From Magnetospirillum sp. (GTDB lineage Bacteria; Pseudomonadota; Alphaproteobacteria; CACIAM-22H2), in assembly GCA_027532905.1 (NCBI GenBank), contig JAPZUA010000001.1, positions 335,565-399,564 of the forward strand: a DNA stretch of 64,000 nucleotides. Reading direction: 5' to 3'. The number at the start of each line of letters is the position of its first letter. Positions within the stretch are counted from its first letter, which is position 1. Position numbers and translations under genes: made by a program. This document shows positions 1 to 64,000 of this stretch, in pieces. The notes beneath the pieces are model-generated. The model made no database searches and was not told the DNA's origin. It saw only the letters and a list, made by a program, of their open reading frames with translations.

Positions 1-395
1 TGCTCGATCCGTTTGTGCCTGCCAAACAAGAAGACATCGACCGCCTCAAGGCGCTGCAGGCCGAGATCCACGCCAATTTCATCGCCTGGGTGCGGAACAG
101 GCGCGGGACCCGCCTTGCGGGCGACGACGCCACCTTGTTCGAAGGCGCTTTCTGGACCGGTGCGCAGGCCAAACAACTGGGCCTCATCGACGCGCTCGGC
201 GACGCGCGCAGCGATCTGCGTCGGCGCTTCGGCGACAAGGTGCGCTTTCGCCGCTTCGGGGCGCGCGACGGCGCTTTGCGGCGCTGGATCGGGCTTGCGC
301 AAGGCAATCCCTTCGGTGCGGGTGCTGCCGCCTGGCCGCAGGAGGCGCTCGAAGCGCTCGAGACGCGCGCTTTGTGGGCGCGCTACGGGCTCTGA
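1..395 (+). CDS. S49 family peptidase (SppA/SohB type), C-terminal part
   Basis: The reading frame is open from the left edge (L-D-P-F-V-P-A...) and stops at 393-395, so only the last 130 or so residues are present. The stretch AKQLGLIDALGD following a helix rich in Q, A and H is typical of the C-terminal region of S49 serine peptidases, membrane-associated proteases of the signal-peptide-peptidase and SohB type. The catalytic Ser and Lys lie upstream, outside the window. The gene for a small membrane protein begins 22 bases downstream, so the two may be co-transcribed. The family call rests on sequence resemblance of the tail only. Confidence 0.75.
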   Translation, partial: LDPFVPAKQEDIDRLKALQAEIHANFIAWVRNRRGTRLAGDDATLFEGAFWTGAQAKQLGLIDALGDARSDLRRRFGDKVRFRRFGARDGALRRWIGLAQGNPFGAGAAAWPQEALEALETRALWARYGL

Positions 396-417
396 CGGCG
401 ATGGAGAAAATTTAACC

Positions 418-666
418 ATGGGCTTTTCCTTCGCCAAACTCCTGCTGCTGATCGTGGTGCTGGCCGCCGTGTGGTTCGGCTGGCGCTACTTGCGCATCCG
501 CGAGAAGGAGCAGGAGATCGCGGCCGAACGCGCGCGCCAGGGCGGTGTAGCCAAAGCCGCCCTCAAAGAAGAGGCCGAAATCCTGGCCCCCTGCCGCGTG
601 TGCAAGGCGTTTGTCGCCAAAGGCTCCGCCCCGTGCGCCCGCCAAGACTGCCCGCAACGCGGCTGA
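418..666 (+). CDS. small membrane protein with a C-terminal Cys cluster
   Basis: The 82-residue product starts at ATG 418, eight bases after a GGAGAAA-like ribosome site. Residues 6-22 form one hydrophobic helix (AKLLLLIVVLAAVWFGW), followed by a charged amphipathic stretch (about 25-50). The tail has four cysteines in the pattern CRVC...C(x4)C, which looks like a small zinc or iron binding knuckle. No function is known to me. Proteins of this design commonly follow S49 peptidases or sit near them in alphaproteobacteria, and the 22-base spacing here suggests one operon. It is probably anchored in the inner membrane with the Cys cluster in the cytoplasm; that topology is inferred from the basic residues after the helix. 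Confidence 0.65.
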   Translation: MGFSFAKLLLLIVVLAAVWFGWRYLRIREKEQEIAAERARQGGVAKAALKEEAEILAPCRVCKAFVAKGSAPCARQDCPQRG

Positions 667-729
667 AATAGGTTACCAAACGCGACAAACAGCGACGGTC
701 GCCGATTTAACCCATTGATATTTCACAAA

Positions 730-758
730 TGTAACCACGACGACGATTCGAGGTTACA
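730..758. repeat. inverted repeat TGTAACC-N15-GGTTACA
   Basis: The two 7-base arms (730-736 and 752-758) are exact inverted copies. A further GGTTACC lies at 671-677, right after the stop of the small membrane protein gene. Such spaced palindromes can be operators or recombinase arm sites. Here they sit at the left edge of the AT-rich islet, which makes an attachment-site role conceivable but unproven. Confidence 0.4.
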
Positions 759-1139
759 TATTGCGGCGGCCGGTTTACGGGGCCACTGCCGTTCGTCTTT
801 CTTTACATTTCAAACAGCGCACGCCGCTGGGCACGCCCCCGACAACGATGGCTGATTCGACTATAGCGTATCGATTTTATCAAGAACAAAGTAACTAATC
901 CAAAATAGGTAAATAACCTTATCAAATACGCGAAAACCGCAATTGCGCGAATAAAGCACCTATATCCCGCTGCGTTCGGGACCAAACGTCGCTGGTAGTC
1001 ACAGCAGCTAACCTCGCGTGCGTTGGAGTCAAGTTTCGTGACCCCGCAAACTTGCGTCCTTGTGACGTGGGAGTAGATCAAAGTCGCGATTGTCACAAAG
1101 ACAACTATAGGGTAAATTCATATTCTCATCCTCTCCTCC

Positions 1140-1187
1140 CCCCGGTCGTGCGTCCGTCCAAAGCCGTGCGACCGGGGTTTCTATTTG
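1140..1187 (+). terminator. rho-independent terminator
   Basis: A perfect 9-bp stem, CCCCGGTCG (1140-1148) with CGACCGGGG (1169-1177), is followed at once by TTTCTATTT on the plus strand. It would end a plus-strand transcript. No gene between 667 and 1139 explains it other than read-through from the small membrane protein gene or an unannotated small RNA. Confidence 0.7.
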
Positions 1188-1227
1188 AACAATGCGATTG
1201 GAGCCGCACGCGGCCATGGTCTGCTAA

Positions 1228-1797
1228 TTGCGAATTCTCAAAGAGAGTCTCTTTATCGGATTCGATAGAAACTTGATGGAAGAATTGCCTTTGAGGAATG
1301 CACCTATACAAAGCAATTGCGGAAGAAGTACTAAAAGAGACTCCCAAAGTTCCACTGGAAACGGTGGGGTTTTTCATTCGTTTAAATATGGAGTGTGGCA
1401 ATACCCAACTCCCTTTAATCCATCCGATTGGTTCGGCTTTGTATATCGCATAACGGAACTTGATACTGGCCACGAATACATCGGCAAGAAGAACTTTACG
1501 CGGACCAACCGAAAGAAGGTCGCTGGGAGGAAGAATCGTAAACGTGTCGTATCCGAATCAGACTGGCGGACATATACGGGTTCATCGACGTACTTAAATG
1601 AAGCAATCCAAAAGCGGGGGATCGACGGGTATAAGTTCGAGATAATCTAACTGCATAAAACGAAGGGTTCACTTCATTACGCAGAAGTTCGCCAGTTGAT
1701 ATTGGAGGATGCACTGCGCGCGACATTGCCTGACGGCGCACGAAAGTTCTATAATCAGATGGTGAACTCGGTACGTTTCATTCCACCGATGGATTGA
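1228..1797 (+). pseudogene. GIY-YIG (SegE-like) endonuclease, interrupted by an in-frame TAA
   Basis: The core reads WFGFVYRITELDTGHEYIGKK with KK...NRK and ESDWRTYTGSS downstream. This matches the phage-type SegE GIY-YIG nuclease family, whose FVY/YIG pair gives the family name. A TAA at 1648-1650 ends the frame after KFEII. The same frame then stays open for 48 more codons, giving LHKTKGSLHYAEVR...GARKFYNQMV...PPMD and a TGA at 1795-1797. HKTKG, an E in the next helix and the FYNQ near the end are what the missing family C-terminus should look like. The gene is therefore a full-length copy with one nonsense codon, or a sequencing error, or recoded. The N-terminus is uncertain: TTG 1228 or ATG 1276. 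The following membrane gene starts within a few bases of the TGA, so the cluster looks like an operon. Confidence 0.7.
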
Positions 1798-1802
1798 ATG
1801 TG

Positions 1803-2501
1803 ATGTCGAAAAGCAATTGGTCTGAACGGATCAAACCACTCAGCATAGCCCTCATATTGTGCTTTTTCTTCGCCTTACTGGCATTATCCAGTATCGTATT
1901 CATATGTCTGTGGTGGGCCTCAGACGACAACGAAGCAAAACTACAGGCAATCGCCTCACTACTTGGAAACGCATTGGGTATTATCGGTGCTGTATTCGCA
2001 GTGATGCTTGCGATACGAGCCGAGCGCGATAACCAAAAAGAAGATGTTAACAAACTGCGCTTGTCGATAGGAGTCTCGCTTATACAAATCAGTAGAGACA
2101 TCGAACTCGCGTCACGAAGGCTAGATGAACTTATCGATCCCAATCCCGTTACGGAGGAAGCTAGAAATAAGCGATTCAATATGTTTGCTCGATACCTTCA
2201 TTTCATAAATCTGAGTATTTTCGAGAGTAATACTACAAAACTTCATGCGATAAATGGCTTACTGCCAGTTTATGCAAGTGACGCAATCGTAGCAAGAAAC
2301 TATCTAAACACTGTTATAGATTCGATCTATAGAAACCCTGCATTGGGATATCAATATAATGCAGCAGATTTGAATCATGAATTTTCAAAGTTAGTAAGGT
2401 GCATTATTAACATTGGATATAGTCTCGATATTCGACTTTCAGATTTTGTGATGAGTCGTTATGAGGACCCAATTGTACGCGCATTTAGAGAGAAAAACTG
2501 A
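1803..2501 (+). CDS. two-helix membrane protein of unknown function, paralogue 1
   Basis: The 232-residue product starts at ATG 1803 (GTG 1800 and TTG 1794 are in frame), six bases after the stop of the broken nuclease gene, so translation may be coupled. Helix 1 (about residues 15-38) is strongly hydrophobic. A short acidic loop (SDDNEAK) follows, then helix 2 carrying LQAIASLLGN and LGIIGAVFAVML. The remaining 160 residues are soluble and helical (RAERDNQKEDVNKLR...). The loop and second helix closely resemble the next gene, so the two are tandem paralogues. Base composition is much more AT-rich than the surrounding chromosome, which points to transfer. I do not recognise the family. The pairing with a GIY-YIG nuclease gene suggests a mobile or defence-type locus, but that is inference. 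Confidence 0.75.
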   Translation: MSKSNWSERIKPLSIALILCFFFALLALSSIVFICLWWASDDNEAKLQAIASLLGNALGIIGAVFAVMLAIRAERDNQKEDVNKLRLSIGVSLIQISRDIELASRRLDELIDPNPVTEEARNKRFNMFARYLHFINLSIFESNTTKLHAINGLLPVYASDAIVARNYLNTVIDSIYRNPALGYQYNAADLNHEFSKLVRCIINIGYSLDIRLSDFVMSRYEDPIVRAFREKN

Positions 2502-2515
2502 AATTTTTGTGTGAC

Positions 2516-3265
2516 ATGAACAAGATCAAGGAATGGCTCGTTGCCAACTATCCCCGCGTCCAGTTCATATTTGATGGGTATGCCAAGTTCCTAGGCCGAA
2601 TTGGGGTTCGCGGGAAGATCGCCTTGTGTGTTGGCGTAGTCTTTCTCACTTCAATTGGCCTCGAATTTCTGAGTCTTTGGTTTGCAGAGAAATCCGACGG
2701 TGATCGCCTTCAAGCCTTGGCATCAATCATCGGAAACATTCTGGGTGTTGTCGGTGCAGTGATCGCAGTTATGATTGGCATCAAACACAATGAATCAAAA
2801 GAGAAGGAGAAAGTTACCCTTATCGAACGAGGTCTTGGTCTTTGCGCGCACATGAACCTGCTGATTGCTGAGAATTTATATCTTACAGTTAAAAATGTAT
2901 CAGCATTCGCGATGATTCCTGATGCCATTGAAAGCCCTAAATCACTGCACGCCTCAATATCCTGGGAACCATTCGACACGAATCATGATGTATTGCATCA
3001 GATAAGCAGTATGTTGGTATTCTCCTCGAATTCCGTAAAGGTAGTGCAGGATCGTATATCAACAGTGTTTAGAAAATTAGAAAATCAAGTGATGCTCGAA
3101 CAAGAATTGAAGAAAGAACTAGAACTGGCTTGTTACGACTATCTTGGTGCCTGTATCTTTTTGTGTGATTGCTTGAATGTTCCAGTTAATCCAGTTGTAA
3201 GAAAACAATATGCCGGATTATGGGACCTCGATAAAGAAGCCAGCGACAATGCGAAATTTAGATAG
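2516..3265 (+). CDS. two-helix membrane protein of unknown function, paralogue 2
   Basis: The 249-residue product starts at ATG 2516, 14 bases after the preceding stop (TTG 2507 is also in frame). An N-terminal amphipathic segment of about 30 residues precedes helix 1 (IALCVGVVFLTSIGLEFLSL). A loop with EKSDGDR leads into helix 2, with LQALASIIGN and LGVVGAVIAVMIGI, nearly the same as paralogue 1. The tail is helical, with charged coiled-coil-like stretches (KLENQVMLEQELKKELEL) and several cysteines (ACIFLCDCL). The cytoplasmic tails of the two paralogues are diverged, while the LQA(I/L)AS..GN.LG..GAV.AVM segment is kept, so that helix is probably the shared working part, perhaps for pairing in the membrane. 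Function unknown. Confidence 0.75.
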   Translation: MNKIKEWLVANYPRVQFIFDGYAKFLGRIGVRGKIALCVGVVFLTSIGLEFLSLWFAEKSDGDRLQALASIIGNILGVVGAVIAVMIGIKHNESKEKEKVTLIERGLGLCAHMNLLIAENLYLTVKNVSAFAMIPDAIESPKSLHASISWEPFDTNHDVLHQISSMLVFSSNSVKVVQDRISTVFRKLENQVMLEQELKKELELACYDYLGACIFLCDCLNVPVNPVVRKQYAGLWDLDKEASDNAKFR

Positions 3266-3337
3266 GGCCCAGTGATGTTTGAAATTTTGGTGTGAAATAA
3301 AAAATGGACTACACACAAATTCATTAGTTTCAAATTT

Positions 3338-3559
3338 TTAGGGTACCCGCTCTATCAGAGTCCTAGAGCGCCGTCCCAGTTCCCAACGATCAAACGTACA
3401 TGGACTTGCTCGATCCACTTAGTGGACTCGTTTGAGATCGTTCTTAAAATCCAAAGTAACATCATAACGCAACTCTAGGAAGTCCGTAGAGTAGTGGGAA
3501 CGATCTGTATCCCAAACCACAAAATCCAACTGACGGGCTTCTAATACAACAAGGTAAAC
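3338..3559 (-). pseudogene. minus-strand gene remnant with one in-frame TAA
   Basis: Reading the minus strand from 3559, 46 codons run without a stop and give a protein-like string (VYLVVLEARQLDFVVWDTD, then SHYSTDFLELRYDVTLDF, then KNDLKRVH). A TAA lies at 3419-3421. The same frame continues for 26 codons (VDRASPCTFDRWELGRR, then SRTLIERVP) to a TAA at 3338-3340. No start codon precedes it, since a TAA sits at 3560-3562, so the 5' part is missing. I read it as the truncated end of a gene cut at the right boundary of the AT-rich islet. The 346 bases between 3266 and 3630 otherwise hold no gene I can support. I do not recognise the protein, and chance openness in AT-rich DNA is a real alternative. 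Confidence 0.35.
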
Positions 3560-3630
3560 TTACATTATGGATTATTACGTTTCCGCCGCGTAGCCGCACC
3601 CGTCAAAGCATCAGCCTATCGCTTCCCCCC

Positions 3631-4503
3631 TCAACACCCACCCTCCCGGTTCGCCGCAAGAAACCGGTCGAGATCGTCGAGGCTCGGGGGCACGCCGCGG
3701 AAGGGGCGCGCGAAGGCGGCCACGATGTCGGCGTGGCCGACATTGTCGTAGAGCTTCGTCGTCGCCCGGCCGCCTGCTTGTTCGATCGCGGCGCCAAGCG
3801 CCGTTGCGTTGCGCGGCGACACGATGCCGTCGTTGCGGCCGGCCAGCAGCAGCATCGGCGGGGCTTTTGTGTTCGAGAATGCGATGGGCTGCGTTTTTTC
3901 GAGCGGCTCGGCCTGCCCGAAAATCGCCACGAGGCTGCGGCCTTTGAGCGGCAGGAAATTGTAGGGGCCGGCAAGGCCCACGAATGCCGAAATGTCTTTG
4001 CAGAGATCCACGCCCGCCGCCGCGAGCCATTGCGGATCGAGGGCGAGCATCGCGGCATTGTAAGCGCCCGCCGAATGGCCGATCAGTGCGAGCTTGCCGT
4101 TTCCAAGATTGCGCGCGGCGACATGGCCGCGGATCGCGGCCACCGCTGCCGCACTGTCTTCGAGGAACGCCGGAAAGCGCACTTGCGGATAAACCCGATA
4201 GTCTGGGATCGCAACCACGTAGCCGCGCTCGGCCAGCGCTTGGCCTGCGAACAGATAATCGGCCTTTTTGCCGCCGGTCCAGCCGCCGCCGTAGAAAAAA
4301 ACCGCGACCGGTGCGGATCCAGTCGCACCCTCGGGCACGTACAGATCGAAACGCTGGCGCGTATCCGGGCCGTAGGCGACATCTCTCTCGAGCGTGTAGC
4401 CGCTCTTCGGCACCAGCGCGTTGATCGCATCCACACCCGAACAACCCGCAACCAGCAGCACGCCCACAAAGGCAACCGCACCATGGAACCAACGCATTCC
4501 CAA
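3631..4503 (-). CDS. alpha/beta-hydrolase esterase, lipoprotein
   Basis: A 290-residue secreted hydrolase. The N-terminus has a lipoprotein signal (hydrophobic stretch ending LLVAGC), so the mature protein is anchored at its Cys to a membrane. The oxyanion motif YGGGW, the nucleophile elbow GHSAGA, the acid in GRNDG and the base in VGHAD form the complete catalytic set of the esterase/lipase (BD-FAE, hormone-sensitive-lipase-like) group. It probably hydrolyses carboxyl esters in the periplasm; the substrate is unknown. The start is either TTG 4503 or ATG 4497. The gene is divergent from the DUF4345 gene and their 5' ends overlap by about 15-20 bases. Confidence 0.85.
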   Translation of the reverse strand: MGMRWFHGAVAFVGVLLVAGCSGVDAINALVPKSGYTLERDVAYGPDTRQRFDLYVPEGATGSAPVAVFFYGGGWTGGKKADYLFAGQALAERGYVVAIPDYRVYPQVRFPAFLEDSAAAVAAIRGHVAARNLGNGKLALIGHSAGAYNAAMLALDPQWLAAAGVDLCKDISAFVGLAGPYNFLPLKGRSLVAIFGQAEPLEKTQPIAFSNTKAPPMLLLAGRNDGIVSPRNATALGAAIEQAGGRATTKLYDNVGHADIVAAFARPFRGVPPSLDDLDRFLAANREGGC

Positions 4504-4905
4504 ACTCCGTCTTCTTTGCTGCGGCAGAAACGCGCCTTGCAGAGCTGCGTGGCCGTGTTGGCCGCGATCCCGCTTGGCATCGGTGCTGCGGGGGTTGCGA
4601 CCGGCACCAATTATCTAGGGGCCGAAGGGCCGACAATCGACCTCGACAGCCATTTTCGCTATCTCTCCGGCATTTTCATGGCGCTGGGCGTCGTTTTCTA
4701 CAGTTGCGTGCCCGCGATCGAACACAAAGGGCCACGCTTCGGCCTTGCGGCCGCACTCGTTTTTGTGGGCGGGATCGGGCGGCTCGTGGCGTTGCTCGCG
4801 ATGGGCGCACCAACATGGCCGCATCTCATCGGGCTCGGGCTCGAGCTTGGCGTGGTCCCGGCCCTCGCCCTATGGCAGCGCCGCGTGGCGCGACGCTTTA
4901 TTTGA
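4483..4905 (+). CDS. DUF4345 family integral membrane protein
   Basis: The 140-residue product has four predicted membrane helices and the family pattern GTNYLGAEGP, HFRYLSGIFMALG and VGGIGRLVALL, which fits DUF4345. The function of the family is not known. The annotated ATG lies inside the 5' end of the divergent esterase gene, which is unusual; a start at a downstream TTG in the LLRQKR region would remove the overlap but would leave little sequence before the first helix. Its 3' end overlaps the convergent aldolase-like gene by 8 bases. Confidence 0.75.
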   Translation: MEPTHSQTPSSLLRQKRALQSCVAVLAAIPLGIGAAGVATGTNYLGAEGPTIDLDSHFRYLSGIFMALGVVFYSCVPAIEHKGPRFGLAAALVFVGGIGRLVALLAMGAPTWPHLIGLGLELGVVPALALWQRRVARRFI

Positions 4906-5998
4906 TCTTGCCGCGCGCGGCGACGGGCCAGGTCGCCACGTGTTTGCCGCCTTCGAAGATTTCGTAGGCATCGTGCAGGTTGATCGTGGTGTCGCCGTGT
5001 CCGGGCAATATGCGCAGTTGGCTGCCGAGTGCAGGGGCTGGGGCCGGATTTGCGTGGGTCGCATCGCGCAGGAGCTTGCCGTGCTCGTCGCCGCCGAACG
5101 CGAATGTCCAGCCCGGCAGATCGACCGCCTCGGGCAAGCCGCCGTCCAGCGACAGCGATTTCAAACCGGCATCGACGACGACGCGCTCGCCGCCGTGGGT
5201 GCTGTTGACCGTCGCCAGCACCCACAAAGCCTGTTCGAAGGGCTGGTAGGTGTTGCCTGCCTCGTCGCCGATGTCGCGATATTGCTTGTCCATGAAGATG
5301 TAGGTGCCGCACTGCCATTCGGTGTAGCCGGCCTTCGCCTGCTGCGCGAAGCTGCCCGTCCCCGCCCCTGACACGATGGCCGGAGGGAGGCCTGCCGCTT
5401 CGAACGCGACGATGAAGCGCGCGAGCGTCGCGTTGGCGGCAGCGATCGCCGCCGTGCGTGCGGCGAAACCGTGCACATGCTGCACCGAGCCGTGATAGGC
5501 CTGCAGCCCGTCGAAGCGCAAGCCCGGGGTGGTTGCAATCTGGCGGCCAAGGGCGACGGCGGCGACAGGCTCGGCAACGCCCGTGCGCCCGTGGCCCAGA
5601 TCGCAATCGACGAGCACGCCGATCTCGACGCCTGCCGCGTGGGCGGCGTCGGCGATCCAGTCGATGCCTTGCGCGTTGTCGGCGACCGTGCGGACCTTGG
5701 CAAAGCGCGCAAGGTCGGCAAGCCGCGCCAATGCGCGCGGGGCCACAATCTCGTTGGTGACCAGAATATCGCCAATGCCGCCTTCGACCAGAATTTGCGC
5801 CTCGCCGACTTTCTGGCAGCACAGGCCGACGGCCCCGGCGGCGATTTGCATACGGCCGAAGATCGGCGATTTGTGCGTCTTGCCGTGCGGACGCAGCTTG
5901 ATGCCCGCTTCTGCGGCATGTGCCTTCATGCGGGCAATGTTGCGCTGAACGGCATCGAGATCGACGATCAGAGCGGGCGTTTCGAGGGCGGCTTCCAA
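4898..5998 (-). CDS. D-threonine aldolase / D-serine dehydratase-like PLP enzyme (DSD1 family)
   Basis: The 366-residue fold-type III PLP enzyme begins LEAALETPALIVDLDAVQRN. The motif RPHGKTHKS carries the lysine that binds pyridoxal phosphate. Near the C-terminus the metal site reads PGHGDTTINLHD. The H-x-D pair there is the form found in D-threonine aldolases, while D-serine dehydratases have H-x-C. It therefore probably cleaves beta-hydroxy-D-amino acids to glycine and an aldehyde, or a related reaction; the substrate is inferred. TTG 5998 was chosen because the family starts just before the LETPAL motif; a TTG at 6067 would add 23 atypical residues. The gene is divergent from the nucleoside transporter operon. 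Confidence 0.8.
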   Translation of the reverse strand: MEAALETPALIVDLDAVQRNIARMKAHAAEAGIKLRPHGKTHKSPIFGRMQIAAGAVGLCCQKVGEAQILVEGGIGDILVTNEIVAPRALARLADLARFAKVRTVADNAQGIDWIADAAHAAGVEIGVLVDCDLGHGRTGVAEPVAAVALGRQIATTPGLRFDGLQAYHGSVQHVHGFAARTAAIAAANATLARFIVAFEAAGLPPAIVSGAGTGSFAQQAKAGYTEWQCGTYIFMDKQYRDIGDEAGNTYQPFEQALWVLATVNSTHGGERVVVDAGLKSLSLDGGLPEAVDLPGWTFAFGGDEHGKLLRDATHANPAPAPALGSQLRILPGHGDTTINLHDAYEIFEGGKHVATWPVAARGKIK

Positions 5999-6140
5999 GG
6001 TTTTTTCTTTCTTGTGCGAGGCGCGACGCGGAGGTGGGATTGTGCGGCCCGCCCTCGGGAATTCCAAGTCCCAGATTGATTCTCCCGCACGGCTTTGTCA
6101 CATTGCCGCCATCGCAGCGTTTTTGCCGGAGACTCCCCCC

Positions 6141-7121
6141 ATGAAAAACACCGCCCTCGCCCTCGGTTTTGCCGCCGCCCTCGTCGCGGCCCCCGCCTTC
6201 GCGCAGACGGCACCGGCCGTGATGTTCGACGTCGGCGGCAAGTTCGACCGCTCGTTCAACCAAGCCGCCTTCGAAGGGGCCGAGCGCTTCAAGCGCGAAA
6301 CCGGCCAGCAATATGCCGAGTTCGAAATCCGCAACACCGCCGAGCGCGAACAGGCGATCCGCAATCTGGCGCGCCGCGGGGCGTCGGTCGTCGTTGCTGT
6401 CGGCTTCAGCAACCGGGCAGCGGTCGAAACCGTCGCCAAGGAATTTCCGGACGTGAAATTCACGCTGATCGACAGCGTCGTCAATCTGCCCAACGTGCAG
6501 TCGATCACCTTCCGCGAGCATGAAGGCTCGTTCCTGGTCGGCATGGCCGCCGCCATGGCGAGCAAGACCGCGAAGGTCGGCTTTGTGGGCGGCATGGACA
6601 TCCCGCTCATCCGCAAATTCGCCAAGGGCTACGAAGAGGGTGCCAAGCACGTCAACCCGCAGATCGAAGTGGTCCAGAACATGACCGGCACCACGCCCGC
6701 CGCCTTCGCCGACCCGACGCGCGGCGGCGAGCTTGCGCGCGGCCAGTTCGATCGCGGCGTCGACGTCGTCTATGCGGCGGCAGGGGCCACGGGCCTCGGC
6801 GTCTACCAAGCCGCCAAGGACGCGGGCCGCCTCGCCATCGGCGTCGACAGCAACCAGAACCATCTGCATCCCGGCACGATGCTGACCTCGATGATCAAGC
6901 GCGTGGACGTGGCCGTCTACAACGCGATGTCGGACGCCCGCAAGGGCACGTGGAAGGCCGGTGCCACCTCGCTCGGCCTCAAGGAAGAAGGTGTCGGCTA
7001 CGCAATCGACACGAACAACCGCGCCCTCGTGACGGCCGACATGGAGCGCCGCATCAACGAAGCGCGCGACGCGATCATCGCGGGCCGCCTGCAGGTGACC
7101 GACGTCACGGCCCAGCGCTAA
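6141..7121 (+). CDS. BMP family nucleoside-binding protein (ABC transporter)
   Basis: This is a 326-residue periplasmic protein with a clear Sec signal peptide cut after AFA (about residue 21). The mature part begins PAVMFDVGGKFDRSFNQAAF, the D-x-G-G-x-F-D-x-S-F-N motif of the BMP/PnrA family that binds purine and other nucleosides. It delivers substrate to the ATPase and two permeases encoded directly downstream (3 bases to the next start, then 4- and 1-base overlaps). Neighbouring purine nucleoside phosphorylase and deo genes make nucleosides the likely cargo. Start is ATG 6141 behind a purine-rich GGAGACT site. Confidence 0.9.
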   Translation: MKNTALALGFAAALVAAPAFAQTAPAVMFDVGGKFDRSFNQAAFEGAERFKRETGQQYAEFEIRNTAEREQAIRNLARRGASVVVAVGFSNRAAVETVAKEFPDVKFTLIDSVVNLPNVQSITFREHEGSFLVGMAAAMASKTAKVGFVGGMDIPLIRKFAKGYEEGAKHVNPQIEVVQNMTGTTPAAFADPTRGGELARGQFDRGVDVVYAAAGATGLGVYQAAKDAGRLAIGVDSNQNHLHPGTMLTSMIKRVDVAVYNAMSDARKGTWKAGATSLGLKEEGVGYAIDTNNRALVTADMERRINEARDAIIAGRLQVTDVTAQR

Positions 7122-7124
7122 AAC

Positions 7125-8684
7125 ATGGCCGGGGAACCCGCGCTCGACCTTGCCCTCGAACTTGTGGGCATCGACAAAAGGTTCGGCGCGGTCCACGCCA
7201 ATCGGGCGGTCGATTTGTCCGTCGCGAAAGGCTCGATCCACGGCATCGTGGGCGAGAACGGGGCGGGCAAATCGACGCTGATGGGCATCGTCTACGGCTA
7301 CTACGCGGCCGATGCGGGCACCATCCGCGTCGACGGCAAACAGGTGCGCATCGCCTCGTCGCAGGACGCGATCGCGGCGGGCATCGGCATGGTGCACCAG
7401 CATTTCATGCTGGTCGAAAATTTCACCGTGCTCGAAAACGTGCTGCTGGGGGCCGAAGGTGGCGCCCTGCTCAAGAAGGGCGAAGCGGCCGCACGCGCAG
7501 CGCTCGGCAAAATCATGGCCGATTACGGGCTCGAGGTCGATCTCGACGCGAAGATCGAAACGCTCGACGTGGGCACGCAGCAGCGCGTGGAAATCCTCAA
7601 AGCGCTCTATCGCGGTGCCCGCATCCTGATCCTCGACGAGCCCACGGCCGTGCTCACGCCGCAGGAGGCGGATGCGCTGTTCCGCCTGCTCGACACGTGG
7701 CGCAGCCAAGGCCGCACGGTCATCCTCATCACGCACAAATTGCGTGAGATCCTCGCGGCAACCGACCGCGTCACGGTCATGCGCCAGGGTGCGGTCGTCG
7801 CCACGCGCGACACGGCAGCGACGAGTCAGGAAGAACTCGCCGAACTCATGGTCGGGCGGCGCGTGCAGCTGCGCGTCGCCAAAGACGCGTCCGTGCCCGG
7901 TGCCGAAGTGCTGCGTGCTGAGGGCTTGCGCTACGTCGATGCGCGCGGCGTCGAGCGGTTGCGCGGCGTGTCGCTCAATGTACGTGCCGGCGAGATCGTC
8001 GGCATCGCCGGCGTGTCCGGCAACGGGCAGAGCGAATTGCTCGAAGCGCTCGCAGGTTTGCTGCCGCTCAATGGCGGCGAAATTTTCTACAAGGGCGAAA
8101 AACTCGCCCCGCCGGGCACGGCCGCCGCAAGCCGGGCGGCACGCCTGCACGGCATCGCGCACGTGCCCGAGGACCGCCACCGCATGGGCATGGTCGTGGG
8201 CTATTCGGCGGCCGAGAGCACGATCCTCGGCTATCACGGCGACGAAGAATTGGGCCTCGGGCCGCTCTTGTCGAACCGCGCCGCCACGGCGCGCACCGCG
8301 CGCCTGATGGGTGCTTTCGACGTGCGCCCGGCGACGCCCGCGTTGCGCTCTGGCAATTTCAGCGGCGGCAACCAGCAGAAGATCGTGCTCGGCCGCGAGA
8401 TCGACCGCGATCCCGAATTGCTGCTGATCGGCCAGCCGACGCGCGGCGTGGATATCGGCGCCATCGAATTCATCCATCGCCGCCTCGTCGCGATGCGCGA
8501 TGCGGGCAAAGCGATCCTGCTCGTGAGCTGCGAACTCGACGAGATATTGGGGCTCGCCGACCGCATCCTCGTGATGTTCGACGGCCGCATCGTGGGCGAG
8601 CTTGCGCGTGCGGCGGCCGACGAGCGAGCGCTCGGCCTCATGATGGCCGGTGTGGAACCCGCACCTGCGGCAGCCGCACAATGA
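7125..8684 (+). CDS. nucleoside ABC transporter ATPase, two fused ABC domains
   Basis: The 519 residues contain two ABC ATPase domains. The N-terminal domain (about 10-240) has Walker A GENGAGKST, Q-loop HQHFMLVENF, a diverged signature (VGTQQRVEILKAL) and Walker B ILILDEPTAVLTP. The C-terminal domain (about 260-505) has GVSGNGQSE in place of Walker A and the signature SGGNQQKIVLGRE, as usual for the RbsA/YufO-like class. In the second Walker B region the glutamate is replaced (LLIGQPTRGVD), also common in this class, so ATP hydrolysis is expected mainly at the first site. It energises import with the two permeases. Confidence 0.9.
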   Translation: MAGEPALDLALELVGIDKRFGAVHANRAVDLSVAKGSIHGIVGENGAGKSTLMGIVYGYYAADAGTIRVDGKQVRIASSQDAIAAGIGMVHQHFMLVENFTVLENVLLGAEGGALLKKGEAAARAALGKIMADYGLEVDLDAKIETLDVGTQQRVEILKALYRGARILILDEPTAVLTPQEADALFRLLDTWRSQGRTVILITHKLREILAATDRVTVMRQGAVVATRDTAATSQEELAELMVGRRVQLRVAKDASVPGAEVLRAEGLRYVDARGVERLRGVSLNVRAGEIVGIAGVSGNGQSELLEALAGLLPLNGGEIFYKGEKLAPPGTAAASRAARLHGIAHVPEDRHRMGMVVGYSAAESTILGYHGDEELGLGPLLSNRAATARTARLMGAFDVRPATPALRSGNFSGGNQQKIVLGREIDRDPELLLIGQPTRGVDIGAIEFIHRRLVAMRDAGKAILLVSCELDEILGLADRILVMFDGRIVGELARAAADERALGLMMAGVEPAPAAAAQ

Positions 8685-9778
8685 ATGCGGGTGCGCGCCT
8701 GCCGCGTTGGGTCGATCTGGGGCTCCTGCCGCTGCTCAATCTTGCGGCGGCCTTCCTGCTGTCGGGCCTCGTCGTGCTCGCGATCGGCGAATATCCGATC
8801 AAAGCCTTGCGCATCCTCGTGAACGGGGCCATCGGCTATCCCGAGGCGATCGCCTTCACGCTCTACTACACGACCAATTTCATCCTCACCGGCCTTGCGG
8901 TCGCACTCGCCTTCCATGCCGGCCTCTTCAATATCGGCGGCGAAGGCCAGGCTTACGTGGCCGGCCTCGGCGTGGGCCTCGCGTGCCTCTATCTCGATTT
9001 TCTGCCCGGCTACGCCGTGGTGCCGATCGCGATCCTGGCGGCCGCCGCCTTCGGGGCCGCGTGGGCCGCAATCCCGGGCTGGCTCGAGGCCTATCGCGGC
9101 AGCCACGTGGTCATCACCACGATCATGTTCAACTTTCTTGCGGCCGCGCTGATGACCTATCTCATCACCAACTGGCTGCTCGATCCCGCCCACGGGGCGC
9201 CCGAAACGCGGCGTTTCGCCGCCCACACGACCTTGTGGACGATGCAGGAGATGCTCGGCTGGTTCGGCATCAAGGCCCCGCGCTCGCCGCTCAATGCGGC
9301 GTTTTTCCTCGCACTGGCCGCCGCCGTGTTCGTGTGGATCTATGTGTGGCACAGCCGGGCCGGCTACCGTTTGCGCACCGTGGGCAGCAGCCACAAGGCG
9401 GCGCTCTATGCCGGCATCGATCCCGCACGCACCATCGTCGTCGCGATGGCGATATCGGGTGCGCTTGCTGGGCTCATGGCCGTCAACGAAATCCAGGGCG
9501 CGCAAGCGCGCCTGCTTTTGTCGTTCACCGGCGGCTACGGCTTTGTCGGCATTGCGGTGGCGCTGATGGGCCGCAACCATCCGGTCGGCGTGTGCCTGGC
9601 GGCGCTCTTGTTCGGCGCCCTCTACCAGGGCGGGGCCGAGCTTGCGTTCGAGATGCGCAACATCAACCGCGAAATGGTGATCGTGATCCAGGGTCTCATC
9701 ATCCTGTTCTGCGGCGCGCTCGAAAACATGTTCCGCCCCACCCTCGCGCGGATGTTCGCCGCCCGCGGGGCCGCGTGA
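8681..9778 (+). CDS. nucleoside ABC transporter permease 1
   Basis: This is a 365-residue polytopic permease of the BPD_transp_2 family (YufP-like). It begins 4 bases inside the ATPase gene (ATGA overlap). The stretch FHAGLFNIGGEGQAYVAG is the conserved FNIGGEGQ motif of BMP-linked transporters, and GFVGIAVALMGRNHPVG is the conserved C-terminal segment. With the following permease it forms the inner-membrane channel. The order binding protein-ATPase-permease-permease is the normal one for this family. Confidence 0.9.
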   Translation: MNAGARLPRWVDLGLLPLLNLAAAFLLSGLVVLAIGEYPIKALRILVNGAIGYPEAIAFTLYYTTNFILTGLAVALAFHAGLFNIGGEGQAYVAGLGVGLACLYLDFLPGYAVVPIAILAAAAFGAAWAAIPGWLEAYRGSHVVITTIMFNFLAAALMTYLITNWLLDPAHGAPETRRFAAHTTLWTMQEMLGWFGIKAPRSPLNAAFFLALAAAVFVWIYVWHSRAGYRLRTVGSSHKAALYAGIDPARTIVVAMAISGALAGLMAVNEIQGAQARLLLSFTGGYGFVGIAVALMGRNHPVGVCLAALLFGALYQGGAELAFEMRNINREMVIVIQGLIILFCGALENMFRPTLARMFAARGAA

Positions 9779-10752
9779 TGGAAGACATCGTCATCCAGAC
9801 CGTGTCGCTGCTGGCCTCGACCGTGCGCTTGGCAGTCCCGCTGATCTTGTGCGCGCTTGCGGGCCTGTTCGCGGAGCGCTCGGGCGTGGTCGATATCGGA
9901 CTCGAAGGCAAGATGCTGGCAGGCGCATTCGCCGCCGCCTCGGTCGCGTTCTGGCTGCAATCGGCGTGGGCGGGCTTGGCGGCCGCGATGCTCGTATCGA
10001 TCGCGTTTGCGCTCGTGCACGGCTTTGCCTGCATCACGCATCGCGGCAACCAAGTGGTGGCGGGCATGGCGCTCAACGTGCTGGCTGTGGGGCTTACGGC
10101 CGTGCTCGCCTTCGCATGGTTCCAGGAAGGCGGCAAGACGCCCGCTTTGGCGGACGCCGCACGCTTCCGGCCGCTGCACTTGCCGTTCGCAGCCGAGATC
10201 GCCGGCGTGCCGGTGATCGGGACCATCTATACGCGGCTGCTGTCCGGCCACAATGCGCTTGTCTATCTGACGGCGGCCCTGGTGCCGGTCGTCGCGTTCG
10301 TCGTGTTCCGCACGCGTTTCGGCCTGCGCTTGCGCGCGGTCGGCGAAAATCCGCACGCGGTCGACACCGCCGGCATTTCGGTCGCGCGCTTGCGCTACCA
10401 AGCAATGCTCGCGAGCGGTGCCTTGTGCGGCATTGCGGGTGCCTATCTTTCGACGGCGCAATCGGCCTCGTTCTTGCGCGAGATGACGGCAGGCAAAGGC
10501 TTCCTCGCCCTTGCCGCCCTCATCTTCGGCAAATGGATGCCGATCCCGACCTTGTTCGCGTGCCTGATCTTCGCGTTTGCCGACGCACTCCAAGGCCGCC
10601 TGCAGGGCGTTGCCCTGCCGGGTATCGGCGTGGTTCCTGTGCAGGCGATCCAGGCCCTGCCCTATCTGCTCACGATCCTGCTGCTCGCAGGCTTCGTGGG
10701 CAAAGCGCATGCGCCGCGCGCGAGCGGCATTCCCTACAGCAAGGAAAAATGA
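9778..10752 (+). CDS. nucleoside ABC transporter permease 2
   Basis: This is a 324-residue permease (YufQ-like) whose ATG shares one base with the preceding TGA (TGATG). The motif GLFAERSGVVDIGLEGKM is the hallmark of the second permease of BMP-type transporters. GFLALAALIFGKWMP near the C-terminus is also conserved. About eight hydrophobic helices are visible. It pairs with the previous protein in the inner membrane. Confidence 0.9.
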   Translation: MEDIVIQTVSLLASTVRLAVPLILCALAGLFAERSGVVDIGLEGKMLAGAFAAASVAFWLQSAWAGLAAAMLVSIAFALVHGFACITHRGNQVVAGMALNVLAVGLTAVLAFAWFQEGGKTPALADAARFRPLHLPFAAEIAGVPVIGTIYTRLLSGHNALVYLTAALVPVVAFVVFRTRFGLRLRAVGENPHAVDTAGISVARLRYQAMLASGALCGIAGAYLSTAQSASFLREMTAGKGFLALAALIFGKWMPIPTLFACLIFAFADALQGRLQGVALPGIGVVPVQAIQALPYLLTILLLAGFVGKAHAPRASGIPYSKEK

Positions 10753-11594
10753 CGATGACGGCGACGACGACGGCCGGCCCGCACGATGCCGCGAAGTTCC
10801 TGCATGCGCGTTTGGGCGCGCGGCGCCCCAAAGTCGCGATCGTGCTGGGTTCGGGCCTTGGGCCGCTCGCCGACCGCGTGGAAGACGCCGTCGCGATTCC
10901 CTACGGCGAAATCCCCGGCTTCCACGTGTCGAGCGTGGCAGGCCATGCCGGCCGCCTCGTCGCCGGGCGTTTGGCCGGCGTCGAAGTCGCGTGCCTGCAG
11001 GGCCGCGTGCATCTCTACGAGGGCGTGGAACCCGCCGCGATCAAGCAGCCGATCCGTACGCTCAAAGCGCTCGGCATCGAGCGGCTCGTGCTGACCAATG
11101 CCGCCGGCAGCTTCCACATGAGCAGCGACGAAGGCTCGCTTGTGCTGCTGAGCGACCATATCGCGTGGGCGGGCTTGAACCCGCTGGTCGGCCCCAACGA
11201 CGACGAATGGGGCGGGCGCTTTTTCCCGATGACGGACGCCTATGACCCTGCGATGCGCGACGTGCTGAAAGCAAACGCGGCCAAGCTCGGCATCGCGTTG
11301 CCCGAGGGCGTGTATGCCTGGTATCTCGGTCCCAATTTCGAAACGCCGGCCGAAATCCGCGCGTTGCGCGGCATGGGTGCGGATCTCGTCGGCATGTCGA
11401 CCGTGCCCGAAGTGCTGGTCGCCCGCCATTGCGGCCTGCGCGTGGTCGCAGTGAGTGCGATCACGAACATCGCGGCGGGCATGCGCAAAGGCCAGCATTT
11501 GAGCCACGACCACACGCAGAAAATCGCCAAGCTTTGCGGCGAGCGCCTTGAAAAACTGCTGACCGCGAGCCTCGCCGATCTTCTGACGGCCTGA
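10749..11594 (+). CDS. purine nucleoside phosphorylase
   Basis: The 281-residue enzyme splits purine (deoxy)nucleosides with phosphate to the free base and (deoxy)ribose 1-phosphate. Family motifs are present in order: VLGSGLGPLAD (phosphate loop), GHAGRLVAG, QGRVHLYEG, LTNAAGS, GPNFETPAEI, GMSTVPEVLVARHCGL and ITNIAAG. Length and motifs fit the trimeric PNP class (PunA/XapA type). The ATG overlaps the permease stop (ATGA), so the gene belongs to the import operon: nucleosides are taken up and then cut at once. Confidence 0.92.
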   Translation: MTMTATTTAGPHDAAKFLHARLGARRPKVAIVLGSGLGPLADRVEDAVAIPYGEIPGFHVSSVAGHAGRLVAGRLAGVEVACLQGRVHLYEGVEPAAIKQPIRTLKALGIERLVLTNAAGSFHMSSDEGSLVLLSDHIAWAGLNPLVGPNDDEWGGRFFPMTDAYDPAMRDVLKANAAKLGIALPEGVYAWYLGPNFETPAEIRALRGMGADLVGMSTVPEVLVARHCGLRVVAVSAITNIAAGMRKGQHLSHDHTQKIAKLCGERLEKLLTASLADLLTA

Positions 11595-11599
11595 GCGCG

Positions 11600-12298
11600 C
11601 TAGAGCGTCGGCCAGAATTTGTCCCAGCCGGTGCGGATGCGGACCCAGAAGGCCGGGTCGGGCAAAACCTCGACCTGCACGCCTTCGCGCGCTTCGGCAT
11701 CCCACACGAAGAGATGCGCGCGTGCCGCACGGCAGACCATCAGCTGGTGTTGGATCTGCGCATAGTCCGACGGCAGCGTGCGGCCCGCGACCGCCAAGCG
11801 CCAACGCTCGTGCGCGCGTCCGCGATAGGGCGTCTTGATTTCGAGCACCGTGCGGCAATCGGCCGAAATTCCGTCAAGACTGCAGCCATACGCCCCATCC
11901 ACATACATGGCCGCATCGGCAGCCCCGTGCTTCTCGGCATAGGCCGCGCGCGCAAACGGCTCCTGTTCGGTGCCCTTGCGCATCGCGGCATTCACGAAGA
12001 TGCGTTTGCCGCGCTTTTCGTCGCGCAGATTGGCAAGTGCGTTCGAGAACGACGACAGCCCAAGCACCGCAGGCGTTTCGCTTGCCATACGCAAGGTCCG
12101 ACGAAGGGCGCGCCACGCGTCGGTCCCTTGTGCGATCTCGACGCGCTGCGGGCGGGCGGATGGCAGGCTTGCAAGCGGATCGTCGGGCCCTTGCGTGTCG
12201 GCCAGAAACGCCGCATCGCACGCTTGGCACGCGATGGGTCCGCGATGGCGCTCGGGCACCTCGCATTCGGCAACGCAGACGGGGCATAGACGAATCAT
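11600..12298 (-). CDS. YqaJ/lambda-exonuclease-like nuclease with N-terminal zinc ribbon
   Basis: The product has 232 residues. Residues 5-27 hold CPVC...CQAC, a probable zinc ribbon. From about residue 50 the chain resembles the YqaJ/lambda exonuclease fold: ALRRTLRMASETPAVLGLS matches the helical start, and YGCSLDGISADCRTVLEIKTPYRG gives the D...E-x-K metal site of this nuclease superfamily. KGTEQEPFARAAYAE is the usual segment before it. The family digests linear DNA 5' to 3' and is normally phage-borne beside a recombinase such as RecT or Bet; no partner is present here. Instead the gene sits on the opposite strand between the phosphorylase and deoC genes, with 5 bases to the former. A housekeeping or DNA-scavenging role is conceivable but inferred. 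Confidence 0.75.
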   Translation of the reverse strand: MIRLCPVCVAECEVPERHRGPIACQACDAAFLADTQGPDDPLASLPSARPQRVEIAQGTDAWRALRRTLRMASETPAVLGLSSFSNALANLRDEKRGKRIFVNAAMRKGTEQEPFARAAYAEKHGAADAAMYVDGAYGCSLDGISADCRTVLEIKTPYRGRAHERWRLAVAGRTLPSDYAQIQHQLMVCRAARAHLFVWDAEAREGVQVEVLPDPAFWVRIRTGWDKFWPTL

Positions 12299-12393
12299 CG
12301 AATTTTTCCCACCACGCGACGCAGCGCCCTTTGCCTGAATCGCAGGAAAATGCTAGCACCTGGGCCTTCGAAACCCCCGGAAATTCCGCCCCC

Positions 12394-13137
12394 ATGACCG
12401 ACCAGGATTTTGCGCTGCGCGCTTTGGCAGCCCTCGATTTGACGAGCCTCAACGACGGCGACGACGCGGCCGCCGTCGAGAAGCTCTGCCGGCGCGCGAC
12501 CACGCTCTACGGCAATGTCGCCGCCGTCTGCGTGTGGCCGCGTTTTGTCGGCGTCGCCAAAGCCTCGCTCGCGGGCAAACCCATCAAGATCGCGTGCGTG
12601 GCGAATTTCCCGAGCGGCAGCGAGGCGCGCGCCGACGTACTCGCCACGGTCGAAGCGGCCTTGCGGGACGGGGCCGACGAGATCGATCTCGTCTTCCCCT
12701 ATCGCGAATGGCTGCGCGGCGAAACGGTGAAGGCCGAAACGATGGTGGCGACCGTGAAGCAAGCCTGCGGCAACAAGAAGCTCAAGCTCATCCTCGAAAG
12801 CGGCGCTTTCCCCGACATGGCGCGCCTTGCCGCAGCGTGCAAAGTCGGGCGCGATGCGGGGGCCGACATGCTCAAAACCTCGACCGGCAAGATCCCGACG
12901 GGCGCCACGCCCGAGGCTGCGCGCGTGCTGCTGGCGGCGGGCGGGGGCTTCAAAGCATCGGGCGGCGTGCGCACGCTCGCCGATGCCAAAATCTATCTTT
13001 CGCTCGCCGACGAAGTCCGCGGCCCCGGCTGGGCCACGCCCGACAATTTCCGCATCGGCGCTTCGGGCCTGCTCGACGTGCTGCTCGCGATCCTCGACGG
13101 CCGCACGGCCGCCGCCCAAGAATCGGCCGTCTATTGA
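12394..13137 (+). CDS. deoC: deoxyribose-phosphate aldolase
   Basis: This is a 247-residue TIM-barrel aldolase that cleaves 2-deoxyribose 5-phosphate to acetaldehyde and glyceraldehyde 3-phosphate. The Schiff-base lysine lies in MLKTSTGK and the second active-site lysine in GGFKASGGVR; NFPSG and EIDLVFPY are also family segments. Length matches the family. The ATG at 12394 opens a plus-strand deo operon (deoC-deoA-deoB, gaps of 5 and 3 bases), and about 95 bases separate it from the divergent YqaJ-like gene, where the promoter must lie. Confidence 0.93.
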   Translation: MTDQDFALRALAALDLTSLNDGDDAAAVEKLCRRATTLYGNVAAVCVWPRFVGVAKASLAGKPIKIACVANFPSGSEARADVLATVEAALRDGADEIDLVFPYREWLRGETVKAETMVATVKQACGNKKLKLILESGAFPDMARLAAACKVGRDAGADMLKTSTGKIPTGATPEAARVLLAAGGGFKASGGVRTLADAKIYLSLADEVRGPGWATPDNFRIGASGLLDVLLAILDGRTAAAQESAVY

Positions 13138-13142
13138 CCGCC

Positions 13143-14459
13143 ATGCTGCCGCAGGAACTGATCGCCAAGAAGCGCGACGGAACGCGTCTCGACGACCATG
13201 AAATCGGCCAGCTCGTCGCCGGCATTGCCGACGGCAAGGGCTTGGCCGACGCGCAAGTGGGTGCCCTTGCCATGGCGCTGTTCCTGCGCGGGCTCGATAC
13301 GGGCGAGCGCGTGGCACTCACGCGCGCGATGACCGCCTCGGGCGACACGTTGCGCTGGGACGATCTCGATCTGCCCGGCCCCATCGTCGACAAACATTCG
13401 ACCGGCGGGGTCGGCGACAAGGTGAGCCTGATGCTGGCGCCGTGGGTCGCAGCGTGCGGCGGCTACGTGCCGATGATTTCGGGGCGCGGGCTCGGGCACA
13501 CGGGCGGCACGCTCGACAAGCTCGGCAGCATTCCGGGCTACGACGCGGTTCCGGACAATGTGCGCTTCCGCGCCTGTGTGCGTGACGTAGGCTGTGCGGT
13601 GATCGGCCAGACCGCCAATCTCGCTCCGGCCGACAAGCGCCTCTACGCGATCCGCGACGTGACCGCGACGGTCGAATCGATCGGCCTCATCACCGCCTCG
13701 ATCCTGTCGAAGAAACTCGCGGCGGGCTTGGACGCGCTCGTGATGGATGTGAAGTTCGGCTCGGGCGCTTTCATGCCCAGTTACGAGAAATCGCGCGAGC
13801 TTGCGCTGTCGATCGTCGACGTCGCCAACGGCGCAGGCCTCAAGACGCGCGCGTTGCTGACCGACATGGACAGCCCGCTCGGGCGGGTCGCCGGCAACGC
13901 GCTGGAAGTGCGCGATGCGATCGCGTTTCTCAAAGGCGACGGCGACGCGCGCACGCTTGCCTGCACACGCGCTTTGGCTGTCGAGATGCTGGATCTTTCC
14001 GGCATTGCGCCACGCGATGAAGCAGGCGCCAAGCTCGATGCCGCCTTGGCGAGCGGTGCAGCGGCCGAGCGTTTCGCGCGCATGGTCTCGGCCCTTGGCG
14101 GCCCCGCCGACCTTATGGAGCGGCCGGACAAATATTTGGCGCAAGCCCCGATCGTGCGCGAAGTGCCGGCCTTGGCGGCGGGCTTTGTCGAAAAAATCGA
14201 TACGCGGCAGGTCGGGCTCGCCGTCGTCGATCTCGGCGGCGGACGCACCGATCCAGCTGCCGCGATCGATCCGGCCATGGGCTTTGTCGAGCTTGCGGAG
14301 ATCGGCGCCAGCGTCGGCCCTGGTGCGCCGGTCGCGATCGTGCATGCGCGCGACGAAGCCAGTGCCGCGCGCGCTTCTCTTCGCTTACAAAACGCCTATC
14401 GTATCGGCGCGACGCGAAGTGCTTCGGGTGCGGTCGTGCGCGAAACCTTGGGAGCTTGA
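13143..14459 (+). CDS. deoA: thymidine phosphorylase
   Basis: The 438-residue enzyme releases thymine or uracil from pyrimidine deoxynucleosides, giving deoxyribose 1-phosphate. The phosphate-binding KHSTGGVGDK, the motif SGRGLGHTGGTLDKL and the segment MDVKFGSGAFMP identify the type III nucleoside phosphorylase family. It starts 5 bases after deoC and is followed 3 bases later by deoB. Its product is the substrate of DeoB. Confidence 0.93.
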   Translation: MLPQELIAKKRDGTRLDDHEIGQLVAGIADGKGLADAQVGALAMALFLRGLDTGERVALTRAMTASGDTLRWDDLDLPGPIVDKHSTGGVGDKVSLMLAPWVAACGGYVPMISGRGLGHTGGTLDKLGSIPGYDAVPDNVRFRACVRDVGCAVIGQTANLAPADKRLYAIRDVTATVESIGLITASILSKKLAAGLDALVMDVKFGSGAFMPSYEKSRELALSIVDVANGAGLKTRALLTDMDSPLGRVAGNALEVRDAIAFLKGDGDARTLACTRALAVEMLDLSGIAPRDEAGAKLDAALASGAAAERFARMVSALGGPADLMERPDKYLAQAPIVREVPALAAGFVEKIDTRQVGLAVVDLGGGRTDPAAAIDPAMGFVELAEIGASVGPGAPVAIVHARDEASAARASLRLQNAYRIGATRSASGAVVRETLGA

Positions 14460-14462
14460 GCG

Positions 14463-15632
14463 ATGGCGCGCGCGTTTGTGCTGGTTATGGACTCGTTCGG
14501 CATCGGTGCGGCCCCCGACGCGGCGCGCTTCGGCGATGTGGGGGCCGACACCTGGGGCCATATCCGCGCGGCGCACAAGCCGTACGTGCCCAATCTCGTG
14601 CGCCTTGGTCTTGATGCCGCCCACGCGACCGCGACCGGTTTGCGTTACGACGGCCCGCCGCCGCAAGCCTGGCACGGGGCCGCGCGCGAGCGTTCGTTCG
14701 GCAAGGACACGCCCTCGGGCCATTGGGAAATGGCGGGGGTACCCGTCGAATTCGATTGGGGCTATTTCCCGAAGACCGTGCCGAGCTTTCCGGCGGCTTT
14801 GATTTCCGAACTCGTCGCGAAGGCAAAGCTGCCCGGCGTGCTCGGCGATTGCCACGCTTCGGGCACGCAGATCATCGACGAACTCGGGCTCGAGCATATC
14901 GCGACGGGCAAACCCATCGTCTATACCTCGGCCGACAGCGTGTTCCAGATTGCCGCGCACGAAAGCCATTTCGGCCTCGCTCGGCTGCTCGAGCTCTGCA
15001 AGATCGCGTTCGAGCTTGTGCAACCCTACAAAATCGCGCGCGTGATCGCACGGCCCTTTGTGGGCGACACTCCCGGCCGCTTCAAGCGCACGGCCAATCG
15101 CAAAGACTATGCGGTGCGCCCGCCCGCCCCCACTTTGTTCGACAAACTCACGGACGCCGGGCGCAAGACGATCGCCATCGGCAAGATCGGCGACATCTAT
15201 GCCCATCAAGGCACGCAGGAAGAAATCAAAGCCGACGGCAACGACGATTTGATGGTCAAGACTTTGGCCGCGATCGCCTCGGCCCCCGACGGCAGCTTCA
15301 CGATGACCAACTTCGTCGATTTCGACACGCTCTTCGGCCATCGCCGCGATGCGGCCGGATACGCCGCAGCCTTGGCGGAATTCGACCGGCATCTGCCCAC
15401 GGTCGAAGCCGCACTGCGCCCCGGCGATATCGCCGTATTGACCGCCGACCATGGCTGCGACCCGACCTGGCCCGGCAGCGACCATACGCGCGAACATGTG
15501 CCCGTGCTGTGCTTCGGTCCCGGCCTCGAAGGCCGGGACCTCGGCGCACGCGACAGTTTTGCCGATATCGGCCAGAGCTTGGCAGCCCATCTCGGCATCG
15601 CCCCGCTCGGCCACGGCAAGAGCTTTATCTAG
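14463..15632 (+). CDS. deoB: phosphopentomutase
   Basis: The 389-residue metalloenzyme converts (deoxy)ribose 1-phosphate to the 5-phosphate, linking the phosphorylases to DeoC. The N-terminal metal site is [15 protein letters not shown]. The phosphorylated threonine lies in [26 protein letters not shown] and [21 protein letters not shown] supply the other metal ligands, as in the alkaline phosphatase superfamily. It is the last gene of the deo operon and converges with the reductase gene 11 bases away. Confidence 0.94.
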
Positions 15633-15643
15633 CCTGCCCCCGC

Positions 15644-16480
15644 TTAACCAAGCCAAGCCGCGCGGTGGTCTTTGGCATAGGTCGCAAACGCGATCGGCTT
15701 GCGGCCCACGATTTTTTCGACCGAATCCTCGATGCGCGCCGCATAGCCCGCCTTGAAGTAACCGAGAATGACGAGCAGGAACTCGGCATAGGCCTGCGGT
15801 AAGCCAGCGCCGAGCAGGCCTTGCAGCATTGCTTCGGGGGCGATGTCTTCAAACGTGATTCTTTTACCTGTTTCGCACGAGAGGATAGCCGCAACTGCAT
15901 CGTGGTCGAGCGCTTCGCTGCCCGTAAGGTCGAAAGCTTGGCCGTCATAGCGGCTCGACGTCAGCAATTTGGCCGCAACGGCCGCAATGTCGCGCGCATC
16001 GATGAAACTGCCTTTGGCCGTGCCCACTGGTAGGCGGATTTTTCCTTCCGCCAGGATCGAGCCAATCCAATAGCTGTTGAAATTCTGCATGAACCAGTTC
16101 GGGCGCACGATGTTGTAGGCAAGGCCCGCCTTCTCGAGATGCAATTCGGCTTTGCGCAGCGGTGCGGCATCGTCGGCATTGGCCCCCATCGCGGTCATCA
16201 GCACGATCTTGCCGACACCCGCCGCTTTGGCCGCGTCGATAAGCGGGATCATCAACTGATCCTGGTTCGTGAAGCCGGGCGGCGACAAGAAGAATGCGCG
16301 CGCCACGCCGCCAAACGCCGCCGCGCGGCCTTCGCCGGTCGCGAGATTCAAATGTACCTCGTCCGCCTGCTGCGGCTGTTTGCTCGTGGCCCTCAGAACC
16401 GTTTCGTCCTTGGCAGTCAAAAGCCGCACGAGATTGCTGCCGACCGTGCCGTTCGCGCCGACGACCAAAGTTTTTGCCAT
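15644..16480 (-). CDS. NmrA-like NAD(P)-binding reductase
   Basis: This is a 278-residue protein with an N-terminal Rossmann motif VVGANGTVGSNLVRLL (GxxGxxG) and the atypical short-chain-dehydrogenase layout of the NmrA/QOR2 group. The segments ARAFFLSPPG, GVGKIVLMTAMGA, RPNWFMQNF and GSFIDARDIAAVAA are typical. No classical YxxxK pair is evident, as in other NmrA-like members. Members act as quinone reductases or redox sensors; the substrate here is unknown. It is divergent from the AraC regulator, which is the likely controller. Confidence 0.8.
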   Translation of the reverse strand: MAKTLVVGANGTVGSNLVRLLTAKDETVLRATSKQPQQADEVHLNLATGEGRAAAFGGVARAFFLSPPGFTNQDQLMIPLIDAAKAAGVGKIVLMTAMGANADDAAPLRKAELHLEKAGLAYNIVRPNWFMQNFNSYWIGSILAEGKIRLPVGTAKGSFIDARDIAAVAAKLLTSSRYDGQAFDLTGSEALDHDAVAAILSCETGKRITFEDIAPEAMLQGLLGAGLPQAYAEFLLVILGYFKAGYAARIEDSVEKIVGRKPIAFATYAKDHRAAWLG

Positions 16481-16583
16481 GTGGATGTTCCTTTGCGGAT
16501 GAGATCGAGGCCGCAGGTTCGCCGGAAAAGATGGAACGTTTAATGGCTAAAAATACAGTTTCCATGTCTAAACGTACTGATAT

Positions 16584-16598
16584 ATCGTATTCTACGAT
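16584..16598. promoter_or_regulatory. inverted repeat ATCGTA-TTC-TACGAT, possible operator
   Basis: Exact 6-base arms separated by three bases lie in the AT-rich stretch between the divergent reductase and regulator genes and touch the proposed ATG at 16597. The setting fits self-binding by the AraC-type regulator or a dimeric repressor site. No binding data; AraC proteins more often use direct repeats. Confidence 0.3.
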
Positions 16599-17544
16599 GG
16601 ATTTGTTGAGCGATATTCTGCGCCAGGCGGGCCTGCGCCATCGCGTGCTCGATCTGCGCGCCTTGACGCCTGCCCAAGCGCTGCGCTTTCCGTGCGACAA
16701 GAGCCTTGGCCTGCATGTGGCGCTGCAAGGCCCCGTCTATATCCACAGCCCGGGGCGGGCGGCACCGCTCGCCTTGCAGTCCGGCGATATCGCGATCATG
16801 GCGCGGGGGCACGACCATGTGGTTGCGACCGATACCAAGCTCGACAAACGCCGCATTGCGACGATCTTCGACCAGCCGACAGGCAGTGTGCGCCCGCTCG
16901 TGCCGGTCGGGCGCTGCCGGCTCATCAGCGGCGCCTACCAATTCTGGAACGCGCCGATCCATCCGTTTTTCGCCACGCTGCCCGATTGGTTCGTGCTGCG
17001 GGGGGCCGAATTGCCGCGCCTGGGGCCCGTCGCGTTGACCGTGGGCCTCGTCGGCGAAGAAGCCGCCAATGCGGGGCCCGGGGCGCAGACGATTCTGCAC
17101 GGGCTGCTCGACGTGCTGTTCGCCTATCTGCTGCGCGAGATCGCGGCGCGCAATGCAGAAACCGGTCCCGGCCTCGGCAAAGCGTTGGCCGATGCGCATG
17201 TGAAACAGGCGATCGCGTTGATGCATGCCGACTATGCGCGCGGCTGGACGCTGGAGGCGCTGGCCGAAGCGGTCGGCCTGTCGCGCACGCGGCTCGCCGA
17301 ACGGTTCCGCGCGGCCATGGACGACACGCCGCTTTCCTACTTGCGCACTGTGCGCATGCAAGCCGCGATGCGGCTCTTGAGCGAAACCGACAAGAAGCTC
17401 GACGACGTCGCGGCGCAAGTGGGCTACCAGGACGCGTTCGGTTTCTCGAAGGTGTTCAAGCGCACGGTTGGCGTCGCGCCCAAGGAATTCCGCCGCCGCG
17501 ACCACGAAGACCGCGCTTCGCCGTGGCGGCTTACCGCATCGTGA
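16597..17544 (+). CDS. AraC family transcriptional regulator
   Basis: The 315-residue regulator has an N-terminal cupin-type sensor domain (about 1-190, with LGLHVALQGPVYI and GDIAIMARGHDHV) and a C-terminal double helix-turn-helix (about 200-305). The second HTH ends VAAQVGYQDAFGFSKVFKRT and VGVAPKEFRRR, the AraC signature. Start ATG 16597 was chosen because the cupin family begins with D-x-L-S-D-x-L (here MDLLSDILRQ) and the DNA before it is AT-rich and promoter-like; in-frame ATGs at 16531, 16543 and 16564 are possible. It probably controls the divergent NmrA-like reductase gene. Confidence 0.85.
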   Translation: MDLLSDILRQAGLRHRVLDLRALTPAQALRFPCDKSLGLHVALQGPVYIHSPGRAAPLALQSGDIAIMARGHDHVVATDTKLDKRRIATIFDQPTGSVRPLVPVGRCRLISGAYQFWNAPIHPFFATLPDWFVLRGAELPRLGPVALTVGLVGEEAANAGPGAQTILHGLLDVLFAYLLREIAARNAETGPGLGKALADAHVKQAIALMHADYARGWTLEALAEAVGLSRTRLAERFRAAMDDTPLSYLRTVRMQAAMRLLSETDKKLDDVAAQVGYQDAFGFSKVFKRTVGVAPKEFRRRDHEDRASPWRLTAS

Positions 17545-17572
17545 CCGAGCGTTCCGCTTTTTTGCGGGCGAT

Positions 17573-17586
17573 TTGACGCACGTCAA
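17573..17586. promoter_or_regulatory. FNR/FixK-type box TTGAC-GCAC-GTCAA
   Basis: A perfect palindrome of the CRP/FNR oxygen-responsive class lies 35 bases before the hemN start. Its centre is about 42 bases upstream of the ATG, which is the position from which such regulators activate a start site placed right at or just before the ATG. It fits the known low-oxygen control of hemN by FNR, Anr or FixK. No regulator gene for it is visible in the window. Confidence 0.7.
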
Positions 17587-17621
17587 TTCGTGCACGCGGC
17601 GACTTGGGCACACTCGGGTCT

Positions 17622-18983
17622 ATGCAAAACCCGGAAACGCTGTCCCGCGCCGAAACGCTCGTCCCCCGCTACACGAGCTATCCCACCGCCCCGCATTTCA
17701 CGCCGCAGGTCGGGGCCACCGCCGTCGGCGGCTGGCTCGAGCGGCTCGATCCCACGCACGGCGTGTCGGTCTATATCCACGTGCCGTTCTGCGCAAAGCT
17801 GTGCTGGTATTGCGGCTGCAACACCAGTGTGTCGGCTCGCTACGAGCCGGTGCGCAGCTATTTCGACACGCTGCTCGACGAAATCGCCGCCGTGCGTGCG
17901 CTGCTCAGCGGCAAGCTGCGCGCAAGCCACGTGCATCTGGGCGGCGGCACGCCGAATGCGCTCGCTGCAGCCGATCTGGCCCGCCTCGCCGACGCTTTGC
18001 GCAACACGTTTGCGTTCGATGCCGACACGCGCTTCGAGGTCGAGATCGATCCGCGCACGCTCGATGCCGCGACCGCACGTGCACTCGCTGACGCCGGTGT
18101 CACGCGCGTCAATCTCGGCATCCAGGATTTCGACCCGAAAGTGCAGTCGGCCATCAACCGCATCCAACCGCTCGAGCTTGTCGGCGAGAAGCTGGCCCTG
18201 CTCTACGGGGCCGGCCTCGAACAGTTCGGCGTGGATCTGCTCTACGGCCTGCCCTACCAAACGCCCGACACGCTCGCGCGCACGGTGGCACAGGTGGACG
18301 AGTTGGGTGCGAGCCGCGTGGCTTTGTTCGGCTATGCGCATGTGCCGTGGATGAAGCCGCACCAGAAACTCCTCGAGCCGCACGGCCTGCCCGACACGGC
18401 CGAGCGTTTGGCGCTCGCCGCCTCGGCGCATGTGGCATTGGCGCAGCGCGGCTATGCGCGCATCGGCATCGACCATTTCGCGCGTCCCGACGACGAAATC
18501 GCCGTGGCGGCGCGCGACGGCGTGCTGCGGCGCAACTTCCAGGGCTACACGACCGACACGGCCGACACGCTGCTGGGCTTCGGCCCGTCGGCGATTTCGG
18601 CCTACGCGCAAGGCTATGCGCAGAACCATACGCGCCTCGACAGTTGGCAAGCTTCGGTCAAAGAAGGCAGCTTGCCGGTCGCGCGCGGCTTGAGCCTCAG
18701 CGGCGAAGACCGCGTGCGGCGCAACGCGATCGAACGGCTGATGTGCGACATGACGGTCGATCTCGGCAAAATCGCGCAAGCGCATCGGCTCGCCGCCCAC
18801 CCGCTCGATTATTTCGCGACGTCGCTCGCCCAGATCGACCGGTTGGCGGCGGACGGGCTGTGCATCCGCAACGGCCTGCGCGTCACAGTACCGCCCGGCA
18901 TGGCCAACTACGCGCGCATCGTCGCGTCCGCGTTCGACCAATATCTGGCGCGCGGCGACGCCAAGCATTCGGTCGCGGTCTAA
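17622..18983 (+). CDS. hemN: oxygen-independent coproporphyrinogen III dehydrogenase
   Basis: The 453-residue radical-SAM enzyme decarboxylates coproporphyrinogen III to protoporphyrinogen IX without oxygen, for haem synthesis under low oxygen. YIHVPFCAKLCWYCGCNT holds the CxxxCxxC cluster with the extra HemN cysteine. VHLGGGTPNAL, VNLGIQDFDP and GVDLLYGLPYQTP follow the family order, and the N-terminal PRYTSYPTAPHF is the HemN-specific segment. Start ATG 17622 lies just downstream of an FNR/FixK-type box, so transcription is probably raised when oxygen is scarce. Confidence 0.93.
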   Translation: MQNPETLSRAETLVPRYTSYPTAPHFTPQVGATAVGGWLERLDPTHGVSVYIHVPFCAKLCWYCGCNTSVSARYEPVRSYFDTLLDEIAAVRALLSGKLRASHVHLGGGTPNALAAADLARLADALRNTFAFDADTRFEVEIDPRTLDAATARALADAGVTRVNLGIQDFDPKVQSAINRIQPLELVGEKLALLYGAGLEQFGVDLLYGLPYQTPDTLARTVAQVDELGASRVALFGYAHVPWMKPHQKLLEPHGLPDTAERLALAASAHVALAQRGYARIGIDHFARPDDEIAVAARDGVLRRNFQGYTTDTADTLLGFGPSAISAYAQGYAQNHTRLDSWQASVKEGSLPVARGLSLSGEDRVRRNAIERLMCDMTVDLGKIAQAHRLAAHPLDYFATSLAQIDRLAADGLCIRNGLRVTVPPGMANYARIVASAFDQYLARGDAKHSVAV

Positions 18984-19023
18984 ACCGCTCGACCTTGGGC
19001 GAAGGCGGCTGTTTAATGGCGGC

Positions 19024-20406
19024 ATGACCCGCCAGACAGCCCTTGCCGCCGCCGCCCGCTATTTCGACAGCGGTGCTCTCAAAACCGATCTTGCGCGCCG
19101 TATCGCGTTCAAGACCGAAAGCCAAAACCCCGATCGCAGCGCCGAGCTTGCCGCCTATCTCGAAACCGAGATGCGGTCGAGCTTCGAAGCCCTCGGCTTT
19201 AAGGTCGAACTGCTCGCCCATCCGCGCGCCAAGGGGCCGTTTTTGCTAGCCACCCGCCTCGAGGATCCGGCGGCCCCCACCGTGTTCGGCTACGGGCACG
19301 GCGACGTGATCCGCGGCCAGGATGCGCAATGGCAAGACGGCCTGTCGCCATGGCAGCTCGTCGAAACCGACGAGCGTTGGTACGGGCGCGGGACGGCCGA
19401 CAACAAAGGCCAGCACACGATCAATCTGGGAGCACTCGCCGCCGTCATCGAAGCGCGCGGCAAGCTCGGCTTCAACGCGAAGTATCTCATCGAGATGGGC
19501 GAGGAAGTGGGCTCGCCGGGTTTGCGCGAATTGTGCGCCGCGCACAAAGAAAAATTCGCCGCCGACGTTTTGATCGCGTCCGACGGGCCGCGCCTCAGCG
19601 CCGAGCGGCCGACTTTGTTTTTGGGTTCGCGCGGGTCGATGAATTTCGATCTCGAGATCGACGCGCGCGGCGGTGCGCACCATTCCGGCAATTGGGGTGG
19701 GCTCATCTCCAATCCGGGCCTGCAATTGGCGCACGCGATCGCCTGCATCGCCGGGCCCACGGGCCAGATCCGCGTGGCCGATTGGGTGCCGCGCGAATTT
19801 CCGGCTTCCGTGCGCGATGCGTTGGCCGACTGCGAAGTGGATGGCGGTGCGGACGGCCCCAAGGTCGAGCCCCTTTGGGGCGAGCCTGGCCTCACGCCCG
19901 CCGAGCGCGTGTTCGGCTGGAATGCGTTCGAAGTGCTCGCGTTTCGCACCGGCAATCCCGACAACCCGGTCAACGCGATCCCGGCCAAGGCGTGGGCGCG
20001 CTGCCAGTTGCGCTTCGTCGTCGGCACCGAGCCCGAGACGATCCTGCCGGCCTTGCGCCGCCATCTCGATCGGCACGGTTTTGCGATGGTCAAGATCGCC
20101 GCCGCGCGCGAAGAGATTTTCCGCGCGACGCGCCTCGATCCCGAACATCCGTGGGTTCAGTTTGCGCGCGACAGTCTTGCAAAAACCGCGAACGCGAAGC
20201 CTGCGATCCTGCCCAATCTCGGCGGTTCGCTGCCCAACGACATTTTCAGCGAAGTGCTAGGCCTGCCGACTGTATGGATCCCGCATTCGTATCCGGCCTG
20301 CCGCCAGCACGCGCCCGACGAACACATGCTGCCGCATGTGGCGCGCCAGGGCGTGCAGCTGATGGCCGGGCTCTATTGGGACATCGGCGAGAAGCCGCGC
20401 GCCTGA
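19024..20406 (+). CDS. M20 family metallopeptidase (ArgE/DapE/CPG2-like)
   Basis: The product has 460 residues and a two-zinc aminoacylase/dipeptidase layout. Metal ligands appear in GYGHGDV, GRGTADNKGQH and EMGEEVGSPGL, and a dimerisation domain occupies about residues 200-310 (ARGGAHHSGNWGG). The last His is in HAPDEHM. It probably hydrolyses an amide bond in a peptide or N-acyl amino acid in the cytoplasm; no signal peptide is seen. It stands alone, 40 bases after hemN, and its substrate cannot be named. Confidence 0.85.
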   Translation: MTRQTALAAAARYFDSGALKTDLARRIAFKTESQNPDRSAELAAYLETEMRSSFEALGFKVELLAHPRAKGPFLLATRLEDPAAPTVFGYGHGDVIRGQDAQWQDGLSPWQLVETDERWYGRGTADNKGQHTINLGALAAVIEARGKLGFNAKYLIEMGEEVGSPGLRELCAAHKEKFAADVLIASDGPRLSAERPTLFLGSRGSMNFDLEIDARGGAHHSGNWGGLISNPGLQLAHAIACIAGPTGQIRVADWVPREFPASVRDALADCEVDGGADGPKVEPLWGEPGLTPAERVFGWNAFEVLAFRTGNPDNPVNAIPAKAWARCQLRFVVGTEPETILPALRRHLDRHGFAMVKIAAAREEIFRATRLDPEHPWVQFARDSLAKTANAKPAILPNLGGSLPNDIFSEVLGLPTVWIPHSYPACRQHAPDEHMLPHVARQGVQLMAGLYWDIGEKPRA

Positions 20407-20452
20407 CCCCGCCCGCCCGCTCCCGCGAGATTGACAAAACGTCGCAGCGTGT

Positions 20453-20476
20453 CGTTATATCCGAGTGGATATAGCG
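20453..20476. promoter_or_regulatory. ModE-type operator upstream of modA
   Basis: The palindrome CGTTATAT-N8-ATATAGCG lies 13 bases before the modA start. It matches the known ModE recognition pattern (CGxTATAT spaced from ATATxxCG). ModE with molybdate represses modABC, so this site should overlap the promoter and shut the operon when molybdate is plentiful. No modE gene is in the window. Confidence 0.75.
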
Positions 20477-20489
20477 GGGGTGATGCGGG

Positions 20490-21230
20490 GTGAAACGCGT
20501 TCTGGCAATCGTTGTTGCGTTGTTGGCGCTGGGCACACCTGCCCACGCGCAAACGCAGCTGATCTATGCGGCGGCTTCGCTCACCGATGCGCTGAAGGAA
20601 GCCGTGACGGCCACCGGCAACGCCGCGCGCTTTTCGTTTGCGGCGTCGTCCACGCTCGCGCGCCAGATCGAAAACGGTGCTCCCGCCGACATTTTCGCGT
20701 CGGCCGACGAGGAATGGGCCGACTATCTCCAGCAGCGCGGCAAGCTCGTGGCCGACACGCGGCGCAGCTTTCTGTCGAACCGCCTTGTGATCGTGGCCCC
20801 TGCCGACCAACCGACCCCCTTGGCGCTCGAAACGCCCGGCGCCTTCGCGGCGCGCCTCGGCAACGGCCGCCTTGCGACCGGCGATCCAGCACACGTGCCG
20901 GTCGGGCGCTATGCGCAGCAAGCACTCGCATCGCTCGGGCTGTGGACGCTTGCCGAACCGCGGCTCGCGCGCGCGGAATCGGTGCGCGCGGCCATGGCGC
21001 TCGTCGAACGCGGCGAAGTACCGCTCGGCATCGTCTACGCAACCGATGCGGCAGCAGCCCCGCGCGTCGTACGCGTGGCCACCTTCCCGGCCACGAGCCA
21101 CGCGCGTATCTCGTATCCGTTCGCACTGGTTGCCGGCCGCGACACGGGCGCCAATCGCCGCCTGCTCGACGCCCTGCAATCGCCGGTCGCTTTGGCCGTG
21201 TTCGCCAAACACGGCTTTGCCGTCGACTGA
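20490..21230 (+). CDS. modA: molybdate-binding protein ModA
   Basis: This is a 246-residue periplasmic binding protein with a signal peptide cut after AHA (about residue 19). The mature N-terminus QTQLIYAAASLTDALKE is the conserved ModA segment whose Ser contacts the oxyanion. SFAASSTLARQIENGAPADIF and ASADEEWADYL are also diagnostic. It captures molybdate (and tungstate) for ModBC. Start is GTG 20490 behind GGGG; the gene lies directly downstream of the ModE-type site. Confidence 0.92.
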   Translation: MKRVLAIVVALLALGTPAHAQTQLIYAAASLTDALKEAVTATGNAARFSFAASSTLARQIENGAPADIFASADEEWADYLQQRGKLVADTRRSFLSNRLVIVAPADQPTPLALETPGAFAARLGNGRLATGDPAHVPVGRYAQQALASLGLWTLAEPRLARAESVRAAMALVERGEVPLGIVYATDAAAAPRVVRVATFPATSHARISYPFALVAGRDTGANRRLLDALQSPVALAVFAKHGFAVD

Positions 21231-21231
21231 C

Positions 21232-21924
21232 ATGCCGGATTTCACGCAAGCCGAACTCGCCGCGATCGGCTTGAGCCTGCGCATTGCGCTGACGGCGGTG
21301 GCCACCGCTTTGCCGCCCGCGATCCTCGTGGCATGGCTGCTCGCGCGCCGCGACTTTCCCGGCAAAGCGCTGCTCGATGCGGCCGTGCATCTGCCGCTAG
21401 TGCTGCCGCCGGTCGTGGTCGGCTACGCCCTCTTGCTGCTTCTCGGCGTGCGCGGCCCCCTGGGTGCCTGGCTAGAAGCACAGTTCGGCATCCGCCTTGT
21501 GTTCACGGCCGCAGGGGCGACGCTTGCGACGGCCGTGATGGTATTCCCGCTGCTTGTGCGCGCAATCCGCATTTCGGTCGAAGCGCTCGATCCGGGCCTC
21601 GACGAGGCGGCGCGCACTTTGGGCGCAAGCGCGCTCGACCGCTTCTTTACGATCTCGCTGCCGCTGATTGCCCCCGGCATTCTCGCCGGTGCGGTGATCG
21701 CGTTTGCGGCAAGCTTGGGCGAGTTCGGCGCTGTCATCACCTTCGCCTCGAACGTGCCCGGCGAAACCCAGACCTTACCACTCGCGATCTATGCCGCCAC
21801 GCAAAGCCCGGGCGGCGACGCGACGGCCGCCAAGCTCGCGGCCGTGTCGCTCATACTTGCCATCGGCGGCCTCGTGCTCGCCGAGGCGATCGCCAAGCAC
21901 ATGCGCAAACGTTTCGGCCGCTGA
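21232..21924 (+). CDS. modB: molybdate ABC transporter permease
   Basis: The 230-residue inner-membrane protein has about five to six helices. HLPLVLPPVVVGYALLLLLG and the EAA loop EAARTLGASALDRFFTISLP identify ModB; SLGEFGAVITFASNVPGET is its conserved C-terminal segment. It starts one base after the modA stop and its stop overlaps the modC ATG. Confidence 0.92.
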   Translation: MPDFTQAELAAIGLSLRIALTAVATALPPAILVAWLLARRDFPGKALLDAAVHLPLVLPPVVVGYALLLLLGVRGPLGAWLEAQFGIRLVFTAAGATLATAVMVFPLLVRAIRISVEALDPGLDEAARTLGASALDRFFTISLPLIAPGILAGAVIAFAASLGEFGAVITFASNVPGETQTLPLAIYAATQSPGGDATAAKLAAVSLILAIGGLVLAEAIAKHMRKRFGR

Positions 21925-23033
21925 TGCCGCAACTCGATTTCCGCCTGAAGCAAGGTACGTTTGCGCTCGACGTGAAGCTCGATGCGGCCACCGGCGGCGT
22001 GCTGGCGCTGTTCGGCCGTTCGGGGGCCGGCAAAACCACAATCGTGCGCGCGATCGCGGGCCTCGTGCGGCCCACCGCCGGCACGATCAAAATCGCAGGC
22101 CGTACTTTGTTCGATGCCGCCGCCGGCATCGACGTGCCGACGACGCAGCGCCGCATCGGCTACGTGTTCCAGGATGCGCGGCTGTTTCCGCATCTGCGCG
22201 TGGCGGCCAATCTGCGCTACGGGCAGGCGCGCGCGGGCAGCAGCAAGGGTATTGAATTCGACGCCGTCGTCGATCTGCTGGGTTTGCGCGATCTTTTGGC
22301 GCGCCATCCGTTCGGCCTGTCGGGCGGCGAGCGCCAGCGCGTTGCGATCGGCCGCGCCTTGCTGGCCCAGCCCGACATTCTGCTGCTCGACGAGCCGCTC
22401 GCCTCGCTCGATGCGCCCCGCAAGGCCGAATTGCTGCCCTATCTCGAGGCGCTGCATGCGCGCACGCACGTGCCGATCGTCTATGTGAGCCACGCGCTCG
22501 ACGAGGTCGTGCGCCTGGCCGACACGCTCGCGATCGTCGATGGCGGGCGCATTGCGGCGTGCGGGGGCTTGGCGGACGTGATGTCGCGGCTCGATCTGCG
22601 CCCGCTTGTCGGGCGGTTCGAGGCGGGGGCTGCGATCGACACGACCTTGCTGCGGCACGATGCCGCCTATGCGCTGAGCTATCTGGCGTTCGGCGGCACG
22701 GAAATGGCCGTGCCGCAGATCGACGCCGAACCGGGCGCGTTCGTGCGCGTGCGCATCCGGGCGCGCGACGTGCTGCTGGCAACACAGCGCCCGGAGGGAT
22801 TGTCGGCGCGCAACGTTTTGGCCGGCAATATCGTCGATTTGATCCCTGAAACCGGAGCTTACGCCGAACTTGCCGTCGTCGTTGGCGGCCAGCGCCTGGT
22901 CGCGCGCATCACGCGGGCGGCCCTCGATGCACTCGATCTCGCGCTTGGCAGCCCGGTTTTTGCGGTGGTCAAGGCGGTCGCCGTCGAGCGGATCGTGCGG
23001 CGCCGAGATTCGTCTGGACGAAATGCGGAGTGA
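21924..23033 (+). CDS. modC: molybdate ABC transporter ATPase
   Basis: The product has 369 residues. The ABC domain (1-230) has Walker [11 protein letters not shown], signature [15 protein letters not shown] and Walker [13 protein letters not shown]. The C-terminal part (about 290-355) is a mop/TOBE molybdate-binding domain ([20 protein letters not shown]). It drives molybdate import with ModB. Molybdate uptake matters here because the island formate dehydrogenase needs a molybdenum (or tungsten) pterin cofactor. Confidence 0.93.
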
Positions 23034-23074
23034 TGCCTAATCCTGCGCTCCTGCCGCCCGAGCCAGGAGCCCCT

Positions 23075-23584
23075 ATGGACCTCAAATCCTATATCCACGA
23101 TGTGCCGGACTTTCCCAAGCCCGGCATTCTGTTCCGCGACATCTCGCCGCTGCTGGCCTCGGCCGTCGCGTGGAAGGCGGCCGTCGACCGGCTCGCCGAG
23201 GCGATCGCCCCCTATAAGCCCGATCTGCTCGCCGGCATCGAAAGCCGCGGCTTTCTGGTGACGGCCCCGCTCGCACTCACGATGGGCTGCGGCTTCATGA
23301 TGGTGCGCAAGCGCGGCAAGCTGCCCGGCAAAACCGTGCCGCACACCTATGCGCTCGAATACGGCGAAGACACGCTCGAGATCCAGGAAAACGCCGTCAA
23401 GCCGGGCACGCGCGTGGTCGTGCTCGACGACGTGCTGGCGACCGGCGGCACGCTGAATGCAGCGATCGCGTTGCTGCAGAAATCGGGTGCGGACGTGCGC
23501 GCGGCGGCATGCCTCATCGAACTCAAATTCCTCGAGGGTCGCAAACGCCTGCCTGTCGCCTTCGACAGCCTCGTCCAGTACTGA
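23075..23584 (+). CDS. apt: adenine phosphoribosyltransferase
   Basis: The 169-residue enzyme makes AMP from adenine and PRPP. The PRPP loop [14 protein letters not shown], the early [21 protein letters not shown] and [13 protein letters not shown] are the Apt hallmarks. Start ATG 23075 follows AGGAG with 6-base spacing; an earlier in-frame ATG would overlap modC and add atypical residues. It completes purine salvage alongside the imported-nucleoside pathway. It lies 41 bases after modC and 10 bases before the kinase gene. Confidence 0.93.
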
Positions 23585-23594
23585 GCCCGCGGCC

Positions 23595-25970
23595 ATGGCA
23601 GCCGCGATTGCCCCTGCGATCGTCGCTGCCGCCGCGTTGGCCTTGTGCGGCTGGCTCGTCTGGCGTGCCAGGCACGCGCAGGCCGAGCTCGTGCGCCAGC
23701 GCCAGTTGGCGCAAGCCGCCGCCGATTTGTTCTGGGAGGCGGGAAGCGACGGCGCACTTCACGCGCACGCACCCAACCTTGCGCCGTCGCTGGCGGGCTG
23801 CCGCACGCTCGCCGAAATCCGCGCGAACCTCGATCCGATGGCAGCCGCAAGGCTCGACGACGCGCTCGACCGGCAGGCGCCGTTTCGCGACGTGATGCTT
23901 GCCGGGCCCGGGTCCGACGGGCAGCGCTGCGTGCTTGCCCTTGCGGGCACGCCTATCTTTGCGGGTGGCCGCTATTCGGGCTATCGCGGCACGGCGCGCA
24001 TCGCGACGCAAGCGGCCGACCTCGAATTCGAGCTCGCCGAGAAGACCGCCGAGCTCGACCAACTGCGCCAGCGCCTCGCCGATTTCACCGCCCTCTCGGC
24101 CGACTGGCTGTGGGAGGAAGATTCCGAGCATCGCCTCGTCTATCTCCAGCGCCCGACGCGCGACACGCTCACGCCGATCGAACATTCTTTCATCGGCCTG
24201 CGGCGTTGGGAGCGCGGCATCGACACAGCCCTTCACGCCGACATGGACGCGCACAAGGCCGACCTTGCCGCCCGGCGCGAATTCCGCGACTTCCGCCTGC
24301 GCCGCGTGCTGCCCGACGGTGCGGACCGCATCGTGACGGTGTCGGGTCGGCCGATCTTCGGCGAAGACGGCGCGTTTCTGGGCTATCGCGGCACGTCCAA
24401 AGACATCACGGTCGAACTCGCCGAGGCCGAGCGCACGCAGATCGCCGAGCAGCGCCTGCTGCGCGCCTTCGACTCGCTCGATGCAGCGATCGCGATCTTC
24501 GACCGTTCGCACCAGCTCGTCTTCTTCAACCGCGCCTACTGCGAGCGGCTCGGGCTCGGCGACGTGCTGCAGCCCGGCAAGACCTACGAAGAACTGCTCG
24601 ACGCGATGTTCGCGCGCAAACGCCTCGATTGGCGCGACGGTCCGCGCGGCAGTTGGGACCTCGAACTCGAAAAGATCGATTCGGGCGAGGCCAGCGTGCG
24701 CACGATCTTCTATGCCGACGGCAGCGCCGTCGACCGCCGCCTGCAGCCGCTCGACGACGGCGGCTTCGCCGTGATCGCGGTCGACGTCACGCAAGACCGC
24801 GCGCGCGCCAAGGAAATCGCCGAAAAGACCCAGATTCTCGAAAGCACGATCGAAAACATCGACGAAGGCATCCTCGTCTACAACGGCGAGACCAAACTCG
24901 TGGTGTGGAACGATACCGCTAGGCGCATGCTCGAAATTCCGGCGGAGTTTCCGCTGACCGGATCCGATTTCGCGACCAATCTGCGCTACCAGCTGCAGCG
25001 CGGCGATCTTGGACCCGTCGACGACATCGAGGCCGAAATCGCGAATCGTATGGCGCGCAACCGCCAGCCCGTCGCCTCGATCGCCGAAGGCTGGCGCAAA
25101 AACGGCCGCTACATCCAGACGCGCCGCTCGCCTTTGCCCGACGGCGGCTGGGTGATGCTGCTGCTCGACCTCACCGAGCGGCGCGAGACCGAAGAAGCGC
25201 TGCGCCGCGCCAAGGAAGCCGCGGAAGCCGCCAACCGCGCCAAGTCCGATTTCCTCGCGCATATGAGCCACGAGTTGCGCACGCCGCTCAACGCCGTGAT
25301 CGGTTTTTCGGAGATCATCTTCCGCGAAATCTTCGGTACGGTCGGCGAGCGGCGCTACGCCGACTATGCGCGCGACATCCACGCGAGCGGCACGCATCTG
25401 CTGAACGTGATCAGCGACATTCTGGACATCTCGAAGGCCGAATCGGGCAGTGCGGAACTCGACGAAGAGAAAGTCGACGTCGCAGAGCTTGCGGCCGCAA
25501 GCCTGCGGCTGGTCGAGCCGCGCGCGACAGTGGGCAAAGTGCGCGTGATCAAGAAACTCGCACCCGACCTGCCCGACATCCGCGCCGATGCGCGGCGGCT
25601 CAAGCAAGTGCTGCTCAATCTCTTGTCGAACGCCGTCAAGTTCACCCCGCCCGGCGGCCATGTGGAACTCGAAGCGCGCGTGGCGGACGATGCGGGCGTG
25701 CAGATCGTCGTGCACGACACCGGCATCGGCATGGACCCCAAGGATATTCCGCGCGCCCTCGAACCGTTCGCGCAGGTCGACAACGCCCTGTCGCGCCGCT
25801 TCGAGGGAACCGGGCTCGGCCTGCCTTTGTCGCGCAAGCTCGTCGAGTTGCACGGCGGGACGTTGACCATTGCCAGCGAAATCGCCAAAGGCACGAGCGT
25901 CGTCGTGCATCTGCCGCCCAACCGCACGCTCGCGCGCGTGCGCCAGATATCGGCCCAAGCTTCGCCATGA
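23595..25970 (+). CDS. multi-PAS sensor histidine kinase
   Basis: The 791-residue membrane kinase has one N-terminal helix (about 4-24), then probably four PAS-like modules: about 40-145 (ADLFWEAGSDG), 155-275 (SADWLWEEDSEHRL, GYRGTSKDIT), 285-400 (AAIAIFDRSHQLVFFNRAY) and 410-520 (NIDEGILVYNGETKLVVWN). The H-box FLAHMSHELRTPLNAVIGF carries the phospho-accepting His at about 559, followed by an ATPase domain with LLSNAVKFTP, DTGIGMD and GTGLGLPLS. There is no receiver domain and no response regulator gene beside it, so its partner is encoded elsewhere. The signal sensed is unknown. Confidence 0.88.
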   Translation: MAAAIAPAIVAAAALALCGWLVWRARHAQAELVRQRQLAQAAADLFWEAGSDGALHAHAPNLAPSLAGCRTLAEIRANLDPMAAARLDDALDRQAPFRDVMLAGPGSDGQRCVLALAGTPIFAGGRYSGYRGTARIATQAADLEFELAEKTAELDQLRQRLADFTALSADWLWEEDSEHRLVYLQRPTRDTLTPIEHSFIGLRRWERGIDTALHADMDAHKADLAARREFRDFRLRRVLPDGADRIVTVSGRPIFGEDGAFLGYRGTSKDITVELAEAERTQIAEQRLLRAFDSLDAAIAIFDRSHQLVFFNRAYCERLGLGDVLQPGKTYEELLDAMFARKRLDWRDGPRGSWDLELEKIDSGEASVRTIFYADGSAVDRRLQPLDDGGFAVIAVDVTQDRARAKEIAEKTQILESTIENIDEGILVYNGETKLVVWNDTARRMLEIPAEFPLTGSDFATNLRYQLQRGDLGPVDDIEAEIANRMARNRQPVASIAEGWRKNGRYIQTRRSPLPDGGWVMLLLDLTERRETEEALRRAKEAAEAANRAKSDFLAHMSHELRTPLNAVIGFSEIIFREIFGTVGERRYADYARDIHASGTHLLNVISDILDISKAESGSAELDEEKVDVAELAAASLRLVEPRATVGKVRVIKKLAPDLPDIRADARRLKQVLLNLLSNAVKFTPPGGHVELEARVADDAGVQIVVHDTGIGMDPKDIPRALEPFAQVDNALSRRFEGTGLGLPLSRKLVELHGGTLTIASEIAKGTSVVVHLPPNRTLARVRQISAQASP

Positions 25971-26578
25971 CGCTGCGCGATCCGCGCCGCAGCTCGCCCG
26001 CCGCCTTGCGCAACCGCGAACCCATCCTGGCGGCGCTGCAACGGCATCTGCCGCAGAAATCCGGACGCGTGCTCGAGATCGCGTCGGGTACCGGCGAGCA
26101 TGCAGTCTTCATGGCGCAAAAACTGCCGCATCTCGTCTGGCAGCCGAGCGATCCCGATGCGGCGAACCGCGATTCGATCGCCGCCTATAGCGAAGACAGC
26201 GGCCTCGCCAATCTCATGGCGCCCATTGATCTCGACACCACACAAGCCATCTGGCCTGTGGCGGCGTGCGATGCGATCTTCTGCGCCAACATGGTCCATA
26301 TCGCGCCGTGGCAGGCGACATTGGGACTGCTGGCGGGGGCCAAGCGCACGCTGGCGCCAAGTGGCGTACTTGTGCTCTACGGCCCCTTTATCGAAGACGG
26401 CGTGCCGACGGCCGCCTCCAATCTTGCGTTCGACGCCGATTTGCGCGCGCGCAATTCGGCTTGGGGTCTTCGCCGCGTTGCCGAAATTGCGGCGGCCGCC
26501 GCAGGGTTCGATGCCCCGCAGCGCGTTGCGATGCCCGCCAACAATCTATGCCTGGTCTTCGTCCAGAACGGGCTTTAG
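25967..26578 (+). CDS. DUF938 family SAM-dependent methyltransferase-like protein
   Basis: The product has 203 residues and its ATG overlaps the kinase stop (ATGA). The SAM-binding loop is RVLEIASGTGEHAVFMA, and WQPSDPD, FCANMVHIAPW and LYGPF are the characteristic DUF938 segments. The family has the class I methyltransferase fold, but its substrate is not established. The last 33 bases overlap, on the opposite strand, the end of the transglutaminase gene. Confidence 0.8.
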   Translation: MTLRDPRRSSPAALRNREPILAALQRHLPQKSGRVLEIASGTGEHAVFMAQKLPHLVWQPSDPDAANRDSIAAYSEDSGLANLMAPIDLDTTQAIWPVAACDAIFCANMVHIAPWQATLGLLAGAKRTLAPSGVLVLYGPFIEDGVPTAASNLAFDADLRARNSAWGLRRVAEIAAAAAGFDAPQRVAMPANNLCLVFVQNGL

Positions 26579-27436
26579 ATCGACCGACACGTCGAGCCGG
26601 TGCGCGCCCCCGCCCAGAATGACGCCGCGAATGGGGGCGATGTCGCCGTAGTCGCGGCCCCAACCGAGCACCACATGCTCCTCGCCGACCACGAGATCGT
26701 TGGTCGGGTCGAGATCGATCCAGCCCGCCCCCGGCACGAAGGCCGAGATCCAGGCGTGGCTCGCGTCGGCTCCTTGGCGGCGGATCTGCCCTTGCGGCGC
26801 GTAGGTGCGGATGTAGCCCGACACGTAGCGCGCCGCGAGCCCCATCGCGCGCACGCCCGCTATCATCGCATGCGCAAAATCCTGGCATACGCCGCGGCGC
26901 ATCTGCATGACGTCGGCGACCGGTGTCGCCACATTGGTCGCGCGCGGATCGAACGTAAAATCGTTGCGGATGCGCTTGTTGAGATCGAGCAGGCACGCGA
27001 GCAGCGGCGCACCCGGCTGGAACGAAGCGGCCGCATAGTCGCGCACGGCATCGTCGATGGCGGCCATGGGCGACGCGCGCACGAATTCGACCGCCTGCGT
27101 TTCGACCGGCAGGCCGCCGCCGTCGAGTGCGTCGCGCACCGTCTCCCACGCCGGGGTCGCGTCCGCGTCGGGCACGGGCGCCGCGCGCACTTCGACGAGC
27201 GCGCGCGCATCGACGACGAGTTCGGCGTGCGGCTCCTCGAGCGACATGTGGGTGACGGCATTGCCGAAATAGTCGATGCCGTCCTGCACGCGCACGGGGG
27301 CGGGCGTGACGATCGTGCCGGCGCGCAGAATGCGCTGGGTCGGCAAAGCGCGCGGCAGCACGCGCATCACGTGGTACGAAAGATCGACGGGTTCTTCGTA
27401 GCGGTAGGTGGTGCGGTGCACGACGTCGTAGATCAT
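26546..27436 (-). CDS. transglutaminase-like protein (short member of the ATP-grasp cluster)
   Basis: The product has 296 residues. A Bact_transglu_N domain (about 1-80, IYDVVHRTTYRYEEPV) precedes a papain-like transglutaminase core. The catalytic triad is visible as Cys184 (RRGVCQDFAHA), His228 (ADASHAWISAF) and Asp243 (IDLDPTNDL). The family is thought to cleave or transfer amide bonds. It is the last gene of a minus-strand operon with the ATP-grasp/alpha-E and DUF2126 genes. The ATG overlaps the stop of a 10-codon mini-ORF created by a tandem duplication, so coupled translation is likely. Confidence 0.88.
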   Translation of the reverse strand: MIYDVVHRTTYRYEEPVDLSYHVMRVLPRALPTQRILRAGTIVTPAPVRVQDGIDYFGNAVTHMSLEEPHAELVVDARALVEVRAAPVPDADATPAWETVRDALDGGGLPVETQAVEFVRASPMAAIDDAVRDYAAASFQPGAPLLACLLDLNKRIRNDFTFDPRATNVATPVADVMQMRRGVCQDFAHAMIAGVRAMGLAARYVSGYIRTYAPQGQIRRQGADASHAWISAFVPGAGWIDLDPTNDLVVGEEHVVLGWGRDYGDIAPIRGVILGGGAHRLDVSVDLKPVLDEDQA

Positions 27437-27482
27437 GGGCGCGGCTCCGCCGCTTGGGAGATCATGGGCGCGGCTCCGCCGC
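27430..27482. repeat. 24-bp tandem duplication across an ATGA gene junction
   Basis: Two identical 24-base copies (27430-27453 and 27459-27482) are separated by TTGGG. On the minus strand each copy encodes the ...AAEPRP end plus an ATGATC start. The duplication places a mini-ORF (27465 down to 27433, reading MISQAAEPRP) between the ATP-grasp gene and the transglutaminase gene, with ATGA overlaps on both sides. Confidence 0.85.
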
Positions 27483-30011
27483 AGGGCCGATCTCGTAGCC
27501 GATCGACTGGGCGGTTTTGACGTGGCTGAAATAGGCGCGCGTGATCGCTTCTGAAAGATCGGAGAGCCGCGCGCGCGTGTCGCCGAGCAGAGCTTCGAGG
27601 GCTGCCATTGCCGCACGGTCGAAAGTGGAGCCCACGCGCTCGACGTCGAAAAGTTCGATGCCCGCGAGGACCGCGCGCGCGATGCGCTGCTCGGGCTGGG
27701 AATAGGCGCGCACGTCGCGCTGCACGAGTTCGCACAGATGCGTTTCGATCTGGCGCAGCTGGTAGGCGATCGCGCGCGGGTTCGTCTCGTCGCACAGCAC
27801 GAGATCGAGCACGGGGGCGGGCTGCACTGCCGCCATGTAGCGCGTGCGGTAGGTGATGGCACTGTCGCTCACTTCGAGCAGCAGCCGCAGCCATGGCTCG
27901 GCCCCCTGGCCCGATGCCGCAAAAACGTCGTGCACGACCGACACGCCGTGCGAGGCGCGCTCGATGCGCTGGCCGAGATCGAGGAAGCGCCAGCCCGAGC
28001 CGTGCGTCATGTTTTCGGCCGCCATGCCATGGAAGGCGGCGCACACGCCGATCGTGTAGTCCATGCCTTCGAGCAGCCGGTCGAGATCGCCCGGCTGGCT
28101 TTCGAAGCGCAGGCGCGCGTCGCGCATCTGCTCGTTGACGACGTTCCACATGTCGGCCGACAGCCGGTCGCGCACGGTGGGGGCGATACGCTGCAAGGCT
28201 TGGAACAGATGTGAGAGGCCCCCCTCGGGCCCGCACGCATGGCCGAGCGCTTCGGCCATCGCCCGCCCGTCGGGCAGGCCGCCGATCGGCCGCTCGATGA
28301 GGCCGCGCGCCGCGAGCATGCCCGCCAGTACCTGGAACTCGGCGATTTCGCGCGCCGAACTGCCGCCGGCGGGCGCGCGCATCAGACACGCGCGCATCAG
28401 GCGGGCGGCGTTGTCCAAGCGCTCGGTGTAGCGGCCGAGCCAGAACAGATTGTCGGCAAGCCGACTCTGCAGCTCGCCCGCCGAGCGGCGCAACGGCTCG
28501 CGCACGGCCGAGGCGCGCGGCCGCACCACGATGGGCGCATGCTCGTGCTGGATGATCCAGGTGTCTTTGGCGGCCCCGCCGCGCTGCATCGAAATGTCGA
28601 AGCCGTTGTCGTCGGCGGCCACGCGCGTCATCGCACCGGGCATCGGCACATAGCCGCCTTCGTGGCGGATGAGAAAACAGCGCATCAAGAGCGGGCGCGG
28701 TACGAGGCCGTTCTGCGTCCACACCGGCATCGCCGATTTGTGCATGCGCGCTTGCGCCACGTAGCGATGGGGGGCTGCGCGCAGCCGCTCAAGCAAATGG
28801 CGGCGGCGCGGGGCGTCGAGCTGGGCGCCGACGACCGAGGCTTCGAGCATGTCGCCCGCAAAACACGGGCGGATCACGTAGTCGTCGAGCCGTCCGGCGA
28901 CTTCTTCGAACACGGCGCGCTGGCCGAGCCACCAGGTCTCCACCGACGGCATCAGCATCTCTTCGCCGAGCAGATGTTTGGCAAGGCCGGGCAGGAACGG
29001 CATCATCGCCGGCGTCTCAACGACACCGGCACCGAGCGCGTTGGCGATCGTGACGTTGCCGGCACGCACCGCATCGACAAGCCCGGCAACGCCGATCGCC
29101 GATTCCGGACGCAGCTCGACCGGATCGCAATAATCCTCGTCGAGGCGGCGCAAAACGACATCGACCTGCTGCAGACCGCCCAGCGTCTTTAGATAAAGCT
29201 TGGCGTTGCGCACGGTGAGGTCCGCCCCTTCGGCCAGCGTGAGGCCGAGTTGGCGGGCGAGATACACGTGCTCGAAATAGGTTTCGCTGTAGGGTCCGGG
29301 TGTCAGCAGCACGATGCGCGGATTTTCGCGCGCACGCGGGGCGAGCTGTGCCAAAGCCGTCTGCCACAATTCGAAGAAGGGTGTGAGCCTGCGCACATTG
29401 GCCGACTGGAAAAACTCCGGCAGCGTGCGCATCAGCACGTTGCGGTTTTCGAGCGCGTAGCCCGCCCCCGATGGGGCATTGACGCGGTCCGCGCACACGC
29501 GCCAGCGCCCGTCGCGCCCGCGTGCGATGTCGGCGGCATAGAAATGCAGATAGGGTGCGCCGTTGGCGGGCTTGACGCCGTGACAGGCACGCAGGAACGC
29601 CGGGTTGGCCTGCACGAGAGCCGGCGGCATCAACCGCTCGCGGATCAGGCTTTGCGCACCATAGACGTCGGCGATGATGCGCTCGAGCAGCGTGGCGCGC
29701 TGCACGAGACCTTTTTCGATGTCGCGCCATTCCTCGGCCGGCACGGGCAGCGGAATGAGATCGAACTGCCACGGGCGCTGCGGCTGGCGCGATTCGGCGA
29801 ACACATTGTAGGTCACGCCGTTTTCGTCGTACTGGCGGCGCGCGCGTTCCATGCGCTCGGCCATCGCACCGGGGGCAAGCGTGCGCAAGGCGCCCATGAG
29901 GGCTTGCCAATGGCTGCGAATCTGCCCGGCCCCGGTGACCATCTCGTCGAAGGGCGGAGCAGACGCGTCCGCATCGGACGGTGCGGCACGATTGAGACGT
30001 AGGTCTTCCAT
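27462..30011 (-). CDS. circularly permuted ATP-grasp / alpha-E domain fusion protein
   Basis: The product has 849 residues. The N-terminal half (about 60-500) is a circularly permuted ATP-grasp ligase (DUF404/DUF407, COG2308): YDENGVTYNVF, GRWRVCADRVNAPSGAGYALENR and YVIRPCFAGDM are typical. The C-terminal part (about 510-840) is an alpha-E helical domain (DUF403, COG2307) starting SRLADNLFWLGRYTERLDNAARL. In many genomes the two halves are separate genes, so this is a natural fusion. ATP-grasp enzymes of this group are predicted to make amide (peptide) bonds; with the flanking transglutaminases they are proposed to form or process a peptide or peptide tag. The substrate is unknown. It starts 26 bases after the DUF2126 gene. 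Confidence 0.88.
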   Translation of the reverse strand: MEDLRLNRAAPSDADASAPPFDEMVTGAGQIRSHWQALMGALRTLAPGAMAERMERARRQYDENGVTYNVFAESRQPQRPWQFDLIPLPVPAEEWRDIEKGLVQRATLLERIIADVYGAQSLIRERLMPPALVQANPAFLRACHGVKPANGAPYLHFYAADIARGRDGRWRVCADRVNAPSGAGYALENRNVLMRTLPEFFQSANVRRLTPFFELWQTALAQLAPRARENPRIVLLTPGPYSETYFEHVYLARQLGLTLAEGADLTVRNAKLYLKTLGGLQQVDVVLRRLDEDYCDPVELRPESAIGVAGLVDAVRAGNVTIANALGAGVVETPAMMPFLPGLAKHLLGEEMLMPSVETWWLGQRAVFEEVAGRLDDYVIRPCFAGDMLEASVVGAQLDAPRRRHLLERLRAAPHRYVAQARMHKSAMPVWTQNGLVPRPLLMRCFLIRHEGGYVPMPGAMTRVAADDNGFDISMQRGGAAKDTWIIQHEHAPIVVRPRASAVREPLRRSAGELQSRLADNLFWLGRYTERLDNAARLMRACLMRAPAGGSSAREIAEFQVLAGMLAARGLIERPIGGLPDGRAMAEALGHACGPEGGLSHLFQALQRIAPTVRDRLSADMWNVVNEQMRDARLRFESQPGDLDRLLEGMDYTIGVCAAFHGMAAENMTHGSGWRFLDLGQRIERASHGVSVVHDVFAASGQGAEPWLRLLLEVSDSAITYRTRYMAAVQPAPVLDLVLCDETNPRAIAYQLRQIETHLCELVQRDVRAYSQPEQRIARAVLAGIELFDVERVGSTFDRAAMAALEALLGDTRARLSDLSEAITRAYFSHVKTAQSIGYEIGPAAEPRP

Positions 30012-30037
30012 GCGCGCCTTGGCGGGACTCCGTCGGT

Positions 30038-33000
30038 TCAGCTCAAGCTTGGCGGGGACGTGCGGCGCAGGTCAAGCGTGAGCGGGAAATCCGGATCAAC
30101 GGTCGGGACTTGCGGTATCAGAGAACCTGGCGAATGTCCGATCCCGAAGAACCGGGTGCGGCGGCGCGCTTCGGCCTCGTTGGCGTTGACCGGGAAGCGG
30201 TCGTAGTTGCGCCCGCCCGGATGCGCCACGTGATAAGTGCAGCCGCCGATCGAGCGCTTGCTCCAGCTATCCACGAGATCGAACACGAGCGGGGCATGCA
30301 CGCCGACGGTCGGATGCAGGGCCGAGGCCGGATCCCACGCGCGGAAGCGCACACCGGCCACATACTCGCCCTCGACGCCGGTCGGATGCAAAGGAACCCG
30401 CACGCCGTTGCAGGCGAGCACATGGCGCTGATCGACGAGATTGCGCACGCGCACCTGCAGCCGCTCGAGCGAGCTGTCGACATAGCGCACGGTGCCGCCG
30501 GCCCCCGCCTCTTCGCCCAGCACGTGCCAGGGCTCGAGCGCATGGCGCAGTTCGAGATCCACGCCGCGATAGGCCGCACTGCCGAGCTTGGGAAAGCGGA
30601 ACTCCCAATGCGGATCGAACCAATTGTCTTCGAACGCGTAACCCGCTTCGCGCAGCGTCTGCAGCACGTCGCCCATGTCTTCGGCGACGAAATGCGGCAG
30701 CATGAATTTGTCGTGCACGGTGTTGCCCCAGCGCACGAGCTTGTGCGTGTAGGGCTGCTCCCAGAAATGCGCGACGAGGCTGCGCAGCAGGAGCTGCTGC
30801 ACGAGACTCATGCGTGCATGGGGCGGCATTTCGAAGGCGCGCAGTTCCACAAGCCCGCGTCGGCCGCCGGCATTGTCCGGCGAAAAGAGCTTGTCGATGC
30901 AGAACTCGGTGCGGTGCGTGTTGCCGGTCACGTCGACGAGCACGTTGCGCAGGATGCGGTCCACGAGCCACGGCGCAATGCCGGCTGTTTCCTTGGTCGG
31001 CAGCTGCGAGAGGGCGAGCTCAAGCTCGTGCACCTGGTCTTTGCGCGCCTCGTCGATGCGCGGATGCTGCGAGGTGGGGCCGATGAAGAGGCCTGAGAAC
31101 AGATACGAGAGCGCCGGATGGTTGTGCCAGAAGCGCAACATCGAGCCCAGCAAATCGGGCCTGCGCAGCCACGGCGATTGCGAGGGCGTCTGGCCGCCGA
31201 GCACAAAATGATTGCCCCCGCCGGTGCCGACATGGCGGCCGTCGAGCATGAATTTCTCGCTTCCGAGCCGCGTCTGGCGCGCTTCTTCGTAGAGCGAAAC
31301 CGTGCGGTCGACGAGCTCGCCCCAGTGTTCGGCCGGATGCACATTGACTTCGATCACGCCCGGATCGGGTGTGACCGAGAAATGGGCGACGCGCGGATCG
31401 CTCGGCGGCGGATAGCCTTCGATGAGGATCGGCTGGGCGAGATCCTTGGCCGTATCTTCGATATGCGCCACGAGATCGAGATAGTCTTCGATCGTGGGAA
31501 CTGGCGGCAAAAACACATGCAGCAAACCGTCGCGCGGTTCGACGCACAAGGCCGTGCGCACCATGCCGCTTGCCGATTGCTGCGGGCGCAGGCTCGAGCG
31601 CTCGCGTTTGCGCAGATCTTCGATCGCTTGGCGATCGGGCATCGGCTGGCCCTGCGGCCCAATACCCGTGCCAGTACGCGTGTTCGCCGCGGCACCGCCC
31701 ACCTGCAAGGCGCGCTCGCGCGGATCGCGCTTGGGCAAGGGCGGCAGCGCTTCGAACGGGTCGCGCTCCCAATGGTAGGGATAGTCGCCGGGCGCCGACC
31801 ACGGCAGAGAGTCAAGCGGCAGACGCAAGCCCATCGGCGAATCGCCGGGGACCAAAAACATGTGCTGCGGCCGCACGAACCAGAAGCCGCTCGACCATTT
31901 GCGCGGGCCGCCTTGCCAGCCGCGCGTGATCGGCAAGGCCATGCCGACCGGGCTGTCCAGCCCTTGTTCGAAGACGCGCGCCAGCCGCGCGCGCTCTTCG
32001 GCGTCTTTGAGGTTCGATTTGAGCGGATCGACATTCACCGGCAGGCGCTGCTCGCGCCACAGATAGTACCAAGCGTCTTCGTAAGCACGCTGAGCAAAGA
32101 TCGGCGGAATGCCCAAGCGTTCGCACAGGCGCTGAGCGAAACGCTCGGCATGGTCGAAGCCGACATTGGTCTTCAACGAATCGTCGGCCTGCAAGGCGGG
32201 ATCGCGCCAAATCGGCTCGCCATCCTTGCGCCAGAAACAGCCCAGCGCCCAGCGCGGCAATTGCTCGCCCGGATACCATTTGCCCTGGCCGTAATGCAGC
32301 AAAGCGCCCGGCGACCAGATCTTGCGCAAGCGCTTCAAGAGCTGGCCCGCAAGCCGCCGCTTGGTGGGGCCGAGGGCGGCCGTGTTCCATTCGGCCCCTT
32401 CCATGTCGTCGATCGACACGAAGGTGGGCTCGCCGCCCATCGTGAGGCGTACGTCGCCGCGCGTCAGATGCGTGTCGACATGGTGGCCGAGCGCTTCGAT
32501 GCGCGCCCACGCGGCTTCGTCGTAGGGTTTGGTCGTGCGCGCGGATTCCGCAATGCGCGTGACCTTCATTTCGTGCCCGAATTCGACCTCGGCCTTTTCG
32601 ATGAGGCCTTCGACGGGGGCCGCCGATTGCGGGGCAGGCGTGGCCGCGAGCGGAATATGGCCCTCGCCCGTCATCAGGCCCGACGTCGGATCGAAACCGA
32701 TCCAACCGGCACCGGGCAGATAGACCTCCGTCCACGCATGCAGATCGGTGAAATCGATCTCGGTGCCCGACGGCCCGTCGAGCGCCTTCTGGTCGGCCAC
32801 AAGCTGGATCAGATAGCCCGACACGAAGCGTGCGGCCAACCCGAGATGGCGCAGGATCTGCACGAACAGCCAACCTGTGTCGCGGCACGAGCCCTTGGCG
32901 CGCGTGAGCGTCGTTTCGCAATCCTGCACGCCGGGCTCGAGGCGGATAATGTAGCCGATATCCTTCTGCAAGCGCTGGTTGAGGGCGACCAGGAAGTCGA

Positions 33001-33424
33001 TCGTGACGGCCTCTTCGCGCGGCACCTTGGCGAGCCACTGCGCCAGCATGGGCCCGGCCTTGTCGGGCTTCATGAACGGGGCGAGATCGTCGAGCAGCCC
33101 GTCTTCGTACTTGAACGGAAATTTCTGCGCGTAAGGCTCGAGGAAAAAATCGAACGGATTCTGCACCGCCATGTCGGCGACGAGATCGACATCGACCGTG
33201 AAATGGTCGGTCTTTTCCGGGAACACGAGGCGTGCCAGCCAATTGCCGTGCGGATCTTGCTGCCAATTGAGGAAATGCGGCTCGGGCGAGATTTTCAGCG
33301 AATAGGCAAGCACCGGCGTGCGGCTGTGCGGCGCTGGGCGCAGGCGCACCACTTGGGGCCCAAGGGCGATCAGGCGATCGTATTTGTAGGCCGTGCGGTG
33401 GTGCAGTGCCACGTTCAGCGTCAT
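30038..33424 (-). CDS. large transglutaminase with DUF2126 domain
   Basis: This is a 1128-residue two-part protein. Residues 1-260 are a transglutaminase: N-terminal domain (ALHHRTAYKYDRLI) and core with Cys180 (AKGSCRDTGWLF), His229 (DLHAWTEVYLP) and Asp245 (IGFDPTSGL). The rest (about 320-1115) is a DUF2126 region (LTMGGEPTFVSIDDMEGAEWN, GKWYPGEQLPRWALGCFWR, EVNVHPAEHWGELV, GGGNHFVLGG). This segment has a glutamine-synthetase-like (amidoligase-type) character in published comparative analyses; that assignment is from memory. It heads the three-gene minus-strand operon and is divergent from the MFS gene. Confidence 0.88.
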   Translation of the reverse strand: MTLNVALHHRTAYKYDRLIALGPQVVRLRPAPHSRTPVLAYSLKISPEPHFLNWQQDPHGNWLARLVFPEKTDHFTVDVDLVADMAVQNPFDFFLEPYAQKFPFKYEDGLLDDLAPFMKPDKAGPMLAQWLAKVPREEAVTIDFLVALNQRLQKDIGYIIRLEPGVQDCETTLTRAKGSCRDTGWLFVQILRHLGLAARFVSGYLIQLVADQKALDGPSGTEIDFTDLHAWTEVYLPGAGWIGFDPTSGLMTGEGHIPLAATPAPQSAAPVEGLIEKAEVEFGHEMKVTRIAESARTTKPYDEAAWARIEALGHHVDTHLTRGDVRLTMGGEPTFVSIDDMEGAEWNTAALGPTKRRLAGQLLKRLRKIWSPGALLHYGQGKWYPGEQLPRWALGCFWRKDGEPIWRDPALQADDSLKTNVGFDHAERFAQRLCERLGIPPIFAQRAYEDAWYYLWREQRLPVNVDPLKSNLKDAEERARLARVFEQGLDSPVGMALPITRGWQGGPRKWSSGFWFVRPQHMFLVPGDSPMGLRLPLDSLPWSAPGDYPYHWERDPFEALPPLPKRDPRERALQVGGAAANTRTGTGIGPQGQPMPDRQAIEDLRKRERSSLRPQQSASGMVRTALCVEPRDGLLHVFLPPVPTIEDYLDLVAHIEDTAKDLAQPILIEGYPPPSDPRVAHFSVTPDPGVIEVNVHPAEHWGELVDRTVSLYEEARQTRLGSEKFMLDGRHVGTGGGNHFVLGGQTPSQSPWLRRPDLLGSMLRFWHNHPALSYLFSGLFIGPTSQHPRIDEARKDQVHELELALSQLPTKETAGIAPWLVDRILRNVLVDVTGNTHRTEFCIDKLFSPDNAGGRRGLVELRAFEMPPHARMSLVQQLLLRSLVAHFWEQPYTHKLVRWGNTVHDKFMLPHFVAEDMGDVLQTLREAGYAFEDNWFDPHWEFRFPKLGSAAYRGVDLELRHALEPWHVLGEEAGAGGTVRYVDSSLERLQVRVRNLVDQRHVLACNGVRVPLHPTGVEGEYVAGVRFRAWDPASALHPTVGVHAPLVFDLVDSWSKRSIGGCTYHVAHPGGRNYDRFPVNANEAEARRRTRFFGIGHSPGSLIPQVPTVDPDFPLTLDLRRTSPPSLS

Positions 33425-33531
33425 GGGCGGGGATTACCTACGGCAGGGGAAAAAGACAGGACAAAAGACGGCGCAAAATGCGCCGGATTGCGGCGTGTTG
33501 CAAGGGAGTGCAAGCCGCACGCCAGCTTGCT

Positions 33532-34776
33532 ATGGTCGCGCTCATCGTGACAGCCACACCGCCGCCCGCTCCACCTTTGGCCCCGACCGCTCGTCCGCCC
33601 CTGTGGCTGCTGATCGCGATCAGCAGCTGCGCGCCGTTCGCCCTCAACGTGTTCATCCCATCGCTGCCGCGGCTCGCCGAGGCGTTCCAATCGGACTACG
33701 GTACGGCGCAGCTTGCTTTGACGCTGTTTCTCGTTGGAATTGCGCTGGGCCAGCCGATCTACGGGCCGCTCTCCGACTGCTATGGCCGCCGCCCGGTGCT
33801 GCTCGGCGGCCTGGTGATCGGTTTGTTTGGCAGCATCCTTTGCCTCGTTGCCCCAACCATCGAAATTCTGCTCGTCGGGCGCTTCCTGCAAGCTTTCGGC
33901 GGCTGCGTTGGCCTCGTGCTTTCGCGTGCCATGGTACGCGATCTGTTCGCGCGCGACCGTGCGGCCAGCGAACTTGCCTATGTGACGATGGGCATGTCGC
34001 TGATGCCGATGGTGGCCCCGTCGATCGGCGGCCTGCTCGACGAGCATTTGGGCTGGCGCGCCAGCTTCGTGCTGCTCACGGCGTTCGTCGCCGTTGTGCT
34101 GCTCGGGTCTTGGGCGCGCGCTGCGGAAACCAACCATCAGCGCCAGGCACGCGTCGATTTCGGGCATCTGGCGCGCGGCTGGTCGCTGTTGGTGCGCAGC
34201 CCCGTCTTCGTCGGCTACACGCTGGCGATGTCGTTCAATACCGTCGCGTTTTTCGCGTTTCTCGCGGTTGCCCCCTATTTGATGGTCACGGTCATGGGCC
34301 GTGCCCCTTCGGAATACGGGTTCTGGTTCGCCGGCTGTGCGGCAAGCTACCTCATCGGCAATTTCGTGACCGGCCGCTACAGCCAGCGCATCGGCCTCGA
34401 CCGCATGGTGCGGGTCGGCAATGTGTGCAGTTTGGCGGGTACCGGCTTCGGGCTCGTTTGGGCGCTCGCCTTCCCGCTTGAGGTCTGGGCGCTGTTCTTG
34501 CCGATTTTCGTGGTCGGCATCGCGCATGGATTTTCGCAGCCCAATCTCATTGCAGGGGCCGTCAGCGTCGATCCAAGGCTCGCAGGCTCGGCCTCGGGCC
34601 TGCTCGGTTTCGTGCAGATGTCGCTGGGGGCGATCGCAACCTTCGTTTTAGGCCATATCCAAGACGGCACCAGCCTGCCGCTCGCAAGCCTCATGTTCGG
34701 TTGCGCGCTCGTGTCGCTCGGTAGCCATCAGCTTGCGAGCAACAGCCGCTTGAGCATTGCAAAACCAGCCGAATGA
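33532..34776 (+). CDS. Bcr/CflA-type MFS drug efflux transporter
   Basis: The 414-residue protein has twelve hydrophobic helices. The first helix carries NVFIPSLPRLAEAF (the D/N-x-Y/F-x-P-x-x-P motif of this group), followed by GPLSDCYGRRPVLLGG (motif A) and RFLQAFGGCVGLVLSRAMVRDLF (motif C region). It probably exports hydrophobic drugs or metabolites by proton antiport. ATG 33532 was chosen because it sits just before the first helix; upstream in-frame starts would overlap the divergent DUF2126 gene. Confidence 0.85.
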   Translation: MVALIVTATPPPAPPLAPTARPPLWLLIAISSCAPFALNVFIPSLPRLAEAFQSDYGTAQLALTLFLVGIALGQPIYGPLSDCYGRRPVLLGGLVIGLFGSILCLVAPTIEILLVGRFLQAFGGCVGLVLSRAMVRDLFARDRAASELAYVTMGMSLMPMVAPSIGGLLDEHLGWRASFVLLTAFVAVVLLGSWARAAETNHQRQARVDFGHLARGWSLLVRSPVFVGYTLAMSFNTVAFFAFLAVAPYLMVTVMGRAPSEYGFWFAGCAASYLIGNFVTGRYSQRIGLDRMVRVGNVCSLAGTGFGLVWALAFPLEVWALFLPIFVVGIAHGFSQPNLIAGAVSVDPRLAGSASGLLGFVQMSLGAIATFVLGHIQDGTSLPLASLMFGCALVSLGSHQLASNSRLSIAKPAE

Positions 34777-34791
34777 CCTTATTCATGGCCT

Positions 34792-35118
34792 ATGAGCACA
34801 GAAGAAAAGAAGCTGAACCTCGACGAAAAGCGGCGCCTGGAGCTGCAGCATATTCTCAATCGCTGCAGCGTGATCGCAGGCATTTTCGACACGCGCATGG
34901 ACTCGGTGAACTGCAAACAGTTCCACGCGATCCGCGAGATTATGGACATTTATTTGGCCGCCGGCATTCGGGCGATCAACAGCAATGTCGATTTTATGGA
35001 CGAGAATGTGAAGCTTAAGGACGAGGAAAAAGCGAGCCTCGACGCGATCATTCTGCGGATTTTCGGCGAACAAGAGGTCAAGCCGAACATCGAAGACGCC
35101 AAAGGCCCAAAGGCCTGA
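34792..35118 (+). CDS. small soluble helical protein of unknown function
   Basis: This is a 108-residue acidic and basic helix-rich protein (STEEKKLNLDEKRRLELQ at the start, ILRIFGEQEVKPNIED near the end). It has no signal peptide or membrane segment and I recognise no motif. It starts 15 bases after the MFS gene, so the two may share a transcript. It converges, 4 bases apart, with the secreted protein gene. Confidence 0.6.
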   Translation: MSTEEKKLNLDEKRRLELQHILNRCSVIAGIFDTRMDSVNCKQFHAIREIMDIYLAAGIRAINSNVDFMDENVKLKDEEKASLDAIILRIFGEQEVKPNIEDAKGPKA

Positions 35119-35122
35119 AAAT

Positions 35123-35557
35123 CTAGCGCGCGCGCACGCGCCACACGCGGCAGGCGGTCGTGCTCTGCTGCTCGAACACGTACAGCACGTTCGGGGCAGC
35201 CACGCCCTTTGCATCGGCCAAATCGTCGCCCGGCGACTGGGCAGCACCGTAAGTGCGGCCCGCCAGAACGACCGTGGCGCGATGCTGCTCGAACTGGCCG
35301 AAATCGCGCGCCCGGCACGCCGCCGAGGCTTTGGCGTCGTATTTCCCCAGCTCGGCCAAGCTTTTCGGACTGCGCAGCAACACCGGGCGGGGCCGCGCGA
35401 CTTCCGGGGTGCGTGCGGTCTCGAGCATTTGCGGGCCCACCGGATCGAATTGGCGTTGCAAATGCCGCTCGTCGGTCCGGCGCAGATCTTGCGCTGCAGC
35501 CGGGCCAACCGCCGCCGCGATGGTGACTGCCAGCAGGGCTGCCCAAATGCGTTGCAT
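35123..35557 (-). CDS. small exported protein of unknown function
   Basis: The product has 144 residues with a signal peptide (MQRIWAALLAVTIAAAV...) cut after AAA (about residue 22). The mature part is basic, with ACRARDFGQFEQHRATVVLAG and a closing TTACRVWRVRAR. The two spaced cysteines (CRAR, CRVW) could form a disulphide in the periplasm. The family is not known to me. Start ATG 35557 was chosen for the signal peptide; an earlier in-frame start would bury it. Confidence 0.6.
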   Translation of the reverse strand: MQRIWAALLAVTIAAAVGPAAAQDLRRTDERHLQRQFDPVGPQMLETARTPEVARPRPVLLRSPKSLAELGKYDAKASAACRARDFGQFEQHRATVVLAGRTYGAAQSPGDDLADAKGVAAPNVLYVFEQQSTTACRVWRVRAR

Positions 35558-35614
35558 GCCGAAATCTACCACACGAGCATGGTGCGCCGCCGCTCTCGCG
35601 GGTAAAATCGAGTC

Positions 35615-35812
35615 ATGCACAGCGATGCGATTCGCCCCGGCCAGCGCTTTGTCAGCCACGAACTCTATTCCTGGGTCGTGGAAGCGGTTCTGCATGACGG
35701 CTACAGCGTGCCGCATGCGCGCCTGCGTGCGCTCTACGATCCCGAGGTCACGCGCATCGTCGCGTGCCCGGTGCTGCTGAACCAAGCCCGCTTCCGCCCC
35801 GAAAACGCCTGA
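35615..35812 (+). CDS. small protein of unknown function (65 aa)
   Basis: This short soluble protein (MHSDAIRPGQRFVSHELYSW..., ending ARFRPENA) has plausible composition and a typical alphaproteobacterial codon pattern. No motif is recognised. It lies between two other small unknown genes, with 57 bases to the divergent exported protein gene. Confidence 0.5.
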   Translation: MHSDAIRPGQRFVSHELYSWVVEAVLHDGYSVPHARLRALYDPEVTRIVACPVLLNQARFRPENA

Positions 35813-35849
35813 CCAACTAACCGCCCGCGTGAGCGCACGAATATCCGCA

Positions 35850-35877
35850 TTGACTCGGGCTATATAAACGGTATTTT
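35850..35877 (+). promoter_or_regulatory. sigma-70-like promoter before the 146-aa gene
   Basis: TTGACT (35850-35855) and TATTTT (35872-35877) are 16 bases apart in a sharp AT-rich patch (TATATAAACGG) within otherwise GC-rich DNA, 22 bases before the next start codon. The -35 box is near consensus and the -10 is moderate. Confidence 0.45.
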
Positions 35878-35898
35878 AATAAATTACATTTTGTATTT

Positions 35899-36339
35899 AT
35901 GGGAAACAGTATGTATCCGGGCGACTATGCCGAGGCAACCGAGCTCAGCGAACGCCACTATCTGGTGGCGACATTGCTCTACGATTCTTGGCTACCGCGC
36001 GCTTTGGTGGCCGACCTCGATCTGGCCGAGCAAAAAGCCATCTATTGGAGCGAGATCTACGGCGCACCGCGCACGCGCATCAGCGAAGTATGGGTCCCGA
36101 CAAAACGGCCAAAGATGCGGCCAACGCCGCAGGCGGCTTTTGTCGCGATGGCGGCACCCGCCCCGCCTTACCAGCCCCGCCCCCGATCCAGCTGGGCGCA
36201 AAGCCTGGCCAAGCTCGATCGGCCCCTCGATCCGACCTATGCCAAGGGCCTCATCGACGGATTTTTGCTGTATGTCGGCACGCAGATCGCCTTGCGCGTT
36301 CTCGAAATGCTGAAATTCGGCAGCTTCGGACTCGCCTAA
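35899..36339 (+). CDS. conserved-looking hypothetical protein (146 aa)
   Basis: The protein has 146 residues, with a basic proline-rich middle (VPTKRPKMRPTPQ, APPYQPRPRSSWA) between a helical N-terminal part (LSERHYLVATLLYDSWL) and a hydrophobic C-terminal helix (LIDGFLLYVGTQIALRVLEML). A peripheral or single-pass membrane association is possible. The family is not recognised. ATG 35899 follows a clear promoter; ATG 35911 is an alternative start. It stands upstream of the ABC permease gene, 55 bases away. Confidence 0.55.
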   Translation: MGNSMYPGDYAEATELSERHYLVATLLYDSWLPRALVADLDLAEQKAIYWSEIYGAPRTRISEVWVPTKRPKMRPTPQAAFVAMAAPAPPYQPRPRSSWAQSLAKLDRPLDPTYAKGLIDGFLLYVGTQIALRVLEMLKFGSFGLA

Positions 36340-36394
36340 CGCTCGACAATGGCCTAGAAGATTTGCGAACCATTCGCATTCTCACGAGGCCGAT

Positions 36395-38107
36395 TTGTCG
36401 GACGTCGCCGCAACCCTGCCCCCGCACGCGCCCATCCGGCGGACCGCCCGCCGGACCGCCCAGTTGACGCCTATGGCGTGGTTGGCACTGGCAGCGGCCG
36501 GCTTTGCGATGCTGCCGATCGTGGCGGTCGCGGCCAATCTATTGCTGTCGCCGGGCGATGCGTGGGCGCATCTGTGGGCGACGACCCTGCCCGCCATTCT
36601 TGCCAACACCGCCTTGCTGCTCGTGGGCGTCGGTGCAGGCACGCTGGTGCTTGGCGTTGCGTGCGCCTGGTTCGTGACGATGTGCCGCTTTCCGTTCAGC
36701 CGCGCGCTCGAATTGGGGCTGCTACTGCCGATGGCGATCCCGGCCTACATCATCGGCTACGCCTACACCGACCTGCTGCAATTCGCAGGGCCCGTACAGA
36801 CGGCCTTGCGCGACGTGTTCGGCTGGCGGCGCGGCGACTATTGGTTTCCCGACATCCAGTCGCTCGGCGGTGCCGTCGCGATGCTCGTCCTCGTGCTTTA
36901 CCCGTACGTTTATCTGCTCGCGCGCGCGGCGTTTCTCGAACAGTCGGTGTGCGTGCTCGAGGCAAGCCGCGTGTTGGGCCGCAACGCGTGGGGTGCTTTC
37001 GCGCGCGTGGCGCTGCCGCTCGCCCGGCCCGCGATCGCGGCGGGGGTCGCCCTCGCCCTCATGGAAGCCTTGGCCGATTTCGGCACCGTGCAGTATTTCG
37101 GCGTCGATACCTTCACGACCGCGATCTATCGCACCTGGTTCGGCATGGGCAATCGCATTGCCGCAAGCCAGCTCGCGACCGCCCTGCTCGCCTTCGTGCT
37201 CGTGTTGCTGTGGCTCGAGCGCTCCTCGCGCGGGGCCGCGCGCACGCACCACACCACGCGACGCTACCGCCCGCTGGCCCCGTTGCGCCTGACGGGCTGG
37301 CACGCGGCCGCCGCATTTGCGACATGCGCGCTGCCCGTCCTGCTCGGCTTCGTCGTACCGGCGATCATGCTGCTGCGCATGGCATGGCGCGAGGGCGATC
37401 CGCTGTTCGCCGCGCGCTTTGCCGAATATGCCGGCAACTCGCTTGCGCTGGCGAGCCTTGCTGCCGCCGCAACCGTGGCACTCGCCCTTGCCCTGGCTTA
37501 CGCGCGGCGTCTGACGCCGACGCCATTGGTGGCGGGTGCCGTGCGCGTGGCCGGTATCGGCTACGCGATCCCGGGCTCGATCGTCGCGGTCGGGATCCTG
37601 GTGCCGCTCGGCCTGTTCGACAATGCGCTCGATGCAAGCTTGCGCGCCACGTTCGGCGTGTCGTCGGGGCTGCTGCTGTCCGGCACATTGGTGGCCCTCG
37701 TCTATGCCTATGTCGTGCGCTTCCTCGCGGTGGCACTGGGGCCGGTCGAAACCGGCATGGCGAAGATCACGCCAGCGATGGACGATGTGGCGGCAAGCTT
37801 GGGGGCGCGAAAGCCCCGCGTTCTGCGCTTCGTGCATATGCCGCTGATGGGCGGCTCGATCCTGACGGCGGCGTTGCTCGTGTTCGTGGACGTGCTCAAA
37901 GAACTGCCCGCCACGCTGATCGTGCGCCCCTTCGGCTTCGACACTCTCGCGATACGCGTCTATTCGCTGGCGTCCGACGAGCGCCTGGGCCAAGCCGCGA
38001 CGGGGTCGGTCGCGATCGTGGCGGCCGGCCTCATTCCCGTCGCGATTCTGAGTTGGATGATCGCGCGCGCACGGCCGGGTGCGGCTGCAACTGCGCGCGC
38101 GCGCTGA
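36395..38107 (+). CDS. iron(III)-type ABC transporter permease (FbpB-like), two fused halves
   Basis: This is a 570-residue permease with about twelve helices and two EAA loops, one in each half (EASRVLGRNAWGAFARVALP and DDVAASLGARKPRVLRFVHMP). This doubled layout is typical of ferric ion importers (FbpB/AfuB). TTG 36395 is the first usable start. No binding-protein or ATPase gene is next to it, so partners must be elsewhere. It ends 45 bases before the left end of the tRNA-Thr island, so insertion may have separated it from a former neighbour. Confidence 0.85.
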   Translation: MSDVAATLPPHAPIRRTARRTAQLTPMAWLALAAAGFAMLPIVAVAANLLLSPGDAWAHLWATTLPAILANTALLLVGVGAGTLVLGVACAWFVTMCRFPFSRALELGLLLPMAIPAYIIGYAYTDLLQFAGPVQTALRDVFGWRRGDYWFPDIQSLGGAVAMLVLVLYPYVYLLARAAFLEQSVCVLEASRVLGRNAWGAFARVALPLARPAIAAGVALALMEALADFGTVQYFGVDTFTTAIYRTWFGMGNRIAASQLATALLAFVLVLLWLERSSRGAARTHHTTRRYRPLAPLRLTGWHAAAAFATCALPVLLGFVVPAIMLLRMAWREGDPLFAARFAEYAGNSLALASLAAAATVALALALAYARRLTPTPLVAGAVRVAGIGYAIPGSIVAVGILVPLGLFDNALDASLRATFGVSSGLLLSGTLVALVYAYVVRFLAVALGPVETGMAKITPAMDDVAASLGARKPRVLRFVHMPLMGGSILTAALLVFVDVLKELPATLIVRPFGFDTLAIRVYSLASDERLGQAATGSVAIVAAGLIPVAILSWMIARARPGAAATARAR

Positions 38108-38152
38108 CGCGCCCTTTACACAAGCCCCCGCCAGGGGGAAAAAACCTGCGGC

Positions 38153-38195
38153 CGGATCGCCGATTTAGCTCAGCGGTAGAGCAGCGGTTTTCTAA
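38153..38195 (+). repeat. left attachment-site copy: truncated tRNA-Thr 5' half
   Basis: The bases from about 38159 match tRNA-Thr from the acceptor 5' strand through the D arm (TTTAGCTCAGCGGTAGAGC) to the anticodon loop. The two differences from the intact gene are A for G in the acceptor strand and C for G in the anticodon itself. No 3' half follows, so it cannot make a tRNA. It marks the probable left junction of the island. Confidence 0.8.
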
Positions 38196-38807
38196 GATCC
38201 TGACCGGGCCTTAAATCTCTGATTTTCAAACTGTCGGCGCGAACGAAACAGGCCAAAAGGTGCGCGTTTCGGCACCGAACTCCCAATGCAAGTCCCGATG
38301 CGAACGCGGTTGCGAATGCAGCATGTTTTGCATTCGAATCATCTTGTCGCACGCGCTAATGGGGCGTGCTCTCAGCCTGCTCCGGCGGCGATGAAGCGCG
38401 ACCAGTTGGCGCCCGCTGCGTTCCAGACCATCGACCGCGACACAATCGCCCGCGGAGCCCGGCACATCCGTCACCGCCTCGAACGAATTCGGGTCACGCT
38501 GATCGCGTGATGCGTCGGGCAGTGTCGGCGGGGTCGGTTTCATCGATTTCATCTTCGTCCCATTCACCGTTCCGATGAGCCGCAAACCTTCCGGTGCACA
38601 AATGACCGAATCTGCCCTGTGGATACTGACGGCGAATACCAGAACAAAGGGCTATATCTGCAGATTGACGCAAATTCGCCCAGGATGTCAGGGTTCAATC
38701 GGTTCAGACGATTTATTGGGGAAATGTCGGTCTATTATGTAAGTTCAATGGACCATCAAATGTCGGCCACACGCCAACGGCCCCATAACATCCCGACGGA
38801 GGAAACC
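38196..38807. other. non-coding or remnant stretch at the left end of the island
   Basis: About 610 bases without a gene I can support. Short open frames on both strands lack family features. A 39-codon frame starting MKRDQLAPAAFQTIDRD at about 38391 is the most protein-like but cannot be placed. The last part upstream of the dehydratase is AT-richer and probably holds its promoter. Confidence 0.45.
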
Positions 38808-40592
38808 TTGACTCGCCCGCTACGGTCCCGCCAGTGGTTCAACAATCCCGAAAATCCCGGCATGACTGCTCTGTATCTTGAGCGGTATCTCAATTTCGGC
38901 ATGACGCTTGACGAGCTCAAGTCGGGCAAGCCGATCATCGGCATCGCGCAGACGGGATCCGACCTGTCGCCGTGCAACCGCCACCATCTCGAGCTTGCCA
39001 AGCGCGTGCGCGAGGGCATCATCGCGGCGGGCGGCGTATGCTTCGAGTTCCCGTGCCATCCGATCCAGGAAACCGGCAAGCGCCCGACCGCGAGTCTCGA
39101 CCGGAACCTTTCGTACCTTTCGCTGGTCGAGGTGCTGTTCGGCTATCCGATCGACGGGGTCGTGCTGACGACGGGCTGCGACAAGACGACGCCCGCACTG
39201 CTGATGGCGGCCGCCACCGTCAACATCCCGGCGATCGGTCTCAATGTAGGCCCGATGCTGAACGGCTGGAATGGCAAGGAACGCGTGGGCTCGGGCATGG
39301 TCGTCTGGAAGGCGCGCGAGCGCCATGCAGCCGGCGAAATCACCTACGAGCAGTTCATCGATATCGTCAGCTCGTCCGCACCATCGAACGGCCACTGCAA
39401 CACGATGGGCACCGCCTCGACGATGAACGCGCTTTCCGAAGCGCTCGGCATGTGCCTGCCCGGTTCGGCGGCGATCCCGGCTCCCTACCGCGAACGCGGC
39501 CAGATCGCCTACGAGACTGGCCGGCGCATCGTCGCGATGGTCGCCGAGGACCTGAAGCCGTCGGACATCATGACGCGCGAGGCGTTCGAAAACGCGATCG
39601 TCGCCAGTACGGCCATCGGCGGCTCGACCAACGCGCCCGTGCATGTGAATGCGATCGCCAAGCATATGGGCGTGAAGCTCGACATTGCCGACTGGGAAAA
39701 GCACGGCTTCGAGATCCCGCTTCTCGTCAACCTGCAGCCGGCGGGCGAGTATCTTGCCGAAGAGTATTACCGCGCCGGCGGCCTGCCTGCGGTGATCGCC
39801 GAGCTGATGAGGCACGGCAAGATCCGCGAGAATGCGATGACGGTTTCCGGCAAGACCATCGGCGAGAACTGCAAGAATGCGAAGTCCGGCGATCCCGAGG
39901 TAATCCGGAGCTGGGACAATCCGCTGCGCAAGAACGCGGGCTTCCTCAACCTCAAGGGCACGCTCTTCGACAGCGCCATCATGAAGACGAGCGTCATATC
40001 GAAAGAATTCCAGGACCGCTATCTCTCGAACCCGAAGGACCCCAATGCCTTCGAAGGCAAGGTCGCCGTGTTCGAAGGGCCGGAGGACTATCACCACCGG
40101 ATCGACGATCCGTCGCTCGGCATCGACGAGCACACGATCCTGATCATTCGCGGTGTCGGCCCGATCGGCTATCCCGGTGCGGCCGAAGTCGTGAACATGC
40201 AGCCGCCGGCAGCGCTCATCCGGCGCGGCGTGCTGTCGCTGCCTTGCATCGGCGACGGACGGCAGTCGGGCACGTCGGGCACGCCCTCGATTCTGAACGC
40301 CTCGCCCGAGGCGGCGGTCGGCGGCGGCCTCGCGATCCTGAGGACCGGCGACCGCATCCGCATCGATCTCAACAAGCGCACGGCCGACATCCTGCTGCCG
40401 CCGGAAGAGATCAAGAAGCGGCACGCCGATCTGGCCGCCAAGGGCGGCTTCCCCTATCCGGCCAGTCAGACGCCGTGGCAGGAGATCCAGCGCTCGATGG
40501 TCGACCAGCTGTCAGAAGGCATGACGCTGAAGCCGGCGGTCAAATACCAAAAGATCGCGCAGACTTCGGGAACGCCGCGCGACAATCATTGA
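38808..40592 (+). CDS. IlvD/Edd family sugar-acid dehydratase
   Basis: The 594-residue iron-sulphur dehydratase removes water from a sugar acid (such as L-arabinonate, D-xylonate or a related aldonate) to give a 2-keto-3-deoxy acid. Cluster cysteines are Cys56 (SPCNRHH), Cys124 ([10 protein letters not shown]) and Cys197 ([12 protein letters not shown]); [14 protein letters not shown] is the conserved C-terminal motif. The start is TTG 38808, four bases after GGAGGA, because it yields the family N-terminus [13 protein letters not shown]; longer in-frame starts add about 60 unrelated residues. The early WFNN and MTALYLERY segments fit arabinonate-type dehydratases better than IlvD of branched-chain synthesis. 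No sugar transporter or aldolase lies beside it in the island. Confidence 0.88.
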
Positions 40593-40942
40593 TAGATCAC
40601 TTTTGCCGGAGCCATCCATGCGCCGCTCTCCCGATCTTCACGGACCGGGAGAGCGGCGCTGGCCATGATTTGCGCATTCGAGGACCGGAGGTTTCGGAGG
40701 TTCGCAACGGACAAGTGGATGAACCTGCTGCATCGGCTGGATGTGCTGCGGCGAGATGCCCGAAATGGCCGCTTTGATCGGCGCCGTCATCGTGATCGGC
40801 AGCTTGGCAGTCAACATCGCCGCCGGAACACGAGTGAAGAAAGTCTGAACCGGGACAGCACTTCCAAAAGAGCGCGCGGGTCGTCGGCGTCGCCGTCTTG
40901 CTCAGGCTGGTGGAACGACGGCGCCCCGTACCCGCGACGGCT
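40593..40942. other. intergenic stretch with a hairpin and a possible transporter remnant
   Basis: The 350 bases between the dehydratase gene and the end of fdsA contain a strong hairpin (40621-40658). A short plus-strand frame at 40738-40848 reads GEMPEMAALIGAVIVIGSLA and ends TRVKKV. The latter resembles the last helix of EamA-type transporters and may be a decayed gene end. No intact gene is supported. Confidence 0.4.
40621..40658. terminator. hairpin without U-tract after the dehydratase gene
   Basis: CGCCGCTCTCCCG (40621-40633) pairs perfectly over 13 bases with 40646-40658. It lies 28 bases after the dehydratase stop. No run of T follows on either strand, so it may act as a processing or stability stem or a bidirectional pause between the convergent genes, rather than a classic terminator. 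Confidence 0.45.
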
Positions 40943-43699
40943 TCAGGCGCGCAAGACGCGTGCGGCGGTGTATTTGAATTCGGGAATCTTGCCGACCGGA
41001 TCGAGTTCCGCGTTCGTCAACCTGTTGGCCGGCGCCTCGCCGAAACAGAAAGGCATATAGATCATGCCGTCCGGCACGTCCGGGTCTGCGCGCATGCTGA
41101 CCTCGAGCGCACCGTGGCGCGTTTCGACGCGGACGGCAGCGCCCTCGGCAAGTCCGCGCGCCGCGATCTCGCGCCGATTCATCGAGGCGATCGCGACGGG
41201 TTCGAGACTGTCGAGCATCGCGGCCCGGCGCGTCATTGCCCCTGTGTGCCAATGTTCGAGCAACCGGCCGGTGCTGAGCACCAGCGGATAGTCGGCGTCC
41301 GTTTCCTCGCCCGGGCGCAGGAAATCGACAGGCACGAGGCGCGCCCGGCGTGTCTTCGTGGGAAACCCGTCGCCGAACAGGATATCGTGGCCGAAATGAT
41401 CGGCATCGTCGGCGGGGTAAGTGACCGCGCCCTCGCGCAGCAGCCGCGCCCATGGCAGACCGGCGAGCGAGGGCATCGTGGCGCGCATCTCCTCGTACAC
41501 CTCGTCCACGCCGGCATAGCGCCAGTCGAGCCCCATGCGCCGCGCAATGTCGACGATCAGTTCCCAGTCTTGCCGCGCTTCGCCCGGCAGCGGAATAACC
41601 GGTCGACCGATCTGCACCTGTCGGTTCGTGTTCGTGAAGCTACCCAGCTTCTCGGCATGCGCCGAGGCTGGCAGCACCACGTCGGCGTGCCATGCCGTCT
41701 CGGTCAAGAAGATGTCCTGCACGACAAAATGTTCGAGCTTGGCAAAGGCCGCGCGCGCATGGCTCTGATCGGGGTCCGACATGGCGGGGTTCTCGCCCAT
41801 AACGTACATGGCGCGAATCTCGCGTCTGTCGATCGCGTCGATGATCTCGACTACGGTCAGGCCACGCTTGGGATCGAGCGTTCGGCCCCACCGCTTCTCG
41901 TAGTCCGCGCGGTAGCTCGCGTTCTCGACCGGATGGTAATCCGGATACATCATCGGAATAAGGCCTGCGTCCGAAGCGCCCTGGACGTTGTTCTGGCCGC
42001 GCAGCGGATGCAAGCCCGTGCCCGGCCGACCGATCTGTCCGGTGATCAGGGCGAGTGCGATCAGGCAGCGCGCATTGTCGGTGCCGTGAATGTGCTGGGA
42101 AATGCCCATGCCCCAGAAGATGATCGAACGCTTCGACGTAGCGTAGCGCCGGGCGACCGCGCGAAGCGTGGCGGCATCGACGCCGCAGACCGGCGCCATG
42201 CGCTCGGGCGCGTATTCCGCCACACGCGCGGCAAGTTCGTCGAATCCGTCCACGTTCGCCGCGACATAGACCGGGTCGTAAAGTTTCTCTGCGACGATCA
42301 CATGCAGCAGTGCGTTCAGCAGCGCCACGTCGGTGCCCGGCGTGAAGCGCAACGCATGCTCGGCATGGCGCATCAGCCCCTGGCCGCGCGGATCGATGAC
42401 GATCAGGTGCGCGCCGCGCCGAGCGGCCTGTTTAAGAAACGTCGCTGCCACCGGATGGTTCTGCTCGGGCCTCGCACCGATCACGACGATGCAGTCCGCC
42501 TCCTTCGCCGCAGCGAAAGGGGCGGTGACGGCGGCCGAGCCCACGCCTTCGAGCAGTGCCGCGACTGACGAGGCGTGGCACAGACGCGTGCAGTGGTCGA
42601 CATTGTTGGTGCCGAAGCCTTGGCGCACGAGTTTCTGGAAAAGATACGCTTCCTCGTTAGACCCCTTGGCGGAGCCGAAGCCGGCAAGCGCGCCGCCGCC
42701 ATGCGTGTCGCGCACGCGTTTGAGGCCCTCGGCGGCGCGACCGAGGGCTTCTTCCCACGTCGCCGGACGAAATACAGCCCAAGGGTTGGATGAGTCGATG
42801 CGGATATCGCCGAATTTGGGCACGCCGTCGCGCCGGATCAATGGCTGCGTCAGCCGGTGAGGATGGCGCACATAGTCGAACCCGAAGCGACCCTTCACGC
42901 ACAGGCGATTTTCGTTGGACGGCCCCTCCCGCCCATCGACCTGCACGATCCGGTCGCCGACGACGCCCACGCGCGTCTGGCAACCCACGCCGCAGAAAGG
43001 GCACAGCGTATCGACCGATCGCTCGGGGAGCGTCGTTCGATGAATTCCGGCCTTGTCCATCAGGCTTTTCTCGAACAGCGCGCCCGTCGGGCAGGCCTGC
43101 ACGCATTCCCCGCAGCCAACGCAGGTCGATCCGCCCATCGGGTCGTCAAGGTCGAAGACCGGCGCCGTGTCGCAGCCGCGATGGCCCATGCCGATCACGT
43201 CGTTGACCTGCACCTCGCGGCACGCGCGCGCGCACAATCCGCACGCAATGCAGGATTCGAGATTTACCGCGATCGCGGCGTGCGATGCATCGTGCCCGTC
43301 GGAGCACCGCTCGCGCTTCGGCAATCGGCCGGCTGCAACGCCCAGTTTCTCCGCCCATTGCCAGAAAGGTGCGTCGGGGTCCGGGCTGTCGGCGCGTGCA
43401 GGCATGTCAGCGGCAAGCAGTTCGAACACCATGGCGCGTGCTTTTGTCGCGCGCGGCGTCTCGGTCGAGACGTTCATCCCCGCGGCGGGTTTGCGGATAC
43501 AGCTTGCCGCCAACACGCGCTCGCCTTCGATCTCGCACACGCAGGCCCGGCAGTTGCCGTCGGGTCGGTAGCCCGTCGAATCAAGATGGCATAGATGCGG
43601 GATCTCGTTGCCCTCGCGCTTGGCGACATCCCATATCGTCTCGTCCGGCGCTGCGACCACCGCCTTGCCGTCGAGTGTAAAGCCGATCGGACCGCTCAT
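40943..43699 (-). CDS. fdsA: NAD-dependent formate dehydrogenase, catalytic alpha subunit
   Basis: The 918-residue subunit oxidises formate to CO2 at a molybdenum (or tungsten) bis-pterin centre and passes electrons down an Fe-S chain. Domains in order: a NuoG-like [2Fe-2S] segment (Cys37, Cys50, Cys53), two [4Fe-4S] motifs (CIACGLCARAC, CVGCGECVQAC), a further cluster at CPFCGVGC, then the molybdopterin oxidoreductase body. The metal-ligand cysteine is Cys370 in VDHCTRLCH and is encoded by TGC, so it is not a selenocysteine enzyme. The C-terminal dinucleotide-binding domain ends EFKYTAARVLRA. The ATG overlaps the stop of the beta-subunit gene (ATGA). Confidence 0.93.
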   Translation of the reverse strand: MSGPIGFTLDGKAVVAAPDETIWDVAKREGNEIPHLCHLDSTGYRPDGNCRACVCEIEGERVLAASCIRKPAAGMNVSTETPRATKARAMVFELLAADMPARADSPDPDAPFWQWAEKLGVAAGRLPKRERCSDGHDASHAAIAVNLESCIACGLCARACREVQVNDVIGMGHRGCDTAPVFDLDDPMGGSTCVGCGECVQACPTGALFEKSLMDKAGIHRTTLPERSVDTLCPFCGVGCQTRVGVVGDRIVQVDGREGPSNENRLCVKGRFGFDYVRHPHRLTQPLIRRDGVPKFGDIRIDSSNPWAVFRPATWEEALGRAAEGLKRVRDTHGGGALAGFGSAKGSNEEAYLFQKLVRQGFGTNNVDHCTRLCHASSVAALLEGVGSAAVTAPFAAAKEADCIVVIGARPEQNHPVAATFLKQAARRGAHLIVIDPRGQGLMRHAEHALRFTPGTDVALLNALLHVIVAEKLYDPVYVAANVDGFDELAARVAEYAPERMAPVCGVDAATLRAVARRYATSKRSIIFWGMGISQHIHGTDNARCLIALALITGQIGRPGTGLHPLRGQNNVQGASDAGLIPMMYPDYHPVENASYRADYEKRWGRTLDPKRGLTVVEIIDAIDRREIRAMYVMGENPAMSDPDQSHARAAFAKLEHFVVQDIFLTETAWHADVVLPASAHAEKLGSFTNTNRQVQIGRPVIPLPGEARQDWELIVDIARRMGLDWRYAGVDEVYEEMRATMPSLAGLPWARLLREGAVTYPADDADHFGHDILFGDGFPTKTRRARLVPVDFLRPGEETDADYPLVLSTGRLLEHWHTGAMTRRAAMLDSLEPVAIASMNRREIAARGLAEGAAVRVETRHGALEVSMRADPDVPDGMIYMPFCFGEAPANRLTNAELDPVGKIPEFKYTAARVLRA

Positions 43700-45369
43700 T
43701 GCGACTTCCCGTCGGCGAAGAAGCGCAGCACGCTGCGCACCGGGTTGGGAGCCGCCTGGCCGAGACCGCAAATCGACGCATCGCGCATCACGGCCTCGAG
43801 ATCGCCGAGCGTGTCCGCCGACCAGTCGTCGGCAGCAAGCAGGGAAGCCATCTTTTCGGTGCCCGCCCGGCACGGCGTGCACTGGCCGCAGGATTCGTCG
43901 CGGAAGAAGCGGATCAGATTTCCGGCGACGGCACGCGGATCGTCGGCCTGGGACAGCACGATCACGGCATGGCTGCCGACGAACGCGCCTTGCGGGTCGA
44001 GCGTGCCGAAATCGAGCGGCAGATCTGCAAGCCTTGCCGGCAGTATGCCGCCCGATGCCCCGCCCGGAAGATAGCCGAGCAGTTCGTGGCCGGGCGCCAT
44101 GCCGCCGCAGAATTCTTCGATCAGCTCGCGGGCGGTGATACCGGCCGGTGCGATCTTCACGCCGGGCGAGGCCACGCGGCCCGAGACCGAAAACGTACGC
44201 CTGCCCTTGTAGCCGCGTCGCCCGGCATTCGCGAATTTCTCGGGGCCGTCCTCGAGAATTTCGCGCAGCCAGTGCAGCGTCTCGACATTGTGGTTGAGCG
44301 TCGGCCGCCCGAATAGACCGCGCTCGGCGATATAAGGCGGGCGATGGCGCGGCAGACCGCGCTTGCCCTCGATCGATTCGATCATCGCGGACTCTTCGCC
44401 GCAGATGTAAGCACCCGCTCCGCGACGAAGCTCGACATGGCCGGGTGCGACCAGCCCCGCGCGCTCGAGTGCTGCGATCCCGTCGCCGAGGATCGCGCGG
44501 ACGGCCGGATACTCGTCGCGCAGATAGATGTAGACACGTTCCGCCTCGACCGCCCACGCGGCGATCAGGATGCCTTCGAGCGTGCGATGAGGGTCGCTTT
44601 CCAGATAGTGGCGGTCCTTGAAGGTGCCGGGCTCGCCCTCGTCGGCATTTACCGTCATCAGGCGCGGTGCTGGCTGGGCGTGCACGCTCTTCCATTTGCG
44701 CGCAACCGGAAAACCGGCCCCGCCAAGTCCGCGCAGACCCGACGCGTCGAGGGCCGCGAACGTGGCCAAGCGCGCGTCGGGGGCTGCGCGCAGTCTTTCC
44801 AACAATCGATAGCCGCCCTGCGCACGATATGCGTCGAAGGCAATATGGAACGGAATCGCGGCGTGCGCGTTGTCCAAGGCGATGGCCTCGGCGAGGCGGT
44901 CCTGCGTGGCACTCTCGATCGCGTACTGGCCCAGCATCGCAGCGGGAGCGGCAGCGCAGCGCCCGATACAGGGGGCCCCGACGACACGGACCTTGGCGGG
45001 ATCGGCGGCCGCACGCATCGCATGGAGCAGAGCCTCGGCACCCATCATCGCGCAGGACAGCGAGTTGCAGATGCGCAGCGTGCGGGCGGGCGGCGGCGCC
45101 TCGCCTTCCTTCACAATGTCGAAATGGTGGTAGAAGCTCGCGACCTCGTAGACTTCGGCTTCCGACAGGCGCATCTCGTGCGCGAGCGCGTTGAGATGGC
45201 GCGCAGCGAGATGGCCGAAACGATCCTGGATCAGATGCAGATTCTCGATCAGCCTATCGCGCGTGCGCGGCACCGTGCCGAGGAGCGTGCGCAGCTCCGC
45301 CAGCGCCGCCTCGTCCAGCGCCCGGCCTTTCCGCCCGTTCTTTCGGTCGCCTCCGGTTTGCGACGGCAT
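43696..45369 (-). CDS. fdsB: formate dehydrogenase NuoE/NuoF-type fusion subunit (NADH-forming)
   Basis: The 557-residue protein fuses a NuoE-like thioredoxin-fold [2Fe-2S] domain (about 1-150, cysteines in ICNSLSC and APCIGRC) to a NuoF-like FMN/NAD and [4Fe-4S] domain (GLGGAGFPVARKW, GEESAMIESIEG, CGQCTPCRAGTE). It combines what are separate gamma (FdsG) and beta (FdsB) subunits in other bacteria. It takes electrons from FdsA and reduces NAD+. ATG 45369 was chosen, with GGGAGA 10 bases upstream; GTG 45399 would add ten residues. The usual fdsC, fdsD and fdhD accessory genes are not adjacent. Confidence 0.92.
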   Translation of the reverse strand: MPSQTGGDRKNGRKGRALDEAALAELRTLLGTVPRTRDRLIENLHLIQDRFGHLAARHLNALAHEMRLSEAEVYEVASFYHHFDIVKEGEAPPPARTLRICNSLSCAMMGAEALLHAMRAAADPAKVRVVGAPCIGRCAAAPAAMLGQYAIESATQDRLAEAIALDNAHAAIPFHIAFDAYRAQGGYRLLERLRAAPDARLATFAALDASGLRGLGGAGFPVARKWKSVHAQPAPRLMTVNADEGEPGTFKDRHYLESDPHRTLEGILIAAWAVEAERVYIYLRDEYPAVRAILGDGIAALERAGLVAPGHVELRRGAGAYICGEESAMIESIEGKRGLPRHRPPYIAERGLFGRPTLNHNVETLHWLREILEDGPEKFANAGRRGYKGRRTFSVSGRVASPGVKIAPAGITARELIEEFCGGMAPGHELLGYLPGGASGGILPARLADLPLDFGTLDPQGAFVGSHAVIVLSQADDPRAVAGNLIRFFRDESCGQCTPCRAGTEKMASLLAADDWSADTLGDLEAVMRDASICGLGQAAPNPVRSVLRFFADGKSQ

Positions 45370-45501
45370 AGATACGGTTTCTCCCGCGTTTGGACCCACA
45401 TTTTCCAGATGGGTCTTCGAAGCCGCCCAAACCGTAGCATGCTCGGCCCGGCGCTCAAGCTAGTTGAGAAAATCGGTTTGGCCCAAAAAAACCCTGTCAG
45501 A

Positions 45502-45969
45502 TCATGCTTGGAGCCTGAAACGGTTCCGACAGTTCCGACAGCGGACAGACCGGACGAAGCGATGCAGCCGCTCGCGTGGCTCGCCCTCTTCGCAAACGAA
45601 AGAATCTCCGCCAAGGAATATCTCGTCGCCTTCACGCCCCCAGGAAGCCGCAAGCCACGCTCTATAAAGTCGTTGCAAGGTACGTGGATCAATGCGCTTC
45701 GGCGCCTTGGGTTGGAGGGGCGTTATCGCTTTCACGCTATTCGGGCCTCCGACGTGACCCACTTGGCAACGGTCGCCAGCAGTGCCGTCACGCAGGGGTC
45801 GGCCCGCCAAAAATCCGCGGCTACAACGGCTCTTTACACGCGGGTCGCCGATGGGGCAAAACGCGCTGCTGTGTTGGCAATGCGCTCCACCTCTGGCCTT
45901 GCGGCGGAGGAATTCGGCAGGCAAAGTCCCAGTCGAGAGTCCCGCTCTCGAAAGCAGTCAGTGTCCTAA
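45502..45969 (+). pseudogene. tyrosine recombinase (integrase), C-terminal remnant
   Basis: Only the last part of the catalytic domain is visible. RFHAIRASDVTHLA gives the H-x-x-R pair (His codon 45733-45735, Arg 45742-45744), and ATTALYTRVAD gives the nucleophilic Tyr (45835-45837). The first catalytic Arg and the N-terminal DNA-binding domain are absent, and the frame upstream has no plausible start or family sequence, so the gene is truncated. It ends 24 bases before the right island repeat, the normal place for an integrase of a tRNA-inserted element. It is divergent from the formate dehydrogenase genes. Confidence 0.75.
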
Positions 45970-45993
45970 GTGCCATCAAGCTACTGATTTTAA

Positions 45994-46036
45994 ACGGATC
46001 GCCGGTTTAGCTCAGCGGTAGAGCAGCGGTTTTGTA
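45994..46036 (+). repeat. right attachment-site copy
   Basis: A direct repeat of 38153-38195 (41 of 43 bases identical) that covers the 5' half of the functional tRNA-Thr gene, through the anticodon loop. It marks the right island junction; the 3' half of the tRNA beyond it is presumably original chromosome. Confidence 0.8.
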
Positions 46037-46071
46037 AACCGAAGGTCGGGGGTTCAATCCCCTCAACCGGC
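46000..46071 (+). tRNA. tRNA-Thr (anticodon TGT)
   Basis: A complete cloverleaf. The acceptor strands GCCGGTT and AACCGGC pair fully, the D arm is GCTC-AGCGGTA-GAGC, the anticodon loop TTTGTAA gives TGT (reads ACA, threonine), and the T arm has GGGGGTTCAATCCCC. The discriminator is A. Only ACC follows, so the full CCA is not encoded and must be added. The gene is the integration target of the island at 38153-46036. Confidence 0.93.
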
Positions 46072-46107
46072 ACCGTTTCTTTTCGCGCGCGAAAGACGCA
46101 TTGGCGC

Positions 46108-46554
46108 ATGACCGTCCTCACGCTCGCAAAAGCCGAAAGCCTCGCCGACGCGGCGCTCGCCGAAGGCAGGCGCTTGCGCCTTGCACCGCTCACACTCGTG
46201 GTGCTCGACGCAGGCGGCCATGTCGTGACCGCCAAGCGCGAGGATAGTTCGGGCATCCTGCGTTTCGAGATCGCCTACGGCAAAGCCTGGGGGGCCCTCG
46301 GCATGGGCTTCGGCACCCGCGAACTCACGCAGCGCGCCGCGACCTCGCCCGCCTTTGTCGCCGCGATATCGGCCGCCAGCGGCGGGCGCATCGTGCCCTC
46401 GCCGGGCGGGGTTCTGGTGCGCGCGAACGGTGTCACGCTGGGTGCGGTCGGCATTTCCGGCGACACGGGCCCGCAAGACGAAGCCTGTGCGCTTGCCGGC
46501 ATTGCCGCCGCCGGCTTCGATGCGGCAGCGGGCGTGCCGGATCTGTCCGCCTGA
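46108..46554 (+). CDS. GlcG/HbpS family protein (DUF336)
   Basis: The 148-residue protein has the family pattern: LAKAESLADAALAEGRRL at the start, LVVLDAGGHVV, ILRFEIAYGKAWGALGM and the closing GAVGISGDTGPQDEACALAGI. Members bind haem or act as accessory proteins in glycolate and diol pathways; the role here is not shown by context. It begins 36 bases after the tRNA. Confidence 0.85.
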   Translation: MTVLTLAKAESLADAALAEGRRLRLAPLTLVVLDAGGHVVTAKREDSSGILRFEIAYGKAWGALGMGFGTRELTQRAATSPAFVAAISAASGGRIVPSPGGVLVRANGVTLGAVGISGDTGPQDEACALAGIAAAGFDAAAGVPDLSA

Positions 46555-46627
46555 ATTTTTCCGTTTGGCGACCCGGCCGTGTCTATGTTAGGTTGCTTTA
46601 CGATTAGCAATCCAGGATCGCGCGCCC

Positions 46628-46969
46628 ATGGATATCGACGGCATTTATGTTTACAGCTTCAGCGACGATAGCCATACCGCGTTCTCGTTGGTCGTCGTTC
46701 GCGGCGGCACGATCCGTTCTGCCAACCCAGCAGAGCGCGCCGAGGACGGCACCTATCGCATCGACGAGGCAGGCGTTCTGCAGGCCTCGATAACCACGTC
46801 GTTTGCAGCGGGGGCGCAGCTTCTCGGTCGCAGCCCGGGGCACGAGGCATGGCAATTCACGCTCGATTTCGCGTTCAAGCGCGGATTCGACCAGCAATGT
46901 TTCGTCGTCGAGACGCCCGTGGGCGATCTGGAACTCGCTATTTCGAAGGTTTCCGGCTTGAAAGGGTAG
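46628..46969 (+). CDS. small beta-rich protein, GrlR-like in appearance
   Basis: The 113-residue protein starts IDGIYVYSFSDDSHTAFSL and continues VVVRGGTIRSANP, then GTYRIDEAGVLQASIT. This alternation of short strands, with a G-x-Y opening and a G-T-Y-R turn, resembles the GrlR-like fold seen in many alphaproteobacterial hypothetical proteins, but identity is not certain. No signal peptide. It converges with cheW 7 bases away. Confidence 0.55.
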   Translation: MDIDGIYVYSFSDDSHTAFSLVVVRGGTIRSANPAERAEDGTYRIDEAGVLQASITTSFAAGAQLLGRSPGHEAWQFTLDFAFKRGFDQQCFVVETPVGDLELAISKVSGLKG

Positions 46970-46976
46970 CCCCCCT

Positions 46977-47483
46977 TTACGCCGCTTCCGAACCCAGACC
47001 GCGCTTGAAGGCGAGCAGACGGTCGACTTCGAGCACCACCAAGAGCTTGCCCTTGAGGCGGTAGATGCCGCCCGAGACTTCGCGCCAGCGCGGATCGAGC
47101 GTGTTGGGATTGCGCTCGTACGTGTCCGACGACAGCGACAGCACTTCGCCCACGCTGTCGACCATCAGCGCGTAGAGTTCGCCCTTGTGGTCGACGACCA
47201 CGTTCATGCCCTGCCCCTCGCCTTCCCGCTTCGGCAGGCCCAGGCGGCGGCGCACGTCGCACGCCGTGACGATGCGCCCGCGCAGATTGAGCGCTCCCGC
47301 CACTTCGGGCGGGGCAAGCGGCACGCGCGTGATGCGCTGCGGCCCCAGCACGTCCTGCACGGTCAGCACGGGGATGCCGAAAAGTTGCTCCGCCACGGTC
47401 ATCGTGACGAAATCGTTGGCGACGTTCGTGCCTACCGTCTTGACGGCAGTGCCCTTGTCGGCGGGAACCAGCGCGTTGCTCAT
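46977..47483 (-). CDS. cheW: chemotaxis adaptor CheW
   Basis: This 168-residue CheW-domain protein contains FVTMTVAEQLFGIPVLTVQDV, RGRIVTACDVRRRLGLP and VVLEVDRLLAF, the typical beta-barrel segments. It couples receptors to the CheA kinase. It lies 25 bases downstream of cheA on the same strand and forms a two-gene operon. No receptor, cheY, cheB or cheR gene is adjacent. Confidence 0.9.
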   Translation of the reverse strand: MSNALVPADKGTAVKTVGTNVANDFVTMTVAEQLFGIPVLTVQDVLGPQRITRVPLAPPEVAGALNLRGRIVTACDVRRRLGLPKREGEGQGMNVVVDHKGELYALMVDSVGEVLSLSSDTYERNPNTLDPRWREVSGGIYRLKGKLLVVLEVDRLLAFKRGLGSEAA

Positions 47484-47508
47484 GTTCGTCTCTCCTCTTT
47501 GCCGCCGC

Positions 47509-50262
47509 CTACTGCGCCGCGACGCGGGCAGCGGCACCCAGCTCGTTCAGCGAGGCCAGCAGGCCTTCGCGGTCGAGCTTGGGGATGAAGTCGGTGAAGC
47601 CCACGTCGCGCGCGCGCTCGATGTCGCGCGGATGCGTGTGCGAAGACAGCGCCAGGATCGGCGTCTCGCGGAAGCGCTCGGTGCGCCGCAGCGCCTCGGC
47701 GAATTCGAAGCCGCTCATGCCCGGCATTTCGATGTCCGACACGATCACGTCGAACTCGCGACCCGCCTCGCACATTGCCAAAGCCCCGGTCGCGGTTTCG
47801 GCTGTCGTGACCTCGAAACCCGCCACCGACAGGATCGGCTGCAGGAGATTGCGGAAGAACGGGCTGTCGTCCACGAGCAGCAGACGGCGCAGCTGCGTCT
47901 GGCCGAACGGCGAATCGGCCTTGCCGAACCAGTCGCCGAACGCGAGCGACAGATAGTGCGCGGTGTCGATGACGTCGGTCGCTTTGCCCGAGATGATCGC
48001 CGAGCCCACCATGCCGGGGCGCACGTTGTTCATCTCGACCTGCAGACGCTCTTCGACGATGTCGACGATTTCGTCCACGAGCAGGCCCATGTTGCGGTTG
48101 CGGTCGGCGAACACCAGGATCGGCTGGCGGCCTTCGGTGCGCACCGGATAGGACGGGTCGATCGTGACCAGCGGCATGAGCTTGCCGCGATACTGCAGCA
48201 CGGGCTTGCCGTCGGAGAATTCGATCGTCGCTGCGTCCGCCTCTTCGAGGCGCGCGATGAGCGACAGCGGCACGGCCTTGGGCGCTTGGCCGCCGGCGCG
48301 GAACACCAGAAGTGCGATGCGCTCGGCTTCGCTCGACGACTTGTCGTCGTCGGCGGCCGCTGCGGCTCCATGTTCGCCCATCGACGCCGCTTCGCCGGAG
48401 GCTGCCGCGATGCCGTTGGGATCGAGGATCATGATGACCGAACCGTCGCCCAGGATCGTGTTGCCCGAGAACATCGAGATGTCGCGCAGGATGGGTGCGA
48501 CCGGCTTCACGACGATTTCTTCCGTGTCGAACACGCGGTCGACCATGATGCCGAACGTGTAGGTGCCGACTTGCGTGACCACGATGAAGCTCTGGTCGGG
48601 CTCGACGCCGCGGTCGTCGCCCAGACGCAGGAGATCGTGCAGGCTCACGAGCGGCAGCAGACGGTCGCGCAGGCGCAGGAACGGCGAGTCGTTCACGCGC
48701 TCGATCGTCGTCTCGGATCCGGCCTGTGCGCGCACGAGTTCGAGCACGCTGATCTGCGGGATCGCGAAGCGCTCGCCCGAGCATTCGACGACGAGCGCCG
48801 AGACGATCGCGAGCGTGAGCGGGATCTTGATGACGAAGGCCGTACCCTTGCCGCGCTGGAAGCGCAGCTCGACCGTGCCGCCGATCTTTTCGATGTTGGT
48901 GCGCACCACGTCCATGCCCACGCCGCGCCCCGAAACCGAGGTCACGACGGCGGCGGTGGAGAAGCCCGCCTTGAAGATGAACTGGGCAACCTGCTGGTCG
49001 CTCAAGCCGGCGGCTTCCGCTTCGCTCACAACGCCGTTCTGGATGCCCTTCTGCTTGATCTTGTCGATATTGAGGCCGCGGCCGTCGTCCGAAATCTCGA
49101 TGATGATATGGCCGCCTTCGTGGAAGGCGTTGAGATTGACGCGGCCCACTTCGGGCTTGCCGGCGGCACGGCGCTCTTCGGGCCGCTCGAGCCCGTGGTC
49201 GGCGCAGTTGCGCACGAGATGGGTGAGCGGATCCTTGATGAGTTCGAGCACCTGGCGGTCGAGCTCGGTTTCCTGCCCGTGCATGACGAGATCGATCTTC
49301 TTGCCGAGTTCGTGGCTGAGATCGCGGATCAGGCGCGGCAGCTTCGACCACGCATTGCCGATCGGCTGCATGCGCGTCTTCATGACGCCTTCCTGCAGCT
49401 CGGACGTGACGTGGTTGAGACGCTGCAGAGGTACTGAGAATTCGCTGTCCTTCTGCGAGCGCAGGATCTGCAGGAGCTGGTTGCGCGTAAGCACCAGTTC
49501 CGAGACCATCGTCATCAGATTTTCGAGCACGTCGACGTTGACGCGGATCGAGGAGGCCGCAACTGCGGACTCGGCCACGTCGCCGCGCGGTTCGGCCGCC
49601 TTCGGCGCTTTGGCGACGGGGGCTGCAACGGGTACAGGCGCAGCGGCAACCGGGACCGGCACGCTCGGCGCCGGTGCGGCAGGGGTTTCGGCCGCCGGCG
49701 TTTCAACCCCACGGTTCGCGGCGAGCGCATCGGCCATCGCGGCGGTCTTGCCGGCGGGTACCGGCACAAAGCCGTGTTCGTCGGGTTCGGGTTCGGCTGC
49801 GACAACCGGGGCCGGCGGGGCTGCCGGTGCGGCGGCGGGTGCGGCCGCATTCGGCGCCTTGGGTGCTGCCGCCGTCGGATCGGTCTTGCCCGAGGCATAG
49901 TCGTTGAGGCGCTGAATAAGATCGCTGTCGTCGCCTTCGGGTTCGGCTTCGGTCTGTTCGAGCACCGATAGGATGCTCTTGATGCGGTCGAGCGCTTCGA
50001 AGATCAGCGTCACAGCCTGCGCATTCGGCGTAAGGATGCCCTCGCGGATCTTGTCGAGCAGGTTTTCGCCAGCATGCGCCACGCGTTCGAGGCGCGGCAG
50101 GCCCAAGAAGCCGCACGTGCCCTTGATCGTGTGCATGATGCGGAAGATGCTGCCCACGAGCCCCGGATCGTTGGGGTTCTGTTCGAGCCGGACGATCTCG
50201 GTGTCGAGCACGCCGAGATTTTCGTTGGTCTCGGTCAGAAAGTCGCGCAGCAGATCGTCCAT
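47509..50262 (-). CDS. cheA: CheA-type hybrid chemotaxis kinase with receiver domain
   Basis: The product has 917 residues. Domains in order: HPt (about 1-105, phosphorylated His44 in IMHTIKGTCGFLGL), an Ala/Pro-rich linker (about 125-235), dimerisation and ATPase domains (VELVLTRNQLLQILRS-like helix, NCADHGLE, DDGRG, GRGVGMDVVRTNI), a CheW-like domain (about 510-640), a second CheW-like segment (about 665-790, ALLVFRAGG...LVDEIVDIVEE) and a C-terminal receiver (RRLLLVDDSPFFRNLL, DVIVSDIEMPGMSG). The kinase can thus phosphorylate its own receiver. ATG 50262 was chosen over 50277 because GGAG stands 9 bases before it and MDDLL is the usual start. Confidence 0.88.
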   Translation of the reverse strand: MDDLLRDFLTETNENLGVLDTEIVRLEQNPNDPGLVGSIFRIMHTIKGTCGFLGLPRLERVAHAGENLLDKIREGILTPNAQAVTLIFEALDRIKSILSVLEQTEAEPEGDDSDLIQRLNDYASGKTDPTAAAPKAPNAAAPAAAPAAPPAPVVAAEPEPDEHGFVPVPAGKTAAMADALAANRGVETPAAETPAAPAPSVPVPVAAAPVPVAAPVAKAPKAAEPRGDVAESAVAASSIRVNVDVLENLMTMVSELVLTRNQLLQILRSQKDSEFSVPLQRLNHVTSELQEGVMKTRMQPIGNAWSKLPRLIRDLSHELGKKIDLVMHGQETELDRQVLELIKDPLTHLVRNCADHGLERPEERRAAGKPEVGRVNLNAFHEGGHIIIEISDDGRGLNIDKIKQKGIQNGVVSEAEAAGLSDQQVAQFIFKAGFSTAAVVTSVSGRGVGMDVVRTNIEKIGGTVELRFQRGKGTAFVIKIPLTLAIVSALVVECSGERFAIPQISVLELVRAQAGSETTIERVNDSPFLRLRDRLLPLVSLHDLLRLGDDRGVEPDQSFIVVTQVGTYTFGIMVDRVFDTEEIVVKPVAPILRDISMFSGNTILGDGSVIMILDPNGIAAASGEAASMGEHGAAAAADDDKSSSEAERIALLVFRAGGQAPKAVPLSLIARLEEADAATIEFSDGKPVLQYRGKLMPLVTIDPSYPVRTEGRQPILVFADRNRNMGLLVDEIVDIVEERLQVEMNNVRPGMVGSAIISGKATDVIDTAHYLSLAFGDWFGKADSPFGQTQLRRLLLVDDSPFFRNLLQPILSVAGFEVTTAETATGALAMCEAGREFDVIVSDIEMPGMSGFEFAEALRRTERFRETPILALSSHTHPRDIERARDVGFTDFIPKLDREGLLASLNELGAAARVAAQ

Positions 50263-50335
50263 AACGGGTTTCTCCATCTTCCATCTCGGCCGTTGGCCAG
50301 CCGGGCATAGGAAAGCGTTTTAGCGCCAATCGTGT

Positions 50336-50363
50336 TACCGAAACGTTTATAACGCCTTCGGTA
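50336..50363. promoter_or_regulatory. hairpin TACCGAA...TTCGGTA between the TAXI gene and cheA
   Basis: Outer arms of 7 bases (50336-50342 and 50357-50363) enclose a second small palindrome CGTTTATAACG. It lies in the AT-rich gap downstream of the TAXI gene and upstream of cheA. Without a U-run on the minus strand it could be an operator for cheA-cheW or a weak terminator. Confidence 0.35.
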
Positions 50364-50405
50364 CGCGCATTTTTCGATAACTAATTGGACAACAATAGAG
50401 AATTT

Positions 50406-51680
50406 TCATTGCGGCGCAACGATTTCGCGCACGAATCGGATGTGGAGACGCAAATTGTAAAGCGTGTCGGCGTAGGACGTCGGCACGCGCAGCGCCTCGG
50501 CCGCCTGCTGCAGGGCCGCCAATTCGGCCTGCAATCGAGCCTTTGCGTCGCTCGAGGGGTTCGCACGCAGATCGCGCTCGATGCGCCGCAACTGCTTGTA
50601 TTTAGAGAATATTTTGCTCCGCACCTGCCAGCGATAGGCGGGCGGGGCAATGCGGGCGAGCGGGATCAGCAACGTCAAGAGCGGGATCAGCAGCACGAGG
50701 AGGCGTTCGGCCAGCACGGCCGCCCAAAACGGCAGGAAACGCACGGCGAAGCTCGGGCCGCGCTCGATCAGGCGTGCGGCATCTTCGTGCAATTCGAAAT
50801 CGTTGTAGTTGGTCGTCGGGAACGTACCGCCGGGGGCAAAAAGCTGGCGCGGCTTGTGGACCTGCTGGGCCGCGCGCAGCAACAGCCCGACGAGGGCCGG
50901 ATGCAGATCCTCGCGCACGACAAGCTGCGCCACGGGGGCGAGCAGAATCGTCTCCTCGCGCGGCAGATCGCGCGCCAGATCGAGCCCGCCCGCCGGCAGC
51001 ACCACCGACGACAGAAACGGGAATTGCAGCCGATAGGCTTCGTGGCGCGCGAAGCTGTAGAGGCGGTGGCGCCCTGCCGCCAAAAGATCGGCGAGTGCGG
51101 CCGGCGGGCGCGCCGACACGACGAACGCCGCGTCGATCTGCCCATCGGCAAGGGCCGCAAACGCAGCATCGGTGCCGAGATTGGCGGCCAGTATGTCGCG
51201 CGTCGCGTCGAGGCCATTGGCGCGCAGCATTTGGCGCACCAGCACTTGCGTGCCCGAGCCTTCGCCGCCGACCGCCACGCGAAGCCCCCGCAGATCGTAG
51301 AGCTTGGCCACGGCAAGATCGCTGCGCAGGACGAGCCACACGGGCTCGAAAAAGACGCTCGCAAGCGTGGCAAGCCCGGGTGCTCCTTCTTCCGAGCCAA
51401 CGCCGCCCTGCACGAAGCCCGCATCGGCCGTCGGCGGCTCGGCATTCAGGCGGCGCAGATTGTCGAGCGAGCCGGTCGTCGCGCGCACCTCGAGCACGAT
51501 GCCCTCTTTGGCGAGCAATGCGCGGTAGCGCTCGGCGAAATCGGCATAAGCACCGCCCGGTGCGCCGCCGGCAAACGCAAAGCTCTTGGGCGGGGCGGGA
51601 TCGACGAAGCGCCAAGCGAGCGCAAAACCCGCTGCGACCAGCACGAGGATCGGTAGCCAAACCTTCAAGACCTCACGCAT
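50406..51680 (-). CDS. TAXI family TRAP solute-binding protein, membrane-anchored
   Basis: The product has 424 residues. An N-terminal helix (about 6-24) leads to the binding domain: FAFAGGAPGGAYADFAERY at the start, SLDNLRRL, GGEGSGTQVLVRQMLRANG and NLGTDAAFAALADGQIDAAF. This matches TAXI-type binding proteins of TRAP transporters. Unlike soluble members, it continues with a second hydrophobic stretch (about 320-345, LAERLLVLLIPLLTLLIPLA) and a charged coiled-coil tail, so it is held in the membrane at both ends. No TRAP permease gene is adjacent. The ATG lies 8 bases inside the P450 gene, which points to one transcript. Confidence 0.8.
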   Translation of the reverse strand: MREVLKVWLPILVLVAAGFALAWRFVDPAPPKSFAFAGGAPGGAYADFAERYRALLAKEGIVLEVRATTGSLDNLRRLNAEPPTADAGFVQGGVGSEEGAPGLATLASVFFEPVWLVLRSDLAVAKLYDLRGLRVAVGGEGSGTQVLVRQMLRANGLDATRDILAANLGTDAAFAALADGQIDAAFVVSARPPAALADLLAAGRHRLYSFARHEAYRLQFPFLSSVVLPAGGLDLARDLPREETILLAPVAQLVVREDLHPALVGLLLRAAQQVHKPRQLFAPGGTFPTTNYNDFELHEDAARLIERGPSFAVRFLPFWAAVLAERLLVLLIPLLTLLIPLARIAPPAYRWQVRSKIFSKYKQLRRIERDLRANPSSDAKARLQAELAALQQAAEALRVPTSYADTLYNLRLHIRFVREIVAPQ

Positions 51681-52917
51681 GCGCCCGATCCCTTGCCGCA
51701 ATGCCGATCGCGATTTCGAGCCGGTGCAGGCCGCGCACGACGAGATTGTCCGACCAGTCGAGCGGCCCCGGCACAAGCGCCAATTTCGGCAGCCGCACGA
51801 GCAGGCGCTGGAACGCGATACGCGCCTCGAGCCGCGCCAAAGGGGCGCCGATGCAGAAATGGATGCCGTAGCCGAAGGCGAGATGCGGCATGTCGGCACG
51901 CGAAACGTCGAACCGGTCGGGTGCCTCGCAAACGTTGGGATCGCGCGCGGCCCCTGCCAGCATCAAAAACACGCGCTCCCCCTGACGCAGCCTGGCCCCG
52001 TTCCAGTCGATGTCTTCGCGCGCGATGCGCACTTGTGCCAAGCTTGGCCCGTCCCAGCGCAGCATTTCTTCAACCGCACCGGCGACGAACGCGTCGTCGT
52101 CGACATGCGCACGCAAGGTGGCAAGCTCGGCCGGATGCGTGAGCAATGCCCACAACCCGTTGCCGAGTAGATGCGTCGTGGTTTCGTGGCCCGCGAACAG
52201 CAGCAGCACGCAGGTGGCCGTCAGCTCGGGCCCGTCCATGGCCGCGATCGCGTCGGCGGCTTCGATGAGCCATGAAGCGGCATCGGTACCCGGCTTCATG
52301 CGGCGCGCGGCCACGAGGGCGTCAAAATAACTCTGCATCTCTTTGGCCGCCGCTTCGGCGCGCACGTATTTGTCGGGGCTTGCGCGCGCGGTCAGCACGA
52401 AAGCGCCCAGATCGTCCGACCAGCGTTTGAGCAGATCCACGTCCGCGATCGGCACGCCGAGCAGATCGGCAATCACGCAAGCCGGCAGCGGATAGGCAAA
52501 TTCGCGGATGAAATCGATCTGCGGGCGGCCGGCGAAGCCGTCGATCAAAGAGTCGACGCGCGCTTGGATCGCGGGTGCGAGGCTCTCGATCGCGCGCGGG
52601 CTGAAGGCTTTGTTCATGAGGCCGCGCAGCCGCGTGTGGATCGGCGGATCGACGAACACGGCCCAGCGCTTCATCATCGCTTCGAGGGTCGCGACCGCAT
52701 CGCGCGCTTGCGGCGGGAGATGGCCGAAAAACGGCGTCATGCGATCGGCCGACAGGCGTGGATCTTTGAGCAGTGCCCTGCAGTCGGCGAAGCCTGCCGC
52801 AACCCAGCCGCCCAGTTTTTTGGAATGGAACAAGGATGCCGCCGAACGCGCTTGCGCCAAGGCGGGATAGGGATCGGCGATAAATGCCGCCGAACGCGGT
52901 TCGAAATCGAACGCCAT
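51673..52917 (-). CDS. cytochrome P450
   Basis: This 414-residue soluble bacterial P450 has the I-helix oxygen-activating motif LLLFAGHETTTHL, the ExxR in VEEMLRWDGP, and the haem-binding loop LAFGYGIHFCIGAPLARLEARI with the axial cysteine. It needs a ferredoxin and reductase, which are not nearby. The early FVDPPIHTRLRGLMNKAFSP is the usual C-helix segment. The substrate is unknown; the overlap with a TAXI binding protein gene is an unusual pairing. ATG 52917 is the first start matching the family N-terminus. Confidence 0.92.
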   Translation of the reverse strand: MAFDFEPRSAAFIADPYPALAQARSAASLFHSKKLGGWVAAGFADCRALLKDPRLSADRMTPFFGHLPPQARDAVATLEAMMKRWAVFVDPPIHTRLRGLMNKAFSPRAIESLAPAIQARVDSLIDGFAGRPQIDFIREFAYPLPACVIADLLGVPIADVDLLKRWSDDLGAFVLTARASPDKYVRAEAAAKEMQSYFDALVAARRMKPGTDAASWLIEAADAIAAMDGPELTATCVLLLFAGHETTTHLLGNGLWALLTHPAELATLRAHVDDDAFVAGAVEEMLRWDGPSLAQVRIAREDIDWNGARLRQGERVFLMLAGAARDPNVCEAPDRFDVSRADMPHLAFGYGIHFCIGAPLARLEARIAFQRLLVRLPKLALVPGPLDWSDNLVVRGLHRLEIAIGIAARDRAHA

Positions 52918-53216
52918 AGGACCGAGCCTACCAAATGTCGCTGCCATCCGCACGGTTCAGCCGCACCGCTTGACATATTGCGGTGCAGCGCGCATACATC
53001 CGCTCGCGCTGCCTTTGTGCAGCCTTTGGCCGTTGGCCTGCGTGAGCGCGATTTTCGACGAAGATTTGGGATCGCGACCCGCCCTCGGCTCCAAAACGCC
53101 TCGCCCGGACACGCACGGGCGTTCAACAACCCCGTAGCCCCACCTTCGTGCGCCTGGCCCATTCTCGGGTTCGGCTCGCACGAGCGAGCTTTTTGCTTTT
53201 TCGAAACGAGAAAAAC

Positions 53217-54431
<1,215 letters not shown>

Positions 54432-54510
54432 CGCCTCACACGAGCTCGGTCGTTTTTCGGAACGAGGTTTGCTAGGCTCCTGCGGTCAAACGCCGCAGGA
54501 GCCGCAGCAA

Positions 54511-54699
54511 ATGTCCAAACTCGACGACGCCTACACCACCAAGACGGCCGCCTTGCTGAATGTGGCGGTCTCGTCCACCGACGCGGCGCGCATGGCCGCC
54601 CAAATCGCGCCGCCGCTCGCCATCGTCGCGGCCCAGCATCTTCCGTTCGACAGCGAACCTTCCAATCTCGTGCGCAATCTGCGCGGCGGTGCGAAATGA
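54511..54699 (+). CDS. GatC/AtzG-like small subunit (DUF4089-like)
   Basis: The 62-residue protein starts at ATG 54511, and its stop overlaps the start of the amidase gene (ATGA). The helical body (AALLNVAVSSTDAARMAAQI) and the tail FDSEPSNLVRNLRG resemble the small AtzG/DUF4089 partner that clamps AtzE-type amidases, a relative of GatC. The call rests on size, position and this tail. It is probably a structural or chaperone-like subunit of the amidase. Confidence 0.65.
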   Translation: MSKLDDAYTTKTAALLNVAVSSTDAARMAAQIAPPLAIVAAQHLPFDSEPSNLVRNLRGGAK

Positions 54700-56111
54700 G
54701 CCGCCTGCCTGCCGATCCCACGCACGCAACGCTCGTCGATCTTGCCGACGCGATCGCCGCCCGCGAAATCTCGAGCCTCGAAATCGTCGACGCGTCGATC
54801 GCGCGCATCGGCAAGTGGCAGCCCGCCATCAACGCTTTCATTGCCCTCGACGCCGAAGGTGCGCGCGCTGCTGCCAAGGCCGCCGACGCAAAACCGGCCT
54901 CCGGCAAGCTGCACGGCGTGCCGCTTGCGCACAAAGACATGTATTACCGCGTCGGGCGCATCGCGACCTGCGGCTCCAAAATCCGCCGCGACTGGAAGGC
55001 GAGCACGACGGCAACCGCCCTCGCCCGCCTCGATGCGGCGGGTGCGATCGATCTCGGCACGCTCAACATGGCCGAGTTCGCTTTCGGCCCCACGGGCCAC
55101 AACTACCATTTCGGCCATGCGCGCAATCCGTGGAACACCGATTACATTACTGGCGGCTCGTCCTCGGGCTCGGGTGCGGCCGTGGCAGCACGGCTGGCGT
55201 TTGCCGCATTGGGCTCGGACACTGGCGGGTCGATCCGCATGCCGGCTTTGTGCAACGGCCTTGTCGGTATCAAGCCGACCTGGGGCCGCGTGAGCCGCCA
55301 TGGCGCCATGACCTTGTCGTGGACCATGGACACGGTCGGCCCGCTTGCGCGCACCGTGCGCGACTGTGCGCGCGTGTTCGGCCTGATCGCCGGGGCCGAC
55401 GCCAACGACGCGACGGCCGCAGAAATGGCCGTGCCCGACTACGAAGCCGCCTGCGCCAAGCCTGTACGCGGCTTGAAGCTCGGCATTCCGCAAGGCTATT
55501 TCGACGCCGATCTCGATGCCGACGTTGCGGCCGCGTGGGACCAAGCCGCGGCGATCTTCGAAAAACTCGGCGTGACGATTGTGCCCGTGAAACTGCCGGA
55601 CCTTGAAGCCGTCAACGCCTCGGGCGCTTTGACGACCGCATCGGAGGCCGCAACCGCCCATCGCCCGTGGCTCGAATCGCGTATCGACGACTATTCGCCG
55701 CAGGTGCGCGCGCGCATGGTGGCGGGGCTGGCCGTGCCGGCCGTCGCCTATCTCGACGCGCAGCGCATCCGGGCGGCCACGCTGGCCACGTTCAATGCCG
55801 AAGTGTTCGACAAGGTCGATGCGCTGCTCGCCCCCACCCTCAACACGCCGATCCCGCGCATCGACGAAAGCGACGTCGCCGACAGTGCGGCGATGCCCGC
55901 TTTGCTCGGCCGCATGACGCGCCTGTCGCGGCCTTTCAATGCGATGGGCTTGCCCGCCTTGTCGGTGCCGATGCGCTTCGATGCGAACGGCCTGCCGCTC
56001 GGCTTCCAGATTGCGGGCCGCGCGTTCGACGAGGCGACGCTGTTTGCATTGGGTGCGGCCTTCGAGCGCGAAGTGCCGTTCCACAACCAAGCGCCGACGC
56101 TGAAAGGCTGA
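54696..56111 (+). CDS. amidase signature family hydrolase (AtzE-like)
   Basis: This 471-residue serine amidase has the Ser-cisSer-Lys triad: Lys in GVPLAHKDMYY, the cis-Ser in TGGSSSGSGAAVA, and the nucleophile in GSDTGGSIRMPA. Coupling to a GatC/AtzG-like protein places it near AtzE-type amidases rather than GatA. It hydrolyses a C-N amide bond in a small molecule; the substrate is unknown. It is followed 12 bases later by the 5-oxoprolinase genes, so they probably form one operon for amide or lactam breakdown. Confidence 0.88.
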   Translation: MSRLPADPTHATLVDLADAIAAREISSLEIVDASIARIGKWQPAINAFIALDAEGARAAAKAADAKPASGKLHGVPLAHKDMYYRVGRIATCGSKIRRDWKASTTATALARLDAAGAIDLGTLNMAEFAFGPTGHNYHFGHARNPWNTDYITGGSSSGSGAAVAARLAFAALGSDTGGSIRMPALCNGLVGIKPTWGRVSRHGAMTLSWTMDTVGPLARTVRDCARVFGLIAGADANDATAAEMAVPDYEAACAKPVRGLKLGIPQGYFDADLDADVAAAWDQAAAIFEKLGVTIVPVKLPDLEAVNASGALTTASEAATAHRPWLESRIDDYSPQVRARMVAGLAVPAVAYLDAQRIRAATLATFNAEVFDKVDALLAPTLNTPIPRIDESDVADSAAMPALLGRMTRLSRPFNAMGLPALSVPMRFDANGLPLGFQIAGRAFDEATLFALGAAFEREVPFHNQAPTLKG

Positions 56112-56123
56112 CGGGTCCGCGCG

Positions 56124-56852
56124 ATGGCGCTGCCCCTTGCGTTTCGCATTCGCCCGTGCGGCGATGCCGCATTGACGGTCGAGTTCGGCGACACGGTCGA
56201 TCCCGATCTCAATGCGCGCGTCCTCGGGCTCGATGCCGACGTGGATGCTGCAAAGCTGCCGGGCGTGATCGAAACGATCCCGACCTATCGGTCGCTGTTC
56301 GTGCAGTACGATCCGGTCGCGGCCGATTTCGCGTCGCTGTCGCAAACGCTGCGCACCCTTGCCGAAACCGCAAAGCCGCACGCCGCATCGGGGCGATGCT
56401 GGCGCATCCCCGTCGTCTATGGCGGCGAGATGGGCTTCGATCTCGAAGACGTCGCCCGCACGCACAATATGTCGCCAGCGGAAATCGCCAAGCGCCACCA
56501 AGCGGCGACCTATCGCATCTACATGATCGGCTTCACGCCGGGTTTTGCTTATCTGGGCGGGCTCGATCAAACGATCGCAACCCCGCGCCGGGCGGCTCCG
56601 CGCGCCGTAACGCCGCCGGGGGCGATCATGATAGGCGGCGTGCAGGCGTGCGTGCAGTGCCAAGCGGCACCCAGCGGCTGGCATGTGTTGGGCCGCACGC
56701 CGATGCGCAATTTCCTGCCGTCGCGCGAACCGATGTTCCTGATGGCGCCCGGCGACAATGTGCGCTTCCACGCGATCGAAGCGCGCGACTGGCCTGCCCT
56801 TGAGCGCGATGCGGTGCGCGGGCTGCCAGTGGCCGAGTTGGTGCCGGCATGA
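56124..56852 (+). CDS. pxpB: 5-oxoprolinase subunit B (KipI-like)
   Basis: The 242-residue subunit of the PxpABC 5-oxoprolinase contains [30 protein letters not shown] and the conserved [16 protein letters not shown], followed by [14 protein letters not shown]. With PxpC it forms the ATP-dependent part that phosphorylates 5-oxoproline (pyroglutamate). It overlaps the next gene by 4 bases. Relatives act in urea amidolyase, so a different lactam or amide substrate is possible. Confidence 0.9.
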
Positions 56853-57883
56853 GCGTGCTGCGCATCGATGCCGCAGGCCCCGCCACGTCCGTGCAGGATG
56901 GTGGGCGCTTCGGGTTCCTGCGCTACGGCCTATCCTCGGCCGGAGCCATGGACCGCACCGCACACGAGACCGCCAACGCGCTCGTCGGCAATGCAGCACA
57001 AGCGCCGGTCGTCGAGATCGGCCCGTTTCCGGCGCGCTTTGCGGGCGAAAACGCGCCCGTGCGCCTCGCCCTTGCCGGTGCCGCACGCGCGGCCGACATC
57101 GGCAATCGGCGCATTGCTTTGGGCGAGAGCTTCTTGCTGGCGCCCGGCGAGGCGCTGAGCCTCGGGGCGGCACGCGGCGGCGTATTCAGCTATCTCGGCG
57201 TCGCGGGCGGCATTGCCGGCACGCCGATGTTCGGCAGCTTTTCGGTTCATGCGCGCGCCGATCTCGGCAGCCCGCTGCCGCGCCCGCTCTCCGCCGGCGA
57301 CAAGCTCGAGGTCGCCACGGCCGATCCGCTTGCGGGCGACTGGCGCTTGGCCCTGCCGCCGCCGGACCCATCGCCGATCCGCGTGGTGCTGGGCCCGCAG
57401 GACGATTGGTTCGGCGAGGCGGCCGTTGCGCAATTTTTGGGCACCGAATGGCAGGTCTCGCCCGCTTCCGACCGCATGGGCTATCGCCTGCTCGGGCCCA
57501 AAATCGCGGCTGCGCGCGGCCACAACATCGTGTCGGACGGTATCGCGCTTGGCCAGATCCAAGTGCCCGGCGACGGCCAGCCGCTCGTGCTGATGGCCGA
57601 CCGGGGTACGACCGGTGGCTATCCCAAAATCGCCGCGATCGTCTCGGCCGATCTCGGCCGCTTTGCACAAACGCCCGCTGGGACGAGTGTGCGCTTTGCG
57701 GCCGTCCCCATCGACGACGCGCAGCGCATAACGCGCCTTTGGCGGCAAAAGCTTGCGACCCTGCCGCTCGCGCGCGAAACTGCCGCTCGCCCGTTGCCGA
57801 CGAGCGAAGCGCTGCTCGCCGCCAATCTTGCGGGTGCCGCCGTCAACGCCCTCGATCCGCAGCCTTGGACCCACAAAGAATAG
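56849..57883 (+). CDS. pxpC: 5-oxoprolinase subunit C (biotin-dependent-carboxyltransferase-like fold)
   Basis: The 344-residue KipA-like subunit contains [31 protein letters not shown] and [15 protein letters not shown], the family landmarks. It pairs with PxpB to open the 5-oxoproline ring with ATP. It begins in an ATGA overlap with pxpB and ends 8 bases before pxpA. Confidence 0.9.
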
Positions 57884-57891
57884 GAAGCACG

Positions 57892-58653
57892 ATGCAGGTC
57901 GATCTCAACAGCGATTTGGGCGAAAGCTTCGGCGCCTGGCGCATGGGCGACGATGCGGCGATGCTCGACATCGTGACGAGTGCGAACGTCGCCTGCGGCT
58001 TCCATGCGGGCGACCCGGACGAGATGCGCGCCACGGTCGAGCGCGCCAAGGCGCGCGGTGTCGCGATCGGCGCGCACCCCGGCTTCCACGATCTGCAAGG
58101 CTTCGGCCGCCGCCAGATCCAAGGCCTCACGGCGCGCGAAATCGAATCAATGGTCGCCTACCAGATCGGCGCATTGCAGGCGACGGCGGCACTTGCCGGC
58201 CACAAGGTCACGCATGTGAAGGCGCATGGCGCCCTGTCGAACATGGCCTGCGTGGACGACGCGATGGCGACCGCCCTTGCCGCCGCAATCAAAGCCGTCG
58301 ACCGCGATCTCGTGTTCGTGGTGATTCCGCTGACCGCCCTCGAGCGCGCGGGCGAGCGCGCCAACCTGCCGCTCGCGCGCGAGATCTACGCCGACCGCGC
58401 CTACGAGGACGACGGCACGCTCGTATCGCGCAAGAAGCCGGGCGCGGTGCTGCACGACCCCGAAGAAGTGGCCGCCCGCGTGCTGGCGATGGTCGAAGCG
58501 CGCGCGATCGTCAGCGTCTCGGGCAAGAAGCTTGCACTCGGCATCGACACGGTGTGCATCCACGGCGACTCCCCCGGTGCCGTCGCCATGGCGCAGGCCG
58601 TACGCCGCACGCTTGTTGGAGCAGGCGTGAAGATCGCGCGCTTCGCCGCCTAG
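57892..58653 (+). CDS. pxpA: 5-oxoprolinase subunit A (LamB/YcsF family)
   Basis: The product has 253 residues. The N-terminus [19 protein letters not shown] and [14 protein letters not shown] are unmistakable for LamB/YcsF proteins; [25 protein letters not shown] and [12 protein letters not shown] follow. With PxpB and PxpC it converts 5-oxoproline to glutamate. The gene order B-C-A differs from the common A-B-C. Its last 4 bases overlap the convergent amidohydrolase gene. Confidence 0.92.
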
Positions 58654-60098
58654 CTGTCTTTGGGTGCCCGCACCGCGCGCCAGAAATGTGCGGGCGTCTC
58701 CAAGAGGGACTGCAGGCCCAAACGCTCGACCAAGAGCTCGGTTTCGCGCTGGGCAGCGTCCAGGATCGCGTCTTCGTCCACCAGCATGGCTTTGCGGTTT
58801 TCGAGTGCGACCACGCCGTCGACGATGACCGTGTCGACATCGTTGCCGTTGGCGAAGCATACGACGCGGTAGAGCGGCATGTTGGCCGGATACATGTGCG
58901 CGCGGCGCAGATCGACGAGCGTGAGATCGGCCTTCTTGCCGATCTCGAGCGAGCCGATCTGGTCCTGCATGCCGAGACCCTTCGCACCGTCGATCGTGCA
59001 CATTTCAAGCACGCGGCCCGGCGGCAGCACGCCCGCGTCGCGGAAATGGCGGCGATGGTAGTGCATGCATTGCTGCATATGCCGGAACATGTCGCCCGAG
59101 CGGTCGGGCGCCGTGCCGTCTGAACCCAGCGCCACCGTGGCCCCCGCCTCGATGAGTTCGGGGGCAGGACACCGCCCGTAGACCGAGGCGATGGCGCTCG
59201 GATTGTGCGCGATCGCGGTTTTGGTCTGGCCGCAGATCGCGATTTCTTCGTCCGTGAGATCGGTCGAATGCGAGAGCAGCGCATCGGGGCCGAGCAGGCC
59301 GTGGCTGTGCGCGAAGGCGACGCTGCCCTTGGTGTGGCCGTCTTGCGTGAAGATCACGCCGCGCCTGCGGCTCAGATCGCGCATCTTTTTGGCTTGGTCG
59401 ATGGCGGCGGAAATCTCGGCGGCTGGCAGCTCGTCGAGATGTTCGGGCCGTAAGGTCGGCGTGATGATGGCGATGCCGATGCGCCCGTTGCCCGCCCCGT
59501 GCCACGCGTCGATCAGACTTTCACAGGTGGTAAACTGGTCTTCGAAACTGACCTGGCGTTCGGTTTTGACGTTGCCGTTCCAGCGCGCATAGGTGCGCGG
59601 ATGCGGCGGGCGCGTCGAGCCCACGGCCACGACCGAGCGCGTGCCCACCCCGAGCACGCCCTGGCAGTGCGCGGCCCCATAGGACGGCTCGTCGGTGCGC
59701 ATGATCGTGTCGCCGCCGCCGAGCAGCGAAACGCCGGTCGTGACCCCGAAGCGCAGGCGCTCGAGGGCGGCAAGCTGCGCTTCGGCGAACCAGAACGCGT
59801 CGGTGGAACCGACCGTGTAGGCCTGGCCGCAGGCGTCGTACCAAAGCTTCGAATTGCCCCCACCCATCGTTTTGATGAGGCCGTGGCCCGCATGCGCATG
59901 CGCGTCGATGAGGCCCGGCAACACGGCCTTGCCCTTTGCGTCGATCGTGCGTTTGGCCGTGTGGCGGGCCTTGAGCACGTCGCTGGGGCCGACATCGACG
60001 ATGCGGTCGCCCGCGATCGCGACCGCCCCATCGTCGTAGACGGTGCGCGAAGGGTCGAGCGTGGCGACAACGCCGTTTGCGACAAGCAGATCGATCAT
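58650..60098 (-). CDS. amidohydrolase superfamily enzyme (AtzA/TrzN, chlorohydrolase-like)
   Basis: The 482-residue metal-dependent hydrolase has the HxH metal site ([11 protein letters not shown]), a later His ([10 protein letters not shown]), [20 protein letters not shown] and the catalytic Asp in [13 protein letters not shown]. This fits the subtype of aminohydrolases acting on heterocycles and related amidines. The substrate is unknown. Its ATG overlaps the stop of the fused ATPase gene, so it is part of the dipeptide-type transporter operon and probably acts on the imported compound. Confidence 0.88.
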
Positions 60099-61816
60099 AA
60101 AGCGGCTCCTGTGGGTTCGAGACGGTTGCCGATGCGCGCGACGTTGGGCACGAGCGACAGCAGGCGTTTGGTGTAGGTGTGCTGCGGGTTCGAGAACAAC
60201 GTCTCACAATCCGCCATTTCGACGATGCGCCCGCCTTGCATGACGGCGACGCGGTCGCACATTTGGCGCACGACCGCGAGATCGTGCGAGATGAACAGCA
60301 GCGTGAGGCCCGTGGCGTCGCGCAGATCCTTGAGCAGGTTGAGGATCTGCGCCTGCACGGAAACGTCGAGCGACGAGGTGGGCTCGTCGCACACCACGAG
60401 CTGCGGTTCGGCCGCAAGGGCGCGCGCGATCGAAAGGCGCTGGCGCTGGCCGCCCGAAAACGCGAACGGGTAGCGGTGCTTCGCATCGGATGCGAGACCC
60501 ACGGCCTCGATCAGCATCGCGATGCGCGCATCGGCATCGCTGCGGCCTTGCGCCACGCCGTGGAACAACATCGGCTCGGCCAACGCGTCGTCGATACGCA
60601 TCCGCGAATTCAGCGATGCGTACGGGTCCTGGAACACCATCTGCATGGCCCCGCGCAAGGCGCGCGGCCGCTTGTCGCCGATCGCTTGGTCGGCAAAGCG
60701 AATGGTGCCCGCAGCCGCACGCACAAGTCCGGCGACGGCGTTGGCGACCGTCGTCTTGCCGCTGCCAGACTCGCCGACGATGCCGAAAATCTCGCCGCGC
60801 TTGACCGCAAACGACACGTCGTCGACCGCGCGGAAGCCGCCCTTTCGGCTGAGACCCAAGAGTCCGCCCGAGCCGTATTCGACGGTGAGATTGGCGACCT
60901 CAAGAATGGCGTCGGGAAGCTTCTCGGCGCGCGGGCGCATGTAGCGCGTGCGCAGATCGCTGCGCGCGGCCTGCGCACCCGCCGTCTCGTCGCCGATCGT
61001 GGCGAAACGCGCGAGGCGCTTATCGATGCGCGGTACGGCCGCCACAAGGCCTTGCACATAGGCGTGCTGGGGCCGCGTCAACACATCGGCGACCTTGCCG
61101 CTTTCGACGACCTTGCCGCCGCGCATTACGGTGACGCGGTCGGCGATCTCGGCGACCACGCCCATATTGTGCGTGACGAGCAGCACGCCCAAGCCGCGCT
61201 CGCGTACGAGGGCGCGCACGAGATCAAGGATCTGGGCTTGCACTGAAACGTCGAGCGCCGTCGTCGGCTCGTCGGCCACCAGCAATTTGGGATCGCACGA
61301 CAGGGCGGCGGCGATCACAATGCGCTGGCGCTGGCCGCCCGACAATTGATGGGGATAGGCCTTCAAGCGCCGCTCGGGCTCGGGAATGCCGACGGCGCGC
61401 AGAAGTTCGAGCGTACGCGCGCGGGCCGCCGTCCGGTCGAGCCCCAGATGGAAGCGCAGCGTTTCGCCGATCTGGCTTTCGACCGTGAAGAGCGGATTGA
61501 GGCTCGTCATCGGGTCCTGGAAGATGGCACCCACATCGCGCCCCTGCACGATGCCGGCGGCCCGGCCCGTGCGGAAATCGACATTGTGCCCGGCGATCGC
61601 GACGGTGCCTGCCGCCACGCGGCCGGGCGCGTCGAGCAGTCCCATCAGCGCGTTGCCGACCGTGGTTTTGCCGGCTCCCGATTCGCCGACGAGCGCGTGG
61701 ATCTCGCCTTGTGCGATTTCGAGATCGAGCCCGTCGACGGCCGCAAGGATGCGCCCGTCTTCGAGCGGGTATTCGACGCGCATGCCGCGAATCGACAAAG
61801 CGGCGGCGGCACTCAT
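60095..61816 (-). CDS. oligopeptide-type ABC transporter, fused ATPases (DppD-DppF)
   Basis: The product has 573 residues and two complete ABC domains. The first (1-270) has GESGAGKTT, LSGGQRQRIVIAAAL and LLVADEPTTALD. The second (about 305-560) has GESGSGKTT, FSGGQRQRLSIARAL and LVVCDEPTSSLD. Both keep the Walker A lysine and the Walker B glutamate. Related systems import peptides, nickel or glutathione. ATG 61816 overlaps the permease gene by 4 bases. Confidence 0.9.
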   Translation of the reverse strand: MSAAAALSIRGMRVEYPLEDGRILAAVDGLDLEIAQGEIHALVGESGAGKTTVGNALMGLLDAPGRVAAGTVAIAGHNVDFRTGRAAGIVQGRDVGAIFQDPMTSLNPLFTVESQIGETLRFHLGLDRTAARARTLELLRAVGIPEPERRLKAYPHQLSGGQRQRIVIAAALSCDPKLLVADEPTTALDVSVQAQILDLVRALVRERGLGVLLVTHNMGVVAEIADRVTVMRGGKVVESGKVADVLTRPQHAYVQGLVAAVPRIDKRLARFATIGDETAGAQAARSDLRTRYMRPRAEKLPDAILEVANLTVEYGSGGLLGLSRKGGFRAVDDVSFAVKRGEIFGIVGESGSGKTTVANAVAGLVRAAAGTIRFADQAIGDKRPRALRGAMQMVFQDPYASLNSRMRIDDALAEPMLFHGVAQGRSDADARIAMLIEAVGLASDAKHRYPFAFSGGQRQRLSIARALAAEPQLVVCDEPTSSLDVSVQAQILNLLKDLRDATGLTLLFISHDLAVVRQMCDRVAVMQGGRIVEMADCETLFSNPQHTYTKRLLSLVPNVARIGNRLEPTGAAL

Positions 61817-62691
61817 GCGAGCGACCGGAGCTTCGGATTGAAACGGTCGCGCAGCCAGTCGCCCACGATGTTGACGGCGAGCACGCCGATCACCAGCGTA
61901 AGCGCCGGGAAAAACGCGATCCACCAGATGCCCGAGAACACGAACTCGTTGCCGATGCGGATGAGCGTGCCGAGCGAGGGATAAGTGGGCGGCATGCCCA
62001 CACCCAGGAACGACAAAGTCGCCTCGGTGAGGATCGCGCCGGCCAGATTGATCGTCGCGATCACGAGTACGCTGCTCATCACGTTGGGCAGAATGTGGCG
62101 ACCGAGGATGCGCAAAGGCGGCAGGCCAATGACTTTGGCGGCGCGCACATATTCGCGCTGCACCTCGACCATCGTGGCCGCGCGCACCGTGCGCGCATAC
62201 TGCACCCATTCGTGGATCGCGATGGCGCCGATCAGGATGAACGGCGCCCACGAGGCCGACGCGGCATTCGGGATCAACGCGCGCGCAAGGCCGCTCACCA
62301 GCAAAGCCAGCAGGATCGTGGGCAGGCTCAAGATCACGTCGCCCACGCGCATGATCACGGCATCGATCCAGCCGCCGAAATAGCCGGCGATCAGCCCCAA
62401 CGTCACGCCGAGCAAGGCGGCAAGTGCGACGGCTCCGCCGCCAATCAGGATCGAGACGCGGGCACCGTAGAGAATGGCCGACAGAAGATCGCGCCCCTGA
62501 TTGTCGGTGCCAAGAAAATAGCGCGCCTCGCCGCCGGCCACGAAAGACGGCGGCAATTCCGAATCGATCAGATTGTAGGAGGCGATGTCGGTCGGGTCGG
62601 CGGGTGCCACCCACGGGGCGAGCAACGCGGTCGCGATGAGGGCAATCGCGACAGCCCCTGCGATCGCCACGCTTTTCGGAATACGCTTCAC
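61813..62691 (-). CDS. ABC transporter permease (DppC-like)
   Basis: The 292-residue membrane protein starts at GTG 62691, overlapping the preceding permease stop (GTGA). HFLGTDNQGRDLLSA-type sequence (here YFLGTDNQGRDLLSAILYGA) and the EAA loop REYVRAAKVIGLPPLRILGRH are characteristic of DppC/OppC permeases. It has about six helices, paired with the DppB-like protein. Confidence 0.9.
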   Translation of the reverse strand: MKRIPKSVAIAGAVAIALIATALLAPWVAPADPTDIASYNLIDSELPPSFVAGGEARYFLGTDNQGRDLLSAILYGARVSILIGGGAVALAALLGVTLGLIAGYFGGWIDAVIMRVGDVILSLPTILLALLVSGLARALIPNAASASWAPFILIGAIAIHEWVQYARTVRAATMVEVQREYVRAAKVIGLPPLRILGRHILPNVMSSVLVIATINLAGAILTEATLSFLGVGMPPTYPSLGTLIRIGNEFVFSGIWWIAFFPALTLVIGVLAVNIVGDWLRDRFNPKLRSLA

Positions 62692-63659
62692 CGCGCACCG
62701 CTGCGCAAGCGCGGATCGACGATCGCGTAGAGCACATCGACCGTCATGTTGATGGCGACGAACAGGAAGCCCACGAACAGCAGATAGGCCGCCATCACCG
62801 GGATATCGACGAAGCTCACGGCCTGGATGAACAGAAGCCCCATGCCGGGCCATTGGAAGACCGTCTCGGTCACGATCGCAAACGCGATCAGCGAGCCGAC
62901 CTGCAGGCCCGTGACCGTAATGACCGGCATCAGCGCGTTGCGCAAAGCGAGCGTGAAATGGATGTAGCGGCGCGGCAGGCCGCGCGCGCGCGCAAAACGG
63001 ATATAGTCGCTGGCCAGAACATCGCGCATTTCCGCGCGCACGAGCCGCATGATCAGCGTGATCGAAAACAGGGCGAGCGTGACGGCCGGCAGCACCAGCG
63101 AGCGCAGACCGCTTGGCGTCAAAAGCCCGGTCGTCCACCAGCCGAGTGCGACCGTCTCGCCGCGCCCAAAGGACGGCAGCCAGCGCAAGCCCACCGCGAA
63201 CAGCATGATAAGGCCAATGCCGGTCACGAAAGTCGGCATCGAAATGCCGAGCAGCGACACGGCCTGGATCGCCTGCGCGTACCAAGCCTTGGGATGCAGC
63301 GCACTCAGCACGCCGAGCGGAATGCCGAGGCCGAGTGCTATCGCCATCGCGACCGCCACAAGCTCGAGCGTGGCGGGCAGGCGCTCGGCCAACAATTTGG
63401 CCACGGGACGCTGGTTGCGATAGCTGATGCCGAGATCGCCCACGGCGACGCGGCCGACGAACTTCGCATACTGCACGATCACAGGCGCCTCGAGGCCGAG
63501 TGCCGCGCGCAGTTCCTCGCGCTCGGCCGGCGTTGCGTCCTCGCGCGACATGATCAGCACCGGATCGCCGACATAGCGGAACATCGCAAAGGCGATGGCG
63601 GTCACTGCCGCCATCACCAAAAGCGCCTGGGCCAGTCGGTTGAGCAGAACCCCCGTCAT
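62688..63659 (-). CDS. ABC transporter permease (DppB-like)
   Basis: This 323-residue permease has about six helices. The EAA-type segment SDYIRFARARGLPRRYIHF, the region GDLGISYRNQRPVAKLLAERL and FVAINMTVDVLYAIVDPRLR at the C-terminus mark DppB/OppB proteins. It starts 25 bases after the binding-protein stop and forms the channel with the next gene. Confidence 0.9.
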   Translation of the reverse strand: MTGVLLNRLAQALLVMAAVTAIAFAMFRYVGDPVLIMSREDATPAEREELRAALGLEAPVIVQYAKFVGRVAVGDLGISYRNQRPVAKLLAERLPATLELVAVAMAIALGLGIPLGVLSALHPKAWYAQAIQAVSLLGISMPTFVTGIGLIMLFAVGLRWLPSFGRGETVALGWWTTGLLTPSGLRSLVLPAVTLALFSITLIMRLVRAEMRDVLASDYIRFARARGLPRRYIHFTLALRNALMPVITVTGLQVGSLIAFAIVTETVFQWPGMGLLFIQAVSFVDIPVMAAYLLFVGFLFVAINMTVDVLYAIVDPRLRSGAR

Positions 63660-63684
63660 CGGCGGCCGTTGCGGCCGATGGCGC

Positions 63685-64000
63685 TCACTTCAGGTTCGCG
63701 AACCAGAGCCGCACATACTCGTCGGCGAACACCGGCACGTCGAGCGCGTTGCGCATCGCCCAGGCGACCGGCTGCTGGTGGATCGGGATAAACAAGGCTT
63801 CGTCGCGCGCGATCTTCAGCGACTCGGTCAGCATTGCGCGCCGCTTGGTCTCGTCGAGCTCGGTGCCGGCCGCGTCGGCCAACGCGTCGAGGCGCGGCAC
63901 GACCAGGCCGTTCGGGTTGTTGCCGCCGAACGTGCCGCGGCGCGAGGCGAAGATCGCCGACAGCACGCTGTAGGTGTCCATCGGCGGCAGCGTGGCCCAG
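63685..64000 (-). CDS. ABC transporter family 5 substrate-binding protein, C-terminal part
   Basis: The frame is open to the right edge (ends W-A-T-L-P-P at the boundary), so only the last 104 codons are present. MDTYSVLSAIFASRR, RRAMLTESLKIARDEALF and IPIHQQPVAWAMRN are typical of the C-terminal region of family 5 (peptide, nickel or opine) binding proteins. It heads the DppBCDF-type operon. The signal peptide lies outside the window. Confidence 0.8.
   Translation of the reverse strand, partial: WATLPPMDTYSVLSAIFASRRGTFGGNNPNGLVVPRLDALADAAGTELDETKRRAMLTESLKIARDEALFIPIHQQPVAWAMRNALDVPVFADEYVRLWFANLK

Follow-up and report, generated by a model that had tools for sequence, protein, structure and literature searches.

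Phages normally pair exonucleases of the lambda type with an annealing protein, and lambda exonuclease releases 5′-mononucleotides. A cellular counterpart is MbovP701 of Mycoplasma bovis, a YqaJ nuclease without a known annealing partner, which degrades double-stranded DNA from 5′ to 3′ and whose mutant has a growth defect; this example (PMC11678175) shows that partnerless enzymes of this kind can matter to cells. With respect to gene order, a relevant precedent is the noncontiguous operon defined by Saenz-Lahoya et al. (reviewed in PMC7154746), exemplified in Staphylococcus aureus by menE-menC-MW1733-ytkD-MW1731, in which one gene on the opposite strand lies within an operon.

Here we describe a gene, NUC, that can be set beside these systems and that lies in a 64,000-nucleotide stretch of a Magnetospirillum sp. 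genome (the window; contig JAPZUA010000001.1, positions 335,565 to 399,564). Its product shares with lambda exonuclease and LHK-exo the predicted fold, the active-site residues and the absence of a long C-terminal tail, but is 20–26% identical to them, alone bears an N-terminal zinc-ribbon-like head, has no annealase partner, and is encoded by a single chromosomal gene in a metabolic operon. Like MbovP701, it belongs to the YqaJ nucleases encoded by cells and has no known annealing partner, a likeness in description; MbovP701 comes from a different bacterium, and the portion of its report drawn on here does not mention a ribbon (PMC11678175). We favor, with moderate confidence, the reading that NUC derives from a phage recombination exonuclease and has been domesticated for DNA-end processing in the host; on this view the deo genes are an address and not a pathway.

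Results

A minus-strand gene sits inside a nucleoside operon

Between 6.1 and 15.6 kb of the window, the plus strand carries, in order, a BMP-type ABC importer, a purine nucleoside phosphorylase, deoC, deoA and deoB, and the only minus-strand gene in this interval is NUC:

6147..10752, plus strand: BMP-family (PnrA-like) nucleoside-type ABC importer, comprising a binding protein, an ATPase and two permeases (PF02608, PF00005, PF02653 twice)
10758..11594, plus strand: purine nucleoside phosphorylase (PNP), upstream gene of the interrupted junction (PF01048, E 7.5e-51)
11595..11599: 5-bp gap between the PNP and NUC stop codons, which lie tail to tail (read from the sequence)
11600..12298, minus strand: NUC, a probable domesticated lambda-exonuclease/YqaJ-family nuclease of 232 amino acids (PF09588, TIGR03033, structural model, orthologues in place in three congeners)
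12299..12393: 95 bp separating the divergently oriented NUC and deoC, possibly holding one or more promoters (from alignment)
12394..13137, plus strand: deoC, encoding deoxyribose-phosphate aldolase, on the downstream side of the interrupted junction (PF01791, E 4.9e-21)
13149..15632, plus strand: deoA-like pyrimidine nucleoside phosphorylase (PF00591/PF02885/PF07831) and deoB-like phosphopentomutase (PF01676)

A first-pass annotation of the window had proposed a lambda-exonuclease-like nuclease at 11600–12298, between PNP and deoC; both the open reading frame and its placement agree with what we find, PNP ending at 11594 and deoC starting at 12394. It left out two points, namely that NUC is antisense to the whole nucleoside operon, and that NUC interrupts an ancestral overlap of PNP and deoC. 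Farther downstream, a hemN-like gene follows NmrA-like and AraC-like genes in the window genome (G000; window 15644–18983) and in two congeners that also carry NUC (G002 and G003); in a third (G004; L018, 13761–17050), it comes directly after deoB, ahead of the NmrA-like and AraC-like genes.

The open reading frame is not a chance one, as it matches both the Pfam YqaJ family (PF09588; 51.6 bits, E 1.7e-13, cut-off 22) and the NCBIfam lambda-exonuclease family (TIGR03033; 69.5 bits, cut-off 68.05), and among PHROGs it matches RecE-like exonucleases (5.7e-17). Differences at first, second and third codon positions across the four carrier species (0.09, 0.07 and 0.30), together with a dN/dS of 0.17–0.32 between carriers, confirm that it is coding. 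That ratio, set against 0.09–0.23 for the neighboring genes, indicates that the protein is kept under purifying selection slightly looser than that on its neighbors. The GC3 of NUC (0.76–0.81) is near that of the neighboring genes, and NUC is the single YqaJ gene found in its own genome.

NUC entered an intact junction, apparently once

Orthologues of NUC occupy the identical place in congeneric species G002, G003 and G004 (85, 87 and 66% identity), whereas in six non-carrier congeners (G001, G005, G006, G008, G009 and G010) the PNP stop codon and the deoC start codon overlap as ATGA, an arrangement also present in a genome of an outgroup genus (G012). In a tree of PNP, DeoC and DeoA, the four carriers form one clade (100/100). 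The same site within one clade, alongside empty sites in non-carriers, points to one insertion of one gene that split the ATGA junction, and on this comparison a single-gene, single insertion is the simplest history of NUC. Most congeners manage without it, and four species are known as carriers. The first-pass annotation would have been undermined had the gene been missing from this place in all relatives or had it lain there within a decayed prophage; neither was seen, and the non-carriers have an intact junction.

An intact lambda-exonuclease active site behind a zinc-ribbon-like head

Alignment of the four orthologues, with lambda exonuclease and the viral relatives described below, divides NUC into three parts:

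12197..12298, minus strand: zinc-ribbon-like head, residues 1–34 (C5, C8, C24, C27; cysteines invariant, absent from viral relatives)
12137..12196, minus strand: conserved linker, residues 35–54, ADT..PDDPLASLP.A.PQR (65% of columns invariant)
11603..12136, minus strand: lambda-exonuclease-like nuclease domain, residues 55–232 (from lambda exonuclease alignments; active-site residues invariant in four orthologues)

Within the nuclease domain, where 69% of columns are invariant among the four orthologues, R66, S73, E113, D142, E153, K155 and Q181 align with lambda exonuclease R28, S35, E85, D119, E129, K131 and Q157, residues established as belonging to its active site; all seven are kept in NUC and are invariant in the orthologues. 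A structure predicted from the four sequences reached a pLDDT of 50 and was discarded for a version built on a 26-row alignment, whose mean pLDDT is 94.6. The best structural matches to this model are LHK-exo (Z 18.9, rmsd 2.5 over 167 residues) and, alongside it, lambda exonuclease (Z 18.5, rmsd 3.0 over 180), so that the predicted structure has the restriction-endonuclease-like fold of lambda exonuclease. Family profiles, active-site residues and modeled fold thus all uphold the earlier assignment to the lambda-exonuclease type. To judge by fold and active site, NUC most likely acts as lambda exonuclease does, as a Mg2+-dependent enzyme, probably a ring-shaped (toroidal) trimer, that degrades one of the two strands of linear double-stranded DNA, starting at the 5′ end.

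The CPVC...CQAC motif reported in the first-pass annotation is present in the head. All four cysteines (C5, C8, C24 and C27) of the C-x2-C plus C-x2-C pattern are invariant across the four orthologues, yet only 38% of the ribbon columns are, and the pattern suggests that the head would bind zinc. No named zinc-ribbon family in Pfam or NCBIfam matches the head of the window protein; PF13717, the MJ0042-type ribbon (Zn_ribbon_4), gives the G004 orthologue 14.3 bits, below the cut-off of 30.3, and the window protein no match. When the head was compared with the proteins of the host genomes, an MJ0042-type ribbon of a DUF3426 protein was nonetheless among the nearest matches (E 0.01). The ribbons of host DUF3426 proteins likewise place CxxC...CxxC at the start of the protein, but the loop of the NUC head is shorter and its score is below the Pfam cut-off, so the resemblance is one of pattern, with homology unproven. 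One such host protein, an MJ0042-type ribbon joined to DUF3426, is encoded outside the window in the same genome (G000:C1; L161, 1318–2217; PF13717, 9.2e-14), and similar proteins occur in congeners. No other ribbon-bearing copy of the nuclease was found in samples of the class (385 genomes) or of the phylum (398 genomes).

These properties bear on the earlier suggestion that NUC was recruited to trim DNA and feed nucleotides into the deo pathway. Its seat between genes for nucleoside import and breakdown speaks for such salvage, and so does the partnerless YqaJ nuclease of M. bovis, which affects growth and for which nutrition is discussed (PMC11678175). However, NUC lies on the strand opposite to the pathway and got there by a single insertion into a closely packed operon junction, and the six non-carriers possess the full pathway without it. 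The product is also wrong, as the pathway takes nucleosides, whereas lambda exonuclease yields mononucleotides. Moreover, NUC has no visible signal peptide, its ribbon beginning at residue 5, and would therefore have no access to environmental DNA. We accordingly rejected salvage, which we regard as very improbable. What stands of the proposal is the general idea of recruitment, which is well supported; nucleotide feeding is not supported, given the opposite strand and lack of an export signal, and of the two roles first put forward, host repair would be the better one.

The closest relatives of NUC are paired with annealases in viruses

A viral scan with the four NUC orthologues alone returned no relative; viral relatives were reached with a degenerate DNA pattern, followed by wider alignments and further patterns. 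Ten viral exonucleases from IMG/VR (L084, L085, L052, L098, L099, L106, L086, L088, L103 and L053) are 41–56% identical to NUC, making the viral ERF-paired enzymes its closest sequence relatives. Unlike NUC, these ten carry a tail of 91–95 amino acids past the nuclease domain and no cysteine ribbon before it, and they adjoin annealase genes: an ERF match was obtained for nine of nine upstream neighbors tested and an SSB match for both downstream neighbors tested, SSB being adjacent in several cases. NUC is without this C-terminal tail of about 93 residues, and the DNA pattern of its linker was not found in viral contigs. Short viral forms that also lack the tail do exist (L104, 497–1090, and L105, 7728–8285; 43% identical), and gain of the head, loss of the tail and capture of the gene may have come in any order. 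The tail-less L105 has a Sak annealase upstream in place of ERF, a hint that presence of the tail may be linked to the kind of annealase.

A tree of the exonucleases unites the four host proteins as a clade (100/99) and places it within the viral ERF-paired enzymes, with weak support for its exact sister (82/54). Searches for RecT, ERF and Sak found none in the four carrier genomes, which are drafts (94–98% complete), confirming for these families the earlier impression that NUC has no recombinase partner, adjacent or elsewhere in the genome; its neighbors are nucleoside genes. Given the ERF-paired viral relatives and the carriers without an annealase, NUC most likely derives from a phage recombination cassette, minus the annealase. 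Two other YqaJ genes (L019/L013 and L020/L017) occur in G010, a non-carrier; a RecT gene lies 0.8 kb from one of these, and a second RecT is on another small contig.

That the nearest relatives are phage proteins would also fit the remains of a decayed prophage that is being lost. Against this, no other phage gene lies at the site in any of the four species, as the first-pass annotation had noted for the Magnetospirillum copy; the insertion is precise and comprises a single gene; and the reading frames are intact in all four species, with purifying selection maintained over substantial divergence. On these grounds we rejected a decaying prophage, which we consider the least probable of the explanations weighed here.

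An antisense seat without room for a terminator

The PNP and NUC stop codons lie 3–5 bp apart in G002 and G003 as well, and in G004 the two genes overlap. Because this spacing leaves no terminator space, PNP transcripts probably read into NUC; no convincing terminator was found. If such transcripts reach deoC, the arrangement suggests a noncontiguous operon, whose layout of a reversed gene within an operon, with no space for a terminator, is seen here. As in S. aureus (PMC7154746), a single gene is turned against the operon around it; co-transcription across NUC is putative.

It is possible, though we hold it to be doubtful, that NUC is kept mainly for mutual antisense regulation with a polycistronic PNP-deoCAB mRNA, even if its protein is still a nuclease; the nuclease would then be silent during nucleoside catabolism and expressed when catabolism is shut off. 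The lone minus-strand position of NUC, the missing terminator space and the fit to the S. aureus layout speak for it, but deoCAB may be served by a separate promoter within the 95-bp divergent region, and the low dN/dS, together with catalytic residues and cysteines that are all intact, shows selection on the NUC protein itself. Within that region, the conserved block CCCTTTGCCTG..TCGC.GGAAAATGCTAGCACCTG recurs in three species and is weak in G004, and it is possibly a promoter or operator of NUC or of deoC. Neither a match to a sigma-70-type consensus in the intergenic region nor a LexA-type operator (GTTC-N7-GTTC) upstream of NUC was found. A bolder combination, in which a phage exonuclease, rid of its annealase and fitted with a ribbon as targeting head, has become a host enzyme wired antisense to nucleoside catabolism, making resection of DNA ends and breakdown of nucleosides mutually exclusive, strikes us as unlikely.

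Discussion

The domestication that we favor has the following course. An exonuclease gene, most likely from a viral cassette of the ERF-exonuclease(-SSB) type, entered once and alone, before the four sister species diverged, and landed antisense exactly between PNP and deoC. Its product, tail-less and with an MJ0042-like zinc-ribbon head that the ERF-paired viral relatives lack, has since been kept under purifying selection. Free of the phage annealase, it may serve the host by resecting or clearing DNA ends, with the resulting single-stranded DNA passing to host RecA and SSB; the ribbon may dock the enzyme either to DNA or to some partner in the host. AddA is present in seven of seven genomes tested, carriers and non-carriers alike, so NUC adds to this machinery and does not replace it; with breaks already resected by this other route, a repair role for NUC is not obviously needed. 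The lack of a LexA-type operator upstream and the small number of known carrier species likewise count against the favored reading.

This redundancy with AddAB for ordinary repair, the patchy occurrence of NUC in the genus and the new ribbon head on a captured phage nuclease could instead speak for defense against invading linear DNA, such as phage genomes or linear fragments. PADLOC, however, gave no match, and NUC lies outside any defense island, has no partner gene, and keeps a stable position without gene turnover, leaving defense an improbable role.

As a case of domestication NUC is a clean one, in that the donor type, the empty ancestral site, the single gain, the changed ends and the lasting selection are all visible. 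Each of its elements has precedent; what is unusual is the combination of a single-gene capture, with its empty site, changed ends and an antisense seat in a metabolic operon. With NUC it can be tested what role a lambda-type exonuclease plays in a cell once its annealase is gone, and whether an antisense gene within an operon joins in the control of that operon.
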